Shown piece after piece: positions 1 to 64,000 of a DNA stretch of 64,000 bases. The DNA comes from Bryobacterales bacterium (GTDB taxonomy: Bacteria; Acidobacteriota; Terriglobia; Bryobacterales; UBA6623). Made by a program: the position numbers and the translations under genes. Under the pieces are notes generated by a model that had not been told where the DNA came from, searched no databases, and saw only the letters and a program-made list of their open reading frames with translations. Location of the stretch: positions 1 through 64,000 of the forward strand of contig JAPPMG010000002.1 in the NCBI GenBank assembly GCA_028819215.1, in the 5' to 3' direction. Positions within the stretch are counted from its first letter, which is position 1. The number at the start of each line of letters is the position of its first letter.

Positions 1-388
1 CTAGCCAACCCCGCCCTGTCCCTTGATAAACCGCGTAGTGTGTTTCAGGCCAGCCAGAAGCACTCCTATCCACGCCGCGCTCGAACGGCTAGAATCGCGT
101 TGACGTGCCGGGCTGTAGCGCTGGCACTTCCGCGTCACCGCGGCGCACAATGTGCAGTCTGGCTCGGGCGAAATCCTGGCGCGGATCTCTGCGCACTATT
201 GAGGGGACGCTCGCCACTTCGGACCGTCGTGGCGTCCGGGGAGCTCGAGTCTCTGCCTGCGATCGTGATACACAATGGTTTTCCTCGGCGGCCGTTCGGC
301 CCGGAGAAACACCGATGGCGAGTGAGTCGAATCAAGCAGCGGCCGGCGATAACCTCTCGTGCCAGCCATGCGCCAGTTCTGACATGGG
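1..388. other. Non-coding leader region upstream of the TonB receptor
   Basis: No credible gene is seen in this stretch. Several short open frames overlap it in different frames, but their translations are arginine-rich, have no recognisable domain and look like by-products of high GC. It probably holds the promoter of the receptor gene that follows. I could not pick out a convincing -35/-10 pair, and there is no riboswitch or tRNA-like fold that I recognise. Confidence 0.5.
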
Positions 389-3300
389 ATGGAAATTGTG
401 AGATACCAGCGAGTCGCGCTAGCTGCGCTAGCCATGCTAGTCGGGGCGGCGAACGGTGCCGCCCAGCAAGTCGACGGTCGAATCCACGGCCTGATCCTCG
501 ATTCCAGCGGCGCTGTCGTCAGCGGCGCAGAAGTCGAGGTGCGGCGCAACGAAACCGGCGCCACTCGACACGCAACGAGCAGTGCTAACGGGCGCTACAA
601 CGTGCCGGCGCTATCGCCGGGGAGCTACTCGATCGGCGTCTCGGCCGAGGGCTTTCGTCCGGTCTCCAACGAAGCGATCCGCCTGTCAATCGGCGGCGAG
701 GCCGAGGCTAGCTTCGTGCTGGAGGTCGGCCCCGCTAGCGACGCGATCACCGTATCCGGCGAATCATCGCCTCTCGCAGCCACCCAGGCTGCCATCGGCA
801 ACGTAATCCCCAACCGCTTTATCGTCAGCCTGCCATTGAACGGACGGAACTTCCTGCAACTCTCACTGCTGGTTCCCGGGACGGTACCGGCGGCCGTGGG
901 CTCGCCGGGCAGCGAGCGCGGCCGGTTCGCATTCCAGACCAATGGCGCCCGCGAATCGGCCAATTCGTTCCTCTACGACGGAGCCTATGCGATTGACCCG
1001 ATCTTGAACAGCTTCAGCTTCGCCCCGCCGGTCGACGCCGTGAGTGAGTTCCGCATCCAGACTTCCAATTCGGAGGCCGGGCTGGGCCGCAACAGCGGCG
1101 GCCAGATCGCCGTTGCGATCAAGCAAGGCACGAACGAGATCCACGGCACGGCCTACGAGTTCCTTCGCAACGATCGCTTCGACGCGCGCAACTTCTTCAG
1201 CCGGCCGAGCGATCCCGTGCCCACGCTCCGCAGGCACCAGTTCGGGGCGTCGCTAGGCGGCCCGGTCGCCCGCGATTCCACCTTCTTCTTCGCGAACTTC
1301 GAGGGCCTGCGCGAGACGCGGGCGCAGACCCGCACAACAAACGTGCCGACCCGGGCGGAGCGCGAGGGCGATTTTTCCTCCAGCGCAGGCAACGCGCCCA
1401 TCAACTTCTTCTCGCAACAGCCGTTTCCGAACGCCCGCCTGCCGTACTCGAACCCCATCGGGCAGGCCGTGGCCGAGCTCTACCCCGAGCCCAACCGCGC
1501 CACGCCGGGTCAGAACTTCGTGGCCGCGCCAGAAGGCGATAACAGCACCAACAAGTTCGACATCCGACTCGACCGCCGCGTCGGCGACGGCGGGCAGCTG
1601 GCCGGCAGATACAGCTTCGCCGACAGCGACAACCACGAACCGTATGCCGCCCAGCAGTTCTCGTCGGTGCCGGGCTATGGCAACTTGCTGGATCAGCGGG
1701 GCCAGAACACGATGATCTCGTACACCGACAACCTAGGTCCGCAGTGGATCAACGAGGCGCGATTCGGCTATAACCGAATCGGAAATCAGACGCTCCACGA
1801 GAACAGCGGGACCAGCTTGAACAGCACTCTGGGCCTGCCTGACCTCGCCGAGCGCGAACTCGACCTGGGGCTGAGCTTCATCCAAGTCACTGGCTATTCG
1901 TCGCTTGGCGGGGAGTTCAACAACCCCCAGGTCAGCACCGTGAACACCTGGCAGCTCTCGGACACGCTGAGCTATTCCCGCGGGGGGCATCTGCTGCAAT
2001 TCGGCTTCGAGCAGCGCGGTATCGGCCAAGACGGCTTCCGCAACGTGCTCGCCAGGGGCAGCCTGTACTTCACGGACCGCGCTTACACGCAGAACGCACT
2101 GGCCGACCTTCTATTCGGCCTGCCGAGCTATACGCTTGGCGCTAGGAGCGACAACCTGCAGGCTGCGCGAACGGGCGCGACCAGCGCCTTCGCAACCGGC
2201 ACCCTGCGCCTGTCGCGGGCGCTGACGCTCACTCTGGGGCTGCGCTACGAGAACAACCAGCCGGCCTTTGATGCCCAGGACGCGGCTTCGATCTTCGATC
2301 TCGGCAGCCGCCAGATCGTGCGTCTCGGCGAGAGCGGAGTGCCCCGCGCCGGCTTCTACCGTGACAACAACAACCTCGCTCCGCGCATCAGCGTCGCGCT
2401 GCGACCGGCCGCTACCGACCGGCTCGTGGTTCGCGCCGGCTGGGGCGTCTACCACAACTTCTCGGATCTAGCGGCAGGCCAGGGCATCTATTTCAACCCG
2501 CCGTTCTTCAACGCCCTGCTGTTCTTCCCGTCCCTGCAGACTCCGCTAACGATCAACCAACCCTGGCCAGAAGGGCAAGCCGCGCCGCTCCCGCCGAGCG
2601 TGACGACCTACGACCGCAACATGCGCACGAGCTACGCCCAGCAATGGAACTTCACGGTGCAGTCCGAACTGCTGGAGGACACCGTGCTCAGCATCGGCTA
2701 TAACGGCACGCGCGGCACGAAGCTGGTGGGCGCTCGCGACGTCAACCAAGCGGCTCCCTCCCCCGCCCAGCCCAACTATCGGCCGCTGCCCACGTTCTCC
2801 GACATCAACCTAATCGCGTCCGGGTTTGACTCGGTCTACCACAGCCTGCAAGCCCAGTTCCAATGCCGCTTGCAGACCGGGCTGACCGGCTTGTTCACGT
2901 ACACGTGGTCCAAGTCGCTAGACAACGCGTCGAACTTCTTCGCCTCGGCCGGAGATGCAAACTACCCCCAGGACAGCAACAACATCGCGGCCGAGCGAGC
3001 GCGCTCAAGCTTCGATGTGCCGCACCGCTTCACGGGCGGCTTCGTCTACCAGCTGCCCTTTGGCCCTGGTCAGGCGCTGGGCGGCGGCCAGACCGGAGCC
3101 GTCGGCCGGCTGCTTGGCGGCTGGCAATTGAATGGCATCGTATCCCTGCAGACGGGCCAGCCGTACACCGTCGCGCTGCCGGGCGAGTTCGACAATTCCA
3201 ACACTGGACGCTCGAGCTACGGATTCGGGGCAGGCGACCGCCCCAATGTCAACTCCGACCCGAACCTTGCCAGTCCGGACCCGCAGCAATGGTTTGATCC

Positions 3301-3574
3301 GGGAGCGTTTTCGCTGCCGGAGTACGGCAGCTTCGGGAACGCTGGCCGCAACATCGTCGGCGGCCCCGGCCTTGCCAACGTGGACTTCTCGGTGCTGAAG
3401 GACATCCGGATCGCCGAGGCAGCCACGCTGCAACTGCGCGCCGAGCTCTTCAACATGCTCAATACGCCGAACTTCCTCAATCCGAACATCTTCTTCGGAA
3501 CGCCCGGGTTCGGGCGGGTGCTCGCGGCCCGCGACGGGCGCGAGGTGCAGTTCGGCATGAAGCTGATCTTCTAG
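389..3574 (+). CDS. TonB-dependent receptor, Oar-like, with N-terminal carboxypeptidase regulatory-like domain
   Basis: Outer-membrane receptor of 1061 residues, expected to import or bind an oligomeric substrate using TonB energy; the substrate is unknown. Residues 1-25 form a signal peptide ending in an alanine/glutamine-rich site. Residues 27-112 read as a carboxypeptidase regulatory-like beta-sandwich. A plug region follows with the NGRNF motif at 151-155, which is very common in acidobacterial Oar-like receptors. The remainder is beta-barrel, rich in Asn, Tyr and Phe, and ends in a terminal phenylalanine as outer-membrane barrels do. The ATG at 389 is used; a GTG at 398 would also leave a signal peptide. 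The gene stands alone and converges on dapB. Paralogues of this family are numerous in Solibacter-type genomes and often sit next to carbohydrate-active genes, but no partner is evident here. Confidence 0.9.
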   Translation: MEIVRYQRVALAALAMLVGAANGAAQQVDGRIHGLILDSSGAVVSGAEVEVRRNETGATRHATSSANGRYNVPALSPGSYSIGVSAEGFRPVSNEAIRLSIGGEAEASFVLEVGPASDAITVSGESSPLAATQAAIGNVIPNRFIVSLPLNGRNFLQLSLLVPGTVPAAVGSPGSERGRFAFQTNGARESANSFLYDGAYAIDPILNSFSFAPPVDAVSEFRIQTSNSEAGLGRNSGGQIAVAIKQGTNEIHGTAYEFLRNDRFDARNFFSRPSDPVPTLRRHQFGASLGGPVARDSTFFFANFEGLRETRAQTRTTNVPTRAEREGDFSSSAGNAPINFFSQQPFPNARLPYSNPIGQAVAELYPEPNRATPGQNFVAAPEGDNSTNKFDIRLDRRVGDGGQLAGRYSFADSDNHEPYAAQQFSSVPGYGNLLDQRGQNTMISYTDNLGPQWINEARFGYNRIGNQTLHENSGTSLNSTLGLPDLAERELDLGLSFIQVTGYSSLGGEFNNPQVSTVNTWQLSDTLSYSRGGHLLQFGFEQRGIGQDGFRNVLARGSLYFTDRAYTQNALADLLFGLPSYTLGARSDNLQAARTGATSAFATGTLRLSRALTLTLGLRYENNQPAFDAQDAASIFDLGSRQIVRLGESGVPRAGFYRDNNNLAPRISVALRPAATDRLVVRAGWGVYHNFSDLAAGQGIYFNPPFFNALLFFPSLQTPLTINQPWPEGQAAPLPPSVTTYDRNMRTSYAQQWNFTVQSELLEDTVLSIGYNGTRGTKLVGARDVNQAAPSPAQPNYRPLPTFSDINLIASGFDSVYHSLQAQFQCRLQTGLTGLFTYTWSKSLDNASNFFASAGDANYPQDSNNIAAERARSSFDVPHRFTGGFVYQLPFGPGQALGGGQTGAVGRLLGGWQLNGIVSLQTGQPYTVALPGEFDNSNTGRSSYGFGAGDRPNVNSDPNLASPDPQQWFDPGAFSLPEYGSFGNAGRNIVGGPGLANVDFSVLKDIRIAEAATLQLRAELFNMLNTPNFLNPNIFFGTPGFGRVLAARDGREVQFGMKLIF

Positions 3575-3580
3575 GGCGGG

Positions 3581-3602
3581 CTCGACGGCAGCCTCAGTCG
3601 AG
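3581..3602. terminator. Possible bidirectional stem-loop between convergent genes
   Basis: A CTCGAC/GTCGAG inverted repeat with a 10-base loop lies between the receptor stop and the dapB stop, overlapping the end of dapB. The convergent arrangement fits a shared terminator. There is no T-tract on either side and the stem has only six pairs, so this is weak. Confidence 0.2.
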
Positions 3603-4304
3603 GCGATCCCAGACCTGCGAGAACTCGTGGACGCCTCGCTGGCCCATGATCCAGCGGGCGGCCTTGAGCGCGCCGCTGGCAAAGCCGACGCGGTTGCGGG
3701 CGGTGTGGCTGACCCGGACTGTGTCGGCGGCGGAGTCGAACCCGATCTCATGGATTCCGGGGAACTGGCCGCTGCGCTGAGTCGCCACGTCGACCGGGCC
3801 GGCATAGCCGGCTTCCTGCACCGCCTCCAGCAGGCGCAGTGCCGTGCCTGACGGGGCGTCCTGCTTGTATTTGTGGTGCGCCTCGTAGAGAAACGCGTCG
3901 TAGTCCGGCTGGGCCGCGAAGGCCTGCGCCGCCGCCGCAACGATGCGGTAGAAGGCGTTGACTCCGATCGAGAAGTTCGCTCCGTACACCAAGGCGGCGT
4001 CATGGCGCTCCACCGCGGCTCGAACGCGGTCGAGCTGATCCAGCCAGCCGGTGGTGCCGATGGCCAGCGGAACGCCCAACTCGACGATCCGCACCGCGTT
4101 CTCGGCTACGACTTCGGGCATCGAGAAGTCGATGGCCACATCCACGCCGGAGAAATTCTCCCTGGTGACGCCCGCGGCAGATTGATTGTTGAACTCGTCA
4201 AGCTTGAGCACGACCTCGAAGCCGTGCTCCGGCGCCAACTCCTCGACGAGCCGGCCCATTCGCCCATAGCCGACCAATGCCAGCCTGCTGGCGTTCGAAC
4301 TCAC
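3594..4304 (-). CDS. dapB: 4-hydroxy-tetrahydrodipicolinate reductase DapB
   Basis: Cytoplasmic NAD(P)H-dependent reductase of the diaminopimelate/lysine pathway, 236 residues. The nucleotide-binding GYGRMG motif is at 12-17. The family signature HHKYKQDAPSGTA, containing the catalytic histidines and the substrate-binding lysine and SGT, is near residues 142-154. The protein is shorter than E. coli DapB (about 270 residues) but keeps both the Rossmann domain and the C-terminal dimerisation fold, as in other short bacterial DapB proteins. The start is a GTG at 4304 that overlaps the lysC stop as GTGA, so the two are translationally coupled. dapD lies 14 kb away, so the pathway genes are split. 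Confidence 0.95.
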   Translation of the reverse strand: MSSNASRLALVGYGRMGRLVEELAPEHGFEVVLKLDEFNNQSAAGVTRENFSGVDVAIDFSMPEVVAENAVRIVELGVPLAIGTTGWLDQLDRVRAAVERHDAALVYGANFSIGVNAFYRIVAAAAQAFAAQPDYDAFLYEAHHKYKQDAPSGTALRLLEAVQEAGYAGPVDVATQRSGQFPGIHEIGFDSAADTVRVSHTARNRVGFASGALKAARWIMGQRGVHEFSQVWDRLD

Positions 4305-5671
4305 TGCTGCGATGCTCCCGGCGGCCGGGACAGTTCCGGGAAGAAGGCTGCGTGGATCCGCCTCACGGCGGCCGCGAGATGCTCCTCGTCCACGACGAAT
4401 CCGACGTTCACGCGCGAAGCGCCCAGCGAGATCATGCGGATATGTATGCCTTCGAGCGCTTGGAAGACCTTGGCCGCGATGCCCAGAGTATACCGGATGC
4501 GCTCGCCCACCACGCAGACGATCGCCTTGCCGGGAGTTGCCTTGACTTGGGCAAACTCGCCGAGGTCTGAAAGGATCTGGGACAGGTTGTCGCTGCGGTC
4601 CACGGTCAGCGAGACACTGACTTCGGAAGTCGAGACCATGTCGACAGACGTCTTGTGGCGTTCGAAGATGGCGAAGATCCTGGCCAAGAAGCCGTGCGCC
4701 ATCAACATGCGGGTGGAGTAGATGTCGATCAGCGTGATGTTCTCCTTGTAGGCCACCGACTTGACGACTTGCTCGGACTCGGGCGGGTGCTTGATGATCA
4801 AGGTGCCGCGCCCGGCGGGGCGCATCGAGTTGAGGACGCGGATCGGAATGCCGTGCTCAATCGCCGGCAACATGGTCGCCGGATGCAGCACGCGCCCGCC
4901 GAAGTAGGCCAGCTCCGAGGCCTCCAGCAGAGACAGAACGCTGAGGCTCCGCGCCGAGCTGATCAGCGACGGATCGGCAGTCATCACTCCATCGACGTCA
5001 GTCCAGATCTGCACCTCCTCCGCATCCAGGGCCGCTCCGGCCAGCGATGCGGTGAAGTCCGACCCGCCGCGGCCGAGGGTTGTCGCGGTGCCATCCTCGC
5101 CTGTCGCGATGAATCCGCCCATGACAGGCACGGCTCCGGCAGCCAGCACCGGAGGCACGGCGGCCCGCAGTCGTTGCCTGGTGACTTCGAACAGAGCGTC
5201 GGCACCGCCGTGCTTCGACTCGGTGACGAATAGCTTGCGAGCGTCCAGATGGGTGGCCATGATGCCCCGCTTGCGCAAGGCGCAGGCTGTGATCTCGCTC
5301 GAGATTCGCTCCCCGCAAGCCAGCAGCGCGTCCAGCTCGGCCGAGTCCTCCGGCGCGCCGGAGCGGATCCGGCCCAGAAGTTCTGCCGCTTCGTCGAAGA
5401 CCGCACGCACTCGGGCGATCAGCTCAGAGGCGTCGGATTGGGAGACCAGGGCTCGGGCTGTTGCTTGGGTCGCATTCTGCAGATCTGCGAGAACCGCGCG
5501 GCCGCGTTCCAGATCGGAATCGGCGGCTGCGGCAAGCTGATCGGTCGTGGCGCCGATGGCCGAGACTACGACCACGGGATCCCGCTGGCGCGCTCGCTCG
5601 ACCATCGCGCAGGCGCGCTCAATCGCCGCGGCAGTGGCGAGCGACGTGCCCCCGAACTTCATGACCAACAT
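4301..5671 (-). CDS. lysC: Aspartate kinase, LysC type
   Basis: Catalyses ATP-dependent phosphorylation of aspartate, the committed step to lysine, threonine, methionine and diaminopimelate. The protein has 456 residues. The kinase signature KFGGTS is at 5-10. The central part carries the GRGGSDFTA and WTDVDGV motifs of the amino-acid kinase fold. The C-terminal 150 residues form tandem ACT-type regulatory domains, including the VDMVSTSE motif, so feedback control by lysine or threonine is expected. Length matches the monofunctional LysC class, with no fused homoserine dehydrogenase. A GAGGAAG ribosome-binding site lies about six bases before ATG 5671. It is the first gene of a lysC-dapB operon. 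I see no lysine riboswitch in the short upstream region. Confidence 0.95.
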   Translation of the reverse strand: MLVMKFGGTSLATAAAIERACAMVERARQRDPVVVVSAIGATTDQLAAAADSDLERGRAVLADLQNATQATARALVSQSDASELIARVRAVFDEAAELLGRIRSGAPEDSAELDALLACGERISSEITACALRKRGIMATHLDARKLFVTESKHGGADALFEVTRQRLRAAVPPVLAAGAVPVMGGFIATGEDGTATTLGRGGSDFTASLAGAALDAEEVQIWTDVDGVMTADPSLISSARSLSVLSLLEASELAYFGGRVLHPATMLPAIEHGIPIRVLNSMRPAGRGTLIIKHPPESEQVVKSVAYKENITLIDIYSTRMLMAHGFLARIFAIFERHKTSVDMVSTSEVSVSLTVDRSDNLSQILSDLGEFAQVKATPGKAIVCVVGERIRYTLGIAAKVFQALEGIHIRMISLGASRVNVGFVVDEEHLAAAVRRIHAAFFPELSRPPGASQQ

Positions 5672-5865
5672 GGATACTTCCTCGGTTCCACTCGCGAGTC
5701 CCGGGATGCCGGCCGACTCTCGAGGAGTGCCAGACTCGGCCTATGTCTCATTATGTTGGCAGCACGCGCAGTCTCGATATTCGCGTCGAAATCGCCACTG
5801 TGCGTTCCTTCCGTGCGAAGCTAGCGGCTAGCAACGAGTTCGCGTCAGCACTCGTCAGATCAAGA

Positions 5866-8001
5866 GTGAAGCCGACCCGAGTCACAACCGGCCCCATCCG
5901 CCATGCTCTCTGGAGGACATCGCGCGGCGTTGCCGCGGCGGCCGCGCTGATCAGCTGGGCGGCGCCATTGTGGGGGCAGCCCGCCTCTGTATTCAGGTCC
6001 GAAACGGCTCTGCTCGAACTCGAAGTTCGTGTGACCGACAGGCGCGGCCAACCGGTCGCTGGGCTGTCCAGAGACGATTTCGAACTGCGGGAGAACGGCC
6101 ACCCGCAAGCCATTGCGACGTTCGAATTCGTCGCCGGCTTGGAAGCCGGGGAAGCGATGGCGGCCCCCGGGATCGCGCAAGGGCGCCCGGGTCAACCTGG
6201 CACAGATGCCGCTAGCCAACTGCGGCGGAGCACGTTCGTCTACATCGCGACCCGGGGACGCCGCGAGGACCGGCCCCAGATCTACGATGCTGTCAGGGAC
6301 TTCGTGGACAACGACCTGCAGCCCGGCATGTTGGTTTCCATCCAGGGCTCGCCCTTCACGTCGCGCCGCAGCGAGCTCTACGAACGGCTGGACGCTATGC
6401 GGCAAGGCGGCAACGCCTCCGATGGCTTCGTCGATACGCTGGCGGTCGACCTCGCCCGGGACATCGCTTACAGCGACGCATTCGAGGACTTGATCGCGGA
6501 TACGAACGAGGAGTTCGAAGAGGCGCTTGAGGAGATCGCAGACCGCAGTGCGTTCTACAACCGCCTGCGCATGTACGAGTACATCGACCTGATACGGGCA
6601 TTGAGCATCTACCCGGGGAAGAAGCTGGTGGTGCTGTTCGCCACCGGGTTGCCCGTTGAAGAAGACAACCTCGACATCATCAAGGTCTTGGAGGACGAGG
6701 CGATGAAGGCGCGGGTTCGCTTCTACGTCTCGGACGTGCGGCGCCTTGACGCCACCCCTCTCTACGGCGATGCAGAAACCTCCGGCGGCTTTGCCGCCGC
6801 TGGAGGAGCCGCAGCCATACAGGGCCTCACTGCCGCGATCGAGCAGCGCCAGGACAACCAAGACGGGCTATGGGAACTGGCGCAGCGGACGGGCGGTAAA
6901 GCAATCCTGAACAGCAACGATTTCGGCGAGGTCTTCGAGGTCGTCAATCAAGAGAACACCGGCTACTACCTGCTCGGCTACTATCCCGAAGATCGCGAGC
7001 AGCGCGGACGGCTGCGCCGCCTCAGGGTCCGCGTGAACGATTCTAGCCTGCGAATCAGCCACCAGCGAGGCTACTACGAAGAGCGCCCATTCAGGCAAAT
7101 GTCGCGCACGGAGAGGAACCTGCGCATGCATCAGGCCCTCACATTCGACACCCCATACACAGACTTGCCCATCTTGGTCGACCACGAGTTCTTTCGAGAC
7201 TCCAGCGGCGGGCCAACACTGATCTACAGTGTCGGGCTCCACGCGCGCGACATTCCCACCGAAACAGTGAAGAAGGGCGAGACGGTCAAGCTAACGGTCA
7301 TCGCGCAAGCCCTGTCACGGCCATCCGACGGCGGTGACCGACAACCGCCCGTGCTGGACGAGCGGCGCTTCACAATGACGGTGGATCCCGCAGCGTTGGA
7401 GCGTCTCGGCGATGACCCAGCGTCTTGGCTGCATTACGGCTCGCAGATGCCGCTCGCCCCGGGAGAGTACGACTGGAAGGTCGTCGTGCGCGATGACCTG
7501 TCTGGATCGCTGGGCAGTTATCAGACTCGCTTGCGCATTCCGAAACACTCCGCGGGGACAACGGGGAGCTCGCTGCTGCTGACAAGCCGCATCGACGATG
7601 TCGGCCAGGCCAAGGCCGGGAAGCCGTCCCGCAAGGCTCCCGAGGATGTCTTGCTCGTCGACGGCAGCCGGTTCTTCGCGACTGCGGTGAAGGCGTTCCG
7701 GCGCGGCACGCCCATCTACCTGCTCTATGACGTCTACAATCTCGGGCCGGGCAGCTACGACGATCCCCCGGGGCCGCGGCTCGCGCTGTATCGCGAGCGG
7801 GAAAGCGTGCCGCGATTGCCGGTCAAGAGCTACCAGACCGTGCCGCAACCCGAGGCGCAGCGCGTGCGCCAGCTCGCGGCACTCGCCACTGACGACCTAC
7901 GCGCCGGGGAGTACATCTTGGCGGCGATGCTGCCGCCGTCTTCGGGCGAAGCGGCAGTGATCTACCAGAAGTTCCAAATCGTCGACGGTGACGGCCGATA
8001 G
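5866..8001 (+). CDS. VWFA-related domain protein, acidobacterial type, secreted
   Basis: A protein of 711 residues from the chosen start, of the VWFA-related family known mainly from Acidobacteriota; its molecular role is not established. After a signal peptide (hydrophobic VAAAAALISW stretch, cleavage after a Gln-containing site near residue 37) comes an Ig-like strand segment with the family pattern TDRRGQPVAGLSRDDFEL. A von Willebrand factor A-like domain follows, ending near the GYYLLGYYP motif, and then about 300 residues of beta-rich sequence. The open frame begins at ATG 5743, but the first 41 codons have few G/C third positions, unlike the rest, and would bury the signal peptide. I therefore prefer GTG 5866. 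Neither start has a strong ribosome-binding site. The gene is divergent from lysC and apparently monocistronic. Confidence 0.85.
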   Translation: MKPTRVTTGPIRHALWRTSRGVAAAAALISWAAPLWGQPASVFRSETALLELEVRVTDRRGQPVAGLSRDDFELRENGHPQAIATFEFVAGLEAGEAMAAPGIAQGRPGQPGTDAASQLRRSTFVYIATRGRREDRPQIYDAVRDFVDNDLQPGMLVSIQGSPFTSRRSELYERLDAMRQGGNASDGFVDTLAVDLARDIAYSDAFEDLIADTNEEFEEALEEIADRSAFYNRLRMYEYIDLIRALSIYPGKKLVVLFATGLPVEEDNLDIIKVLEDEAMKARVRFYVSDVRRLDATPLYGDAETSGGFAAAGGAAAIQGLTAAIEQRQDNQDGLWELAQRTGGKAILNSNDFGEVFEVVNQENTGYYLLGYYPEDREQRGRLRRLRVRVNDSSLRISHQRGYYEERPFRQMSRTERNLRMHQALTFDTPYTDLPILVDHEFFRDSSGGPTLIYSVGLHARDIPTETVKKGETVKLTVIAQALSRPSDGGDRQPPVLDERRFTMTVDPAALERLGDDPASWLHYGSQMPLAPGEYDWKVVVRDDLSGSLGSYQTRLRIPKHSAGTTGSSLLLTSRIDDVGQAKAGKPSRKAPEDVLLVDGSRFFATAVKAFRRGTPIYLLYDVYNLGPGSYDDPPGPRLALYRERESVPRLPVKSYQTVPQPEAQRVRQLAALATDDLRAGEYILAAMLPPSSGEAAVIYQKFQIVDGDGR

Positions 8002-8019
8002 GCTCGCCTCGGGCGACTG

Positions 8020-8571
8020 CTAGCCTTCCAAGCAGGCGAACACCTCCCGGTAGAACTCCGGATGGGACTCCCAGGTCTGGGCGCTCACGAGATTGCCATC
8101 GCGCACGGCCTGCTGTTGCGAGTAACAAGCGCCTGCCCGCTCGGCTTCCGAACGGACGTGCTCGTAGCAGGTCACGGTCTTGCCATCAACCACGTCTGCG
8201 GCCACCAAGATCTGGATCCCATGGCAGATCGAGAACACCGGCTTGCCCTGCGCGACGAACTCTCGCACGATGTCCACGACGCGCCGGATATGCCGCAAGA
8301 ACTCCGGCGCCCTGCCGCCGAGCAGCAGCACCGCTACATACCCGTCCACGTCCACTTCGTCAAACGCGATGTTGGCGTCAAGCCCGTAGCCTTGGCGCTC
8401 GATGTAGGTGTCCCAGCCGGGCTCGAAGTCGTGCATGACCAGATGGAGTCGTCGGGCGGACGGAGCAGCCACGACGGGTTCGTAGCCGGCCTCCTGAAAG
8501 CGGTGCAGCGCAAACAGCGCCTCGTAGCTCTCGCCGGCGTCGCCGGTAACGAGCAAGATCCTCTTCGCCAT
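8020..8571 (-). CDS. DJ-1/PfpI family protein
   Basis: A 183-residue single-domain protein of the DJ-1/PfpI (class I glutamine amidotransferase-like) superfamily. The nucleophile-elbow cysteine sits in SICHG, as in PfpI-type proteases, deglycases and chaperones. Conserved flanking elements include LLLGGRAPEF before it and a THxx-like glycine/acid pattern after it. The exact reaction cannot be read from the sequence; members include cysteine peptidases, glyoxalase III and stress chaperones. It is cytoplasmic, with no signal peptide or membrane segment. It converges on the VWFA gene with only 18 bases between stops. The next gene upstream on the same strand is the metallo-beta-lactamase-fold hydrolase. 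Confidence 0.9.
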   Translation of the reverse strand: MAKRILLVTGDAGESYEALFALHRFQEAGYEPVVAAPSARRLHLVMHDFEPGWDTYIERQGYGLDANIAFDEVDVDGYVAVLLLGGRAPEFLRHIRRVVDIVREFVAQGKPVFSICHGIQILVAADVVDGKTVTCYEHVRSEAERAGACYSQQQAVRDGNLVSAQTWESHPEFYREVFACLEG

Positions 8572-8617
8572 ATGCCACGATTCTACCGACCGGCGGCGCG
8601 CCAGCCAGAGAGGCGTC

Positions 8618-9250
8618 CTAGAGATTCCTCAGGAAATAGTTGTGCAACCGCTCGCGCCCGATCGTCGTGGCCTGTCCGTGGCCGCAGAGCACGCTGATCT
8701 CGTCGTCGAGCGGGAGCAGCTTGGTCTTGATCGAGCGGAGAATCTGGCCGTAGTCACCGCCGGGGAGATCGGTCCGCCCGATCGAGTCTCGGAACAGAGT
8801 GTCCCCTGCGATCAGCTTGTTCTGGGCGGCAAGCAACAGGCACACGCTTCCTTGTGTGTGCCCGGGGGTATGGAACACTTCGAAGCTGGCTCCGGCCATC
8901 TTGAGCGAATCCCCGTCATTGAGCGCGACATCGATAGAAGTCGCATCCGGCTCCGGCATGCCCAGCCAGCTGGCTTGGTCCGGGAGGGCTTTGACGAGGC
9001 CGTAGTCGGCCTCGTTCATGTAGATCGGCGCCCCGGTCAGAGCCCGGAGTCTGCCGGCAGCTCCGATGTGATCGATGTGCGCATGAGTGATGACGATCCA
9101 CTTGACCGTCAGCCGGTGCCTCCGCAACACCGATCGAATGCGGTCGATTTCGTCGCCTGGATCGATCACGACCGCCTCCCGGGTGCTCTCGTCGCCAAAG
9201 ATCGAACAGTTGCACTGCAACATGCCGACAGGCATGGTTTCGTGGATCAT
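8618..9250 (-). CDS. MBL-fold metallo-hydrolase, glyoxalase II-like
   Basis: A 210-residue cytoplasmic hydrolase of the metallo-beta-lactamase fold. The zinc motif THAHIDH is at 55-61, HTPGHT at 128-133, AGDTLF at 149-154 and a terminal CGHG near 190. This is the set seen in small glyoxalase II/YcbL-like enzymes that hydrolyse thioesters such as S-lactoylglutathione. The substrate is not determinable. The open frame could begin at 9298, but family members start at the MIHETMPVG segment, so ATG 9250 is chosen. That also leaves a 24-base gap to the divergent YgfZ gene instead of an overlap. Confidence 0.9.
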   Translation of the reverse strand: MIHETMPVGMLQCNCSIFGDESTREAVVIDPGDEIDRIRSVLRRHRLTVKWIVITHAHIDHIGAAGRLRALTGAPIYMNEADYGLVKALPDQASWLGMPEPDATSIDVALNDGDSLKMAGASFEVFHTPGHTQGSVCLLLAAQNKLIAGDTLFRDSIGRTDLPGGDYGQILRSIKTKLLPLDDEISVLCGHGQATTIGRERLHNYFLRNL

Positions 9251-9274
9251 CGCTGGTATGCTAACAACTTTGCT

Positions 9275-10213
9275 GTGACGGCCAGCCAAGCGTTCCACCA
9301 GCGCGCAGCGTGGAGCGATCTGTCGGCGCGCGGCAGGCTCCGCGCAACCGGCGAAGATCGGGTCCGGCTACTCCACGCGATCTGCAGCAATGACATCGAG
9401 GGCCTGGCACCGGGCCAAGGAGCCTATGCGTTCTTCTTGAACGCCCAAGGGAGAATCCAAGCCGACAGCCACATCTATGTCGACCACGATCATGTCGTGA
9501 TCGACTGCGAGCCGGAAGCAGCGGAAGCGCTGAGGCAGCACATCGAGAGCTACATCATCATGGACGATGTCGTCCTCGAGGCGGTCTCGGCAGAGACCGC
9601 TCGATTCGGCGTCGCCGGGCCGGACGCACCCGGTATCCTCGCTGGCATGGGCCTGCCAGCTCCCGCAGGGCGCTTGTCGTTCGCATGGAACGGCACGACC
9701 TGCGTCCGCCAGGGCTTGGTCGCGGGCGGAGACGGCTTCTGGATTGAAGCCCCGGCGCGCGAGGGTCCGCTCTGGCCGGATCGGCTCCTAGCCTCAGGGG
9801 CACGTCATGCGACAGCCGAAGAGTGCGAGGCACAGCGCGTGAGGACGGGCCTGCCTCGCTTCGGCGCGGACTTCGGCCCCAAGAATATCCCCCACGAGAC
9901 CCGGCAGCTCTGCGCCGTCTCGTTCACGAAGGGCTGCTACACCGGCCAAGAGATCGTCGAGCGGGTGCGGTCGCAAGGCCAAGTGCGCCGGATTCTGGTC
10001 GGAATCGAGCTCGACTCCGCAGCCTTGCCGGCCGGGACGGTGGTGCGGTACCAAGGCAGCGCCGTCGGAGAGATGACTTCGGCAACACCGGGATGCGGGC
10101 CTGGAGGCAAAGCCCGCGGATTCTCCATCGTCCGGCGCGAAGCGGGGGGTGCGGGCACGGCAATCCGTGTCGGCGATACATCGGGGGCGGTAATCGACGT
10201 CTCCCGAGAATGA
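9275..10213 (+). CDS. ygfZ: Folate-binding protein YgfZ (GcvT-like)
   Basis: A 312-residue tetrahydrofolate-dependent protein needed for maintenance of certain iron-sulfur enzymes. The diagnostic KGCYTGQE motif with its essential cysteine is at 219-226, followed by the usual basic segment. The N-terminal part has the GcvT-like folate-binding fold. A much longer open frame extends back to 8642, but that extension runs antisense through the metallo-hydrolase gene. The GTG at 9275 gives the expected length and N-terminus. It is divergently transcribed from the hydrolase with only a short shared region, so their promoters must overlap or lie within the coding sequences. Confidence 0.92.
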   Translation: MTASQAFHQRAAWSDLSARGRLRATGEDRVRLLHAICSNDIEGLAPGQGAYAFFLNAQGRIQADSHIYVDHDHVVIDCEPEAAEALRQHIESYIIMDDVVLEAVSAETARFGVAGPDAPGILAGMGLPAPAGRLSFAWNGTTCVRQGLVAGGDGFWIEAPAREGPLWPDRLLASGARHATAEECEAQRVRTGLPRFGADFGPKNIPHETRQLCAVSFTKGCYTGQEIVERVRSQGQVRRILVGIELDSAALPAGTVVRYQGSAVGEMTSATPGCGPGGKARGFSIVRREAGGAGTAIRVGDTSGAVIDVSRE

Positions 10214-10352
10214 CCCGATCGGGGGGTCGTGAAGCCGGGCGGGCAGCACTTGCCGGCGGGCCGGCAACGATTCCGGCACTCGGCGTCCAGGGCACGGAAC
10301 CAGTTCTCGCACCGGCCGTGGCCGGGCTCATGATACGCTCTAGTCGCAGTTC

Positions 10353-11096
10353 ATGTTCGATTCCTGCGGAGCGAGCCATGCCGGGAATGTCCGGGCGAAC
10401 AATGAAGATCGCTTCGAATCCGTGCCCGAGCTGGGCTTCTTCGTCGTAGCCGACGGCCTCGGCGGCGCGGCGGGCGGCGAGCGCGCCTCGGCGCTAACCG
10501 TCAAGACGCTTGTCGAAGAAGTGCGCAGCGCACGGGCAGCGCCGACTGCCGCCACGGTCGCGCAGGCGATCGAACTGGCCAACAAGAGAGTCCGCTGGGA
10601 GGCTGAGAACGATCCCTGCCTAGAGGGCATGGGCTGTACGGTCACTGCAGCGGTCGCGCAGCCCAACAGGGTTGAGATCGTCAATGCCGGCGATAGCCGC
10701 GCCTACCGCTTCTCGGGCGGGAAGCTAGAGCAGTTGACGGCGGACCACACATGGGTCACCGCAATCGCCGAGGCCTCCGGGCTGAGCGAAGCTGAGCTGA
10801 AGGACCATCCGAAGCGCCACGTGCTAACCAAGGCCGTCGGGGCGGAATACAAAGTGGCCGCTGACACCGTGGTGTCAGACTTCAACGCGGGTGACATCCT
10901 GCTTCTATGCAGCGACGGATTGCATGCCGTCACCTCGCCCGAGGTGATTGCCAGCACGCTCGAGCGCGACGGATCACTGCAAGACAAAGCCCAGTGGCTC
11001 ATCGACGCAACACTCAGGCTTGGCGCTCCCGACAACGTGACCGTGGTGCTGGTGCGCCACGCAGAAACCGAAAGTAGCCAGCATGTGGCGGCCTAG
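10353..11096 (+). CDS. PP2C-family protein serine/threonine phosphatase
   Basis: A 247-residue soluble Mn/Mg-dependent protein phosphatase. Metal-binding motifs are in order: NNEDRF at 16-21, VADGLGG near 32-38, CSDGLHA near 187 and DNVTVVLV close to the end. The overall length is that of a stand-alone Stp1/PrpC-type catalytic domain with no sensor or membrane segment. Such enzymes usually oppose a Hanks-type kinase; none is seen in this window, so the substrate is unknown. Its TAG stop shares bases with the stop of the convergent enolase-superfamily gene (a four-base overlap). Confidence 0.92.
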   Translation: MFDSCGASHAGNVRANNEDRFESVPELGFFVVADGLGGAAGGERASALTVKTLVEEVRSARAAPTAATVAQAIELANKRVRWEAENDPCLEGMGCTVTAAVAQPNRVEIVNAGDSRAYRFSGGKLEQLTADHTWVTAIAEASGLSEAELKDHPKRHVLTKAVGAEYKVAADTVVSDFNAGDILLLCSDGLHAVTSPEVIASTLERDGSLQDKAQWLIDATLRLGAPDNVTVVLVRHAETESSQHVAA

Positions 11097-12202
11097 CGCA
11101 GGTCTTGCCGACGTTCTGTGAGCGACTCGATGCGCTCTTCGTCCAAGCCATAGCCCAGCCCGGGAGCGTCTTTGACGGTGATCGTTCCCTGTCGGCTGAC
11201 CTGCACTTGGGGATCGATCACGTCTTGACTCCAGTAGCGCTTTGAAGCCGATACATCTCCCGGCAGCACGAATCCTGGCAGGGTTGAGAGCGCGATGTTG
11301 TGCGCGCGGCCGATGCCCGCCTCCAACATCCCCCCGCACCACACCGGCACGGCCGCATCGCGGCAAACATCGTGGATGCGCAACGCCTCGGCGAACCCGC
11401 CGACGCGACCGAGCTTGACGTTGATGATGCCGCACGCACCGAGACGGATCGCCTGGCGGGCATGATGCGCCGTGCGGATGCACTCGTCCAGGCAAATCGG
11501 AGTATTCAACTGGGCTTGCAGCTCGGCATGATCGATCAATTCGTCGTGCCCCAACGGTTGTTCCAGCATCATCAGGTCGAATTCGTCCAGCCCTTTCAGG
11601 CTCTCGAGATCATCGAGCGTGTAGGCAGAGTTGGCGTCGGCCATCAGCCGGATATCGGGAAAGTGCCTCCGCACCGCCCGTACGATATCGGCGTCCTTGC
11701 CGGGCTTGATCTTGATCTTGATGCGCTGGTAGCCAGCTTCGACCTCAGCTCCGATCAGCTCCAGCAACTCGCTCACGGAATTCTGGATGCCGATCGAGAC
11801 GCCACATGCGACTTCGCGCCTCACGCCGCCAACGTGCCGCCACAGAGGCCGTCCCAGCTTGCGCGCCTCCAATTCCCAGCAGGCAGTCTCCAAGCCGGCG
11901 CGGGCCATTCGATGCCCGCGGATCGCGAGGCTGAGGCTCCCGACCTCGGCCGCCGACCGAAGCTCCCTGCCAAGCACTCGCGGTGCGACGAAATCGCGCA
12001 GCACGAGCCATGCCGCGTCGACCCACTCCTCGTTGTAGAACGGACGCTCGCCGCAGGTGACCTCGCCCCAGCCGATGGCGCCGTCGGAGTCTTCCACCTG
12101 CACCAGCAGGATCTGCCGTTCCGTGGTTCGACCGAAGCTGGTCTCGAACGGGCGCACCAAGGGCATGCGGATCTTGCGCAGGCCGATCCTAGTCAGGCGC
12201 AT
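11093..12202 (-). CDS. menC: Enolase-superfamily enzyme, o-succinylbenzoate synthase / N-acylamino acid racemase type
   Basis: A 369-residue enzyme of the muconate-lactonising enolase subgroup. The catalytic KxK pair is Lys162/Lys164, metal ligands are Asp189, Glu214 and Asp239, and the second-face lysine is Lys263 in NVKLGRVGG. This pattern and the length match OSBS/NSAR proteins, which either make o-succinylbenzoate for menaquinone or racemise N-succinyl amino acids. Sequence alone does not separate the two, and no other menaquinone gene is nearby, so the symbol is tentative. The frame is open to 12298, but family members begin at MRLTRIGL, giving ATG 12202, 11 bases after the mutM stop. 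It probably shares a transcript with mutM. Confidence 0.85.
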   Translation of the reverse strand: MRLTRIGLRKIRMPLVRPFETSFGRTTERQILLVQVEDSDGAIGWGEVTCGERPFYNEEWVDAAWLVLRDFVAPRVLGRELRSAAEVGSLSLAIRGHRMARAGLETACWELEARKLGRPLWRHVGGVRREVACGVSIGIQNSVSELLELIGAEVEAGYQRIKIKIKPGKDADIVRAVRRHFPDIRLMADANSAYTLDDLESLKGLDEFDLMMLEQPLGHDELIDHAELQAQLNTPICLDECIRTAHHARQAIRLGACGIINVKLGRVGGFAEALRIHDVCRDAAVPVWCGGMLEAGIGRAHNIALSTLPGFVLPGDVSASKRYWSQDVIDPQVQVSRQGTITVKDAPGLGYGLDEERIESLTERRQDLR

Positions 12203-12213
12203 GGGGATTCCGG

Positions 12214-13020
12214 CTAGCGCCTTTGGCAGCGCGGGCAGTAGTGCGTGCTGCGTTGCGCTACGACGATGCGCCGCAACGGCGCGAGACAATTCGCGCACGG
12301 CTGGCCGGTCTTGCCGTAGACCTGCGTGCGCAGCTGGAAGTAGCCCGGGCTTCCCTGGCCGTCCACATAGTTGTGGATGCTGGTCCCGCCCGCCGAGATC
12401 GACTCCTGCAAGACGTCGCGGATCGCTTGGTGAAGCGCGCGCGCCTTGCGCGGGCTGACGCTGGCGGCGCTGCGCTCGGGGTGCAGCCTGGCACGAAACA
12501 GGGCCTCGTCGGCGTAGATGTTGCCCAGGCCCCGCACGAACTCTTGGTTCAACAGCAATGCCTTCAGCCGCGTGGAACGCCCGGAGAGGCGTTTGGTGAA
12601 TTCGCGCGGGTCAATCTCTAGGGGCTCCGGCCCCAGCTGGGCGAGTCGCTCGGGGAAGTCCTGCGACCACTGCCACTTGCCGAACTTGCGGATGTCGTGG
12701 AAAACAACGTTGGTGCCGCCGCGGAGGAACATCTCCGCGCGGGTGTGGGGGCCTGGCTGGGCATTCAGCAAGAGATTTCCGGTCATGCGCAGGTGGATCC
12801 ACAGAAACGAGCCACGGCCGTGCTTGCTCAGCTGGAATAACAGGTACTTGCCGTATCTGCCAACTTCGTCAATGCGCTGCCCGGCCAGTCGCGCACTCGT
12901 CTCATCGGGATCCCCCGCGCATGTGCGCGGCCAATGAAAGACGACCCTTTCGATCGTCCTGCCCTCGAGATGCGGGGCCAGCGAGCGCTTGACCGTCTCA
13001 ACTTCTGGAAGTTCCGGCAT
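12214..13020 (-). CDS. mutM: Formamidopyrimidine-DNA glycosylase MutM (Fpg)
   Basis: A 268-residue bifunctional DNA glycosylase/AP lyase that removes 8-oxoguanine and formamidopyrimidines. The N-terminus is MPELPEVE, with catalytic Pro2 and Glu3, and the conserved lysine of the beta-hairpin is Lys58 in GKYLLF. The C-terminal zinc finger has two CxxC pairs near residues 242-245 and 262-265, ending in QRR. All key residues are present and the length is standard. It sits between the sirtuin (34 bases upstream) and the OSBS-like gene (11 bases downstream), so a three-gene transcript is likely. Confidence 0.97.
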   Translation of the reverse strand: MPELPEVETVKRSLAPHLEGRTIERVVFHWPRTCAGDPDETSARLAGQRIDEVGRYGKYLLFQLSKHGRGSFLWIHLRMTGNLLLNAQPGPHTRAEMFLRGGTNVVFHDIRKFGKWQWSQDFPERLAQLGPEPLEIDPREFTKRLSGRSTRLKALLLNQEFVRGLGNIYADEALFRARLHPERSAASVSPRKARALHQAIRDVLQESISAGGTSIHNYVDGQGSPGYFQLRTQVYGKTGQPCANCLAPLRRIVVAQRSTHYCPRCQRR

Positions 13021-13054
13021 CGCTCATTCCGCGGCAGGCGCGAGCCACCCGCCA

Positions 13055-13810
13055 TCAATCGGCCCGGTCCACCATCGCGGGCAACACGCTGCCGATCTCG
13101 CCATGCACGACCAAGTCGGCAATGTCGTCCAAGGCTGTCCTGTCGCGATTCACGATCACCAGACGCGCGCCGGCGCGCTTGGCCAAGCGCGGGATTGACG
13201 CCGCAGGCTCCACCACCAGCGACGAACCCACTGCCAGCAGCAAGTCACAATTCTCGGCAGCTGCTTGTGCTTCCTGCATGACGTCCAGTGGCATGGACTG
13301 ACCGAATGAGATCGTGGCGGGCTTGAGCAAACCGCCGCAGATCCGACAGAGCGGCGCCTTCTCGCCAGCCTCGACCCGCTCGCAGGCCTCGTCGGACGTG
13401 ATCCGATCCCCGCACGACAGGCAGGCCGCCTCGGTAGTGGTGCCATGCAATTCCAGCACCTTGTCAGCCGGCAGTCCTGCCTTCTGGTGCAACCGCTCGA
13501 TATTCTGCGTGACCAGCGCGCTCAACTTGCCCCTGCGGTGCAGGTCGACGAATGCCTCATGGCCGGCGTTGGGGCGCGCCAGCCGCATGGCGGGCCAAGC
13601 TTCGACCTTCTGCCGCCAGTACTCGATCCGCCCCTGTTCGCTGGTCACGAACTCGTGGAAGTCGATGATCCGGTTGCGGGCCCAAACGCCGTTCGGGCTG
13701 CGGAAGTCGGGTACGCCCGACTCGGTCGAAATCCCAGCTCCCGTGAATCCCACGATGCGCGACGCAGCGGCGATCCAATCCCGGGGCTCGCGCAGGTCCA
13801 CCTCGGGCAT
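13055..13810 (-). CDS. NAD-dependent protein deacylase, sirtuin family
   Basis: A 251-residue Sir2-family enzyme. GFTGAGIS at 21-28 binds NAD, TQNIE at 101-105 and catalytic His122 in ELHG are present, and a four-cysteine zinc site is at Cys130, Cys133, Cys155 and Cys158. It lacks the Tyr/Arg pair in the obvious position of class III desuccinylases, so simple deacetylation is the more likely activity; this is an inference. The open frame runs back to 14200 through the start of the acyl-CoA dehydrogenase in antisense, which is not credible. ATG 13810 gives the normal N-terminus. It is divergent from the acyl-CoA dehydrogenase, an association that would suit acyl-group regulation. Confidence 0.93.
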   Translation of the reverse strand: MPEVDLREPRDWIAAASRIVGFTGAGISTESGVPDFRSPNGVWARNRIIDFHEFVTSEQGRIEYWRQKVEAWPAMRLARPNAGHEAFVDLHRRGKLSALVTQNIERLHQKAGLPADKVLELHGTTTEAACLSCGDRITSDEACERVEAGEKAPLCRICGGLLKPATISFGQSMPLDVMQEAQAAAENCDLLLAVGSSLVVEPAASIPRLAKRAGARLVIVNRDRTALDDIADLVVHGEIGSVLPAMVDRAD

Positions 13811-13873
13811 CCTAGCACGCAGCGCGAATCGGCCAGGACCCCGCGCTACCATGGGGCCGATGCGGAGGCATTG

Positions 13874-15049
13874 ATGTTCGAGTTTCGAGGCGTCGACTTC
13901 ATGGAGTTCGACTCGCTGCTGAGCGAGGAGGAATTGCTGGTGCGGCAGACCGCGCGCCAATTCGTCGAGGATCAATTCATCCCGTTGATCACGCAGCACT
14001 TCCGCGACGGCACGTTCCCCAACGAACTTACGGCGCCGATCGCCGATCTCGGGTTCTTCGGCGCGAACCTTGACGGCTACGGCTGCGCCGGTCTGAGCAA
14101 TGTCGAGTACGGGCTGGTCATGCAGGAACTGGAGCGTGGCGACACTGCGCTGCGCAGCTTTGTCTCGGTGCAGAGCAGCCTGTCGATGTACGCGATCCAT
14201 TCGTACGCGACCGATGAGCAGAAGCAGCGCTGGCTGCCCGCCATGCAGCAGGGCGGGGCGATGGGCTGTTTCGCGCTAACCGAGCCCAATTTCGGCTCGA
14301 ATCCGGCGGGCATGATCACGCGGGCCGTGCGCGACGGCGACGAGTACGTGATCAATGGCGAGAAGACGTGGATTACCAACGGCAGCTTGGCTGACATCGC
14401 GGTGGTCTGGGCCAAGCTCGACGATACCGAAAGGATCCACGGCTTCCTGGTTGAAACGGACCGGCCCGGTTTCAGCGCCGTCGACTTGCACAACAAGCTC
14501 TCCATGCGGGCTTCGACAACCTCCAGTGTCGGGTTTTCCAATGTCCGCATTCCGGCTGCCAACATCCTGCCGGAAGCCAAGGGGCTCAAGGCTGCCCTCG
14601 GCTGCCTCACTAACGCCCGCCTCGGAATCGCCTGGGGCGCGATCGGGGCGGCCATGGCGTGCTACGACTGCGCCCGGCAGTACACGATCCTGCGCAAGCA
14701 GTTCGACGATCGCCCGATCGCGTCGCACCAGCTCGTTCAGGGCGAGCTGGCGTGGATGATCAGCGAGATTACGAAGGCGCAGTTCATCACGCTGCACGCC
14801 ACCCGGCTCAAGGACGAAGGACGGCTGAGCCATGTCCACGTGTCAATGATCAAGCGCAGCAACGCCGAGATGGCCTTGGAGGTCGCCCGCCGGGCCCGCG
14901 ACCTGCTCGGAGCCAACGGGATTACCGACGAATACCCGATCTTCCGCCACATGTGCAACCTTGAGACCGTCAAGACATACGAGGGCACGCACAATATCCA
15001 TACGCTGATCCTCGGCTCGCACGTTACCGGGATTCCGGCATTCACGTAG
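13874..15049 (+). CDS. Acyl-CoA dehydrogenase, glutaryl-CoA dehydrogenase-like
   Basis: A 391-residue FAD-dependent acyl-CoA dehydrogenase. The C-terminal TYEGTHNIHTLILG places the catalytic glutamate at 370, and that motif with the following TGI is typical of glutaryl-CoA dehydrogenases, which oxidise and decarboxylate glutaryl-CoA to crotonyl-CoA. The FAD-contact motifs FALTEPNFGSNP and EKTWITNG are present. A GGAGG ribosome-binding site at 13864-13868 sits five bases before ATG 13874 and fixes the start; an in-frame ATG at 13901 is a weaker alternative. It would act in lysine/tryptophan or aromatic degradation, though no partner is adjacent. Its 3' end overlaps the convergent gph stop by eight bases. 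Confidence 0.92.
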   Translation: MFEFRGVDFMEFDSLLSEEELLVRQTARQFVEDQFIPLITQHFRDGTFPNELTAPIADLGFFGANLDGYGCAGLSNVEYGLVMQELERGDTALRSFVSVQSSLSMYAIHSYATDEQKQRWLPAMQQGGAMGCFALTEPNFGSNPAGMITRAVRDGDEYVINGEKTWITNGSLADIAVVWAKLDDTERIHGFLVETDRPGFSAVDLHNKLSMRASTTSSVGFSNVRIPAANILPEAKGLKAALGCLTNARLGIAWGAIGAAMACYDCARQYTILRKQFDDRPIASHQLVQGELAWMISEITKAQFITLHATRLKDEGRLSHVHVSMIKRSNAEMALEVARRARDLLGANGITDEYPIFRHMCNLETVKTYEGTHNIHTLILGSHVTGIPAFT

Positions 15050-15725
15050 GTACGGGAGCGGACCGCTCACCGGCACCCACGACAGCGGCAAGCTCGCGCA
15101 TGTCGTCGACCAGGATGTCCGGCGGGTGTCGGTCGAAATCCTCTGGACGCAAGCCATAACGCACGCCCGCGCAGTCCGTGCCCGCGTTGCGCGCGGTCAG
15201 CACGTCCACTGAACTGTCGCCGATCATTAGCGTCCTGGCGGGGCTGAAGCCGAGTTCCCGCATGATCCGACGGAGCCCGTACGGATCCGGCTTTTTGGTG
15301 CTGAAGCTGTTGCCCCCGTAGACCCTCGCGAAGACCTCTCCCAATCCCAGCCCGGCGACCAGATCGCGGCTGAAGCGTTCGGGCTTGTTCGTCAGGACGG
15401 CCATGGCCAGGCCCGCCGCGCTCCACGCAGCGAGAGCTTCCCGCACGCCTGTGTAAAGGACCGTGTGGTCCAGCATGTGGTCGCGGTAATACTGCAGGAA
15501 GTAGGCTAGGCCCCGGGCTACCTGGGCGTCCGAAGCGCTGGGCCCGAGCGCCCGGCGGATCAGCATCTCGGCCCCGTCGCCGACGTACGAGGCAACCGCG
15601 GCAGTTGGCAGGGCTGGCAGGCCGGCGTCCGCCCGGGTGGCGTTGACCGATTGTGCCAGATCTTGCGTCGAGTCGATCAGCGTCCCGTCCAGATCGAAGA
15701 CGAGCAGTTCGTACGCTGGCTTCAC
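15042..15725 (-). CDS. gph: HAD hydrolase, phosphoglycolate phosphatase-like
   Basis: A 227-residue haloacid-dehalogenase hydrolase. The nucleophile motif DLDGTL is at 11-16, the motif II threonine is in VLTNKP, the motif III lysine is in STKKPDP, and motif IV is GDSSVD near 172. The helical cap and the length match Gph, which removes 2-phosphoglycolate formed by DNA repair or oxygenation; related HADs have other phosphoesters as substrates. The open frame reaches 16046, but this runs through the upstream kinase. GTG 15725, 14 bases after the kinase stop, gives the family N-terminus MKPAYELLVFDLDG. It is the last gene of a three-gene operon with two thymidylate-kinase-like genes. Confidence 0.88.
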   Translation of the reverse strand: MKPAYELLVFDLDGTLIDSTQDLAQSVNATRADAGLPALPTAAVASYVGDGAEMLIRRALGPSASDAQVARGLAYFLQYYRDHMLDHTVLYTGVREALAAWSAAGLAMAVLTNKPERFSRDLVAGLGLGEVFARVYGGNSFSTKKPDPYGLRRIMRELGFSPARTLMIGDSSVDVLTARNAGTDCAGVRYGLRPEDFDRHPPDILVDDMRELAAVVGAGERSAPVPT

Positions 15726-15739
15726 GAGAAATCCGCCCG

Positions 15740-16444
15740 CTAGATTTCTAGCAGGGCCGCGATGCGCTGGCGCAGGTCGGCGAAGATCTTGTCCGGCGGC
15801 CGGTTGGCGTCGATTACGGTGAAACCGTAGCGCTCGGAAAGCGAATCGAGAATCTCGACCAGCCTGCTTTGATAGCCACGGAAGCTCTCGTATCGATTGG
15901 AGCCGTACGGTACGTCCATGCCGCTCTCCCAGTACTCGAAGTACCGTCGACCCCGCGCGGTGCGCGCCACGATCTCGTCGACCGAGGCGCGCAAGTAGAA
16001 CGTGGCGTGGGGGACAAGGGCGCACCCGGCCACCCGTTCGAGCCATTCAGAGTCCTGATGACGGGCCGCGGAGCGGGCGACGACCGAATAGAAGTAGCGG
16101 TCCGTCAGGACCACGAAACCGGCCCGCAGGGCTGGCACGATGACGCGCTCCAAGCGATCGGCGAAGTCAGCCATGTAGAACAGGCCCATGGTGAGGGGCC
16201 CGAGCGTGTGGCCGTTCTTGGCCTCTTGCAGGCCCTCCTTGGTAAGCGTGGAGCGGGTCATGCCTGTGTCGACGACGGCATGGCCATTGGCCTCGAGCCA
16301 GGCGCGCAGGCGCTCGACCTGCGTGGTCCGGCCCACGGAGTCGGGCCCCTCGATCACGATGAGTTTCCCTTGCAGCTCCGTCAGGTCAACGTTCGGCAGC
16401 GGGTCAGCGTAGAAATCAAGCGGCTTGAGGTTGTCGTTGGTCAT
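15740..16444 (-). CDS. Thymidylate-kinase-like protein with Arg in place of the P-loop Lys
   Basis: A 234-residue P-loop kinase of the dTMP kinase fold. The phosphate-binding loop reads GPDSVGRTT at 33-41, so the almost invariant lysine is Arg39. The DRY motif that binds the nucleotide monophosphate is kept at 115-117, as is an ADFADRLE helix shared with its neighbour. The N-terminus has about 25 extra residues before the P-loop. Start ATG 16444 overlaps the stop of the upstream paralogue as ATGA. It may be a catalytically altered partner of the upstream enzyme, perhaps in a heterodimer, or a kinase for another monophosphate. I have an impression that GPDxxGRSTQ-type loops occur in other tmk-like families, so this may be a subfamily trait and not decay. 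Confidence 0.85.
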   Translation of the reverse strand: MTNDNLKPLDFYADPLPNVDLTELQGKLIVIEGPDSVGRTTQVERLRAWLEANGHAVVDTGMTRSTLTKEGLQEAKNGHTLGPLTMGLFYMADFADRLERVIVPALRAGFVVLTDRYFYSVVARSAARHQDSEWLERVAGCALVPHATFYLRASVDEIVARTARGRRYFEYWESGMDVPYGSNRYESFRGYQSRLVEILDSLSERYGFTVIDANRPPDKIFADLRQRIAALLEI

Positions 16445-17148
16445 GCTCGGCGCTCGCTTGTGGGCTGGCGCAGGATGTCCTTCTCGAGGGCATCGCCGAT
16501 GGTGTTCATCACGATCTTTCGCACCTGCCGCTGCTGCTCCTTGATCGTGCCGGTCGCGTCGATGACATGAAAACCCATCTCCTCCGCCATCGAGTCATAT
16601 TCGCGGAGGATGCGCTCCTGGAAGAGCGCGAAGCTCTCCTGGATGTCGGAACTGAGATTGAGATCCATGCCGGCCTCGTAGTACTTAAGGGCGGCGCGCC
16701 CGCCTAGGATGCGGTCGAGCGCGACATTAAGGGGCACGCGGAAATAGAACGCCAAGTCCGGCTTGATGGCCATGCGGTAGAGATTGCGGACCCACTGGGG
16801 ACGCACGCCGCGTGCAACGTCACGGGCGAAGGCCGTGAAGGCGTAGCGATCCGCACAGACCACGGCACCCGCTTCCAGCATCGGCAGAATGTGGCGCTCG
16901 AGCCGATCCGCAAAGTCGGTTGCGTGGATCAGGCTGAAAGTGGTTGGCGTGAACATCTGCTTGCGCTTGCCTTGGCGTGTCGTGCCGCGGACGATCGAAG
17001 ACGAGTTCCACTCGCTGAACGAGACTACGAGCCGCTTGGACCTGAGCCACTGGCTCAAAAGCGAGAGCTGGGTGGACTTGCCGGAGCCATCAATGCCTTC
17101 GACGATGATCAGCTTGCCGGAGTACGAATTGGGACGAAAGCCATCCAT
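16441..17148 (-). CDS. tmk: Thymidylate kinase-like protein with canonical P-loop
   Basis: A 235-residue P-loop kinase of the dTMP kinase fold, which phosphorylates dTMP to dTDP. The canonical GIDGSGKST is at 18-26 with Lys24, DRY is at 100-102, and the ATDFADRLE helix matches the downstream paralogue. The two proteins also share a C-terminal pattern of an EAGMD/ESGMD segment, a Q-containing basic helix and an IDA/T turn, so they arose by duplication. It is the first gene of the operon, from ATG 17148 with a weak upstream GGAAG. If a true dTMP kinase is encoded elsewhere, this could have another nucleotide substrate. Confidence 0.87.
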   Translation of the reverse strand: MDGFRPNSYSGKLIIVEGIDGSGKSTQLSLLSQWLRSKRLVVSFSEWNSSSIVRGTTRQGKRKQMFTPTTFSLIHATDFADRLERHILPMLEAGAVVCADRYAFTAFARDVARGVRPQWVRNLYRMAIKPDLAFYFRVPLNVALDRILGGRAALKYYEAGMDLNLSSDIQESFALFQERILREYDSMAEEMGFHVIDATGTIKEQQRQVRKIVMNTIGDALEKDILRQPTSERRA

Positions 17149-17345
17149 CTTCCGTGAGCGTCAAGTCTATCACTGGTACGCAGGGAGGTGCCAACGATTC
17201 TGGGCGAGGCAGTAGCGAGCGCGGGCGGGCAACGGCGGCCCGGGTCGTTCAGCCAAGACGGCTCCCTGACCCATCCGCTCCGGCGAAATCAGCCCGGACA
17301 CTCGCGCGGCCGACGTCCTCGCCGGCCGGCGACCCTATCCCACGA

Positions 17346-18167
17346 CTAATCGCGCCGATGACGCTTCAGGTACCGCGCCACCGCTTCGACGGTCTCGAAC
17401 CAAATCCGGTTGTTCGGATCCTGCAGGAAGGGAACGAGGCTTTCGAGCATTTCGATACGGGTGGTCTGAGGCCCCGAGTGACCGATCTCGTGACCTGCCA
17501 GCACCAGCCACTGCCCGGCTTCGCGGGCGTTCTCGACGAGGAGCTTAACATCCGGGAAGTCCATGCCGTCCATCGACATGCCGCTGACCTGGGCGGGATC
17601 GTGAAAGATCGGGTCGTTCGGTGTCTCGTCAAGCCAGCCGCGACCGGCGAGGAAGAGTTCGGCGACGAGCGGGACATAACTTCGGGTCGCGCGCCCGCGT
17701 CCGACGAAGGTCTGCCCGCACGGATAGGCAAAGGTGACCGGAGTGGCGCCCAACATGTCTTCGAGGCGCCGATTGGCTGCAAGAAGCTCCTCTCGCATGC
17801 GTTCAAGCGTATAGTTCTCGAGGGCGGCTTCACGCGACCACTCGAAGTTTCCAGTGCAAGGATGCTGCAGCGAGTGGTTGCCGATCTCATGGCCGGCCCC
17901 TAGCAGCTTCTTCCAGCCGGAGAGCTTGGCCTCGACCCGCGCCGGCACGACATAGAAGGTCGCCCGGGCGCCCAAACGGGCCAGCACCGCGAGTCCAGTG
18001 TCGACCTGTGACGGGCGGGCGTCGTCGAAGCTCAGGCTGACCGCCGCGCGCTTGCCATCGGGCCATCGGAACGCAGCTTCCGCTGACTGTGCCCGGCTTG
18101 CAACGGGTCCCAACAAGCAAGCCGGGAGCAGGACAAGGACGGCTGACACACATACCGACCGAGTCAC
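17346..18167 (-). CDS. Polysaccharide deacetylase family protein, exported
   Basis: A 273-residue carbohydrate esterase family 4-like (NodB homology) protein. The catalytic aspartates are in SFDDA at 46-50, the metal histidines are His98 and His102 in NHSLQH, and the third motif AYPCG is near 145. The N-terminal 26 residues from GTG 18167 form a signal peptide (VLVLLPACLLG core, cleavage after SRAQ). A second GTG at 18149 is a possible alternative, and the longer frame to 18368 is arginine/proline-rich and not credible. Such enzymes remove N- or O-acetyl groups from peptidoglycan, chitin-like or other glycans; the substrate is not evident. It is divergent from dapD across a long intergenic region. 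Confidence 0.85.
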   Translation of the reverse strand: MTRSVCVSAVLVLLPACLLGPVASRAQSAEAAFRWPDGKRAAVSLSFDDARPSQVDTGLAVLARLGARATFYVVPARVEAKLSGWKKLLGAGHEIGNHSLQHPCTGNFEWSREAALENYTLERMREELLAANRRLEDMLGATPVTFAYPCGQTFVGRGRATRSYVPLVAELFLAGRGWLDETPNDPIFHDPAQVSGMSMDGMDFPDVKLLVENAREAGQWLVLAGHEIGHSGPQTTRIEMLESLVPFLQDPNNRIWFETVEAVARYLKRHRRD

Positions 18168-18626
18168 CTGTTGGCTGCTTCTACTTCGATTGCGGGGCAC
18201 GACGGTACCGGGCGCACGGCCGAGGCATGCGCTTCGCCGGGTCGCGTCTTGCTGACACTTCGCTCCGGCGGCCGTTATCGTACCTGAGTCCGGCCCGGTC
18301 GAAGAGTCAGGGCAGCGCAGAATTCTGTGGAGACGCCCCACGAGGGCCCGGGGACGACGCTGCGGCACGCTTCAAACCATGCTCTGCCCGCTGCCACAGT
18401 GGCAGCGCTGCTCGCTTCATCGGCACGGACGGCCCGGTACTGGCAGGGAGAGCGCTGCTGAGTCTTGGCTCGCGAGCTCAGCGGATCACACAAACTCTTC
18501 CCGCCCGTCCTTCAGACGTGGGAAGGAGTCCCGGCCAGACGAAGCCGGCTGAGAAGGATCTCAGCCCCGTAGGTTCCGGCGGGACGGCTGCAAGGCTTCG
18601 GCCGCAATCCTTGTACGATTGGATGG
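18168..18626. other. Long divergent intergenic region (deacetylase / dapD)
   Basis: The region is 459 bases with no credible gene. Short frames in it are arginine/alanine-rich shadows. It must hold the promoters of both neighbours, and it contains the 19-base palindrome noted separately. I tested by eye for tRNA, RNase P, SRP and tmRNA signatures and saw none. An unrecognised small RNA cannot be excluded, because the middle has several G/C-rich inverted segments. Confidence 0.5.
18389..18407. promoter_or_regulatory. 19-base perfect palindrome, possible operator
   Basis: Nine-base arms CGCTGCCAC and GTGGCAGCG flank a single central base. The symmetry and size suit a dimeric repressor site. 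It lies about 220 bases from both flanking starts, which is far for a classical operator, and no regulator gene is adjacent, so the role is open. Confidence 0.25.
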
Positions 18627-19469
18627 ATGCTGCAAGCGCGAATCGATGCCATCTACGATCGGAACCCCGAATCGTACACGCATCAAGACCTGGAGACTTT
18701 CTCCGAGTTCAAGGCCGCGCTCAACGATGGCTCGGCGCGCGCCGCCGAGCCGGACGCCTCGGAGACTCCGCACGGCTGGCGCGTGAACGCTTGGGTCAAG
18801 CGCGGCATCCTTGTCGGATTCCGCATGGGAAAAAGCGTCGACATGTCCGAGCCGGGCAGTCGATTCAAGTTCATCGACAAATCCACCTACCCACCGCGCG
18901 AGCTCCGTGTCGAAGACAGCGTGCGGCTCGTGCCAGGCGGCTCCAGCTTGCGCGATGGCTGCTATATCGGCCGGCGCGTGACCTGCATGCCGCCCATGTA
19001 CGTCAACGTTGGGGCCTACGTCGACGATGGCTCAATGGTGGATTCGCACGCGCTGGTCGGCAGTTGCGCCCAGATCGGCAAGAACTGCCACCTCAGCGCC
19101 GCCGCCCAGATCGGCGGGGTCCTCGAACCGGTGGGCGCCCTGCCAGTGATCATCGAAGACAACGTGTTGGTAGGGGGGAACACAGGAGTCTACGAAGGCA
19201 CGATCGTCAAGGATTCCGCTGTCCTGGGCGCGGGCACTGTGCTGACCCGCTCCACGCCGGTGTATGACATCGTGCATGGCGTCGTGCATCGCGCATCGGG
19301 CGACGAGCCGCTGGTAATTCCGCCGGGCGCGGTAGTGGTTCCGGGGTCGCGCCCGATCGCGGCGGGCAAGGGACGCGACATGGGGCTGTCGCTCTACGCC
19401 CCGGTCATCGTCAAGTACCGCGACGAGCGCACGGACGCGCGGGTGGAACTGGAGGCCCTGTTGCGCTAG
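18627..19469 (+). CDS. dapD: 2,3,4,5-tetrahydropyridine-2,6-dicarboxylate N-succinyltransferase DapD
   Basis: Cytoplasmic enzyme of the succinylase branch of diaminopimelate/lysine synthesis, 280 residues. It transfers succinyl from succinyl-CoA to tetrahydrodipicolinate. The central part is a left-handed beta-helix of hexapeptide repeats, from about residue 100 to 230, including [20 protein letters not shown] and [17 protein letters not shown] segments characteristic of DapD. The length is that of the E. coli-type enzyme. ATG 18627 is used; an overlapping ATG at 18623 is in another frame. otsA follows after only 40 bases, so read-through between the two is possible. It shows that this organism uses succinylated intermediates. 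Confidence 0.96.
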
Positions 19470-19475
19470 GGAACC

Positions 19476-19493
19476 CACCGGCTATCTCCGGTG
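19476..19493. promoter_or_regulatory. Small inverted repeat between dapD and otsA
   Basis: CACCGG and CCGGTG arms flank six bases, starting seven bases after the dapD stop and ending 16 bases before the otsA ATG. It could be a hairpin affecting otsA translation or a weak dapD terminator. There is no T-tract. Confidence 0.2.
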
Positions 19494-19509
19494 CAACAGC
19501 TCACGGTTC

Positions 19510-21027
19510 ATGCCTCCTTCCATCGCGTCTCAAGCAAGCAGCGCCGAACTCGTGCGGTCAAAGTCGGATCTCGCCGAATTAATCCGCAAACAGGTTGGCA
19601 GCCGCCTCTTTGTGAACGTCTCGAACCGCGAGCCGTTCGTGCACAGCTTCGGGCCCGAAGGCCAGATTCGCGCTCAAGCCGCCGTGGGAGGCTTGACGCT
19701 CGCGCTGAACTCGGTGATGCAAGCCGTCGGGGGCGTCTGGGTGGCTCACGGCTCGGGGGACGCCGATCGCGCAAGCGCCGATCCCGAGGGCAGGCTGCGA
19801 GTCCCGCCGGACAACCCAGCCTATGACCTCCAGCGCGTTTGGCTGACGAGCGAAGAGAACGATGGCTACTACAACGGCTGCGCCAACCAAGCGATCTGGC
19901 CAGTCTGCCACCTAGCCTTCACCAAGCCCGTGTTTCGCAGCGCCCATTGGGAGGCCTACCGCAAGGTCAACGCCAAGTTCGCAACTGCGGTGTCGCGCGT
20001 CGTGGGCGATCAAGACGCGATCATATTCATCCAGGACTATCACTTCGCATTGCTGCCGACGCTTATCAAGCAGCGTTGTCCCAACGCGACCTGCGTGCAT
20101 TTCTGGCACATCCCCTGGCCTCTCCCCGAAGTGCTCGCGATGTGCCCATGGCATGAGCAGATCCTCGACGGCGTGCTGGGGAACGACGTCTTCGGCGTCC
20201 ATGTGCCGGAGTACGCCGAGCGCTTCCTGCGGGCCGCGCGGGCGCGCGCAGACTGCGACACCGCCGACTCGCAAACCCTGCTCCGGGACGGACGCCCGGT
20301 GCGAGTGCAGGCTTTCCCGATCTCAATCGACTTCGACCGCGTCTCGCAGCGATCCTCCGGCGCGGCGTGTGACGCGGCAGTCAGCCGGCTTCGCGAGCGC
20401 TATCGCTTGGACGGCAAGTTTGTCGTGCTCGGCCTTGATCGCATCGACTACACCAAGGGCGTGCTCGAGCGCCTGCAGGCGCTCGAGCGAATGCTCGCGC
20501 AGCACCCGGAGATGCGCCCGAAGACGGCCTACATCCATGCGGGCGCTCCCAGCCGTACCGAGATACCGGCCTACCGCGACCTGCACGAGGCTGTCGACGC
20601 GATCGAGCAGCGCATCAACGCAGGCAGCAGCGGCCGGGAGCCCGGCCCGGTCATTTCGATCAAGCGGCAGCTGGGAGATGACGACGTACTGGCGCTGTAC
20701 CGCCTCGCTGACGTATGCGTAGTGAGTTCACTCGAAGACGGCATGAATCTCGTGGCCAAGGAATTCCTGGCCGCCCGCAACGACGAACGCGGGCACCTGC
20801 TGCTCAGCGAGTTCACAGGCGCAGCCTGGGAGCTGCCGGGCGCAGATTGCTTCAACCCACTCGCCGTCGACGATTTCGCCGAACGCCTGTATGCGCTCAG
20901 CCGCAGCGCATACGCTGGCGGCGGACAACGCATGCGGCGCCTGCGCGAGCACGTTCGCACCCACAACATCTACGGCTGGATCGGCAGCATTCTCCAAGCC
21001 GTGCCTGACCAGCCGTACGCACAGTGA
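19510..21027 (+). CDS. otsA: Trehalose-6-phosphate synthase OtsA
   Basis: A 505-residue GT20 glycosyltransferase that joins UDP-glucose and glucose-6-phosphate. Visible family motifs include QDYHFALLP and HIPWPLPE in the N-terminal Rossmann domain, GLDRIDYTKG near 308-317 for phosphate binding, and SLEDGMNLVAKEF near the nucleotide-sugar site. It is somewhat longer than E. coli OtsA, with an extra 20-30 residues before the SNREP motif. ATG 19510 is used. Its stop overlaps the GTG start of otsB as GTGA, so synthase and phosphatase are translationally coupled, which avoids build-up of the phosphorylated intermediate. It supports osmoprotection or stress tolerance. Confidence 0.96.
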   Translation: MPPSIASQASSAELVRSKSDLAELIRKQVGSRLFVNVSNREPFVHSFGPEGQIRAQAAVGGLTLALNSVMQAVGGVWVAHGSGDADRASADPEGRLRVPPDNPAYDLQRVWLTSEENDGYYNGCANQAIWPVCHLAFTKPVFRSAHWEAYRKVNAKFATAVSRVVGDQDAIIFIQDYHFALLPTLIKQRCPNATCVHFWHIPWPLPEVLAMCPWHEQILDGVLGNDVFGVHVPEYAERFLRAARARADCDTADSQTLLRDGRPVRVQAFPISIDFDRVSQRSSGAACDAAVSRLRERYRLDGKFVVLGLDRIDYTKGVLERLQALERMLAQHPEMRPKTAYIHAGAPSRTEIPAYRDLHEAVDAIEQRINAGSSGREPGPVISIKRQLGDDDVLALYRLADVCVVSSLEDGMNLVAKEFLAARNDERGHLLLSEFTGAAWELPGADCFNPLAVDDFAERLYALSRSAYAGGGQRMRRLREHVRTHNIYGWIGSILQAVPDQPYAQ

Positions 21028-21791
21028 TCCACTTACTCGAGCACTGGGCCGCGGTGGCCGGCCGCCTGGCCCAAGCCGAGCGGCTATTGCTGATGCTGGA
21101 CTTCGACGGCACGCTCGCACCGATCGTGCCGCGTCCCTCCGATGCGCGCATCCCTGATGCCGCGCTGCCGGCGCTTCGGAAGCTGCAGGCCAACCCTCGC
21201 GTCACTCTGGCGATCGTGAGCGGGCGCGGCGCGCGCGACGTGCGGGCGCTGGCGGGCCTGGCCGACGTTCACTACTTTGGCAGCCACGGCCGAGAGCGCA
21301 TCCGTCCGGGCAGTGCCGAGGTCGAGTCCAACCCGGCGGGCCTGTCGCAGGTCCGAGCATGCTGCCGACGCCTGGCAGAAGAGTTGGGTCACATCGAGGG
21401 ATTCCAAGTCGAGGACAAGGGCACAGCGGCGGCGGCGCACTTTCGCAACGTCGATGCACGGCACTGGCAGCGCGTGGAGCTCGCGGTCCGCCAAGCAGCG
21501 GCCATCGGATCCCTCAACGTCAGCCGGGGCAAGCGAGTGTTCGACATCACCCCGAACGATGGCGTCGACAAAGGCACGGCCGCTGTGGAGCTGCTGGGCG
21601 AACTGGGCGGGCTGCCGATCTACTTCGGGGACGACACCACTGACGAGACCGCTTTCGCCGCCCTGCCCGACGAGGCCATTACCGTGTACGTGGGACCGGA
21701 AGCGGCGGACTCCGGGGCGCGTTTTCGAGTGAGCGGGCCCGAGGAGGTTCGCCGCGCATTGGCCTGGCTGGCCGCGGCTGTCTGCGCGTAG
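21024..21791 (+). CDS. otsB: Trehalose-6-phosphate phosphatase OtsB
   Basis: A 255-residue HAD phosphatase that makes trehalose from trehalose-6-phosphate. The nucleophile motif DFDGT is at 26-30, the FGDDTTDETAF metal motif is near 200-210, and the TPP-specific cap elements SHGRERI and KGTAAAAHFR are present. It starts at GTG 21024 inside the otsA stop. It is followed closely by clpX, whose own ribosome-binding site lies more than 100 bases downstream, so otsB ends the trehalose unit. Confidence 0.95.
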   Translation: MIHLLEHWAAVAGRLAQAERLLLMLDFDGTLAPIVPRPSDARIPDAALPALRKLQANPRVTLAIVSGRGARDVRALAGLADVHYFGSHGRERIRPGSAEVESNPAGLSQVRACCRRLAEELGHIEGFQVEDKGTAAAAHFRNVDARHWQRVELAVRQAAAIGSLNVSRGKRVFDITPNDGVDKGTAAVELLGELGGLPIYFGDDTTDETAFAALPDEAITVYVGPEAADSGARFRVSGPEEVRRALAWLAAAVCA

Positions 21792-21908
21792 GGCTTGCCC
21801 GACGAGATATCGCGTGCGAAACCGACGCAGGACGATTCTTGGTACGATGGGATCGGTCGCCTAGCGTGCTTTGCCGCCAAAATCTATCCCCGCGCTTCGG
21901 AGAGGTCG

Positions 21909-23216
21909 GTGAAACGGTCGTCCGCTGAAGGAGCGTTGCGCTGCTCGTTCTGCCGCAAGAGCCACGAAATCGTCACTAAGCTGATCGCCACGCCAGGCGA
22001 TTATCCCAAATCGTATATCTGCGACGAGTGCGTCGCCATTTGCAGCGCGATCCTAGAGGAGGAGCGCTCAGCGAAGCCGCCTGACGACGGCTTCACGCTG
22101 CTGAAGCCGCACGAGATCAAGGACAAGCTCGACGAATTCGTCATCGGGCAACAAGCCGCGAAGAAGCGCCTGTCGGTCGCCGTCTACAACCACTACAAGC
22201 GCATCTTCATGCAACAGAAGCGCCCGGCCACGACAGGGGCGGAGCCGGATGTCGAAGTCCAGAAGTCGAACATCTTGCTGATCGGCCCTACCGGGACGGG
22301 CAAGACGCTGCTGGCCCAAACGCTCGCCAAGATCCTCGACGTTCCTTTCGCGATCACCGACGCCACGACTCTGACCGAGGCCGGCTATGTCGGCGAAGAT
22401 GTCGAGAACATCATCCTCAAGCTGCTGCAAGCGGCCAACGGCGATGTTAGCCGGGCGGAGAAGGGCATCATCTACATTGACGAAATCGACAAGCTGAGCC
22501 GCCGCGACGAGAATCCCTCGATCACCCGCGACGTCTCGGGCGAGGGCGTCCAGCAGGCGCTGCTGAAGATCCTAGAGGGCAGCGTCGCCAACGTGCCGCC
22601 GCAAGGCGGCCGCAAGCACCCTCACCAAGAGTTCACGCCGATCGACACCACGAACATCCTGTTCATCTGTGGCGGCGCATTCGTCGGCCTCGACCGAATC
22701 GTGGCGCGCCGCGTCGACACGCGGGTCGTGGGCTTTCGCAAGGCCGACTCGATCAGCCAAGGCCTGCCCTTGCAGCCCGGCGATGTCGACGGCGACGCCG
22801 ACTTGGGCCTGCTCGGCCAAGTCCAGCCCCATGACCTGATTCGCTTCGGCTTTATCCCCGAATTCATCGGGCGCCTTCCCGTATGCGCCACGCTGAGCGG
22901 ACTGGACGAGCAGACGCTGGTGCAGATCCTGACCACGCCGCGCAATTCGCTCGTCAAGCAATACCAGAAGCTCTTTGAATACGAGAACATCGAACTGGTG
23001 CTGGACCCGGACGCGATGCAGGCGATTGCCAAGCTAGCCGTGGAGCGGGACTTAGGAGCGCGCGGGCTGCGCATGATCATGGAAGACCTGATGCTTGAGC
23101 TGATGTACTACCTGCCCTCGCAACCAAAGCGGGTCAAGCGGTTCGTGGTCACCGAGCAGATGGTCCTAGAAGACCAAAAGAAGTTCCGCGCCCGCCTGCT
23201 GGACAAGGCGGGCTAG
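21909..23216 (+). CDS. clpX: ATP-dependent Clp protease ATP-binding subunit ClpX
   Basis: A 435-residue AAA+ unfoldase that feeds substrates to ClpP. The N-terminal zinc-binding domain has Cys12, Cys15, Cys38 and Cys41. Walker A GPTGTGKT is near 125-132, the pore loop is GYVGED, Walker B is IIYIDEIDK, and the sensor region leads into the [12 protein letters not shown] segment. The open frame begins at a TTG at 21795, but the first 38 codons do not resemble ClpX. A GGAGAGG site at 21899-21905 immediately before GTG 21909 fixes the start. clpP and tig are not upstream, as they are in many bacteria; otsB is. The downstream neighbour is lon, so two proteolytic systems lie together. Confidence 0.96.
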
Positions 23217-23356
23217 CAGCGCGGGCGGGCGCCCGGCTGCGAAAGTCTCGCGGGAATTGGCGCCGCAACGCCGTTTCCACTCGGTACCGGCACCCGCCTG
23301 CCGGCGTCTTCGCCCGCGGCTGGCCGCGCGTCCGAATCGCAGCATAAAATAGAGAC

Positions 23357-25771
23357 ATGCCTAGTGCGATCGCTCCCAAGACCAGCGCGCGGATGCCGAT
23401 GATGCCGATCCGTGACGTGGTGATCTTTCCGCACATGATGTCTCCGTTCGTCGTCGGGCGGGCTGCGAGCGTGAAGGCGCTAGAGGCTTCTCTGGCCCAC
23501 GACAAGAAGATCTTCCTCGCAACCCAGCATGACGCTTCGGACAACGACCCCACGCCTGCCGACGTTTACGCGGTCGGCACGGTCGTCAGCATCGTCCAGA
23601 GCCTGAAACTGCCCGATGGCAACATCAAGGTGCTGGTCGAGGGCCTCGAGCGCGCCAAGCTGCGCAGCGTGCGCATCGAGGACGGGTTCATGCAGGCGCT
23701 GGTCGAAACGGCGCGCTTTCCCGAGGTCAGCGATCCAGACCTCGAAGGCCTCGTCTCCCGCGTCACGGCGTCGTTCGAGCAGTACGTCAAGCAGAGCCAG
23801 AGCCTGAACTACGAAACGATGATCGCGGCGGTGCGCGTCGACGACCCGGGCAAGCTCTCTGACACCATCGGCGCCAATCTCCCGCTGTCGGTATCCCAGA
23901 AGCAAGACCTGCTCGAGATCTTCGATCCGCTCGAGCGGCTGGGGCGCATCGGCGAACTGCTGGACATCGAACTCGAAAAACTCGCCGTGGATCGCACCGT
24001 GCAAGGTCGCGTCAAGAGACAGATGGAGAAGGCTCAGAAGGAGTACTACCTCAACGAGAAGATCAAGGCCATCCAGAAAGAGCTCGGCCGCGGCGAGAGA
24101 AGCGAGTTCGACGAGTACCGCCGGCGTATCGACGAGTCAGGCATGAGCGCAGACGCCCGCAAGAAAGCGCTGGCGGAGGTTCAGAAGCTCGAGAACATGC
24201 CGCCAATGTCGGCCGAGGGCACGGTCTCGCACAACTACATCGACTGGCTGCTATCGGTGCCGTGGAAGGCCAAGAGCCGCGAGATCCGCGACCTGGCCAA
24301 TGCCGAGAAGGTGCTAAACGCGGATCACTACAGCCTCGAGAAGGTCAAGGAGCGCATCCTCGAGTTCCTCGCCGTGCGCCGCCTGGTCAGCCGCCCGCAA
24401 GGGTCCATCCTGTGCTTCGTGGGGCCTCCGGGAGTGGGCAAGACCTCGCTGGGCAAGTCGATCGCCAGGGCCACGGGCCGCAAGTTCGTCCGCCTGTCGC
24501 TGGGCGGCGTGCGCGACGAGGCAGAGATCCGGGGACACCGGCGCACGTACATCGGCGCTCTCCCGGGCCAGATCATCCAGATGATGAAAAAGGCCGGCAC
24601 GCGAAATCCGGTCGTGATGCTGGACGAGGTCGACAAGATGTCTGCTGACTTCCGAGGCGACCCGTCCGCGGCGCTGATGGAAGTGCTGGACCCGGAACAG
24701 AACTCTGCCTTCCAAGACCACTACCTCGACGTGGAATTCGATCTCAGTCAAGTCTTCTTCATCGCCACGGCAAACGTGTTGCACACGCTTCCGGCCCCGC
24801 TGCTGGACCGCATGGAAGTGATTCGCATCAGCGGCTATACCGAGGACGAGAAGACTGAGATCGCGAAACGCCACCTGATCGGCAAGCAGATCAAGAACGT
24901 GGGCCTGAAACAAGGCAAGAACATCGACTTCCGCGAGGATGGCATCCGCCTGATCATCGAGCAGTACACCCGCGAAGCCGGGGTGCGAAACCTAGAGCGA
25001 GAGATCGGCAATATCTGCCGCAAGGTTGCCCTCGAAGTCGTGCGCGGCGACAAGCCCAAGCGGGCCAAGAAGGCAATCGTCAGCGCCAAGTCGGTCAAGC
25101 AGTACCTCAAGGTGCCCAAGTATCGCGAGCCCGGCACCGATCTCAAGCACGAGATCGGTACCGCCATAGGCTTGGCTTGGACCGAGCTGGGCGGCACGCT
25201 GCTGCATGTGGAGACGACGCTGATGGACGGGCAGGGCAAGCTGACCCTCACCGGCAAGCTGGGCGACGTCATGCAGGAGTCCGCCCGCGCCGCGATGAGC
25301 TACATCCGCTCGCGTTCCGGCGCCTTCGGCCTGCCCAAGGGCTTTTACCAGAACCTCGACATTCACGTCCACGTGCCCGAGGGCGCGATTCCCAAGGACG
25401 GCCCGTCGGCCGGCATAACGCTGACCGCTGCGATCGCGAGCGCCCTCACCAAGGTCGCGGTGCGCGGCGATGTTGCCATGACTGGCGAAGTTACGTTGCG
25501 CGGCAAGGTGCTTGCCATCGGCGGCCTGAAAGAAAAGCTCTTGGCAGCCAGCCGTCACGGCATCAATGAGGTCGTGCTGCCGAAGGAAAACGAGAAGGAC
25601 CTGCCCGACGTGCCCGAGAACGTCCGCGAGAACCTCACCTTGCGCTTCGTGGAAACGATGGATGACGTGCTGGATCTGGCGCTCGTCGAGCCGCTCGCGG
25701 GATTGTCCAAGCATCCGTTCACCGCGGGCGGCGTGCAGGTGATCCAACACGGCGACCGCCCGGCAGTCTAG
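23357..25771 (+). CDS. lon: ATP-dependent protease Lon
   Basis: An 804-residue cytoplasmic LonA protease. An N-terminal substrate-binding LON domain covers about 1-200, followed by a coiled-coil helical region. The AAA+ module has Walker A GPPGVGKT near 356-363. The C-terminal peptidase domain has its catalytic serine in PKDGPSAG (near 684) and lysine in [10 protein letters not shown] (near 726). It degrades misfolded and regulatory proteins. ATG 23357 follows an A/T-rich CATAAAATAG segment, the only such stretch in the 140-base gap and a possible -10 element. No CIRCE or HAIR heat-shock operator is visible. engB follows after 21 bases. Confidence 0.96.
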
Positions 25772-25792
25772 CCGGCCGCCCGGCGGCGCACC

Positions 25793-26386
25793 ATGGCGGT
25801 CGAGTTTGTCCTCAGCGCGCACAGCGCCGAGCAGTTCCCTCGCGACCGGCTTCCCGAGATCGCGTTCGTCGGACGCAGCAATGTGGGCAAGTCGAGCCTG
25901 CTGAACGCCCTGCTGCAGCGCAGCCGCAGGCGCAAGGCGGGCACCGAGCGCAAGCAGCTGGCGAAGACCAGCCAGACCCCGGGGAAGACGCGAGCGATCA
26001 ACTTCTTTCGCATCGACCGCAGGCTCTACTTCGTCGACCTGCCCGGCTACGGCTTCGCGAAGGCGTCGCATGCCGAGCGCGAGCACTGGAAGCGTCTGGC
26101 CGAGTCGTATCTTCTGCGGCGGGAACAACTCAAGCTCGTCGTTGCATTGGTCGACATCCGCCACGGCCCGACCGCCCTTGACCGGCAGCTGGCCGACTGG
26201 CTGGAGGCCAACGAACAGCCGTTCTGCGTTGCGGCCACCAAATCGGATAAGCTAAAGCGAGCAGCGCGACTGCGCTCGATCCGCTCCATCGAGGAGAGCT
26301 TCGCCCCCCCTGTGCCGTTCTCGGCTATTTCGGGGGAAGGCGTGCAGCAACTTTGGCGAGCCATCGATTCGGCTCTTGCCACATAG
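25793..26386 (+). CDS. engB: Ribosome biogenesis GTP-binding protein EngB/YsxC
   Basis: A 197-residue TRAFAC-class GTPase required for large-subunit ribosome assembly. G1 is GRSNVGKSS at 27-35, G2 includes the threonine of [10 protein letters not shown]3 is DLPGYG near 83-88 and G4 is TKSDK near 147. A basic insertion ([14 protein letters not shown]) between G1 and G2 is longer than in E. coli YihA. It begins 21 bases after the lon stop, so the two are probably cotranscribed. Confidence 0.95.
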
Positions 26387-26435
26387 TCCCGGCTGGCGTC
26401 CTCTATTGGGCTGCGCGGAACACACGAGATCAATC

Positions 26436-28199
26436 ATGCCTTCTACCTCCACCGACAGCCCGGACGAGACTCCGGCAGCTAGTGCGACGGCCGAGGCGGC
26501 GGAGCCGGCGCCAGCCGAGCAGAAGAAGCCGGCGCGCGCTGCGAGGGCCAAGAGCCGCCGAAAGGAAGAGCCTTCCGACAGTCCGCCGGTAAGCTCCGAG
26601 AGCGACGAAGAGGCCGGAGCCGAGGCACCCCGTTCCGCCGAGCAGGAAACAGCTGGCGGCCACGAGAGCTCGGATGGATCGGATGCCGAGTCGGGACAGG
26701 GCGGACGGCGCAGGCGCAGTCGTTTCCGGGAAGCGGCAGGGTCAGAAGCAAGCTCCGAAGACAACAGCGAAGAGGGCGGCGCCAGACCGCCCCAAGGGGA
26801 GCGCTACGGTCGCAAGCCCGGGCGCAAAGCGCGCTTCCGGCGCGAGGCCGGAGGCCGCGGCAAGCGCCACGGTCAAAAGGCCGAGCATCCCGACGAAGAG
26901 ACCGAATACCAAGCCATCGTCCAGAGCATGCTTGAAGAGGGCAAGCGCCCGCTGGAACTCGCCCCGCTCAAAGCGCTCAGCATCACCGAACTGTACCGCA
27001 AGGCACGGGAATTGGGCATTGAGACCCGAGCCGGCTTGCGCAAGCAGGAATTGATCTTCAGCATCTTGCAAACGCAGACCGACGGCGTGGGCCTGATCCT
27101 GGCCGAGGGGGTGCTGCAGGTCATGCAGGAGGGTTACGGATTCCTGCGCTCGCCGGCGTACCACTACCAGCCCGGCCCGGACGACGTGTACGTCTCGCCG
27201 AACCAGATCCGGCGCTGCAACTTGCGCAGCGGCGACACCGTGGCCGGGCACATGCGCCCGCCTCACGCCGGAGAGCGCTATTTCACCCTGCTGAACGTAT
27301 TGGCGGTCAACTTCGAACCGCCAGCGGTGGCGAAGACCAAGATTCTGTTCGACAACCTGACCGCTCTCTACCCAGAGAGCAAGTTCAAGCTCGAGACCAA
27401 CAAGAACAACCTGAGCGGGCGCGTGCTGGACCTGCTGGTTCCCATCGGCAAGGGCCAGCGCGGGCTGATCGTGGCTCCGCCGCGCACGGGTAAGACGATG
27501 TTGCTGCAGGCCATCGCCAACTCGATCACGGAGAACCAACCGGACGTCTACCTGATCGTGCTGCTGATCGACGAGCGCCCGGAAGAGGTCACCGACATGC
27601 AACGCTCAGTGCGCGGCGAGGTGGTCAGCTCGACCTTTGACGAGCCGGCCTCCCGGCACGTCAATATCGCCGAGACGGTGATCGAAAAGGCGAAGCGTCT
27701 GGTCGAGCACAAGCGGGATGTGGTGATCTTGCTGGATTCGATCACGCGCCTTGCGCGGGCCTACAACACAATTGCTCCGCCCTCGGGCAAGGTGCTCTCT
27801 GGCGGCGTCGACTCCAATGCGCTGCAGCGCCCCAAGCGATTCTTCGGCGCGGCGCGCAACATCGAGGAGGGCGGTTCGCTGACCATCGTCGCCACCGCGC
27901 TGGTCGAGACCGGCAGCCGCATGGACGAGGTGATCTTCGAGGAGTTCAAGGGCACCGGCAACATGGAAGCCCACCTTGATCGCAAGCTCGTGGACAAGCG
28001 AATCTTCCCGTCCATCGATACCAACCGTAGCGGGACGCGCAAGGAAGAGCTGCTGCTAGGGCCGGAGACTCTGAACAAGGTCTGGGTCTTGCGACGCGTG
28101 CTGAGCGGGCTGCAAACCGTCGAAGCGGCCGAGTTGCTGCTGGATCGCATGGTCAAGACCAAGAACAACGAAGAGTTTCTCGCGTCGATGACCAGCTGA
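26436..28199 (+). CDS. rho: Transcription termination factor Rho with long disordered N-terminus
   Basis: A 587-residue hexameric RNA helicase that terminates transcription. From ATG 26436, about the first 150 residues are low-complexity, with an acidic Ser/Glu/Ala part and then an Arg/Gly-rich basic part. A Rho N-terminal helical segment ([18 protein letters not shown]) and the cold-shock-like RNA-binding domain follow. The ATPase core has a Walker A of APPRTGKT near 347-354 and the secondary RNA-site motif [21 protein letters not shown]. The extension makes it far longer than E. coli Rho (419). An open frame starting at 26376 would overlap engB; the chosen start matches the beginning of biased composition. 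No autoregulatory leader was identified. Confidence 0.95.
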
Positions 28200-28421
28200 G
28201 GCTGGACTTCGACCCAGACTCAGGCCTTGTCTGGTCGCTCACATGGCGATAGTGCAGCCACTGGCAAGAACGTGTGCGCTGCATCAGCGCTATGGGGCGA
28301 GCGACTGTCAGCCCGCGAGCTTGGCGCGCGTTGCTGAGGCAGTCAGGGCCCTTGGGCTTCGAATCTAAACGGATGTCTTCTTGCCGAGTGGGGTTGCCGG
28401 ACAAGAGTGCGGCCCGTTGAA

Positions 28422-29432
28422 ATGAACGAGCGCCGATTCAAAGTGCGACACTATGCACGGAAACGGGCGCGACCATCGATGATGCACGGATCGAGACGAA
28501 CATTTCTCGCGGCAGCCACCGGGCTCTCGCTCTATAGGTGCTCCGGGCCTGAGGCCGAGAATCCGGCTGCTGAGCCGTCTTCTGTCGAGGGGCCGATGAA
28601 GCTCTCGCTGTCCGTGCGAGTGGCGGAGTCGTTTTCCGACAAGCGCAACTCGGAGATGACGATCGACGAGCTGATCGATCTCGCGAAGACGTTTGGCTAC
28701 GAAGCGCTCTGCATGAGGGCCTCGCAGCTCGGTACGCACAGTCCGGCCGAACAGATCGCCGAAGCTCGCGAGAAGATTGACGCCGCTGGTCTGAAGGTGT
28801 CAATGGTCACAGGCGACTTCGCGGTGCCGAGCAACAACGAAGAGGGTCCGATGCTCCTGCGCGATATCACGCCGTACTTGGACCTCGCGGACGCTCTCGG
28901 CTCCAACCTCATCCGGGTTTGCATGAAGAAGGACGAGGACATCGAATTCGCGCAGAAGTCAGCTGACGAGGCCGCGGAACGCGGCATCCGCCTGGCTCAC
29001 CAGTCACACTGCGCCAGCTTGTTCGAGACCGTCAGCGGCTCGCTGCGCGTACTGGAGGCGGTCCACAGGCCGAACTTCGGGATCATCTACGAACCAGCCA
29101 ATTGGTTCATTGCAGGCGAGGACTACGGCATCGATGCGATCCGCAAGATGGAGCCGTACCTGTTCAATTTCTACATCCAGAACCACAGGCTGAACCCCGA
29201 CGGAGAGACAGCCGTCACCACCTGGAAGAAGGGACCTGTGCCGGTAGACCACATCGGAGTCTGGCAGGAAGGCGGCATCGACGTCGAAGCAGTGTTTGAC
29301 GCCATGCACGAGGTGGGATACGAAGGCTACCTTACTGTTCACCAGGCGTTCGGCGACATAATGCCAGTCACCGAAGCGGTTCGCAAGAGCTATGAGCACC
29401 TCAGGCCCCTCACAATGCCTAGGACCGCCTGA
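28422..29432 (+). CDS. Sugar phosphate isomerase/epimerase-like TIM-barrel protein with Tat-type leader
   Basis: An AP-endonuclease-2/xylose-isomerase-type TIM barrel. The twin-arginine leader SRRTFLAAATG precedes a short hydrophobic stretch, so export by Tat is likely. ATG codons at 28422, 28479 and 28482 are all possible starts; the last gives 316 residues with the RR motif next to the N-terminus. Barrel features include metal or substrate histidines in HQSHCASL, the glutamate in IIYEPANW and the terminal YLTVHQAFGD. The substrate is unknown. A Gfo/Idh/MocA oxidoreductase follows after 49 bases, a pairing typical of oxidised-sugar or inositol metabolism. The leader region 28200-28421 shows no terminator with a T-tract after rho. 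Confidence 0.8.
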   Translation: MNERRFKVRHYARKRARPSMMHGSRRTFLAAATGLSLYRCSGPEAENPAAEPSSVEGPMKLSLSVRVAESFSDKRNSEMTIDELIDLAKTFGYEALCMRASQLGTHSPAEQIAEAREKIDAAGLKVSMVTGDFAVPSNNEEGPMLLRDITPYLDLADALGSNLIRVCMKKDEDIEFAQKSADEAAERGIRLAHQSHCASLFETVSGSLRVLEAVHRPNFGIIYEPANWFIAGEDYGIDAIRKMEPYLFNFYIQNHRLNPDGETAVTTWKKGPVPVDHIGVWQEGGIDVEAVFDAMHEVGYEGYLTVHQAFGDIMPVTEAVRKSYEHLRPLTMPRTA

Positions 29433-29481
29433 GGGACGACTCGGGCCGCGCGATCTCGCCGGAGCAAGCGGAGGTAACGCA

Positions 29482-30540
29482 ATGCCAATTGATCGAAGAG
29501 AGTTCATCGCCTCTTCCGCCGCGGCAATAGCCGCCGCAGAAGGGGCTAGGGGGGCCGGGGGCCGGATTCGCGCGGCGGTCCTGGGGACGCAACACGGACA
29601 TGTCCGCGGCAAGCTCCAAGCCATGATCGAGTCGCCAGACTACGAAGTGGCGTGTATCTGCGAGCACGATCCCGCAATCCAGAAAAGGCAGGCCGCAGAC
29701 CCCCTCTTTCGGGGCCAGACCTGGGTCTCGGAGAACGAGCTGCTAAGCGACAAGTCGATCGACCTCGTGGTCGTGGAATGCAAGCCGTGGCAGGCCATTC
29801 CGTGGGGGCGGAAAGTCATCGCGGCAGGCAAGCACCTCCATTTGGAGAAGCCTGCTGGGGACACCTACGAACCCTTCAAGGAGCTGGTCGACCAAGCCCG
29901 CTCTAAGGGCTTGCTCTTGCAGATGGGGTGGGTCCTGCGTGGCCAAGAGGGCATCAACGCCGCCTTGCACGCCGCAAGACAAGGTTGGCTGGGGAACGTC
30001 CACTTGGTGCGGGGCACTATGAACTCAGACCGCGGTCAAGAGCAGAGGGATCTCGAGGCACGGTATCCCGGCGGTGCCATGTTCGAACTGTTGGGCCACC
30101 TGATCGACCGAGTGCTCGAATTCACCGGCCGACCCGACAAGGTCCACACGTGGCTACGCCACGATACAGGTATAGACGACGACCTCAAGGACAACACGCT
30201 CGCGGTCTTGGAATACGGTGGTGGCCTCGCGCTAATCTCTACGACGGCCCGCATGTACGGATCTGGCGACCACAGATCGTTCGAGGTCATCGGAACAGAC
30301 GGCAGCTTCATAGTCCAGCCGCTCGGAGGGCACTCCAAGATGAAGGTCGCGATGCGCGAGGCGCGAGGACCATACAAGCAAGGCTGGCAAACCATCGACC
30401 TTGGCCCGCAGCCGCGGTACATCGCCGACTTCGTGGAGTTTGCGCGAGCGTTCAAGAGCAAGACTCCCTTGCAGCAGTCCTACGATCACGAACTGATAGT
30501 TCATGAGACGCTGCTGAAGGCGTCCGGCATGATGTCCTGA
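29482..30540 (+). CDS. Gfo/Idh/MocA family oxidoreductase with Tat-type leader
   Basis: A 352-residue NAD(P)-dependent oxidoreductase. DRREFIASSAAAIAAA forms a twin-arginine leader. A nucleotide-binding strand (AAVLGTQHGHVRG, lacking the textbook GxGxxG) and the catalytic LHLEKPAGD motif, with lysine in EKP, follow. The C-terminal alpha/beta substrate domain is complete. GGAGGT at 29470-29475 sits six bases before ATG 29482 and sets the start; the frame is open to 29392, overlapping the previous gene. An exported Gfo/Idh protein is expected to carry tightly bound cofactor, as known for Tat-secreted glucose-fructose oxidoreductase. It lies between two TIM-barrel isomerases on the same strand. 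Confidence 0.88.
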   Translation: MPIDRREFIASSAAAIAAAEGARGAGGRIRAAVLGTQHGHVRGKLQAMIESPDYEVACICEHDPAIQKRQAADPLFRGQTWVSENELLSDKSIDLVVVECKPWQAIPWGRKVIAAGKHLHLEKPAGDTYEPFKELVDQARSKGLLLQMGWVLRGQEGINAALHAARQGWLGNVHLVRGTMNSDRGQEQRDLEARYPGGAMFELLGHLIDRVLEFTGRPDKVHTWLRHDTGIDDDLKDNTLAVLEYGGGLALISTTARMYGSGDHRSFEVIGTDGSFIVQPLGGHSKMKVAMREARGPYKQGWQTIDLGPQPRYIADFVEFARAFKSKTPLQQSYDHELIVHETLLKASGMMS

Positions 30541-30658
30541 CCTGAATCCACCACTCAGAATGGCTTTGGAAACTCGCAGCGAGGTGATCTAGGACGCGAT
30601 GATGGGGGGATAACGAGGCTTCTGTCTGACAGCCTCCCCACAAGGATCGGAAAAGATC

Positions 30659-31606
30659 GTGCATCGGCGGGAATTCGTTACATCTGTTGCAGCCTCGGCG
30701 CCGCTGGCGCTCGCCTGCGAGTGGCAGCCCAGGACAGCCCCGAGCGGTCTCAAGCTCTCGGTGACCTGTGACATGTTCCGGGGAAGTGAACGCAGGCTGC
30801 CAGTCGACACGATTGATCGCACGGACCCGCGCCCAGACCCCGATGTCCAATACACGCCCGACGAGGGCCTTGCCCTAGCCAAGAGCCTCGGGTACGAGGG
30901 CTTCGAGATGTTCGACTGGCGCGACGACCGGGAACGCAGCGCCTACGCAGATGCGATGCGCAAGCACGGCCTAGAAGCGGTCTGCATCACCGCCAACAAG
31001 GGGGTGCAGGCGCCTGGATGCAGCTTGACAGACCCGGACGAAAGAGAGGGCTTCCTGAGGGAGATCGCAGATGCTTCGTCGGTTGCGGCAGAGTTTGCTT
31101 GCCAACGACTGGTGGTGCTGACCGGACCGGAGCGCGAGGGCGTGCCGCGTTCCGAGCAGATGGACAGCTGCGTGGCAGGCCTGAAGGAGGCCGTGCCGAT
31201 CCTGGAGCAAGCCGGAACGACGATCGTAGTTGAGCCGATCAACACGCTTGTGACACGACCGGGACACTTCCTCGCCGGAGCGCGGGAGGGGCTTGAAATG
31301 CTGCGCCGGGTGGACTCGCCCCGCGTCAAACTGCTGTTCGACATTTACCACGTGCAGGTCACGGACGGCGACCTGATTCTTCAAATTCGGAACAACATCG
31401 ATCTGATCGGGCACTTCCAGATCGGGGACCACCCCGGCCGCATGCAACCAGGCACCGGCGAGATCAACTACCGCAACGTGTTCCGTGTGATCTACGAGTT
31501 GCAGGAAGCTGGCAAGTTCGACGGGTACGCGGGATTGGAGTACCACCCGAGCGTGCCCCTCCCGCAGACCATGGCAGAGGTTCGCCAACTGGCGAGCTTC
31601 TCTTGA
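30659..31606 (+). CDS. Hydroxypyruvate isomerase-like TIM-barrel protein with Tat-type leader
   Basis: A 315-residue xylose-isomerase-like barrel close to the hydroxypyruvate isomerase family, which interconverts hydroxypyruvate and tartronate semialdehyde. The family segment EPINTLVTRPGHFL is present, then KLLFDIYHVQ with metal-binding Asp and His, GHFQIGDHPGR, and the glutamate in GLEYHPS. The leader HRREFVTSVAASAPLALAC has a twin-arginine motif followed by a cysteine that could be lipidated, although the lipobox is imperfect. The start is GTG 30659, preceded by AAGGATCGG. Cytoplasmic Hyi proteins lack such a leader, so an extracytoplasmic substrate is inferred. Confidence 0.82.
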   Translation: MHRREFVTSVAASAPLALACEWQPRTAPSGLKLSVTCDMFRGSERRLPVDTIDRTDPRPDPDVQYTPDEGLALAKSLGYEGFEMFDWRDDRERSAYADAMRKHGLEAVCITANKGVQAPGCSLTDPDEREGFLREIADASSVAAEFACQRLVVLTGPEREGVPRSEQMDSCVAGLKEAVPILEQAGTTIVVEPINTLVTRPGHFLAGAREGLEMLRRVDSPRVKLLFDIYHVQVTDGDLILQIRNNIDLIGHFQIGDHPGRMQPGTGEINYRNVFRVIYELQEAGKFDGYAGLEYHPSVPLPQTMAEVRQLASFS

Positions 31607-31746
31607 CCGTCTCGCGATTACCAGCCAGACTGACCTGTCTGATCGGTGATCGTCCACGAGTTCGCCCAGCCTAGGACATTACTGTTGCGCAGCTCACGAG
31701 TCCTGCCTGCGAGAATGATTTCCTTAACCCATCGCTACGAGGGGAG

Positions 31747-33120
31747 ATGAAGAAGCCCGCGATAGTCGTCTTCCGGCGGGATCTACGCACCGCCGACAAC
31801 GCCGCATTGCGCGCGGCCGTGGCGGATGGCCCGACCCTTGCTCTCTACGTGCTTGACGATGCGGCCGACGGGCGCCCGTTGGGCGGTGCGGGACGCTGGT
31901 GGCTGCATCACGCCATCGTTCGGCTGCGGGGGCAACTGGCGGAGCTTGGCGTGCCGCTGATCCTGAGGAAGGGAGGCCAGAATACAGCTGTCATCGATGT
32001 CGCCATCGCAACAGGCGCTCGCAGTGTGTATTGGAATCGGCGCTACACCCCCTGGGGCGTGCGAACTGACGAGGCTCTCAGATCCAAGCTGCAGAGGACT
32101 GGAATCGTCTCTGACAGTTTCGAGGGCACGTATTTGCGCGAACCCCAGACGCTGCTTTCAAAGCAAGGCACTTGGTTCAAGGTCTTCACGCCGTTCTACA
32201 AGGCTTCCCTCGTGATGGGCGAGCCATCGGCTCCGTTTCCAACCCCTCGCCCACAGGCAGTACCCCGCACCTCAGCGGAGTCGGAATCGCTCGAGGATTG
32301 GCGGCTTCTTCCCACCGCCCCGAACTGGGCAAGCGGTCTGCGCGAGGCTTGGGCGCCTGAAGCGCACAACGCCGAGTCAAGACTGCACGATTTCGTCAAT
32401 AGCCGGATCGATTCGTACGCGCAGGATCGCGACAGACCGGATCTGGACGCGACCTCGGCTCTTTCCCCTTACCTAGCCTTCGGCGAGCTATCCTCGCGCC
32501 AGCTGTGGCATGCGGCCCGACGAATTCAGCGTTCCGGCCCCGAGGAGGGCCCGGGTGTCGATTCCTTTCTTCGACAGCTCGTGTGGCGAGATTTCTGCGC
32601 GAACCTGCTTTACCACTCCCCCAAGATTGTCAGCCAGCCCTTCCAAGAGAGATTCAATCGGTTCCCGTGGGCGGACGATCCGGTGTCCCTTGGGGCTTGG
32701 CAGAAAGGCAGGACAGGCTACCCATGGATCGACGCGGGAATGCGCCAACTCTGGGTCACGGGCTGGATGCACAACCGGGTTCGGATGGGTGTCGGATCCT
32801 TCCTGGCCAAGCACTTGCTCCTGCCATGGCAACACGGCGAGGCTTGGTTCTGGGACACGCTTGTCGATGCGGACCCGGCCCAGAACATCGCGAACTGGCA
32901 GTGGGTCGCGGGCTGCGGCGCAGACGCCGTTCCGTACTTCCGCATCTTCAACCCGATCACTCAGGGCGCGAAGTTCGACCGGACGGGCCGCTACCTGCAC
33001 GAATGGCAGCCGGCAGCTTCGAGCTACGAGCCCGGCTCGGCCGGGGTCCCGCCAATCATTGGGCACAGGGAGGGTCGCGAGAGAGCGCTGGCGGCATTTC
33101 GCTCCCTCTCCGATCGGTAA
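31747..33120 (+). CDS. phrB: Deoxyribodipyrimidine photolyase, CPD class I type
   Basis: A 457-residue blue-light DNA repair enzyme that splits cyclobutane pyrimidine dimers. The N-terminal Rossmann-type antenna domain is in residues 1-130 (FRRDLRTADN). The FAD-binding helical domain shows FLRQLVWRDF, the WQKGRTGYPWIDAGMRQL signature, MHNRVRM, and the DADPAQNIANWQWVAG segment with tryptophans for electron transfer. A GAGGGGAG purine run abuts ATG 31747 as ribosome-binding site. No LexA-type box is seen in the 140-base gap. Its presence suggests light exposure in the habitat. Confidence 0.93.
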   Translation: MKKPAIVVFRRDLRTADNAALRAAVADGPTLALYVLDDAADGRPLGGAGRWWLHHAIVRLRGQLAELGVPLILRKGGQNTAVIDVAIATGARSVYWNRRYTPWGVRTDEALRSKLQRTGIVSDSFEGTYLREPQTLLSKQGTWFKVFTPFYKASLVMGEPSAPFPTPRPQAVPRTSAESESLEDWRLLPTAPNWASGLREAWAPEAHNAESRLHDFVNSRIDSYAQDRDRPDLDATSALSPYLAFGELSSRQLWHAARRIQRSGPEEGPGVDSFLRQLVWRDFCANLLYHSPKIVSQPFQERFNRFPWADDPVSLGAWQKGRTGYPWIDAGMRQLWVTGWMHNRVRMGVGSFLAKHLLLPWQHGEAWFWDTLVDADPAQNIANWQWVAGCGADAVPYFRIFNPITQGAKFDRTGRYLHEWQPAASSYEPGSAGVPPIIGHREGRERALAAFRSLSDR

Positions 33121-33350
33121 GGAGCAACCCGCGCCCGCCCGGTGAATGACACGCGCGGGCGGTTCGCGAGTTTGGCTACAAGGCGATTTGCGCGCTGCAG
33201 GCTCCAGCCCCATTCAATGGATCACTGCTGTGAGCTGGTCCAAGGCGTCGGAATACGAGGTCAACTCGCTGTGTAGTCGGAGATTGTCCGAGTGAAGACC
33301 GAGCGCCCGCCGGAGCACTACCGCCCAATCCGGCAGACACAAACAACCCG

Positions 33351-33356
33351 TATAAT
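33351..33356 (+). promoter_or_regulatory. Consensus -10 element TATAAT upstream of the sugar dehydrogenase
   Basis: A perfect TATAAT lies 30 bases before the TTG start at 33386, in an otherwise G/C-rich gap. No TTGACA-like hexamer occurs 16-18 bases upstream, so it would be an extended or activator-dependent promoter if real. Confidence 0.35.
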
Positions 33357-33385
33357 TCGGACTGGCCGCAACAGGTTTAGAGAAA

Positions 33386-35302
33386 TTGCTTTATTCGATC
33401 AAGAGACTCGTCGCATCCGCGGCGTTGGCGCTTGTCCTAGCTCCTCCAGCGACAGCCCAGGTCAACTTGGAAGAACTGACCTTCGTTGAGGTCTTCCGCG
33501 GCGTTTCAGGCGCAACCTCGATCACTCACGCGGGTGACGGCACGGGCCGGCTGTTTGTCACTGAGCAAGTCGGCCGGGTCTTGGTCCACACCGGCGAGAG
33601 CCTGCTGAGCACCCCGTTCCTCGATATCCGAGGCCGTGTCCGCGCCGGCGGCGAGCGAGGGCTCCTCAGCCTAGCGTTCCATCCAGAGTACGCCGCAAAT
33701 GGTTACTTCTTCGTCAATTACACGGATTTAGGCGGGGGCACGGTTGTCTCGCGCTTCGAGATCAGTTCCGATTCGAATCTAGCCGATCCCGAATCGGAGA
33801 CGATTCTCTTTCAAGCTGCGCAGCCTCGACGGAACCACAACGGCGGCCAAATCCACTTCGGACCTGATGGCTACCTATACATCGGCATGGGCGATGGCGG
33901 AGGGGCCGGAGATCCACCGAATCTGGCTCAGGACTTGAGCAGTGTGCTGGGGAAGATGCTGCGGGTTGACATCGACCAAGGATCCACTGCACTGCCACCT
34001 GAGTCGAACCCGTTCGTGAATACGCCAAACGCTCGCCCGGAGATATGGGCGTATGGATTGCGGAACCCGTGGCGATTCAGCTTTGACCGTCTCACCGGCG
34101 ACATGTTCATCGGAGACGTGGGCCAGAACGCTGTCGAAGAGATCTCGTTTCAGCCAGCCGACAGCCAAGGTGGCGAGAACTACGGCTGGCGGCTGATGGA
34201 GGGCTCCCGCTGCTACAACCCGCCGACCAGCTGCAACGCCTCGGGATCGCTTGTCCTGCCAATTCTCGAGTACGCCAACTCTGGCGGCAATTGCGGGGGG
34301 TCGGTCACCGGTGGCTATCGCTACCGCGGAACGAGGCACCCCCAACTGTCCGGCACGTACTTCTTTGCTGACTATTGCACGGGGGAGTTATTCGCGGCGT
34401 ATCAGGAAAACGGTGCCTGGGAGCAGCTTGGACCTCGAGAGACTGGGATCACCATCAGGACATTTGGCGAGGACGAGACCGGCGAAATCTACTTCGCCGA
34501 CTCAGGCGTCGTCTATCGCATCGACGCGCCCAGGCCGCCGCCGCAGATTTCCGAGGGCGGAGTGGTGAACTCAGCGACACTTGAAGCCGGTCCGGGGCTG
34601 GCCCCCGGCAGCCTAGCCACGGCGTTCGGAGTGGGTCTCGCGACCGCTACGGCGGCGGCTGAGGGCCGGCCTCTGCCTCACGACCTCGGGGGCGGGTCGA
34701 TGACCTTCAATGGTGCGACTGCAGCACCGCAGATCTTCGCGGCTCCCGGACAGCGGAACTTCCAAGTGCCCTGGGAGTTGGCAGGGCTCGCTGAAGCATC
34801 GCTCACCGTTACGGTCGAGGACATGTCCAGCCCGGCGGTCACGGTGCCCCTCGCTCGCGTCAGCCCGGGCGTTTTCACGTTGAACAGCCTCGGCCAGGCC
34901 GCGGCGCTGATCGCCTCCACCGGAGGGTTGGTGGCTGGGCCGGCAGGAGCATTCCCGTGGGCTCGGCCAGCCCGGTCCGGCGAGACTCTGCTGATCTTCG
35001 CAACAGGCCTGGGGCCGGTGACGAATCCGCCCGGCACGGGTGCGCCGGCCTTGGCGGATCCCATCTCTGCCACTGTCGAAACTGTCAGTGCGCTGCTCGG
35101 CGGCGAGTCGATGACAGTGGTGCTCGCCGGCCTCGTGCCATCATTCGCTGGCCTGTACCAAGTCAACGTGCAACTTTCGGAGGAAACCCCGTCCGGGAAC
35201 GCTGTCCCCCTAGTCATCCAAGTCGCCGGAGTTAGTTCGAACACAACCTTTATCGCCGTGGACGCGCCGGAGACCAGCCCGACGGCGGAAGTAGAGCCCT
35301 GA
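33386..35302 (+). CDS. Secreted PQQ-type glucose/sorbosone dehydrogenase-like protein with C-terminal Solibacter-type domain
   Basis: A 638-residue exported protein. The TTG start at 33386 gives a clean signal peptide (SAALALVLAPPATAQ). Residues 30-385 form a six-bladed propeller of the soluble sugar dehydrogenase family, with RNHNGGQIHFGPDGYLYIG near 150 and GLRNPWRFSFDR as family markers. Residues from about 392 to the end match the C-terminal beta-sandwich domain first named from Solibacter usitatus, with VVNSATL at its start, LIFATGLGP in the middle and YQVNVQL near the end. That domain is appended to many secreted acidobacterial proteins, and its function is not established. The enzyme probably oxidises aldoses in the periplasm or outside the cell with PQQ. 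Confidence 0.9.
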   Translation: MLYSIKRLVASAALALVLAPPATAQVNLEELTFVEVFRGVSGATSITHAGDGTGRLFVTEQVGRVLVHTGESLLSTPFLDIRGRVRAGGERGLLSLAFHPEYAANGYFFVNYTDLGGGTVVSRFEISSDSNLADPESETILFQAAQPRRNHNGGQIHFGPDGYLYIGMGDGGGAGDPPNLAQDLSSVLGKMLRVDIDQGSTALPPESNPFVNTPNARPEIWAYGLRNPWRFSFDRLTGDMFIGDVGQNAVEEISFQPADSQGGENYGWRLMEGSRCYNPPTSCNASGSLVLPILEYANSGGNCGGSVTGGYRYRGTRHPQLSGTYFFADYCTGELFAAYQENGAWEQLGPRETGITIRTFGEDETGEIYFADSGVVYRIDAPRPPPQISEGGVVNSATLEAGPGLAPGSLATAFGVGLATATAAAEGRPLPHDLGGGSMTFNGATAAPQIFAAPGQRNFQVPWELAGLAEASLTVTVEDMSSPAVTVPLARVSPGVFTLNSLGQAAALIASTGGLVAGPAGAFPWARPARSGETLLIFATGLGPVTNPPGTGAPALADPISATVETVSALLGGESMTVVLAGLVPSFAGLYQVNVQLSEETPSGNAVPLVIQVAGVSSNTTFIAVDAPETSPTAEVEP

Positions 35303-35488
35303 ATGGACGGTCTTCGTTCTCGCGACATTGATGGCTCTAGGCTTCCCACCTGAAGCGGCTCATGGGCCTTGCGCGATGCGCTTTCGGCGCGCGTGGGCTC
35401 GGTCGATCCAGCACCTGAAAGGAACGCGTGGCCACAACTGCCACTACAGTCACGTAAGCCTGCGGAATTGCTCTCGATTGCCGACCAT

Positions 35489-36166
35489 TCACGCCCGTTT
35501 TCGACCGACGACCACGGCCATCGGCCCCTTCTGCCAGACGCAATCCGCGAAGAAACCCGCCGCCGCGACAGCTTCTAGTTCATCTTCCAAAGGGAAGTAG
35601 GTGTCCTCGCCTCCCCACCGCTCAAGATTTTCATAGCCCTCGCTCTCTCCGATTCCGCAGCTCACCATGTGCTGGACCCACTGCCGCAGCACCTCTTCTC
35701 GTGCCGAAGGTTCGGCAGGCACGACCGCATCGGCGTTGACGAATGTGCCGTTCGGTCGAAGTGCTTCATAAATCCTGCGATACAGTCTTCGCTTGGCGTC
35801 CAGTGTTCGTATGTGATGGAGGGACAGTGAAGCCGACGCCCCATCGCACGAAGGCAACGCCCCTAGGAAGGAAATCTCGGAGAAACGCGCTCGCACGGCG
35901 AAGCTAGCCAGTCGCGCACGCGCTTGAGCAAGCATCTCGGGGTCGACGTCGATGAGCTCTACGGTGACGCTATCATCAGCCAAAAGGACGGCCTCGGCCA
36001 GGGCTCCCGTTCCGGCCCCGAGGTCAAGCACTAACTCCGGTCCGTTTCTGACCAATTCGCGCGAGGCTGCCTCGAGCATCGCTTCGTATCCCGGAATGAA
36101 ACGACGAATCGTCTCGTCGTATGACCGGATCTCTATCCCTAGGTGACTGCGAACGGAATGACCCAC
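35489..36166 (-). CDS. Class I SAM-dependent methyltransferase
   Basis: A 225-residue Rossmann-fold methyltransferase. The SAM-binding motif I DLGAGTG is at 48-54, the acidic motif II is LIDVDPEML, and a SLHHI segment forms motif IV. The family is broad (ubiquinone/biotin-type small-molecule methyltransferases), and the acceptor cannot be inferred. The start is GTG 36166, with GGGGATA upstream. It stands alone: the sugar dehydrogenase converges on it and a non-coding stretch of about 465 bases lies upstream. Confidence 0.85.
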   Translation of the reverse strand: MGHSVRSHLGIEIRSYDETIRRFIPGYEAMLEAASRELVRNGPELVLDLGAGTGALAEAVLLADDSVTVELIDVDPEMLAQARARLASFAVRARFSEISFLGALPSCDGASASLSLHHIRTLDAKRRLYRRIYEALRPNGTFVNADAVVPAEPSAREEVLRQWVQHMVSCGIGESEGYENLERWGGEDTYFPLEDELEAVAAAGFFADCVWQKGPMAVVVGRKRA

Positions 36167-36631
36167 TGAATCTATCCCCGTAGCTAGGTGATGTCGAGAA
36201 CAGCTGCGCCTGGCTCGTATAGCACGAGGTTTGATGGCTGGGGCTGTTCTGTTCTGACTGGCCGCGCCATCATCTGCATGAGCTCAGACGCCCTCTAGAC
36301 CAGCTTACGCACGAGCGATATCATGCGCTGATCACCGATCGCCGCCCTTCTCCACATTGGACACGCTTGGGCACTGCAGATCGAACCACCGCGTTGACCT
36401 TGAGCCTTCCCCTCCCAGACTCAAACCTGCGCTTTGGGATCGCCGTCGGGGCGCGCACGATTACGTGGTGCCGGGTCGGCACGCACTTCTCCGGCAAGCC
36501 GACGCCGTCGACCCTTAGCCGATCGGCCATAGAAGCCGGAAACGAACGCTCGCCGTCGCGCCTGTTCGTGCGACAGGCGCTTGGCCGATCCCAACCGGCA
36601 CGGACCGGCCTGGTGGCTTGGGAGGAACGCT
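36167..36631. other. Intergenic region without recognisable gene
   Basis: Open frames of 69, 81 and 100 codons overlap here on both strands, but none has a ribosome-binding site or recognisable motif, and their amino-acid composition is typical of shadow frames. The methyltransferase promoter should be at the left end. Confidence 0.45.
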
Positions 36632-37141
36632 CTAACGGCCTTCGCTGGAAGGCGGCACCAGCCCATTGAACCGCATGTGCACGGCCATCTGCGCGTACTC
36701 GTGCTCGATGTGGATGGTGTTCCGATACAGCAATCCGATGCGTGGGCTTTGACCGCGCCTGCCGGCGATCATGTCGGTCGCGTTGCTGTCAGTCAGTGTT
36801 CCGTAAGCCGATTCACATTCCGCCATTGCGGCATCGATCGCAGCGACGAGGTCGGCCTTGGACGAACTACCGTCCACGCCCGCCCGCTTCCGCTCCCCGC
36901 CAATACCGGAGCACGACGCCATCGCGGCATTGGCTGTGTGCGCCACCAAGTCCCCGAAACTCTGGCTCTCCGGAGCCGGCTTGAAGCTGTAGTGCTCCTC
37001 GGGCATCTTGTTCGCTGCGGCGACAATCATGCTCTTCGTCCGGTTCCAGGCCCGCTGGGCCTCTTGGCTCATTGGGTTGCCCTGAGCCATCAACGGGCTC
37101 GTGATTGCAACAGCCACCATGATCTTCAAGAGGGTCTTCAT
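36632..37141 (-). CDS. Secreted DinB-like four-helix protein
   Basis: A 169-residue protein with a signal peptide (KIMVAVAITSPLMAQG) followed by a DinB/YfiT-like helical bundle. The conserved SFGDLVAHTANA segment with a metal-type histidine, and a second histidine pair near HIEHEYAQM, fit the His triad of DinB-superfamily metal-binding proteins. Members include thiol-dependent transferases, but exported ones, common in Acidobacteriota, have no assigned role. GGAGG at 37150-37154 sits eight bases before ATG 37141 and rules out the upstream TTG. Neighbours give no clue. Confidence 0.82.
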   Translation of the reverse strand: MKTLLKIMVAVAITSPLMAQGNPMSQEAQRAWNRTKSMIVAAANKMPEEHYSFKPAPESQSFGDLVAHTANAAMASCSGIGGERKRAGVDGSSSKADLVAAIDAAMAECESAYGTLTDSNATDMIAGRRGQSPRIGLLYRNTIHIEHEYAQMAVHMRFNGLVPPSSEGR

Positions 37142-37524
37142 TACTCGTTCCTCCAAGCTCCCGGCCGGGGAGCGCCAGCTTGGCCCATCGGGTCAAACCA
37201 ATCCTCAACCGGTCCATAGTCTAGTACGAACGGGACCTGCTAGCCAAGTCGCGCCATCGAGATTGGTGAACCATTTCGGCCAACGGCAGTGACCGGCTAT
37301 CCGTCGGCACCACCCGGCGGCTGGGGTTTCGCCCTGCGGACAGCAGCGCCCACCCCTCAATCAGGACTGCGAGCAGGATTCCGAATAGCCCACAAAGCCC
37401 GGTCATGTCACGCGATTGATCACCGACGAAGTCGATCGCCTGAGCGCACTCGTGGTTTCGTCTGACGACGGGCAGCTATGCGTTGCCACCAGCTACAGCC
37501 ACACCGTCGGGCGGCGCCCGCTCG
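37142..37524. other. Intergenic region with one possible tiny membrane-protein frame
   Basis: On the minus strand, 37221-37406 encodes 61 residues that begin with a plausible hydrophobic helix (GLFGILLAVLIEGWALLS) and continue with a basic tail. No convincing ribosome-binding site or homologue is known to me. Otherwise I see nothing. Confidence 0.3.
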
Positions 37525-39027
37525 TCAACGAAGGCTAGCCAGAAGCGCCGAGGCCGCCTCGATTACGTTCGCTGCCGCGCCCGGATTGTACGGCGACCTC
37601 TCGACTTCGTACCCCCCGTACTGATACTCGTCGGCGGTTGGCACGTAATCGCCTCCAACGCCGTCCGAATAGCCACAGAACATCGTGAATTCAAAGGGCG
37701 ATGCCCGCTTGACCGCCACACCGATCTCAGCGAACGGCTCTCCGGGCATCGCGACGAGCGCAAGTTCTCCAACCCGAAGGGCTTGAACCTCGATCTGCAG
37801 CGGTGTAGGATCGACAGGCTGTATCCACTGTGCCAGCAGGTCGGCAAAGCGCCGGACTCGAGCTCCGGCCTGGTGCCTCTCCAAAGCGGTCGCGCTTTCG
37901 GGCAGTTGCCCGAGCTGTTGCTGGGCCCTTTCTAGCCTCGACCGCATATTGGCTATTTCGTCCTCGGAGTACGTGCGACGGGGCACGTCGACGATTCGCG
38001 AGGTGAAACGCATGGTGGCGTCCCGTGGGCCTCGGACCCGCCAGTGCTGCTTGGCTTGAAACGCGGTGGACTCGACAAATCCCTCGAACGTCGGCACCCT
38101 ATTCACCGTTTCGATTTGCACTGCGACCGACGCAATCTGATGGCCCAGGGTGCGGCCGAGGCGGTGGGCAACCCCTAGGTCCCCGGAAAATCCCTCGATC
38201 GGGCCCTGGTTGCCAGCCGCTCCTTGGAAGAAGAGAGCCAACGCCCCTGGGAACGCCTGCTCGACTGTCGCGCGTACCATCCCGATCCAGTCCGGGGAGA
38301 TGAACCGGTTCTCGTATGCCAGGACCGTGCCGTGGCACTGGAAGTTGGCCAAGATAGCCATCGCTTGTCCGTTAGCGTCATCGATCCGGAACACTACCAG
38401 TTCACGGTCCACGAAGCCGGCTGGGTTGCGGCCCACCGCGGGAGGGCTATCACCATCAGCGCGAACTCGCCGATTGATGTTGATCGTTCCTTTCCCCCTA
38501 CCGCCATGAATGTGTGCAGGCTCGAGACGGCCATTCGCCTCGGCGATCAGTCCCGCGATCTTGTCAATGACAGACAAGCGGTACCTTTCGGCCATGTCGA
38601 CCAACGGAGTCAAATCGAGGCCCGGTGGGCCCTTGGCGGGACTGACCATCACGCCTGCGTGCGTATGGGTTGCACCGATGCGGATGTGAGCCTCGGGAAT
38701 TCCGGTCCGTCTCGCGGCCGCCGCGATCGCGGGCTCCAGGCCAGCACTAGAGATCCGGTCTACGTCGACCATCGCGAATTTCTGGTTGCCATCCGACAGG
38801 ACCAGCGCGGTGGCCTTCATCCCGGCCGGGTCGATTCCCGCGGCCCGCACGTGCGTCTGAGAGCCCCAGTTCATTTGCGCAATCCCGACCGGCGGAGTGA
38901 TGTCCCCACGGGCCACTGCCGCCAGCAAACCCGACGGCGCTGAGTCCCTCGGCCCCTGTTCGACCACGTCCGCGAGCAGCGTCGCGGCCAGCGCCATCAC
39001 AGTTGCGATCCGAAGTGTTGCTGCCAT
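37525..39027 (-). CDS. Neutral/alkaline ceramidase-like secreted hydrolase
   Basis: A 500-residue protein resembling the catalytic N-terminal domain of neutral/alkaline non-lysosomal ceramidases. A signal peptide is followed by DITPPVG. The zinc-binding HTHAG motif lies near residue 105, a second histidine is in NFQCHGT, and a GAAGNQGP turn and the late FCGYSDGVGGDYVPT segment are present. True ceramidases (about 650-760 residues) have an extra C-terminal Ig-like domain, which is absent here. The substrate may be a lipid amide or another ester. GGAGGG just before ATG 39027 decides the start over ATG 39039. It lies downstream of the two mannonate-dehydratase-like genes with an 84-base gap. Confidence 0.82.
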   Translation of the reverse strand: MAATLRIATVMALAATLLADVVEQGPRDSAPSGLLAAVARGDITPPVGIAQMNWGSQTHVRAAGIDPAGMKATALVLSDGNQKFAMVDVDRISSAGLEPAIAAAARRTGIPEAHIRIGATHTHAGVMVSPAKGPPGLDLTPLVDMAERYRLSVIDKIAGLIAEANGRLEPAHIHGGRGKGTININRRVRADGDSPPAVGRNPAGFVDRELVVFRIDDANGQAMAILANFQCHGTVLAYENRFISPDWIGMVRATVEQAFPGALALFFQGAAGNQGPIEGFSGDLGVAHRLGRTLGHQIASVAVQIETVNRVPTFEGFVESTAFQAKQHWRVRGPRDATMRFTSRIVDVPRRTYSEDEIANMRSRLERAQQQLGQLPESATALERHQAGARVRRFADLLAQWIQPVDPTPLQIEVQALRVGELALVAMPGEPFAEIGVAVKRASPFEFTMFCGYSDGVGGDYVPTADEYQYGGYEVERSPYNPGAAANVIEAASALLASLR

Positions 39028-39111
39028 CAAACCCTCCATTCACCCTTGTTGACTCGTGACCCTGAGCGACCTGCGAATCGCTGGGCGCGTGCGTCCGGAC
39101 GGGAACTGCAA

Positions 39112-40209
39112 TTACGACTCGGCAGCATGCTGGAGAGCTCTGAGATAGCCGATGGCAAAGGCCCAACCCATCTGCGATCCGATGGTGTCATCGGTGAATT
39201 CTGGTGTGTGGTCCGGAATCACCAGATACTGGTACCCGACTTCCCTAAAGGCCTTCATGCATGCGAGCATGTCGCAATCGCCGGCATCATGAGGCACTTC
39301 GAGGTACTTGTAATACGGCACCTCCACGCGGACGTTGCGGAAGTGTACGTGATTGATCCGGTCGCGCGACCCGAAGTAGCGAATCGCCTCGGCCGCGTCC
39401 TCGCCCATTTCGGTAGTGACACCGGTGTCCAGGGTGATCCCATTTGAAGGGCTGTCAACTAGCTGGATGAGTTCCCGCTGGTCCGCCAGCGAGCGCATCG
39501 GCTGCGCCACGCCTCGGAACACCGGAATCGGCGGATCGTTTGGATGCATCGCGAGTCGGACACCGGAGTCTTCAGCAACTGGGATGACTGCCCTCAAGAA
39601 CCCTTCCAAGCGCTCCCAAAGCTGCTCTCTGGAGTGGGTCCCGACGTTGTCCAGGGGGGGCAGGTCGCGGGTCCGCGCCTCGTCATAGTCGCGGAGTCCG
39701 ATCCCGCCAAGCCCGGTCGTTCGCCCGTAGCCCTCCGAGCCCCTGAGGGCGATGAAGTTGTATTCGATTACGGGAATCCGCAACTCTCCCGCGATCCGGA
39801 TGTTCGTCTTGACAGCTTCGATCTCGGCGGAGGCATCAGGCCGTCCTTGCACCACACGATGCACCCTGCCGAGATGGAGCATCATCGGAACGAGGCCCTT
39901 GTTCTCGATGCGGGACTTGATCCGCTTGAGCTCCTCTGCGTCCCACGGCCTCATGGGTGCAGGATTGCCAGGACCGCGGTCGGTTGCGGGCACGAGGCCA
40001 CGTCGGCGTTGCGTCAGCGAGTAGGTAGTCGGCATCACGACATGGCGTATGCCAAGCATCCGGAAGAAGTCGAGCGTTTCGTCCGAGAGATCTCGCAAGC
40101 CCTTGCCGATCTTGATCGGAGGGCCTTGGGCAGCCGCGGATCTAGCGACTGCCGCCGCCACGGCGAGAGCAGCGCCATCGCGAAGTAGTTCTCGGCGCCT
40201 TGCAGTCAT
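39112..40209 (-). CDS. Exported mannonate dehydratase-like TIM-barrel protein (Asp variant)
   Basis: A 365-residue barrel of the UxuA/xylose-isomerase-like group. A leader with consecutive arginines (TARRRELL) and an alanine-rich segment ending in AAAQ indicates export. Compared with E. coli UxuA, the segments AVIPVAEDSGVRLAMHPNDPP, NHVHFR, GDCDM and PDHTPEF are conserved, supplying metal-site histidines and an aspartate. The position of the UxuA metal-binding cysteine (NGFTMCTG) is occupied by aspartate (NGITLDTG). It is also shorter than UxuA. ATG 40209 overlaps the stop of the upstream paralogue as ATGA. The reaction is uncertain: dehydration of an aldonate, or an isomerisation. Confidence 0.82.
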   Translation of the reverse strand: MTARRRELLRDGAALAVAAAVARSAAAQGPPIKIGKGLRDLSDETLDFFRMLGIRHVVMPTTYSLTQRRRGLVPATDRGPGNPAPMRPWDAEELKRIKSRIENKGLVPMMLHLGRVHRVVQGRPDASAEIEAVKTNIRIAGELRIPVIEYNFIALRGSEGYGRTTGLGGIGLRDYDEARTRDLPPLDNVGTHSREQLWERLEGFLRAVIPVAEDSGVRLAMHPNDPPIPVFRGVAQPMRSLADQRELIQLVDSPSNGITLDTGVTTEMGEDAAEAIRYFGSRDRINHVHFRNVRVEVPYYKYLEVPHDAGDCDMLACMKAFREVGYQYLVIPDHTPEFTDDTIGSQMGWAFAIGYLRALQHAAES

Positions 40210-41291
40210 GCGTTCACCGCCTGCACCAATCCCCGGATGTACCCATGGGAGAACGAGCGGCCAATCTTGCGACCCGGCAGGTCACCCGGAATGCCGGGAC
40301 TGTGGTCGGAGACGATCGCCAGATCGTAGCCCACATCCTTGTACGCCCGCATGGCGTCGAGCATGTCGACGTCGCCCTCGTCAATGAAGGTTTCCTCGTA
40401 CAGGGGCACGCTGCCGCGCACGGCTCGGAAGTGGACATGGTGAATTCGCCCCCGTCCGCCGATTCGACGAATGGCGTCGATGACGTCCACGCCCATTTCG
40501 GTCACGGTTCCCTGACAGAAGGTAAATCCGTTGGAAGGGCTCGGCACCGCATCCAGAAACGCCTCGATCTCCTCCGTCGATGTCAGGATGCGGCTGACGC
40601 CTCGCATCGCCTTGACAGGGGGGTCCTTCGGATGCAGTGACATCTTGACGCCGGCTGCTTCGGCAGCATCCATCACGCCGTTGGTGAAGTAGATCATGCG
40701 CTCCCAGAGCTCTTCCCTGGAAATGCTGCCGATTTCTTCGAAGGGTGGGGCGTCGCGGACGCGGTTGAAGTCGAACGCCTTGTAGGTGGCGCCTCCGCGG
40801 CCCGGCTTGTCGTAGTAGCCGACTTCATCTCCCCAGCGGAAGTCCGGCGACCAGCGCCATTCGATGACGGTTACACCGCGGGCGCCAGCGGCTGCGAGGC
40901 TCGTGCGAATGTGCTCGATGTCCTGATCGCGATCCGGCCTTGCCAGCATCGAATTCATCAGCCAACTGAGCGGCAGCATGAGAGAGTGCAGCTTCAGACC
41001 ATAGCCAGCGCATTGCTCCTGGACGGCTGCGACGTCCTGCTCTGACCAGTGACCCTTGCCATCGCGATCGACCGAGTCCGTGCCTTGGAGAACGACCCAC
41101 TTCAAGCCCAGCTGGGCCATCCAGCGGAGCGTCGCATCGTCCAGCGAGCCGATGTTCTCCGACAGTCGTGGCGACCAGGCGCCTCCGCCCTCCGCGTTAC
41201 TCGGTGATTGCTGGCAAGCTCCTGCCAGCAAGCTTGCGACGGGCGGGCCCAGCAGGACACTGCGACGCGGCAAGCGATGGTCTGTTGTCAT
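40206..41291 (-). CDS. Exported mannonate dehydratase-like TIM-barrel protein (Cys variant)
   Basis: A 361-residue paralogue of the downstream gene. The leader LPRRSVLLGPPVASLLAGAC has a twin arginine and a cysteine that may be lipidated. UxuA-type segments are GVKMSLHPKDPP, NGFTFCQG (cysteine kept), HHVHFR, GDVDM and SDHSPG, so the full metal site of UxuA is present. Between the leader and the first barrel strand, UxuA-specific loops are missing. GGAGA at 41299-41303 before ATG 41291 fixes the start; the longer frame overlaps the cytochrome gene. Translational coupling to the second paralogue suggests that the two act together. Confidence 0.82.
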   Translation of the reverse strand: MTTDHRLPRRSVLLGPPVASLLAGACQQSPSNAEGGGAWSPRLSENIGSLDDATLRWMAQLGLKWVVLQGTDSVDRDGKGHWSEQDVAAVQEQCAGYGLKLHSLMLPLSWLMNSMLARPDRDQDIEHIRTSLAAAGARGVTVIEWRWSPDFRWGDEVGYYDKPGRGGATYKAFDFNRVRDAPPFEEIGSISREELWERMIYFTNGVMDAAEAAGVKMSLHPKDPPVKAMRGVSRILTSTEEIEAFLDAVPSPSNGFTFCQGTVTEMGVDVIDAIRRIGGRGRIHHVHFRAVRGSVPLYEETFIDEGDVDMLDAMRAYKDVGYDLAIVSDHSPGIPGDLPGRKIGRSFSHGYIRGLVQAVNA

Positions 41292-41442
41292 AGCGAGATC
41301 TCCAAGGAAACACGGATTGACTCCGTCCGCGCCGGCGCGTCGATCGCTGGCCACGGCGTCGCGCATCCACTCACTTCCACCTCCGGGGAGGATTGCTTCG
41401 GCACATGTTGTTCGAGTCGCCGAGCGCAAACCATCATTGCAG

Positions 41443-43044
41443 TTATGGTAAATCGGCGTCGCGCACGGCTTGCCGGGCCTGCAGAACTCTCGGTCGTTTC
41501 TCGAGGAACTTCCGCCACGTCGCCGTCGCTTTCGAATTCTGGCCAAGATCGTCGTGCACCCTCGCCAGCATTCGGTAGCTGGACTCAAGCGTCGGCTCCC
41601 GCAGGATGGCTTCTTGAAGCGCAGCTTCAGCTTGATTCGCATCTCCCAATGCCCACCACGCCGCCGCCAGCGAATTGAATTGAAGTGCTCCGACCGGTCC
41701 GGCGGCGATAGCCCCGCGCAGCTTTCGCAGGCCTGAGCGCGGAGATCCGGCCAGCACCATGGCCGTTCCGAAGGCGTCCAACGCGGCAGGATCGTTCTTG
41801 AATGATCCAGAGACGGATCTCAACTGCCCGAGGCCTCGCTGTAGCAGTTCTTGGGAGCCACGCTGCTGGCCGTAGAGGATGTTCGCAATTCCCAAGTTTC
41901 GGAGTCGAAGGTTTCGAGGGCTCGGCCTCCATGGGCGAAGCTCGTCGGGCGGGTCGGGATCCACTGCGGGCAACGGGTGAAGACTGATTCGATGATCTGT
42001 GAACGCGCTGTGCCCGCTGTCGTGCGATTGGCGTCGCGGCATGTGGCAGGAAATGCAGTCTCCGCTATGAGTCTCATGATCCTGGGGCAACCCTTCTCCG
42101 TGGCATTGAACACACCGCGCGCTGAAGTAAGCCTTCGGCTCAGTCGGGTTTTCGTGGGGATTGTGGCACGTGCCACACCAAAGTGCATCGCCGGACTCCA
42201 CGGCGCAGCGACTCAGGCTCAACTGCTCGACATGGCTGACAACCTGAAACCGATCCTGCCCGCCTTCGGTCCGCGGCACCCCCACGAAGACGGTCCAGAA
42301 GTCCTCGAGCACTGCTCCCGGCTGGAATGATCCGAAAGTGCGGCCGGGATGCAGGATGCGGATGGTCCCGCCCAAGTGGCATTGCTCGCAGACACTGTCC
42401 CTCTGGCGCGGCGAAGCGCCGGCCGGATTGAATATCGTCGCCTTGCTGGGGTCGGCCAGATGCGGCTCGAGGGACCCGTGGCAGCGATCACAGGAAATCG
42501 CCTCTTCAGGGAGGGCCGGGTCTCCATAGCGGTTCACCGTGTTGGGCGTATGCGCGGGTCTTCCCGCATGGCACCACAAGCATTCGGACGTTGCTGGGCG
42601 GTTGAAGTCTGGGTTCGCCTCCCGCTCCATGCCGGGCGCCATCCCCCATTGACCCCGCTCGGTGTAGTACGCGATCGGGGATTGAAACAAGGCATCGCCA
42701 ACACGGACCAAGTACCCAAATGCTGCGTTGCCTGATCCGATCACGTAGTCGATCGCGTACTCTGCACTGAGCCCGCCCCTTTCGATCTCCTGAACGAGGC
42801 CCGCATCCGACGTACTCGTGCGAAAAGTCGTGCCGGAGAAACCGTGTCCGTACGAGCCAAGCGGATGGTCGTTGGCCAGCTTTGAGATCGAGCGGCCCAT
42901 CCCGCTAAGGCGGTACTCGTCAACCTCCTTTGGGTGGCACGTCGCGCATTCTTGCCATGCAGGCGCAGCCGACGCGCTCATCGCTGCGAACGCCAGCGTG
43001 ACGACGATGGCGGCACTCGTTCCGGCTTTGGCGAACTCTCGCAT
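41443..43044 (-). CDS. Seven-haem cytochrome c with C-terminal TPR region
   Basis: A 533-residue periplasmic or outer-membrane-facing protein. A signal peptide (AAIVVTLAFAAMSASA) is followed by seven CxxCH motifs at 33, 155, 185, 219, 290, 311 and 330 (first cysteine of each). Distal histidines such as HDSGHSAFTDH could be axial ligands. Residues from about 380 to the end are helical repeats of TPR type (ALQEAILREPTLESSYRMLARVH). Such haem/TPR proteins occur in Acidobacteriota and Planctomycetes and are assumed to carry electrons; the donor and acceptor are unknown. ATG 43044 is used. The gene is upstream of the exported dehydratase-like pair on the same strand with a 151-base gap. Confidence 0.88.
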   Translation of the reverse strand: MREFAKAGTSAAIVVTLAFAAMSASAAPAWQECATCHPKEVDEYRLSGMGRSISKLANDHPLGSYGHGFSGTTFRTSTSDAGLVQEIERGGLSAEYAIDYVIGSGNAAFGYLVRVGDALFQSPIAYYTERGQWGMAPGMEREANPDFNRPATSECLWCHAGRPAHTPNTVNRYGDPALPEEAISCDRCHGSLEPHLADPSKATIFNPAGASPRQRDSVCEQCHLGGTIRILHPGRTFGSFQPGAVLEDFWTVFVGVPRTEGGQDRFQVVSHVEQLSLSRCAVESGDALWCGTCHNPHENPTEPKAYFSARCVQCHGEGLPQDHETHSGDCISCHMPRRQSHDSGHSAFTDHRISLHPLPAVDPDPPDELRPWRPSPRNLRLRNLGIANILYGQQRGSQELLQRGLGQLRSVSGSFKNDPAALDAFGTAMVLAGSPRSGLRKLRGAIAAGPVGALQFNSLAAAWWALGDANQAEAALQEAILREPTLESSYRMLARVHDDLGQNSKATATWRKFLEKRPRVLQARQAVRDADLP

Positions 43045-43429
43045 GCTGCTCAACCAGCCGGCCGGTCGGATCGCTCAAGACCGAGCCGCTTCACCGCATG
43101 TATTCTCCTCGATCTTGCCCGGAGGAGCACTCACGAATCTATCATCGCCACTCCGCCACTCAGCGGCGCATCGCCGCTATCGCTTGCAAGGCTGCCCCCC
43201 ACAGCCGAAGCCTTGGTCCTCGAGCGGGTTCCTACGTACGCGGACAGACTATACGACCGAACCGGGGGCTCGCGAACGGCTGCGGGAAGTCAGCCTATCT
43301 GGCTGGAGGGCCGCTTGTGGGTGCCGTATACGCGGACGTTACGCCGAGCGCACGGGCAGCCCCGCGACCGAAGATCCGCTCCCGCGTCTGGCCCCGCTCT
43401 CGTAGAAGGCCGTGCCTGCGAGTGCAGAA
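43045..43429. other. Intergenic region between ppdK and the multihaem cytochrome
   Basis: No gene is seen. A seven-pair hairpin with arms AGCGGCG/CGCCGCT and loop CAT occurs at 43162-43178 and might end the ppdK transcript, but no T-tract follows. The cytochrome promoter should be at the left end. Overlapping frames on the plus strand are shadows. Confidence 0.4.
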
Positions 43430-46087
43430 CTAGTTCGCCGAGATTGCAGCCTGTGCCGCGGCCAGACGCGCGATGGGCACCCGATAAGGCGAGCAGCTGA
43501 CGTAATTTAGCCCAGCGCGCACGCAGAAGGTCACAGATTTCGGCTCGCCGCCGTGCTCGCCGCAGATTCCCACCTCGAGCCCGGGGCGGGTCTTGCGCCC
43601 CTTTTCCAAGGCGATCTCAACCAGCTGCCCGACACCGCTCGAGTCCAGCACTTGGAATGGGTCGTCTTCAAGAATGCCCGCTTCCAAATAAGGGTTGATA
43701 AAGGTCCCGGAATCATCGCGGCTGAAGCCGAACGTGGTCTGTGTCAGGTCGTTCGTGCCGAAGCTGAAGAACTCAGCATGCTGCGCGATCTCGTCGGCCG
43801 TCAGTGCTCCGCGCGGCACCTCGATCATTGTCCCGACCTTGTAATGGACCTCCCGCCCGGCAGCAGCAAAGACCTCGTTGGCCGCGTCGACGACCACTTT
43901 CTTCTGATTCTCGAGTTCCTTGTGGTTGCCAACCAGCGGAATCATTACCTCAGGGATCGCGTCGACGCCCTTCTCGGCGCATTCCACGGCGGCCTCGAAG
44001 ATCGCCCGCGCTTGCATCGCGGTGATCTCGGGGAATGTGATCCCGAGCCGGCAGCCGCGATGTCCCAGCATCGGGTTGAACTCGTGTAGCTCCTCCACGC
44101 GCTCCAACAGCGCCGCGACTTCGCTCTGCTTGGCCTCGTCCTCGCCGCTGGCTCGCAACTGTGCCAACTCCACCATCAGCTCTTCCCGCTTGGGCAAGAA
44201 CTCATGCAGCGGCGGATCAAGCGTGCGCACGATGACTGGGAAGCCGTCCATAACCTCGAAGAGTTCGACGAAGTCCTGCCTTTGCATCGGGAGCAGCTTG
44301 CTCAACGCATCCGCGCGCGTTTCGGCATCCTCTGCCAGGATCATCTGGCGGACGTGCTCGATTCGGTGGGGCTCGAAAAACATGTGCTCGGTGCGGCAGA
44401 GGCCAATGCCTTCGGCGCCGAAATTCCGTGCGGCACGAGCGTCGCGCGGCGTCTCGGCGTTAGCCCGCACCCTGGCGGTGCGGTGCTGGTCGACATACTC
44501 CATGAACTGAGCGAAGTCGCCCGAGGTGGGGTCAGGATCGATCGTCTTTGCCTGACCGGCGAATACCTCGCCGGTGGAGCCATCGATGGAAATCCAATCG
44601 CCTCCCTTGAGCGTGTGGCCATTGCAGACGATCTGGCCGGCCTTGGCGTCGACATTCACTTCGCCCGCGCCAGCGACGCAGGGTGAGCCCATGCCGCGGG
44701 CCACCACGGCAGCGTGCGAGGTCATGCCGCCCCTCGAGGTCAGGATGCCCTTGGCAGCTTCCATGCCGTGAATGTCTTCCGGTGTGGTCTCAGCCCGCAC
44801 TAGCACCACAGCGTTGCCACTAGCGGCCTCTTCCACGGCAGCATCGGCTGTGAAAACGATACGGCCGACCGCGGCGCCGGGAGAGGCCGGCAGGCCCACC
44901 GTCAGGGTGGTGAGCTGGCCCTTCGAAGAGGACTCGATCACAGGATGCAGCAGCTGGTCCAAATGTTGGGGCTCGACCCGCATGACGGCTTCGCGCTCGT
45001 TGATCAGCCCTTCGTTGACCATGTCCACGGCAAACTTCACGGCGGCCGCACCAGTGCGTTTGCCGTTGCGCGTTTGCAGCATGAAGAGCTTGCCCTCCTC
45101 GATCGTGAACTCGAAGTCCTGCACGTCGCGGTAGTGCTGCTCTAGCTGGGCCGTGATTGTGCGAAGCTCGCCGTAGGCCTCCGGCAGCACCGCCTCGAGT
45201 TCGTTGATAGGGCGTGGGGTGCGGATTCCTGCCACGACATCCTCCCCCTGCGCATTGACCAAGAACTCTCCGTAGAACTCGTTAGCACCCGTCGCGGGAT
45301 CGCGCGTGAAGCCGACGCCCGTTGCGGAAGTCTCGCCAAGGTTGCCAAACACCATCGCCTGCACGTTGACGGCCGTGCCGAGGTCGTGCGGGATGTCATT
45401 CATGCGCCGGTAGTGGTTGGCGCGGGGATTGTCCCAGGACCGGAAGACCGCGTCACGCGCCATCTTGAGCTGCTGATGCGCGTCCTGCGGGAAGTCCTCG
45501 CCGAGCGAATTCTTGTAGTGGGCCTTAAACGCCTCGACCACCTCCGCCAACTGCTCGGCATTGAGGTCCATGTCGTTCTCGGCACCGGCGGCTTCCTTGA
45601 TGTCCTCGAGAATCTCCTCGAACTCTCCCTTGGACACGCCCATCACGACGTCGGCGAACATCATGATGAAGCGCCGGTAACAGTCCAGAGCGAAGGTCCG
45701 CTTGCCGCTCAGCGCAACGAGTCCTTCGGTGGCACTGTCGTTGAGACCGAGGTTGAGGATGGTGTCCATCATGCCCGGCATGGAGAACTTCGACCCCGAG
45801 CGCACCGACAGCAGCAGGGGGTTGGAGGCGTCGCCGAGCTTCTTGCCCATGTCGCTCTCGAGGTGCTGCAGGGCGGACGCCATTTCAGCCTCAACCTCAT
45901 CAGGAACCCTGTTCCCACCTGCGAGATACATGTTGCAGACCTGCGTGGACACGGTGAAACCCGGTGGTACAGGCACCCCTGCCAAGGCCATTTCCGCGAG
46001 ATTGGCACCCTTTCCGCCGAGCGTGTCGCGCATGGACATGTCGCCATCGGTCTTGGAGCCGCCAAATGAGAACACATGCTTTGCCAT
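43430..46087 (-). CDS. ppdK: Pyruvate, phosphate dikinase
   Basis: An 885-residue cytoplasmic enzyme interconverting pyruvate, ATP and phosphate with PEP, AMP and pyrophosphate. The N-terminal ATP-grasp domain is followed by the swivelling phosphohistidine domain with GGMTSHAAVVARG (histidine near 457). The C-terminal PEP/pyruvate barrel carries the catalytic cysteine motif CGEHGGEP near 840 and ends in the family tail SPYRVPIARLAAAQAA. All three domains are complete. It likely serves reversible glycolysis or gluconeogenesis. The frame is open to 46165, but family members begin at the MAKHVFSFGG segment; GAGGG lies upstream of ATG 46087. It is monocistronic. Confidence 0.97.
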   Translation of the reverse strand: MAKHVFSFGGSKTDGDMSMRDTLGGKGANLAEMALAGVPVPPGFTVSTQVCNMYLAGGNRVPDEVEAEMASALQHLESDMGKKLGDASNPLLLSVRSGSKFSMPGMMDTILNLGLNDSATEGLVALSGKRTFALDCYRRFIMMFADVVMGVSKGEFEEILEDIKEAAGAENDMDLNAEQLAEVVEAFKAHYKNSLGEDFPQDAHQQLKMARDAVFRSWDNPRANHYRRMNDIPHDLGTAVNVQAMVFGNLGETSATGVGFTRDPATGANEFYGEFLVNAQGEDVVAGIRTPRPINELEAVLPEAYGELRTITAQLEQHYRDVQDFEFTIEEGKLFMLQTRNGKRTGAAAVKFAVDMVNEGLINEREAVMRVEPQHLDQLLHPVIESSSKGQLTTLTVGLPASPGAAVGRIVFTADAAVEEAASGNAVVLVRAETTPEDIHGMEAAKGILTSRGGMTSHAAVVARGMGSPCVAGAGEVNVDAKAGQIVCNGHTLKGGDWISIDGSTGEVFAGQAKTIDPDPTSGDFAQFMEYVDQHRTARVRANAETPRDARAARNFGAEGIGLCRTEHMFFEPHRIEHVRQMILAEDAETRADALSKLLPMQRQDFVELFEVMDGFPVIVRTLDPPLHEFLPKREELMVELAQLRASGEDEAKQSEVAALLERVEELHEFNPMLGHRGCRLGITFPEITAMQARAIFEAAVECAEKGVDAIPEVMIPLVGNHKELENQKKVVVDAANEVFAAAGREVHYKVGTMIEVPRGALTADEIAQHAEFFSFGTNDLTQTTFGFSRDDSGTFINPYLEAGILEDDPFQVLDSSGVGQLVEIALEKGRKTRPGLEVGICGEHGGEPKSVTFCVRAGLNYVSCSPYRVPIARLAAAQAAISAN

Positions 46088-46598
46088 CTTGGTGATTACC
46101 CTCTGTGTCGGATCGCGTTCCCAGACGCCCTGCGGAGACTCGACACGCCCGCGCGGCATGCGCACAGGAACGGTGTTATTGGACTGGTCGGAGGTTGGGC
46201 CCGGAGCTTCGCGGCCGAAGACCCTCTCGCCCGCGAGCGTAGGAAGCGAAGCCTTGATCTTAGCAAATCTGGCGGCAATTCTGGCTGCGGTTGGCTCGTT
46301 CGTGGAGCCGATCGATCCGAGCTAGAAGATTGGCAGCACGACTTGCCCTGCCGCTAACAAGGTCCGCGAAGGCGATCGATCTTGCGCTTGGAATCCTCTG
46401 AAAAGCGATGGTGGCGTGAGTCACCCGGCCGAACCGCGGGACCGTCTGCCCCGCATCCTATATCGATTCGATGTTACTGCGCTGGTGGAGAGGACCTTGC
46501 TATTAGTTCCGGCAGGATTCGGATCGGGCGCCTTCTCGCGGCACGACCCTTCAGTCGCCGTGTGATTCGGAGGACGGTCCTCCCACGCGTGGTGGCGA
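46088..46598. other. Intergenic region upstream of ppdK
   Basis: I see no gene in these 511 bases; the open frames are shadows. A 15-base perfect inverted repeat (GGAGGAC/GTCCTCC, one central base) at 46569-46583 follows the methyltransferase stop by 16 bases and may end that operon, though without a T-tract. The ppdK promoter must lie near the left end. Confidence 0.4.
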
Positions 46599-47114
46599 TC
46601 AGCTTGCTTGATCGTAGAACTTCGCGAGTGCCTTGTTCTCAACAACAAGTCTCTTGCGAAGCAACAGCAGGTTCAACCCGGACCCGACCACCGCTAGAGC
46701 CCACGCTCCGAACATCAGCGGCACGACAGCGATTTCACCACAGACGATGAGATAGTTGGGGTGATCGACGAAGCGGTACGGGCCGCTACGAATGCGCGTG
46801 GCGCCAGGAAGCACCATGACGCGGGTCGTCCATCGCGTCCCCAAGGTCGCAATCACCCAAATTCGCCCGCATTGCAACAGGCCGAAGACTACGAGCCACG
46901 GAATCGAAACCAAGGCCCGCGGGTCAATCGTGACAAGAAGCGCCAGCAACCAGCCAGCGTGCAAGGTAACGAGCGCCTTGTAATGCCGCTCGCCGACCTC
47001 GATCGCACCCCGAGCCACCAACACCCGGCGGTTACGGCGCGCCAAGACAAGTTCTGCCACCCGCTGGACCACAAGGAAGCCGACGACCGCGTAGAGCGGG
47101 CTGATGAGATTCAC
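46599..47114 (-). CDS. Isoprenylcysteine carboxyl methyltransferase-like membrane protein, polyketide-associated
   Basis: A 171-residue integral membrane protein with about four to five hydrophobic helices. The C-terminal signature GPYRFVDHPNYLIVCGE is the SAM-binding motif of ICMT/phospholipid-methyltransferase-type enzymes. It begins at a GTG (47114) inside the stop of the type III polyketide synthase gene (GTGA overlap). In Bacillus subtilis the equivalent pair is bpsA-bpsB, where the membrane methyltransferase O-methylates alkylpyrones made by the synthase. The same role is inferred here. Confidence 0.85.
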   Translation of the reverse strand: MNLISPLYAVVGFLVVQRVAELVLARRNRRVLVARGAIEVGERHYKALVTLHAGWLLALLVTIDPRALVSIPWLVVFGLLQCGRIWVIATLGTRWTTRVMVLPGATRIRSGPYRFVDHPNYLIVCGEIAVVPLMFGAWALAVVGSGLNLLLLRKRLVVENKALAKFYDQAS

Positions 47115-48166
47115 GTTGACTGCAGGACCAGAAACGCAGCCGAAAAACCGGGGCCCAGGCTGGTCAGCAAATGGCGTCTCGGCACTCTGTGCTCGAGGGC
47201 ACGCTTGAGAACGAACAAGACGGTTGCGGCGGACATGTTGCCGTAGTCACGAAGGACGGCTCGAGACTCTTCAAGACCGCCGGGCTGAAGGTTGAACGCA
47301 GACTCTAGGGCATCCAGCACCTTGGCACCACCGGGATGGCAAATGAAGCTGTCTATATCGTGGAGACCGAGGCCCTCGGAGGCCAGAAACTCCTCGGTCA
47401 CACATCGCATCCGCGTGCGGACCAGCTCGGGAATGCTCCGAGAGAACACCACTGCCAGCCCGTCGTCCACAACGTCCCATCCCATGATGTCGAGCGAGTC
47501 TGGCCAAGTGTATTCGCCCCACGCCGAGATCTCCGGTCCCGGACCATGGTCCGCTAGCACGGCCGCGGCGGCACCGTCGCGGAAGAGGGCCGTCGCCACA
47601 AGGTTTCGAACGGATCGATCGCGGGATCGGAACGTGAGGGTGCAGAGTTCGACAACGAGCAACAGGACGCGGCTGCCCGGTCGGGCCCGCACGCAAGCGG
47701 CGGCACGAGCCAGTCCCAGCACGCCGCCGCCGCATCCCAGCCCGAAGATCGGCAATCTTTGCACGTCGCGGCGGAACGGCAGCTCGTTCATCAGTCTGGC
47801 ATCTAGGCTGGGCGTGGCGATTCCGGTGGTCGAAACGGTCACGATCAGGTCGATGTCTCGCGGTTCCAGACCGCTGGCGGCCAAGCATTCGACGGCGGCC
47901 TCCTTCAGCAGTGAAATCGCATTCTCGAGGTACAGGCGGTTCTTTTCCTCGAAGCCATGTTCGCCTCCTTCGTACCAACTCCGAGGGGCGCAGACATATC
48001 CTGCCCCGATGGCGGCATTGCTGAAGATGCCCAAGAGACTCCCAAGACCCGAGACGGCACCGGCAAAGAACGAGGAGCTGAAGTTCTTTACCTCGTCTTG
48101 GGTCATCCGGTGGCCCGGCACCGCCGTGGCAATCGACCTGATTCTAGGATTGGGTTGAGCGTCCAT
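47111..48166 (-). CDS. Type III polyketide synthase (chalcone/stilbene synthase family)
   Basis: A 351-residue homodimeric ketosynthase-like enzyme. The catalytic triad is Cys145 in FGLGCGGG, His277 in FICHPGG and Asn310 in DYGNMSAA. The spacing is standard and the C-terminal GFGPG-like element is present as SLGPGFSAA. Such enzymes extend acyl-CoA starters with malonyl-CoA without an acyl carrier protein, and bacterial members paired with an ICMT-like gene make alkylpyrones or alkylresorcinols. ATG 48166 has GGGAAAG upstream. It is the first gene of a two-gene operon. No acyl-CoA ligase or tailoring oxygenase is adjacent, so a fatty acyl-CoA starter from general metabolism is likely. Confidence 0.94.
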   Translation of the reverse strand: MDAQPNPRIRSIATAVPGHRMTQDEVKNFSSSFFAGAVSGLGSLLGIFSNAAIGAGYVCAPRSWYEGGEHGFEEKNRLYLENAISLLKEAAVECLAASGLEPRDIDLIVTVSTTGIATPSLDARLMNELPFRRDVQRLPIFGLGCGGGVLGLARAAACVRARPGSRVLLLVVELCTLTFRSRDRSVRNLVATALFRDGAAAAVLADHGPGPEISAWGEYTWPDSLDIMGWDVVDDGLAVVFSRSIPELVRTRMRCVTEEFLASEGLGLHDIDSFICHPGGAKVLDALESAFNLQPGGLEESRAVLRDYGNMSAATVLFVLKRALEHRVPRRHLLTSLGPGFSAAFLVLQST

Positions 48167-48790
48167 GGATCTTTCCCACCATCGAAGACGCTAGCTCCAT
48201 GGCGACTGCAATCCGAACGGGGCGAGGCCCATAGGGACGCGGGTGGTTCATGCTGATTGAATCACACTCTTCCAGAATCGAGCGCCTTGATTCGGCGCGG
48301 CACGACCGCGATCCATCCGACTGCGCCATCGATCGCCCGGACAACGAGAAACGAGTGGCCAGGCAGAGAGCTCCGAGCAAATTCTAGGTATCCCCTCGCC
48401 CTAGCCCGGTGATTCAAGCGTTTCAGTCGCGCAAAGCTTCACAGTAGGCAGCCGCTAACGGTTCAGACCGCATAGTCCGCCGAGCTGATCGGCAGTACCA
48501 AGAGCTGCTCCCCACCGGTTTCCTGGAGCGTCACAGCCCCGGTCGTTGGGCCGGCTCCGGCGGTGCTCAGAGTTGAATGCCTCGTGTAGCGGGCCGAGGC
48601 TCCTCTACGAGCCGGACGGCACGATGTTGAGGCAGCGGCCGATCTTCAAGCCGCACCAGTCGCCGAGGATGGGCACGTCTCGCAGCGGAAAGAGAGTGGC
48701 AAGCGCGTTCAGGTGGAGAGGCCTTGGGTCCGCTTAGGCAGCTCCGTAGGAATCGCAAGGGCGCTTCCTCTGGACTAGACTGATCCGAGG
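48167..48790. other. Intergenic region with possible decayed coding sequence
   Basis: No intact gene is seen. On the minus strand between about 48463 and 48733, two short stretches in different frames read like real protein: an upstream one with LRDVPILGDWCGLKIG and high G/C third positions, closed by a stop, and a terminal one with TLQETGGEQLLVLPISS ending at 48463. They may be one frame-shifted gene remnant of unknown family. The rest should hold the divergent promoters of the polyketide synthase and DUF3179 genes. Confidence 0.3.
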
Positions 48791-50239
48791 ATGCTCCGGG
48801 TGATTCGATTCGCGTTGCTCCTCGCCGGACTGTCGCTCTTCGGTTGCGTCTCCGAGCTCGGCGCCCAATTCCCTGCCCAGGGGCCCAGACTGCCCGGTGA
48901 TACCTCGGGCAATGCCCCACTTCGCCGCAGCCTTCCCCGGCCAGGAGACAACATCGCCGCGACCGTGCGCACCGCGTTGTTCTCACGCAACTGGGCAGAC
49001 CGTGACCGAGCGCTGCGCTTCTTGGTCAAACGCAACAAGAAGGACGTCATTCCGGCTCTCATCACGGTGCTACGCGTTCTGCCCGACTCTGACGGCCGGC
49101 TGCTCGACGCGCTCCAACGACTCGCCGGAGTCAAGATACCGCGCGACTGGACGGCGTGGATGGAGTGGCTGGAGGCGCGCACCGAGATCCGCCCCTACCG
49201 GGAGTTCGTTTCCTTCAAGGCAGACCTCCTGGCCGGGATCGACATCAATTTCCGTGGCTTCCTCTACCCAGGGTTGAGGCACGAGATCCGCCTCGAGGAG
49301 ATCGTCTGGGGAGGGGTCAAGAAGGATGGGATCCCCGCGCTGGTGAACGCCAAGCAGATCCCTGCCGGTGAGGCGACCTACCTCACCGACCGGGAACTGG
49401 TCTTCGGGGTCAGCATCAACGGCGACTCGCGCGCCTATCCGCTCCGCATCCTCGACTGGCACGAGATGCTTAACGACGTGGTAGGCGGCGTCCCGGTGTC
49501 CCTCGCCTACTGCACGCTCTGCGGGTCGGGCATCCTCTTCGACACCCGGGTCCACGGCCGGCGGAAGCCTTTCGTCTTCGGCTCTTCCGGCCTCCTCTAT
49601 CGGTCGAACAAGCTCATGTACGACACACAGACGAAGTCGCTCTGGAATCAGTTCACCGGGCGGCCCGTGGTGGGGAAACTGACCAGCTCCGGCATCGAAC
49701 TCAAGATCTTGCCGGTGGTGATCACGAGCTGGCAGGACTGGCTCGCCGCCCATCCGGACACCACGGCACTATCCCACGACACCGGCTTCGATCGAGACTA
49801 CCGGCCCGGACGAGCGTACGGAGAATATTTTGCAAGCCCCGATCTTATGTTTCCGGTGCTGGTCCGAGATCGTCGGCTCGCGCCGAAGGACCGTATCTTC
49901 GTTCTGCGGGACGGAGCCAACGAAATGGCCTGGGCCCTCTCGCTCTTCAGAGGTGGCGCCGTCATCCACGACAGAGTGGGGCCGCGTGATGTGGTCCTCA
50001 TCGGAAATGCCCAAACGGAAACGGTCCGCGCCTACGAATCGGGAGGCAAGAAGTTTGTCGCGACTGAGGAGGATCGGTCCCGGGTGACGAGCGACGGGGC
50101 GCAATGGACCGTCACCGAGGCCGAACTCGCTGGCCCGGGCGGCGAGAGCCTCGCCCGGCTCCCCGGGCATATCGCATACTGGTTCGCTTGGCAGAGCTAC
50201 AAGGCCGGAAAGCCGTCACGCACGGCTGCCCGCAAATGA
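48791..50239 (+). CDS. DUF3179 domain-containing exported protein
   Basis: A 482-residue protein. A hydrophobic leader with a cysteine (LAGLSLFGC) suggests a lipoprotein, then about 90 residues contain a helical repeat-like segment. The main part is DUF3179, recognised by FGVSINGDSRAYPLRILDWHE, the YCTLCGSG cysteine motif, SSGLLYRSNKLMYD and the LWNQFTG segment. The biochemical role of the family is unknown; the paired cysteines suggest redox or metal chemistry. ATG 48791 is directly preceded by CCGAGG. It is monocistronic and convergent with the large cytochrome-type gene across a 626-base gap. Confidence 0.9.
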   Translation: MLRVIRFALLLAGLSLFGCVSELGAQFPAQGPRLPGDTSGNAPLRRSLPRPGDNIAATVRTALFSRNWADRDRALRFLVKRNKKDVIPALITVLRVLPDSDGRLLDALQRLAGVKIPRDWTAWMEWLEARTEIRPYREFVSFKADLLAGIDINFRGFLYPGLRHEIRLEEIVWGGVKKDGIPALVNAKQIPAGEATYLTDRELVFGVSINGDSRAYPLRILDWHEMLNDVVGGVPVSLAYCTLCGSGILFDTRVHGRRKPFVFGSSGLLYRSNKLMYDTQTKSLWNQFTGRPVVGKLTSSGIELKILPVVITSWQDWLAAHPDTTALSHDTGFDRDYRPGRAYGEYFASPDLMFPVLVRDRRLAPKDRIFVLRDGANEMAWALSLFRGGAVIHDRVGPRDVVLIGNAQTETVRAYESGGKKFVATEEDRSRVTSDGAQWTVTEAELAGPGGESLARLPGHIAYWFAWQSYKAGKPSRTAARK

Positions 50240-50865
50240 CTCTGTTTGCAGGGTCGCGTTGCCTGGGACCGTCCCTCGCTCGGGTCAGGGCTCCGCGACG
50301 TTGGCGATATCGGAGGGCGTTAGATGCAGGCACCCCGTCTCAGTGGACCGTCCGCTCAACTCCCTCCAGCGGTTGCGGGGCTTCCAGCTTCGCTCCCAGC
50401 GCTGCCACCAGCATGGGCGCGCACCCCCCTATCGACCCGGTGCCACACCGGCCGCAACTCCAGCAGATCTTTAAGCGGCCGGAGCGTCGCTCCCACCCAC
50501 CATAGGTCCTGGTAAGCCCGCACCGCGCCCACCACACTCAGGACTTCGGGCCGATCGCTTTCGGCGGCAACGGCCAGCCGTCCCGGCTTCTCCCGCACCT
50601 TGGTCCAAGCCAGCGACTAACTGCGGGCGGGCCGACTGCCGGCACACGGGCTATCGACGTCGCCCGAGTCCACCGGCTCCCGGCCTGCCGCAACCGGACT
50701 CGCGGCGTCGTATCCTGCGCGCTGGGGGCGTGACAAGCCGAAAACTCCGGCCTACGCTCGGAGGACGGTTGACCGGGCGGTCGAGTCGCGACGGGCTGCG
50801 GGAGAGAAACGCTCCGGTCGGGCCCGCTGACGCGGTGCCGCTTGGGGAAGGAGAGTAATGTAACC
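50240..50865. other. Intergenic region carrying a transposase remnant
   Basis: Between the convergent DUF3179 and haem-protein genes lies decayed sequence. Its left half contains the C-terminal IS1634-like transposase fragment listed separately. The right half (50601-50865) has only arginine/proline-rich shadow frames and no recognisable signal. Confidence 0.5.
50337..50600 (-). pseudogene. C-terminal remnant of an IS1634-like (IS4 superfamily) transposase
   Basis: The minus-strand frame reads AVRAYQDLWWVGATLRPLK and then LLELRPVWHRVDRGVRAH. This matches the C-terminal end of IS1634-type transposases, where the Y-x2-R-x3-E-x6-K region and an LELRPVxHR block precede a hydrophobic tail. The catalytic glutamate position (usually VE followed by AFR) is glycine here, and the frame breaks at a run of six C (plus strand, 50425-50430). 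The tail then continues in another frame. The element is therefore dead, and no terminal inverted repeats were found. Confidence 0.65.
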
Positions 50866-53800
50866 TCATCGAAGCGATTGGGACTGCACGAAACTGAGCA
50901 GGTCAGCCATCTCGGCCGGTCCGATCTCGTCCTCGAGTCCCTCTGGCATCAGCGAAAGGCCCATGGAGGTCAGCGTGTTGATGTCTGATCGCGAGACCAC
51001 ATCCTCAATGCCTTCGCCGCGACGCAAGGTAACGCTTTGAGGCGTTTCGCGCGCCAGGATTCCCGTGACGACGCTGCCATCCACAGTGTCAAGCCTGTAG
51101 TTGACGAAGTTCGACTGCAAAGACCGGTTCGGATCGAGGATGTCAACGAGGAGTTCCGCTCGTTGAGAGGAAGCCCTCTCGGTCAGATCCGGACCCACCT
51201 CGTGGCCCTTGCCCCCGAGTCGATGGCAGGTTGCGCACTCTCGCTCGAAGACCGTCTCACCACGAGTCGCATCCCCTTCCGCCACGAGGGCGGAGCGATA
51301 CTCCCGGATTACCTCCTCCGGGCTGGCCACTTCGGCGCGGGCGAGAATCTGTCGCGCCCGCGCGCGAATCTCTTCCCGGGGATGATCCATCAATACCGCC
51401 CTTCGCGCCGGGTCCAGATGGGCCACCTCCACGGTGCCTTTTTCCAACGCGTCAAGGTAGGGCCGCAGCCGCTCAGTGCGGCTGAACAGCACCTCGACAG
51501 CCTCGCGGCGCACGGCGGGACTGTAGGTCCTCCAGCCGAGAACAAGGATCTGCCCCACCTCCGGCCCGCCGTGGGCGGAGAGCGAGCGCACGGCCGCCAG
51601 CTGGATCTCGGCCGGCTCGTCCGGGGACAGCAGCGCATTGAGGGCGCCGAGGGCCGCTTCCGGCGGAGCCCAGGAGAGCAGACGGATCGCCTCAGTCCGC
51701 TCCGGCAGATTCCCGCTGTCCTTGTCTACGGCGATAGCCGGAGCCTCCGCCAGCACCTCGGCAATCGCAGCTCCGAGCTCTGGATTCTCGCCGCTGTCTC
51801 GCATTGCGGGCAGCGAACTCCCCGTCCGCGCCAATCCAGACGCGATACCGGCGGCAGCCGCCATGCGGATCCACTTCCCGTAGGCGCCGGTTGGCTTGTT
51901 CGTGGCGGTCAACACGGCCTGCGTGGCGTCCGGCGACTCCCTGACCGCCACGTTGTCCGCCAATTGCCTGACGGCAGCCGGGCTAGCCGGGTTTGCCAGG
52001 AACGAATCTTCTCGGAGCAGGAGGTCCAAGAGTGCCAGGGAATTCTCCCGAGCCCCTGAGAGGACGGCTGCACGGATCCACTCGTCCCCTGGATTGGCCC
52101 TCAGGATTCGCGCCAGGTGCACTGTTCCATCGCCACGCTGCATTCCTGGAACGGCAAGAGCAACCCGAAAGCGAACCGCAGGATCCTCGTCCGCGGCCAG
52201 TGACGCGACTCTTTCGGACAACGCGGACGAGCCCAGGAGCCGTGTCTCGGAAAGGCGGACTGCATTCTGGCGAACGGCCGGGTGGGGATCCGCGAGCGCG
52301 CGCAGGAGGGCCCCATCGTCGAGCTGGCCGAGCCCCTCGAGCGACCACAATGCATGGAGCCGGCCCCGGGCGGACTGTGACCGCCTAAGCGAGGCCCTGA
52401 GCGCTGCACTTGCCTCGACTGATTGCCGCTCGAACAGCAACCTGTGGGCGGTCGACCTCCACCAGCCATCTTCATGGTCGAGAAGGGCTACGAGCTCGGA
52501 GATCGACGCTTCACCAAGCTGCGGCAACGCTCCCCGCTCAAGGCTGGTTGGGGCAATGCGGTAGATGCGACCCATGTCCTGACCGGTGTAGTAGTCGATG
52601 TGCTCAAGGATTTCGTCAGGGATTGCGCTCGGGTCCTCGATGACCTCTCGGTACATGTCCACCACGTAAAGGCAGCCATCGGGGCCGTTGGCGAAGTTCA
52701 CCGGGCGGAACCAGGTGTCGGTCGACGCCAAGAATTCCCTGCCGGCCGTCGCGCGACGGGCACGGAAGGTAACGCCCGCCCTCTCCACGGTCATCCGCAG
52801 CACCAGGTTACCTGCCGGCTCCGGAGTGAATGCGTTGCCGTGGAATTCGGCAGGATACGCCGCGCCTCGGTAGATTCCCAGCCCGGCCCCACCCGTGTAG
52901 TGGCCTTGCAAGGCGAGTTCCCGTGGCGGGAACCGCTGCGCCCTCATTTCGTGGGTGGTATCCACCCAGCGGCTCCAGTACGTCTTGCGGGCGGCCCGCC
53001 AAGGTTCGGCGTCGCTAATCGGGAACACCAGCCGGTCGGACTCAAGGATCGGAGTCGCAAGTCGCGCCGGCTCCATGCCCTCGACAACGTGTCGAAGCGG
53101 GAACACCGCGTGAATCACCGGACTGCCGGAGTTCGAGCCGAATCGGTTGCCCCAATCGTCGAAGGCGTTGCCGAAGTCACCCCGCGTGCCCTCGGTGGCC
53201 TCGATCACTTCGGTGACCGGATGGAAGCGGAAGTCCTCGGAACCCAGAGGAAGCTCGCGGTCCCCGGCGCGCTCGGCGTGCCGCACCGTGCCGCCATTGT
53301 ACGAGGTGGTGCCGTAGATCCAGTGATCCATCCCCCACTTGAGGTTGTTCACGATGTCTTCAGACTTGTCAGTGCCGAAGCCCGTGAAGACGGTCCGGCG
53401 GATGTCCGCGACGCCATCGCCCGTGGTGTCCTTCAGGTACACAATGTCCGGCGCCGCGCTGACGAAGATCCCCCCGTTGAAGCACGCGATTCCGCTCGGC
53501 CAGTGCAGGCGGTCAGCAAACACCCTGGCGCTCTCGAAGACGCCATCTCCGTCTGCATCATCTAGGAGCCGGATCCGTCCTGCGGGCTCTCCACCCGGTG
53601 GCGGATCGAACGGGTAGCCCCGCATCTCGGCTACGTACAGCCTGCCGTTCTCGTCGAAGGTCATCGCGATCGGGTCTGTCACGTTCGGTTCCGAAGCCGC
53701 GACCTCCAGACGAAAGCCCTCCGCGAGCTGGAACGCCTGCAGCGCCTCAGGCGGGGATAGCGGTTCGTGGCGTTCGAGGCCATCTGCGATCGGTGACCTG

Positions 53801-53895
53801 CTTCCGCACGAAACAGAAGACAGGACAGCGGCCAGTAGGCCGCCCCACAGTACCGACCGCCGGCTGGCGGCGCGAAGGTATCCGTCCATGCCCAT
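50866..53895 (-). CDS. Large exported PQQ-propeller/HEAT/cytochrome c protein (membrane-bound dehydrogenase type)
   Basis: A 1009-residue protein with three parts. After a leader with twin arginines and a cysteine (SRRSVLWGG, then SVSC) comes a propeller of the putative membrane-bound dehydrogenase family (DENGRLYVAEMRGYP, LHWPSGIACFNGGIFV), about residues 45-420. A HEAT-like helical-repeat region follows, about 480-850. The C-terminal haem-binding domain has a single CATCH motif near residue 886 and the RSLQSNFVNYRL segment. This architecture is well known from Planctomycetes and Verrucomicrobia and also occurs in Acidobacteriota; sugar or alcohol oxidation is assumed, not shown. GGAGACC upstream favours ATG 53895. 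It lies within the block bounded by transposase remnants. Confidence 0.88.
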   Translation of the reverse strand: MGMDGYLRAASRRSVLWGGLLAAVLSSVSCGSRSPIADGLERHEPLSPPEALQAFQLAEGFRLEVAASEPNVTDPIAMTFDENGRLYVAEMRGYPFDPPPGGEPAGRIRLLDDADGDGVFESARVFADRLHWPSGIACFNGGIFVSAAPDIVYLKDTTGDGVADIRRTVFTGFGTDKSEDIVNNLKWGMDHWIYGTTSYNGGTVRHAERAGDRELPLGSEDFRFHPVTEVIEATEGTRGDFGNAFDDWGNRFGSNSGSPVIHAVFPLRHVVEGMEPARLATPILESDRLVFPISDAEPWRAARKTYWSRWVDTTHEMRAQRFPPRELALQGHYTGGAGLGIYRGAAYPAEFHGNAFTPEPAGNLVLRMTVERAGVTFRARRATAGREFLASTDTWFRPVNFANGPDGCLYVVDMYREVIEDPSAIPDEILEHIDYYTGQDMGRIYRIAPTSLERGALPQLGEASISELVALLDHEDGWWRSTAHRLLFERQSVEASAALRASLRRSQSARGRLHALWSLEGLGQLDDGALLRALADPHPAVRQNAVRLSETRLLGSSALSERVASLAADEDPAVRFRVALAVPGMQRGDGTVHLARILRANPGDEWIRAAVLSGARENSLALLDLLLREDSFLANPASPAAVRQLADNVAVRESPDATQAVLTATNKPTGAYGKWIRMAAAAGIASGLARTGSSLPAMRDSGENPELGAAIAEVLAEAPAIAVDKDSGNLPERTEAIRLLSWAPPEAALGALNALLSPDEPAEIQLAAVRSLSAHGGPEVGQILVLGWRTYSPAVRREAVEVLFSRTERLRPYLDALEKGTVEVAHLDPARRAVLMDHPREEIRARARQILARAEVASPEEVIREYRSALVAEGDATRGETVFERECATCHRLGGKGHEVGPDLTERASSQRAELLVDILDPNRSLQSNFVNYRLDTVDGSVVTGILARETPQSVTLRRGEGIEDVVSRSDINTLTSMGLSLMPEGLEDEIGPAEMADLLSFVQSQSLR

Positions 53896-54684
53896 CGGGG
53901 TCTCCAGGTTGGCGCCGGTCATGGCGTTGGGCCCGAGCCTTCCATGTTCCAAAGTCCAGAATCCCGCGCGTCCATCCAGACCCCTGCGATGTCACTTGCG
54001 TGGGCCGACGGCAATCCGCGGCAGACGTGCGGGATGATCAGCCGACCCCAACAACCAAGTCGTTGGGCGCAATCGGGGGCTGTTTGTGTGTCTTCCACCG
54101 GTTCAAGATGCGAGCGGGCCGGAGCGCCTTGGAGCCTCGATGGTGCCAGCGCTATTCTCGCCCTTCGCTGCTGTCAACTCGCAGCCTCCGCCCAGCGACA
54201 TTGCGACTGACCGACGCATTCCGGTCGTCGTCTTGAATTCCAGCGCTTCGGACTCGCCAGCAGAGGTCAGTGCAACGATTTGTTCAGACGTCATCGAGTC
54301 AATTCCAAGCTTCGATTCCCTCCATTATCCGATTGGCTGAGCGCGCCAGACCATTTCACTCATTCGGGTACTCAATCGAGCACCGACCTGCCCGCCGATC
54401 TTGCTGAACGGCCTGATTTCAAAGTGAAGTTGGATCTTGATCACCTGATCGCCGTAGGCACTGCGGCCTTGGGAAAGCCTCGCGTTCTTGACATTAGACT
54501 TCTCTCGCAAGCTGTTTCGAAGCGGACTACCGAATACCACGAATCGTCCCGGCAGGCCCCAGCCTCGGCGATGAACTGTCCTGCGAGCGGAGCAAGTACT
54601 TCGTCCCACCCGTCACGGCGTGGACATCCGACCAAACCCGACGCTGAGGCTCTCGATGGCGCGGGCGCTACCCTGTGAACTGAT
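53896..54684. other. 789-base decayed region without intact gene
   Basis: It contains the AlbA_2-type stub at 54103-54294. To its right, 54325-54640 on the minus strand holds short overlapping frames. One has an FGS-plus-basic segment and another has RSAYGDQV...GGQV, vaguely like MazF or a minimal nucleotidyltransferase; neither is convincing. Composition looks more A/T-rich than in the neighbouring genes. The promoter of the haem protein should be at the left end and that of the TIM-barrel gene at the right end. Confidence 0.4.
54103..54294 (-). pseudogene. N-terminal stub of an AlbA_2/Schlafen-type DNA-binding domain protein
   Basis: A 63-residue frame starts MTSEQIVALTSAGESEALEFK and continues TTTG. 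This is the characteristic N-terminus of AlbA_2 (COG2865-type) proteins, in which ESxxLEFK is followed by a helix and a nucleotide-binding-like fold. After about 27 residues the similarity stops abruptly and the rest is unrelated. No continuation was found in the other two frames. Full proteins are 200-500 residues, so this is a truncated relic, probably of a mobile or defence-associated gene. Confidence 0.5.
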
Positions 54685-55617
54685 ATGCAACTTGGATTCG
54701 TAAGCGCGATCCTGCCGGAGCTCTCGTTCGATGAGGTTTGCCGGATCGGCGCAGCCGAGGGTTATGACTGCATCGAAGTGATGTGCTGGCCGCCAGGCAA
54801 GGCGGAGCGCCGCTATGCCGGCGTAACCCACATCGACACCGCGACGCTAGACGACGCTGGTGTCGACCACATCCATGCAACGCTTGATAGCCGCGGCATC
54901 CGGATCAGCGGCCTCGGATACTACCCCAACCCGCTCGCGCCGGACAACGAAGAGTCACAAGTCGCGCAAGAGCACATCCGCTCTGTCATCCGAGCCGCCC
55001 GCGCGCTCGGCCTGTCGACCGTCAACACCTTCGTCGGCCGGGACTGGACTCAGTCCGTAGACGAAAACTGGCCGCGATTCCTCGATGTCTGGCGTCCGCT
55101 GATCGCATACGCCGAGGAATACGAAGTTCGCGTCGGAATCGAGAACTGCCCGATGATTTTTACCCGCGATGAATGGCCGGGGGGCAAGAATCTTGCCTGC
55201 TCGCCGGCCATCTGGCGGCGCATGTTCGAGGACATCCCCAGCGCCTCGTTCGGACTCAACTACGATCCTTCGCATCCGACTTGGATGCAGATGGACGCCA
55301 TCGCCCCATTGCGCGACTTCAGCGATCGCATCTTCCACGTTCACGCCAAGGACGTGCGCGTGGACCAGGAGCTGCTCGACGACGTCGGCATCCTGGCGTA
55401 TCCTCTCCAGTTCCACACGCCCAAACTCCCCGGGCTGGGCGACGTCGACTGGGGTCGGTTCTTCTCCGTCCTGACTTCGACTGGCTACGACGGCCCGGTT
55501 TGCGTGGAGGTGGAGGATCGCGCTTACGAGGGCTCCTTGGCAGACCGCAAGCTGTCACTGCGACAGAGCGCTGGCTTCCTGCGGCAGTACATCCCGAGAC
55601 GCAGCGGGCTATCTTGA
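54685..55617 (+). CDS. Sugar phosphate isomerase/epimerase family TIM-barrel protein
   Basis: A 310-residue cytoplasmic barrel of the AP-endonuclease-2/xylose-isomerase-like superfamily. Metal-site residues are seen in VGIENCPM (glutamate), [10 protein letters not shown] (aspartate and histidine), FHVHAKD (histidine) and VCVEVEDR (terminal glutamate). Unlike the four other barrels of this group in the window it has no leader. ATG 54685 has no obvious ribosome-binding site. The substrate is unknown; related enzymes epimerise or isomerise ketoses and inosose. It converges on the large propeller/PHP gene. Confidence 0.88.
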
Positions 55618-55755
55618 ACTTCACCCGGCAATTACAAGCCAGTTGCCTCCGCCGGAATCAGTTGGAGCCCAGTCGAATCTGGGTCGGTTTCCGTCGCATC
55701 TAGGTACGCTAAGCGCTTGGTCCACTCGTGCGGTCTGGACATAGAGCACGCCTGA

Positions 55756-58686
55756 CTAACTGCCGGAGCCACTCGTGATCCAGATGGGCGAGGACCAAGC
55801 CAGCTGTCCGTCTGCTTGCTGGACGCGCACGTAGTAGTAGTTCTCACCGTCGCCTGGACTGTTGTCAGTGAACTCGAGAGAGACCTCCCGGCCGAGATTC
55901 TGGCGGTTGAGGACGAATTCTTGGTTCCTGATGATGTCGATCTGGCGGATCGGCTCGGTTCCGATCACGTGGATCCAGAGGCGGAATGTTCCGCTGACGC
56001 TCGCGATGTCGCCTTGCAGGAACTCCCTGCCACCTGCTCGCATCCTGTAGTCGAGGACGATGTTGTCCGTCGCCCCATAGGAGTGGCGTTTCCGCATGGC
56101 CTCGAGCAGGCCCGCACGGCTGCCGTCCTCGGAGATCGTGCACGCGAAGGAAATGTGCGTCGAGACGTGATCCGACGCCGCCTGAACGCCCAGCTTGTAG
56201 CCCTTGGCCCAAGCGTTCCACACCACGCCATCCGACTGGAAGCCACCAGGCGCGGAGCTGGGGTTGCCGCTAATCGCACCTCGTGGGGCTCCCTCGTACT
56301 CTGCCGAGTACCGATCTCCCTGGTAGATCTCGACCAGCGGCTCCACGTCCGGATCGTTGTCGCGCCAGTCGGTCCCCATCCTTGTGGAGGACGATGTGTG
56401 GGGAATGCTTATGCCGTCATTCTCCTTCAGGTAGGCGTAAAGATCCTTCGTGCCGACTGGCTCCGGATTTGCGTAGCGATCCGTCACGGAATCGCTCGAG
56501 AACGGGAATCCCCCACCGAACTCTTGGCGGGACACGCGGAGCGGCCTCACGCCGCGCTTAGCGAACAGGATGTTGCGGTGGCCGTTCGGAAAGGTCACGG
56601 AGCGCTCGTACGCGAACAACGGGACAAACTTCCCCGGCAGGTGGAAGTTGTCCGCCATTTGCTGCAGCAGGAAGTCGTGGTACTCGTCGTCAGGGCCGCC
56701 GAGGAAGTTGTGCTCCGAATTTGCGTAGAAGTCGAGACCGGCCGCGTCAAGCGCATAACGGTAGGCCTGCAGCAGCGATCCGTCGTTGATGCCATCCATC
56801 GAGAATTCCGTATGGCGGTGAGTGTCCCCCCGGTAGATGGCATAGGTCGAGCCGCCCGAGCGAATGCGATAGCTCCTGATCGTCTCGAGGTCCCGCTCTT
56901 CGTTTGGGTGGATCGGGTAGACGGAGATTTCCGGCTGGCGTCGGGGCTGGAGGGCGGACCGGCCCCCGCCCTGAACCGGCGGCAGCTTGCCGACGTAGAC
57001 ATGGGACTGCTCGGCGATCATGTGGTCGTAGTCGCGCCCGTCCGTGGGCCACGCCGCCACAATGCCGCCGTCGCTCGCCGCTGCGAAACCGCTTCGCACA
57101 TCGAGCCGACCCGCGCTGTTCGGGAAGTACACCGGCGGGCCCCAGCCGCCCTCGGAGTAAGGAACGCCCCACATTTCCCAAGTCGCGTAATAGCTCCAGT
57201 GATCGGAAATGGTGTCCAAGACCCTAGGCGTGCGGTGGCGGAAGAAGATCCACGCCCCGCCATTGCCGTCGATCTGGATCACGGGCGAGTCGTTGCGGTC
57301 TTGAGCCAGCCCGGGCGGGAGCGCATCGAGAAGCGGAACGTCAGGCTCAAGCCATCGGCCACCATCGCGGACGGCGACCCCGATGGACCGCCATGCGTAC
57401 AGGCGCGTGCCCTCCGACTCGAGCCCGAACCCATCATCCTTGCCCCATTGAGTGCCGCTCTCTGACCATGTAGCCCATAGGCGGTCCTCGCCGTCGACTG
57501 CTAGGCTGACGTGGGCCTCGAACTTCGGCGTGTCCGCAAGGGGAACGACCGGCCCCCAAGCCCCTCCGGAAAATCGGCGGGTCAGGATGTCGTAATTGCC
57601 CTTGTCGTACGTGTCCCACGCGACATGGACCGCGCCCGTGCTGTCGGCGGCGATCGCGGGCTCCCAGTCATTGGAACTCGACGTGGACACCGCTTCCGGT
57701 TCGGACCATGAGTCCCCACCGCGAAAGCGGGCGAGGATGTGCGAACGGCCATCCCGGAATCCCTGCCATACGACCCACACACGGCCGAGCGCGTCAGTGG
57801 TAACGCTGTGATAGAGGTCCGGCTGCGGAGCTGCCGTCAGGCGCTCGACAGCAGACCAGTCGCCGCTTGCGGTGTCAAGGCTGCGGGCATACAGGTCGCG
57901 ATTGCCTTCGACCTGATCGGACCACACTACCCAGACCCTGCCGGAGCCGTCGCGGGCGACCTTCGCCAAGAACACATCACCCGGCCTCTCCGTAACGACC
58001 TGCGCGGCCTCCCAGCGATCACCGTCGTAGTGGCGTAGGAAAACCTCGTTGGCCGAGTCGCGGTAGCCGACCCAAGCAACCCAGACTTGGCCGCCCGGCC
58101 CTGTTGCCACCGCTGCGAAGTCGTTTTGGTATCGCTCGTCCGTGATCCGCTCGGAAGTGACCGCAGACCCAACAGTGACACGGCCGTCCAAGAACCGAAG
58201 CGTTCCCCCCGGCCCTAAGCGGGCCATGGGGAAGCTGAAACCGCCCTGCTCGGTGTCAAAGTCCAAGCGTGTCCCACCACCGGTCCGGAGTCGAAGCAAC
58301 AAGCCCGGATTGAAGACGTTCACGGGCGTGCCCGTGACGGGCTGGGGCTTTTCGGGAGGATGCCCGAAGCTGGGTCCCTGCCATGTCTCCAGTTCCCACG
58401 AGTCGGGTCCGATCACGTCCGAAGGACGGGGGCGCAGGCTCGTCAGCGACTCGATCGTGCCCCCGACCGCTGAGACCCGACCATGCCAGAGCCCTGCGGC
58501 GGAAGTCTCTGCCGGCGGGAACCATCTGGCTCCCGGCGGCTGGGAGAGGGTCGCCGGTGCCTCGTCACCGATTCCGAGCTCGATGCGGAGCGTCACAAGC
58601 GATGGATCGTCGAATGGTGCCGCTGCCAGAAAGCAGGATCCGGCAAAGAACATCGAGGCAAGGCTCCTAAGGCAGCAGCGCAGCAT
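55756..58686 (-). CDS. Exported propeller protein with PHP/DUF3604-like metal-binding domain
   Basis: A 976-residue protein. It has a signal peptide (SMFFAGSCFLAAA), and residues about 170-560 consist of repeated blades with VWVVWSD, VWVVWQGF, VHVAWDTYD and LWATWSESG strands, each about 50-60 residues apart, like a sialidase/BNR-type propeller. At about 618-628 the motif GDTHRHTEFS opens a PHP-like phosphoesterase domain of the DUF3604 type, with later histidines in NSEHNFLGG, IPHTSSS and SDHVSTH. A short beta domain ends the protein. ATG 58686 is used because the longer frame lacks a signal peptide at its N-terminus. The activity is unknown; a secreted phosphoesterase or esterase bound to a polymer is one possibility. 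Confidence 0.83.
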   Translation of the reverse strand: MLRCCLRSLASMFFAGSCFLAAAPFDDPSLVTLRIELGIGDEAPATLSQPPGARWFPPAETSAAGLWHGRVSAVGGTIESLTSLRPRPSDVIGPDSWELETWQGPSFGHPPEKPQPVTGTPVNVFNPGLLLRLRTGGGTRLDFDTEQGGFSFPMARLGPGGTLRFLDGRVTVGSAVTSERITDERYQNDFAAVATGPGGQVWVAWVGYRDSANEVFLRHYDGDRWEAAQVVTERPGDVFLAKVARDGSGRVWVVWSDQVEGNRDLYARSLDTASGDWSAVERLTAAPQPDLYHSVTTDALGRVWVVWQGFRDGRSHILARFRGGDSWSEPEAVSTSSSNDWEPAIAADSTGAVHVAWDTYDKGNYDILTRRFSGGAWGPVVPLADTPKFEAHVSLAVDGEDRLWATWSESGTQWGKDDGFGLESEGTRLYAWRSIGVAVRDGGRWLEPDVPLLDALPPGLAQDRNDSPVIQIDGNGGAWIFFRHRTPRVLDTISDHWSYYATWEMWGVPYSEGGWGPPVYFPNSAGRLDVRSGFAAASDGGIVAAWPTDGRDYDHMIAEQSHVYVGKLPPVQGGGRSALQPRRQPEISVYPIHPNEERDLETIRSYRIRSGGSTYAIYRGDTHRHTEFSMDGINDGSLLQAYRYALDAAGLDFYANSEHNFLGGPDDEYHDFLLQQMADNFHLPGKFVPLFAYERSVTFPNGHRNILFAKRGVRPLRVSRQEFGGGFPFSSDSVTDRYANPEPVGTKDLYAYLKENDGISIPHTSSSTRMGTDWRDNDPDVEPLVEIYQGDRYSAEYEGAPRGAISGNPSSAPGGFQSDGVVWNAWAKGYKLGVQAASDHVSTHISFACTISEDGSRAGLLEAMRKRHSYGATDNIVLDYRMRAGGREFLQGDIASVSGTFRLWIHVIGTEPIRQIDIIRNQEFVLNRQNLGREVSLEFTDNSPGDGENYYYVRVQQADGQLAWSSPIWITSGSGS

Positions 58687-59082
58687 CGCGCCGAGTATAT
58701 CAGCGGGCGATTTGCGGGGAGGACACGCTTGTGCCTTGTCGCGATCGCGGATCTGCGCCGGCATGTGCGATTCGGACGGCGACGCCTCCTAGCAGGACGG
58801 CGCGGCTGCCGTGGACGGTCTCGGGCGGGAGCGGGAGAGGTTGGCGATGGTCTTGCGCTGCATGCGCTTGCCCTCGCGGCAGGCTTGGCGGAGCGGCACG
58901 GCCGGGGGGCTGTTGCGATTGGGGATGGACTCGACGTGAAAGGCCACGGCGCTTAGACGGAAGCAAGCATGCAATCTAGCGAATCCCTGGGGCTTCGGAA
59001 TGCATAGAAGTGAAAGCATTTGCGGCCGATTGAAACCTATCGAGACTACATGAAGTTCAGGCTATGCGCCCAGCTAGCCGCT
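58687..59082. other. Intergenic region carrying the N-terminal transposase remnant
   Basis: Apart from the relic at 58700-58950 there is no gene. A six-pair hairpin (AGCCGC/GCGGCT) overlaps the glyS stop at 59076-59095 and could help end the glyQ-glyS transcript. Confidence 0.45.
58700..58950 (-). pseudogene. N-terminal remnant of an IS1634-like transposase
   Basis: The minus strand reads AFHVESIPNRNSPPAVPLRQ, then EGKRMQRKTIANLSR. This is the start of IS1634-type transposases (VPNRxSPPAxLLRE ... KxRTxANLS). Immediately afterwards the reading frame must shift by one base to continue as LPPETVHGSRAVLLGGVAV, which is the expected next segment. A single-base loss has therefore inactivated it. 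Similarity ends near 58700, just before the start of the propeller/PHP gene. The matching C-terminal half is found on the same strand 8 kb away. Confidence 0.65.
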
Positions 59083-61152
59083 CTAGGCAGCGGCTGGCCC
59101 CGCGTCGATCAGCGAGAAGTCAGCAATAGTGGACAGAGCCCTCAGCATGCTCGCTAAGAACACCAAACGGTTAAGGCGCACGGCGTCGTCCTCGGCCATC
59201 ACCAGGACATCGTCGAAATAGCGGTCCAAGGCCGGTCGCAGAGTCGCGATCGCTCGCAGCGAGGTTGCGTAGTCGCGCTTGGCGTTGCATTCCGCAATCC
59301 TGGCCCCTACGGGCTGCAGCGACGCGTGCAGGTCCGCCTCTGCCCCGTCCTCCAGCAATGCCAGGTCTAGCTTCGCGCCGTGCACCGATTCTGCCGTTCC
59401 GGACTGCTCCAAGATATTCCGGATCCGCTTGAAACTGACCGCCAGAGCCTCGAAGTCGGAGGTGTGGCGCACTTCGGCCAAGGCTCGCGCCCGCGCCAGT
59501 ACGTCGACTGGCACAGCGTCGGAGGCGGCCAAGACGGCATCGGCGGAATCCGCACCGAACCCGCCCGATTCCTGCAACCAGAAGCGCAGACGATCCAAGA
59601 GGAAGTCTCGCAGCTTCGGCGCGTTGTCGCCGGCACAGGCGATCGCTACCAAGCGATCCAGCGAGATCGCCAGAGAGCCTTCGAGGACGATGCGTATCAC
59701 GCCGAGAGCCGCCCGGCGCAGTGCTAGCGGATCCTTGGATCCGGTAGGCATCAAGCCGATCCGAAACATCCCGCCAAGAGTCGCGAGCCTGTCAGCCAGC
59801 GATACCAGCTGCCCGACTAGCGATCGTGGGATAGGACCCGAGCCACCGGCAGGCAAGTAGTGGTCGTAAATCGCATCAGCCACCTCTTGCGACTCCCCCT
59901 GCGCGGTTGCGTAAAGGCCTCCGATCTTGCCTTGGAGTTCCGGGAACTCCCCCACCATCTCCGTCGTCAGGTCGGTCTTGGCCAGACGTGCGGCGCGGAG
60001 GGCGCCCTTCGCATCGCTTGCGTCCACGGACAGAGCTTCGTTCAGGTGCGCGACCGCTTCGAGGTTGGTCTCGGTCTTGGACCAGTAACTGCCCAGCGAG
60101 GCTTGGAACGTGACTGCCTTCAGTTCTTCAAGACGATCGGACAGCGAACTCCGCTGGTCAAACTGCCAGAAGAAGCGGGCATCATTGAATCTGGCCCGCA
60201 GAACGCGCTCGTGACCCCTGCGAATGACACCATCGGTGTCGCTGGCAGAGTTCGCGATGGCTACGAATCGATTCGTCATCGCCCCTGAGCTGTCCTCCAC
60301 GGCGAAGTACTTTTGATGGACGAGCATGACCGTCTCGAGCACCTCCTCGGGAAGGTCCAGATAGCTCTCATCAAAGCTCCCCAAGACCGCCGTTGGATGC
60401 TCCGTCTCGAACACCAATGTCTGCAGCAACCGCTGGTTGCACCGCAGTTCGTAGCCCGCCGGCAACAGCGCCTCGGCGTCTGCAACGATCTTCGACGCCC
60501 GGCCTTCGGCGGCAAGGAGCACTGCATTGGCGCGCAAGCCAGACCGATACTCTTCGGCCGAGTTGACAGTGATCGGCCCGGTACCGAGCCGCCGGTGCCC
60601 CCACGTGACATTGCCGGACCGGACCCCAGCGAACTCAACGGGAACGACATCGCCATCGAGTAGCGCCACCAACCAGCGAATCGGCCGGATGAATCGAGGG
60701 CTGCCCTTGCCCATCCAGTACATGCTGCGTGGAAAGCGCACGCCGAGCACCACGTCCGCCAGCACGCGAGCCAGCAGGTCGTGCGTTCGCTGACCGGCGA
60801 TGGTGCGCCGCAGTGTGAGCTTGCCATCGTCGCCAAGTTCAAGCTCCTCGACCGCGACACCCGCCTTGCGGGCGAATCCCAGCGCCGCGCGCGTGGGATT
60901 GCCATCGGGATCGAAGGCGATCTGCTTCGATGGTCCCGTGAGTGTCTCGGTCCGGTCGCGCTGCCGATCGGGCAGGCCCTCCGCAACCAGCGCCAGGCGG
61001 CGCGGTGTGGCATCGACCGAGATTTGTCCCTCGCACTTGAGGTCGAGCTCGCGCAGAGCCGACCGGAAGCCCTTTTCCAAGTCCCGCATCGCCCCCGGCA
61101 CCAAGCGAGCCGGGATCTCCTCGGTGCCGACTTCGAGCAGCAGGTTGCTCAC
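59083..61152 (-). CDS. glyS: Glycyl-tRNA synthetase beta subunit
   Basis: A 689-residue beta subunit of the heterotetrameric bacterial glycyl-tRNA synthetase. The N-terminus [15 protein letters not shown] is the family signature. HD-like and anticodon-binding regions follow, including [28 protein letters not shown] and [23 protein letters not shown] segments. The start is GTG 61152, overlapping the glyQ stop as GTGA; the longer frame to 61191 would run into glyQ. Coupled expression ensures equal amounts of both subunits. Confidence 0.96.
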
Positions 61153-62051
61153 ACTGCCTCCCCAGCCGAGTAGCGCTGTTGATCGACCCACGCCTTGGCG
61201 ACCGCAACCGCCAAGTTGCGCACTCGCTGGATCACCTGGGCGCGCTCGGTGACGCTAATCGCGCCCCGCGCCTGCAGCGTGTTGAACAAGTGCGAGCATT
61301 TCAAGGTCTGGTCGAAGGCGGCCAACAGCGGAAAACGCCGGCGTTCCAAAGGCGCTAGCTCGCTCGCATAGCGCTCGAGGAGCCGCTTGCACTCGGCTTC
61401 GTGCAAGTTGAACTCCTCCCAGACAAAGCCGACGTCGGCCTCCTCGAAGTTATACGCGGAATACTGCTCCTCGTCGGCCAGCCTCACGTCGGCGTAGGTC
61501 CAGCGGTCATTCCAGCGGATGTCGTAGACGCTCTCGACGTCTTGGATAAACGCCGCCAAGCGCTCCAGGCCGTAGGTGAGCTCGGCGGGAACGACATCCA
61601 AGTCCAATCCGCCGCACTGTTGGAAGTAGGTGAACTGCGTGATCTCAAGGCCATCCAGCATGACCTGCCAGCCCACGCCCCAGGCCCCCAATGTCGGCGA
61701 CTCCCAATTGTCCTCTTCCAATTTGCAATCGTGCTTTGACAGGTCAATCCCGATCTCTTCCAAGCTCTTGAGATAGAGATCCACAACGTCTTCCGGCGCG
61801 GGCTTTAGGATCACCTGCAATTGCATGTGCTTGTACAGGCGGTTGGGGTTCTCGCCGTACCGCCCATCGGCCGGACGGCGACTAGGCTGCACATAGGCAA
61901 CGTTGTAGGGCTCGCTGCCGAGCACGCGCAGGAAAGTCTCCGGGCACATCGTCCCTGCGCCGACCTCGCAGTCGAACGGCTCTTGGATGATGCAGCCCTG
62001 CCTGGCCCAGTACGCCTTCAGGCGCATCACGATCTCTTGGAACGTCAGCAT
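61149..62051 (-). CDS. glyQ: Glycyl-tRNA synthetase alpha subunit
   Basis: A 300-residue catalytic alpha subunit (class II). The beginning [19 protein letters not shown] and the motifs [25 protein letters not shown] and [22 protein letters not shown] are diagnostic. It uses glycine and ATP to charge tRNA-Gly together with GlyS. GGAGCTCCC before ATG 62051 gives the start, which agrees with other GlyQ proteins; the frame open to 62114 is not needed. No T-box leader is recognisable upstream. Confidence 0.97.
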
Positions 62052-62302
62052 GGGAGCTCCACGCGCCTCAGAGGCAGAGGCTGGACCAACTCCGGGTCGG
62101 AGTGCCGGGCTCAAAATTTGAGAATAGCACTCGCTGGGATTTTGAAACCTCGGCTTGGACCGCCCCGATTACGGTATCCGGAACTAGCTCGGATCGCGTT
62201 GGCCCGCTATCCGTGCCTTGGATCAAGGGCCGGAGGAGAACGTAACGGTTTCGCGGACCTTGCCCGGTTGGAGTGGTCGGGGCCTAGTCGCTGGCCGACC
62301 GC

Positions 62303-62827
62303 CTACTTGGCCGAGTATCCCAGCCGATTTCGCGAATCGAGGTCGCGCGTCAACGACTCGGGAACTACGCCGAGCGCAGCGGCCACGGCCGGACGTACCA
62401 GCCTGTCCGTCGGATCCGTGTTCGGGAAGCCCAGCCGGTCGTTGACGTAGATTTCCCAGGCACCTTCGAGAACAGAGAATTCGGCCGGGAACTCCGGCTC
62501 CGCCATAACGGCAGCATTGAATTCTCTGGCGCGCCGCAGCGCCTCGCGAAAGCGATCTTCCAACGATCCCTCCAAGCCGCGGCGAACACTCGTCAACAGG
62601 CCCGGGCCGGGAGGGTTGAGATTTACGGAGAAGGTGTCCCGCTTACCGGCGATCAGGATTCCCGGCCCGCCGGGCATGTGGGCGTAGTCTGCCAAGTCCA
62701 CCCAATCGGCCGGATGGTCGTCCGCCTTGCGCCAGCGGTCGAAGATCACCAAGAACTGGTCGAGATCGGGATCGGGCGGACAGTCAAGCAACAGCTTGAC
62801 ATCAATCCTCTGCAAGTCGGGGTGCAT
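62303..62827 (-). CDS. Conserved-looking hypothetical protein downstream of the sulfite reductase
   Basis: A 174-residue soluble protein that I do not recognise. It has no signal peptide, membrane helix, cysteine cluster or nucleotide motif. The first half alternates acidic strands and helices (DLDQFLVIFDRW, WVDLADYAH), the second half has a charged helix (EDRFREALRRAREF), and the composition is normal for a folded protein. It starts 15 bases after the stop of the siroheme reductase gene and has the same strand, so it is probably cotranscribed. A role in the assembly or electron supply of that enzyme is only a guess. Confidence 0.75.
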   Translation of the reverse strand: MHPDLQRIDVKLLLDCPPDPDLDQFLVIFDRWRKADDHPADWVDLADYAHMPGGPGILIAGKRDTFSVNLNPPGPGLLTSVRRGLEGSLEDRFREALRRAREFNAAVMAEPEFPAEFSVLEGAWEIYVNDRLGFPNTDPTDRLVRPAVAAALGVVPESLTRDLDSRNRLGYSAK

Positions 62828-62842
62828 GCGGTCGGCCAGGCC

Positions 62843-64000
62843 TTAGAAATCCGTCGCCTGAGAGTACACGCCCTGTGCGGCCTCGATGAACAGGGTCGCT
62901 TCCTCAACGCGCAGCCGGGCCCGTTCCGAATCCTCGCTGGGACCCTCTTGCGCCGTGCGCAGGAAGTTGTCGGCAAACGGCTTATAGAAGCTGTCGGTGT
63001 CGCAGAAGTGCCTGCGAAATTCCTCAACTGTGTCGTAGCGGTCCGAGAGCCACAGCCCCTTCGTGAACAGTAGCGCGTCGGCGGCCTTCTTGCACGCCTC
63101 GAATGCCTTGGCCGACGCGTCGCCAAAGCGATCCCGCTCGAGATCTAGGGTGGACTCGAAGTGAATTCGGTCGGCGTCCTCAAGCAGGAACTCGGCTTGG
63201 TCGACAACCTCGCCGGCGCACTCGCCAACGCCGATCGAGCGCTTGTACTGCCATGGCTGGCGGATGTCGCGATAGAAGTCGGGCGACTCCTCGAACGTGG
63301 GCAGTTCCATGAACTCGGCCAGCTCTTGCTTGACGCGCGTCTTGCCGAGGCGGGCCACCACGTCGCTCAACGTCTCGTCGCCGCGCTTCTCGCGGTTGTA
63401 GAACTCCGTCACCCTGACGATAGCCTTGTCCACGTTTTGCGACGGTATCTTGCCGACCGCGAGGCCGTACGACTCGGCATTGTTGCGGGTCGAGCCGCCG
63501 AGCGTGACTTGGAACACTGGCGCGGTGTCGTTCTTCTTGCGCTGGACAGAGCCGAAGAACCCGATGTCGGCGATGTGGTGCTGGCCGCACGAATTGAAGC
63601 AACCGCTGATCTTGATCTTGAGATCGGAGCGATGCGCGATCGCGCTCATGCCATTGCCGAACTCCTTCCTCAGGTGAGCCGCCAAGCCCCGGGAAGCCGT
63701 GATACCGAGCTTGCAGGAATCGGTTCCCGGGCAGGCAACCACGTCCTTGAGCCGGCCCGCCCCGGTCTCGGCGAGGCCGATCTCGGCCAGATCGCCGAAC
63801 AAGCCCGGCAGGTCCTCGTTAGAAACCCACTGCAAGAGCAGGTTCTGGTCGACCGTGGTGCGCAAAGTGTCCTTGACATACTTCCGCGAGACATCTGCCA
63901 GCTGCCTCGCCTGCAGCGAGGTGATATCGCCGAGGGGCAAATAGATGTCCACCATCGAGTAGCCGTCTTGGAGCTGCGGATGCACGTTGAGTTCGAGCCA
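62843..64000 (-). CDS. Nitrite/sulfite reductase, siroheme/4Fe-4S (3' part, cut by window edge)
   Basis: The C-terminal 385 residues of a ferredoxin-type nitrite/sulfite reductase; the frame runs unbroken to base 64000, so the 5' part lies outside. The iron-sulfur/siroheme cysteines are in ACPGTDSCKLG (C-x5-C) and SGCFNSCGQHH (C-x3-C), the standard four-cysteine set. The terminal 150 residues (LLEDADRIHFESTLDL, then KKAADALLFTKGLWLSD) are a mostly helical extension not found in E. coli CysI and resemble a HEPN-like bundle. It would reduce sulfite to sulfide in assimilation, or nitrite to ammonia; the sequence here does not decide between them. A GTG at 63985 is internal, not the start. Confidence 0.9.
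   Translation of the reverse strand, partial: WLELNVHPQLQDGYSMVDIYLPLGDITSLQARQLADVSRKYVKDTLRTTVDQNLLLQWVSNEDLPGLFGDLAEIGLAETGAGRLKDVVACPGTDSCKLGITASRGLAAHLRKEFGNGMSAIAHRSDLKIKISGCFNSCGQHHIADIGFFGSVQRKKNDTAPVFQVTLGGSTRNNAESYGLAVGKIPSQNVDKAIVRVTEFYNREKRGDETLSDVVARLGKTRVKQELAEFMELPTFEESPDFYRDIRQPWQYKRSIGVGECAGEVVDQAEFLLEDADRIHFESTLDLERDRFGDASAKAFEACKKAADALLFTKGLWLSDRYDTVEEFRRHFCDTDSFYKPFADNFLRTAQEGPSEDSERARLRVEEATLFIEAAQGVYSQATDF

Follow-up and report, generated by a model that had tools for sequence, protein, structure and literature searches.

The window, a 64,000-nucleotide stretch of DNA from a Bryobacterales bacterium, carries two overlapping genes on its reverse strand: one (47111..48166, (−), ATG start) for a type III polyketide synthase (PKS) of 351 aa and, directly after it, one (46599..47114, (−), GTG start) for an ICMT-type integral membrane methyltransferase of 171 aa, both assigned by Pfam, predicted fold and structure match. 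The TGA stop of the synthase and the GTG start of the methyltransferase share the four bases GTGA (47111..47114, (−); coding strand AACGTGAATC). A possible ribosome-binding stretch, GGTGGGAAAGATCC, picked out by eye alone, lies ahead of the synthase start (48167..48180, (−)), and a scan of 46300-48800 for promoter-like sites found none. The pair is flanked by genes for pyruvate phosphate dikinase and for a DUF3179 protein, which are not polyketide genes; a single synthase match, at E 0.001, turned up in the window's genome. The original prediction, made from these letters alone, had given the reading frames, their strand, coordinates and overlap just as we find them; it had also remarked that no other biosynthetic gene adjoins the pair and had likened the layout to Bacillus bpsA-bpsB—a type III PKS immediately followed by an ICMT—and both observations hold.

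By its Cys-His-Asn triad, its Chal_sti_synt domains and its fold, the first gene product belongs to the type III PKS family. It scores 74.8 bits against Chal_sti_synt_N and 64.5 bits against Chal_sti_synt_C (cut-off 27), and it also passes a related Pfam domain, ACP_syn_III_C (40.5 vs a cut-off of 26.6 bits), while scoring under the cut-offs of the NCBIfam KASIII models. Identity with DpgA (NF042429) was considered and rejected, at 153.6 bits vs the 425-bit NCBI equivalog cut-off. The predicted fold is confident (mean pLDDT 96.6) and best matches Mycobacterium tuberculosis PKS11 (4jao, 4jat; TM 0.93–0.94, identity 34–36%; for 4jat, TM 0.94 and 34%). The catalytic residues are where the original prediction had placed them: Cys145 (in FGLGCGGG; codon 47732..47734, (−)), His277 (in CHPGG; 47336..47338, (−)) and Asn310 (in YGNMS; 47237..47239, (−)), each present in 144 of 144 aligned rows, a count that, like the row counts below, leaves out an unverified BpsA sequence. 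Trp230 (in MGWD; 47477..47479, (−)) aligns with Trp230 of PKS11.

The second gene product scores 90.5 bits against Pfam ICMT (PF04140; cut-off 24), carries the HPxY motif of that family and has an ICMT fold, predicted with confidence (mean pLDDT 95.8). The signature that had been reported for it, GPYRFVDHPNYL, is present at residues 111–122 (46749..46784, (−)), and W86, W95, G111, H118, P119, N120, Y121, A141, R155 and E159 are kept in 98 of 98 ICMT sequences, duplicates included. VIA-align superposes the model on Ma-ICMT (4a2n) with Z 15.1, rmsd 3.5 and 167 residues aligned, and on a eukaryotic ICMT (5v7p) with Z 12.2, on a scale where helical models may score about 13–14 without kinship; Foldseek gives E 0.06 and probability 1.00 for 4a2n. 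Because helical models reach high Z by chance, the Pfam score and a profile match to 4a2n (E 2.1e-6) are counted toward the assignment as well. Sequence and model together make this an ICMT-type integral membrane methyltransferase, predicted to carry out SAM-dependent transfer. BpsB of Bacillus is likewise ICMT-type.

Both genes are under purifying selection: when G000 is compared with each of G009, G010 and G004, all of the window's genus, dN/dS is 0.09–0.10 for the synthase and 0.25–0.29 for the methyltransferase. Between G000 and G009 or G010 the methyltransferases are 84–85% identical (dS 0.28–0.29) and the synthases 97–98% (dS 0.12); the greater divergence of the methyltransferase, silent sites included, hints at recombination inside the operon.

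In type, the pair is ordinary; what sets it apart is that the synthase is altered next to its active site in this lineage alone. In all 13 rows of the group to which the window belongs, position 56 (codon 47999..48001, (−)) is Gly and position 196 (47579..47581, (−)) is Arg, the latter in LFRDG between the gatekeeper Phe195 and Asp197. The other 131 rows have Arg at position 56 (130 rows, the remaining one being gapped), and at position 196 they have Gly (104), Ala (22) or Ser (5), never Arg. Arg56 is retained in the closest rows outside the group (L008, which has Ser196, and L009, which has Gly196), and two KASIII proteins of relatives (L028, L030) show, by eye, Arg and LFGDG in the matching motifs. 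In CHS numbering, which was set by motif and is supported by L214, D217 and R68-H69, the window and 12 other rows thus have Gly in place of Arg68, an arginine that we infer to be a defining mark of the type III PKS family, and Arg in place of Gly216. By these alignments a normally fixed arginine has been relocated, in this lineage, to what would be a position beside the active site. The original prediction, right about the triad, had not remarked on this.

CHS Gly216 is reported as a pocket residue in apple MdCHS2 (PMC5713876), and its counterpart in MMAR_2474, Gly189, as one of the cavity residues (PMC5916927; the numbering of MMAR_2474 is taken to equal that of PKS11, since Trp230 and Tyr59 agree). 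In MMAR_2474, Gly-to-Ala at 189 figures among seven modelled changes whose joint effect was to shrink the cavity until it approached that of MMAR_2470, an enzyme that makes triketides only (PMC5916927). Arg196, to judge from its position, may likewise shrink the synthase pocket. For CHS Arg68, no statement of a functional role turned up in the literature searched. The purifying selection seen in three genome pairs argues that the changed enzyme works.

Among the 11 genomes sampled from the window's genus (G000–G010), the pair is intact in eight (G000, G002, G004, G006, G007, G008, G009 and G010), so that it is indeed kept in relatives, as the original prediction required. At the end of a contig, G006 has a second synthase copy, 97% identical. 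In G003 and G005 a synthase remnant, its first 39–48 codons only, persists at the native site; the G003 remnant lies at L051:8363-8479, and in G005 (L050:8099-8242) a sulfatase gene (PF00884; 6529-7998) stands between the remnant and the pyruvate phosphate dikinase gene. G001 lacks, at the native site, the stretch that corresponds to window positions 46289-48395, and has a 55%-identical synthase elsewhere, with no neighboring ICMT. Gene-by-gene comparison of 11 loci of the window's group reveals about five neighborhoods: the DUF3179 site (window, G009, G010, G004), a site common to G002 and G007, and those of G006, of G008 and of f23, a family of the same phylum but of another class. The synthase and the methyltransferase (listed for 10 of the 11 loci and found by tblastn in the eleventh, L044) are the only genes common to all of them, which bears out the suggestion that the two form a minimal unit. 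In G009 and G010 (L197, L198) about 12 kb, including an ORF that by eye resembles a hydantoinase, separate the dikinase gene from the pair; in the window the two adjoin (46166-46598).

Farther afield, an ICMT lies within 130 bases downstream of the synthase in 78 of 80 named loci; these loci are the best 80 of 588 relatives in genome_contigs, among at least 592 pattern matches, and the figure therefore describes near relatives rather than type III PKSs at large. They span at least seven phyla, and 57 are alphaproteobacterial by NCBI rank; four come from the window's own genus, and one (L060) shares an identical synthase with G356. Another 29 acidobacterial rows (L138–L166) divide into 13 with an ICMT and 16 in which none was detected, two of the latter near a contig end. 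The pairing occurs outside the window's clade, too, in PKS11-like rows (L161–L164, L170) and beside L012. This last pair (L012:1501-2535, in G058) belongs to another family of the order; its synthase has one in-frame TGA and a Phe at the Trp230 position, and its place in the tree is toward THNS. The synthase–ICMT pair is, in short, a known kind of unit that occurs in several bacterial phyla.

Two trees were built, one of 144 rows, leaving out L137, L057, L058, L059 and L061 as copies of genomes already included, and one of 52 rows hand-picked from the 144. The clade of 13 rows that holds the window (support 100/99) comprises eight rows from seven genomes of the genus, four f23 genomes, and a record titled Candidatus Aminicenantes COS4_bin_49, the synthase of which is identical to that of the f23 genome G356. 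Bin names such as RHO and COS may point to a sponge habitat. Adding G008 and G001 makes a clade of 15 rows (95/85), and this lies within one of 40 (100/100) in which 19 of the other 25 rows are alphaproteobacterial by title—a composition that does no more than suggest a donor, because the rows were chosen from near matches. Two pairs from Bacillota, L102 and L123, are not in this clade of 40 but do belong to a larger one of 47 rows. Of the checks that the original prediction had proposed, conserved synteny in Bryobacterales holds in part: the pair is common in the genus, but synthases of the window's own family (G012, G016) fall outside the 40-row clade and have no ICMT, and the operon is shared with a family of another class, f23.

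Vertical inheritance was tried as an explanation and rejected, both for the window's lineage with its own family (a single clade of ten genus rows and the two f1 rows, AU p 2.4e-6) and for the f23 copies when grouped with three rows from the class of f23 (AU p 2.9e-74), in constraint tests whose groups were picked after the first tree had been seen. A tree that keeps the eight core genus rows in one group apart from f23 is not rejected (p 0.137), whereas one that keeps all ten apart from it is (p 0.014); the ten include G008 and G001, whose synthases look like separate acquisitions. Pyruvate phosphate dikinase serves as a yardstick: between f23 and the window it is 51% identical and the synthase 75–78%, while between G001 and the window the pattern is reversed, at 95% and 55%. 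The f23 comparison rests on pairwise identities rather than on a tree, the dikinase tree having been made from 14 of 19 sequences after a motif filter dropped five, four of f23 among them. By the rejections and this contrast in identities, the operon moved horizontally between lineages; the window's lineage appears to have gained it from outside, and between the genus and f23 the transfer may have run either way. As for vehicles, a search of viral_contigs with six peptide patterns gave no relative, no close plasmid DNA was found, and plasmid homologues (184 records) are all less than 60% identical.

Known systems offer several points of comparison. Bacillus bpsA-bpsB has the same two-gene layout, type III PKS and then methyltransferase (PMC5686519), in a different phylum; the R56G/G196R change belongs to the window's synthase. 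The latter is 38% identical to an unverified BpsA sequence, the nearest rows to which are L102 (Bacillota) and those of the acidobacterial f31. PKS11 resembles the window's synthase in fold and in Trp230 but belongs to a different clade, where it is joined by the f3 synthases of the window's order. Two alphaproteobacterial type III PKSs are described as using a range of acyl-CoA starters (PMC6274091): Rhizobium etli RePKS makes tri- and tetraketide pyrones from C4–C18 acyl-CoA, and the products of Rhodospirillum centenum RpsA are alkyldimethylpyrones and/or alkyldimethylresorcylic acids. On R. etli p42d a type III PKS gene (L167) groups with the window in its large clade; it has no detected ICMT next to it, unlike other Rhizobium loci (L124, L127, L131, L132), which do have one. 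The srs, hierridin and polyketide-quinone operons also combine a type III PKS with a methyltransferase and, as a rule, an oxidoreductase (PMC8086630, PMC10896814); the window's operon, between its dikinase and DUF3179 neighbors, is without one. The plasmid examples L172 and L174 differ again, with a class I methyltransferase beside an FAD enzyme where the window has an ICMT.

The operon, being of the bps type, probably turns fatty acyl-CoA into O-methylated alkylpyrones and/or alkylresorcinols with long chains. The synthase would load a long-chain fatty acyl starter onto Cys145, lengthen it in two or three rounds that draw on malonyl-CoA (or methylmalonyl-CoA), and close the chain into a ring, giving an alkyl alpha-pyrone, an alkylresorcinol or both. 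Its ICMT-type partner, placed in the membrane where such a lipid would lie, would O-methylate a ring hydroxyl with S-adenosylmethionine, and since no oxidase is encoded beside the pair, the product would probably stay a methyl ether and not become a quinone. The sequences themselves show the two genes with their predicted folds and catalytic residues, the pairing, the transfer and the purifying selection; starter, ring type, methylation and role are things that we infer. The operon is an accessory trait that moved horizontally, and its product is perhaps a membrane lipid or a signal. Feeding by fatty acyl-CoA, as originally proposed, is plausible, the closest solved structure being that of PKS11.

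An O-methylated alkylresorcinol (or resorcylic acid) as main product, with Trp230 as the steric wall that forces aldol cyclization, is a credible if tentative alternative. The counterpart of this Trp is reported to be needed for resorcinol formation in ArsB, where it is Trp281, and to be conserved in alkylresorcinol synthases (PMC5916927, PMC6274091); ArsB W281G loses alkylresorcinol and gains pyrones, and ArsC G284W shifts the opposite way (PMC6274091). FtpA, SrsA, PKS10 and PKS11 are reported to share the Trp (PMC5916927), and the planctomycete Stieleria maiorica has a two-gene methyltransferase–PKS operon, free of oxidoreductase, whose PKS made pentadecyl- and heptadecylresorcinol (PMC10896814). 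But the Trp occurs in 138 of the 144 rows, so that it indicates a capacity rather than a choice and is insufficient to define an alkylresorcinol synthase; PKS11 has it, and the visible part of the PKS11 PDB title mentions methyl-branched alkylpyrones. Overexpressed bpsA-bpsB, moreover, is reported to yield mainly triketide pyrones, with alkylresorcinols as minor products, and C15 alkylpyrones are made by wild-type B. subtilis (PMC5686519); the resorcinol-type plasmid operons, L172 and L174, have class I methyltransferases and an FAD enzyme rather than an ICMT. A pyrone is thus a possible product, though the presence of Trp230, tied as it is to resorcinol formation, speaks against taking it for granted.

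Other readings depart further from the bps model. The R56G/G196R change might alter which starter the enzyme takes (to a carboxylated or a short one, for example) or how long a chain it builds, or might confine it to triketide pyrones. The near-fixity of Arg56 elsewhere, the confinement of Arg196 to 13 rows, and the pocket position of its counterparts in MdCHS2 (PMC5713876) and MMAR_2474 (PMC5916927) all lean that way, yet the two changes may simply offset each other structurally, and we consider such a shift rather doubtful. Bolder still is the idea of an acidobacterial bps branch, horizontally shared, in which loss of CHS R68 and gain of Arg at CHS G216 would have rewired the starter or cyclization pocket, for a lipid polyketide that other bps enzymes do not make; as a whole this seems unlikely. 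That the ICMT-like protein acts instead on some unrelated lipid or on proteins, and is merely co-transcribed with the synthase, is very improbable: the family is named for prenylcysteine methylation, but the two genes stay joined in about five neighborhoods and in 78 of the 80 best named loci.

The pair provides an example, from an acidobacterial lineage known here from genomes only, of a two-gene synthase–ICMT unit that travels as a module between distant bacteria. If its product is a methylated lipid, phenolic or pyrone lipids would extend to this lineage. The natural replacement of a conserved arginine also offers a two-residue handle on what governs the starter and the mode of cyclization in type III PKSs. 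Elsewhere in the window, the next gene past that for the DUF3179 protein encodes a PVC-type CxxCH heme-binding protein with HEAT repeats (50866-53952; TIGR02604, TIGR02603), two adjacent UxuA-like TIM-barrel proteins are encoded at 39112-41642, and a third TIM barrel at 54685-55617.
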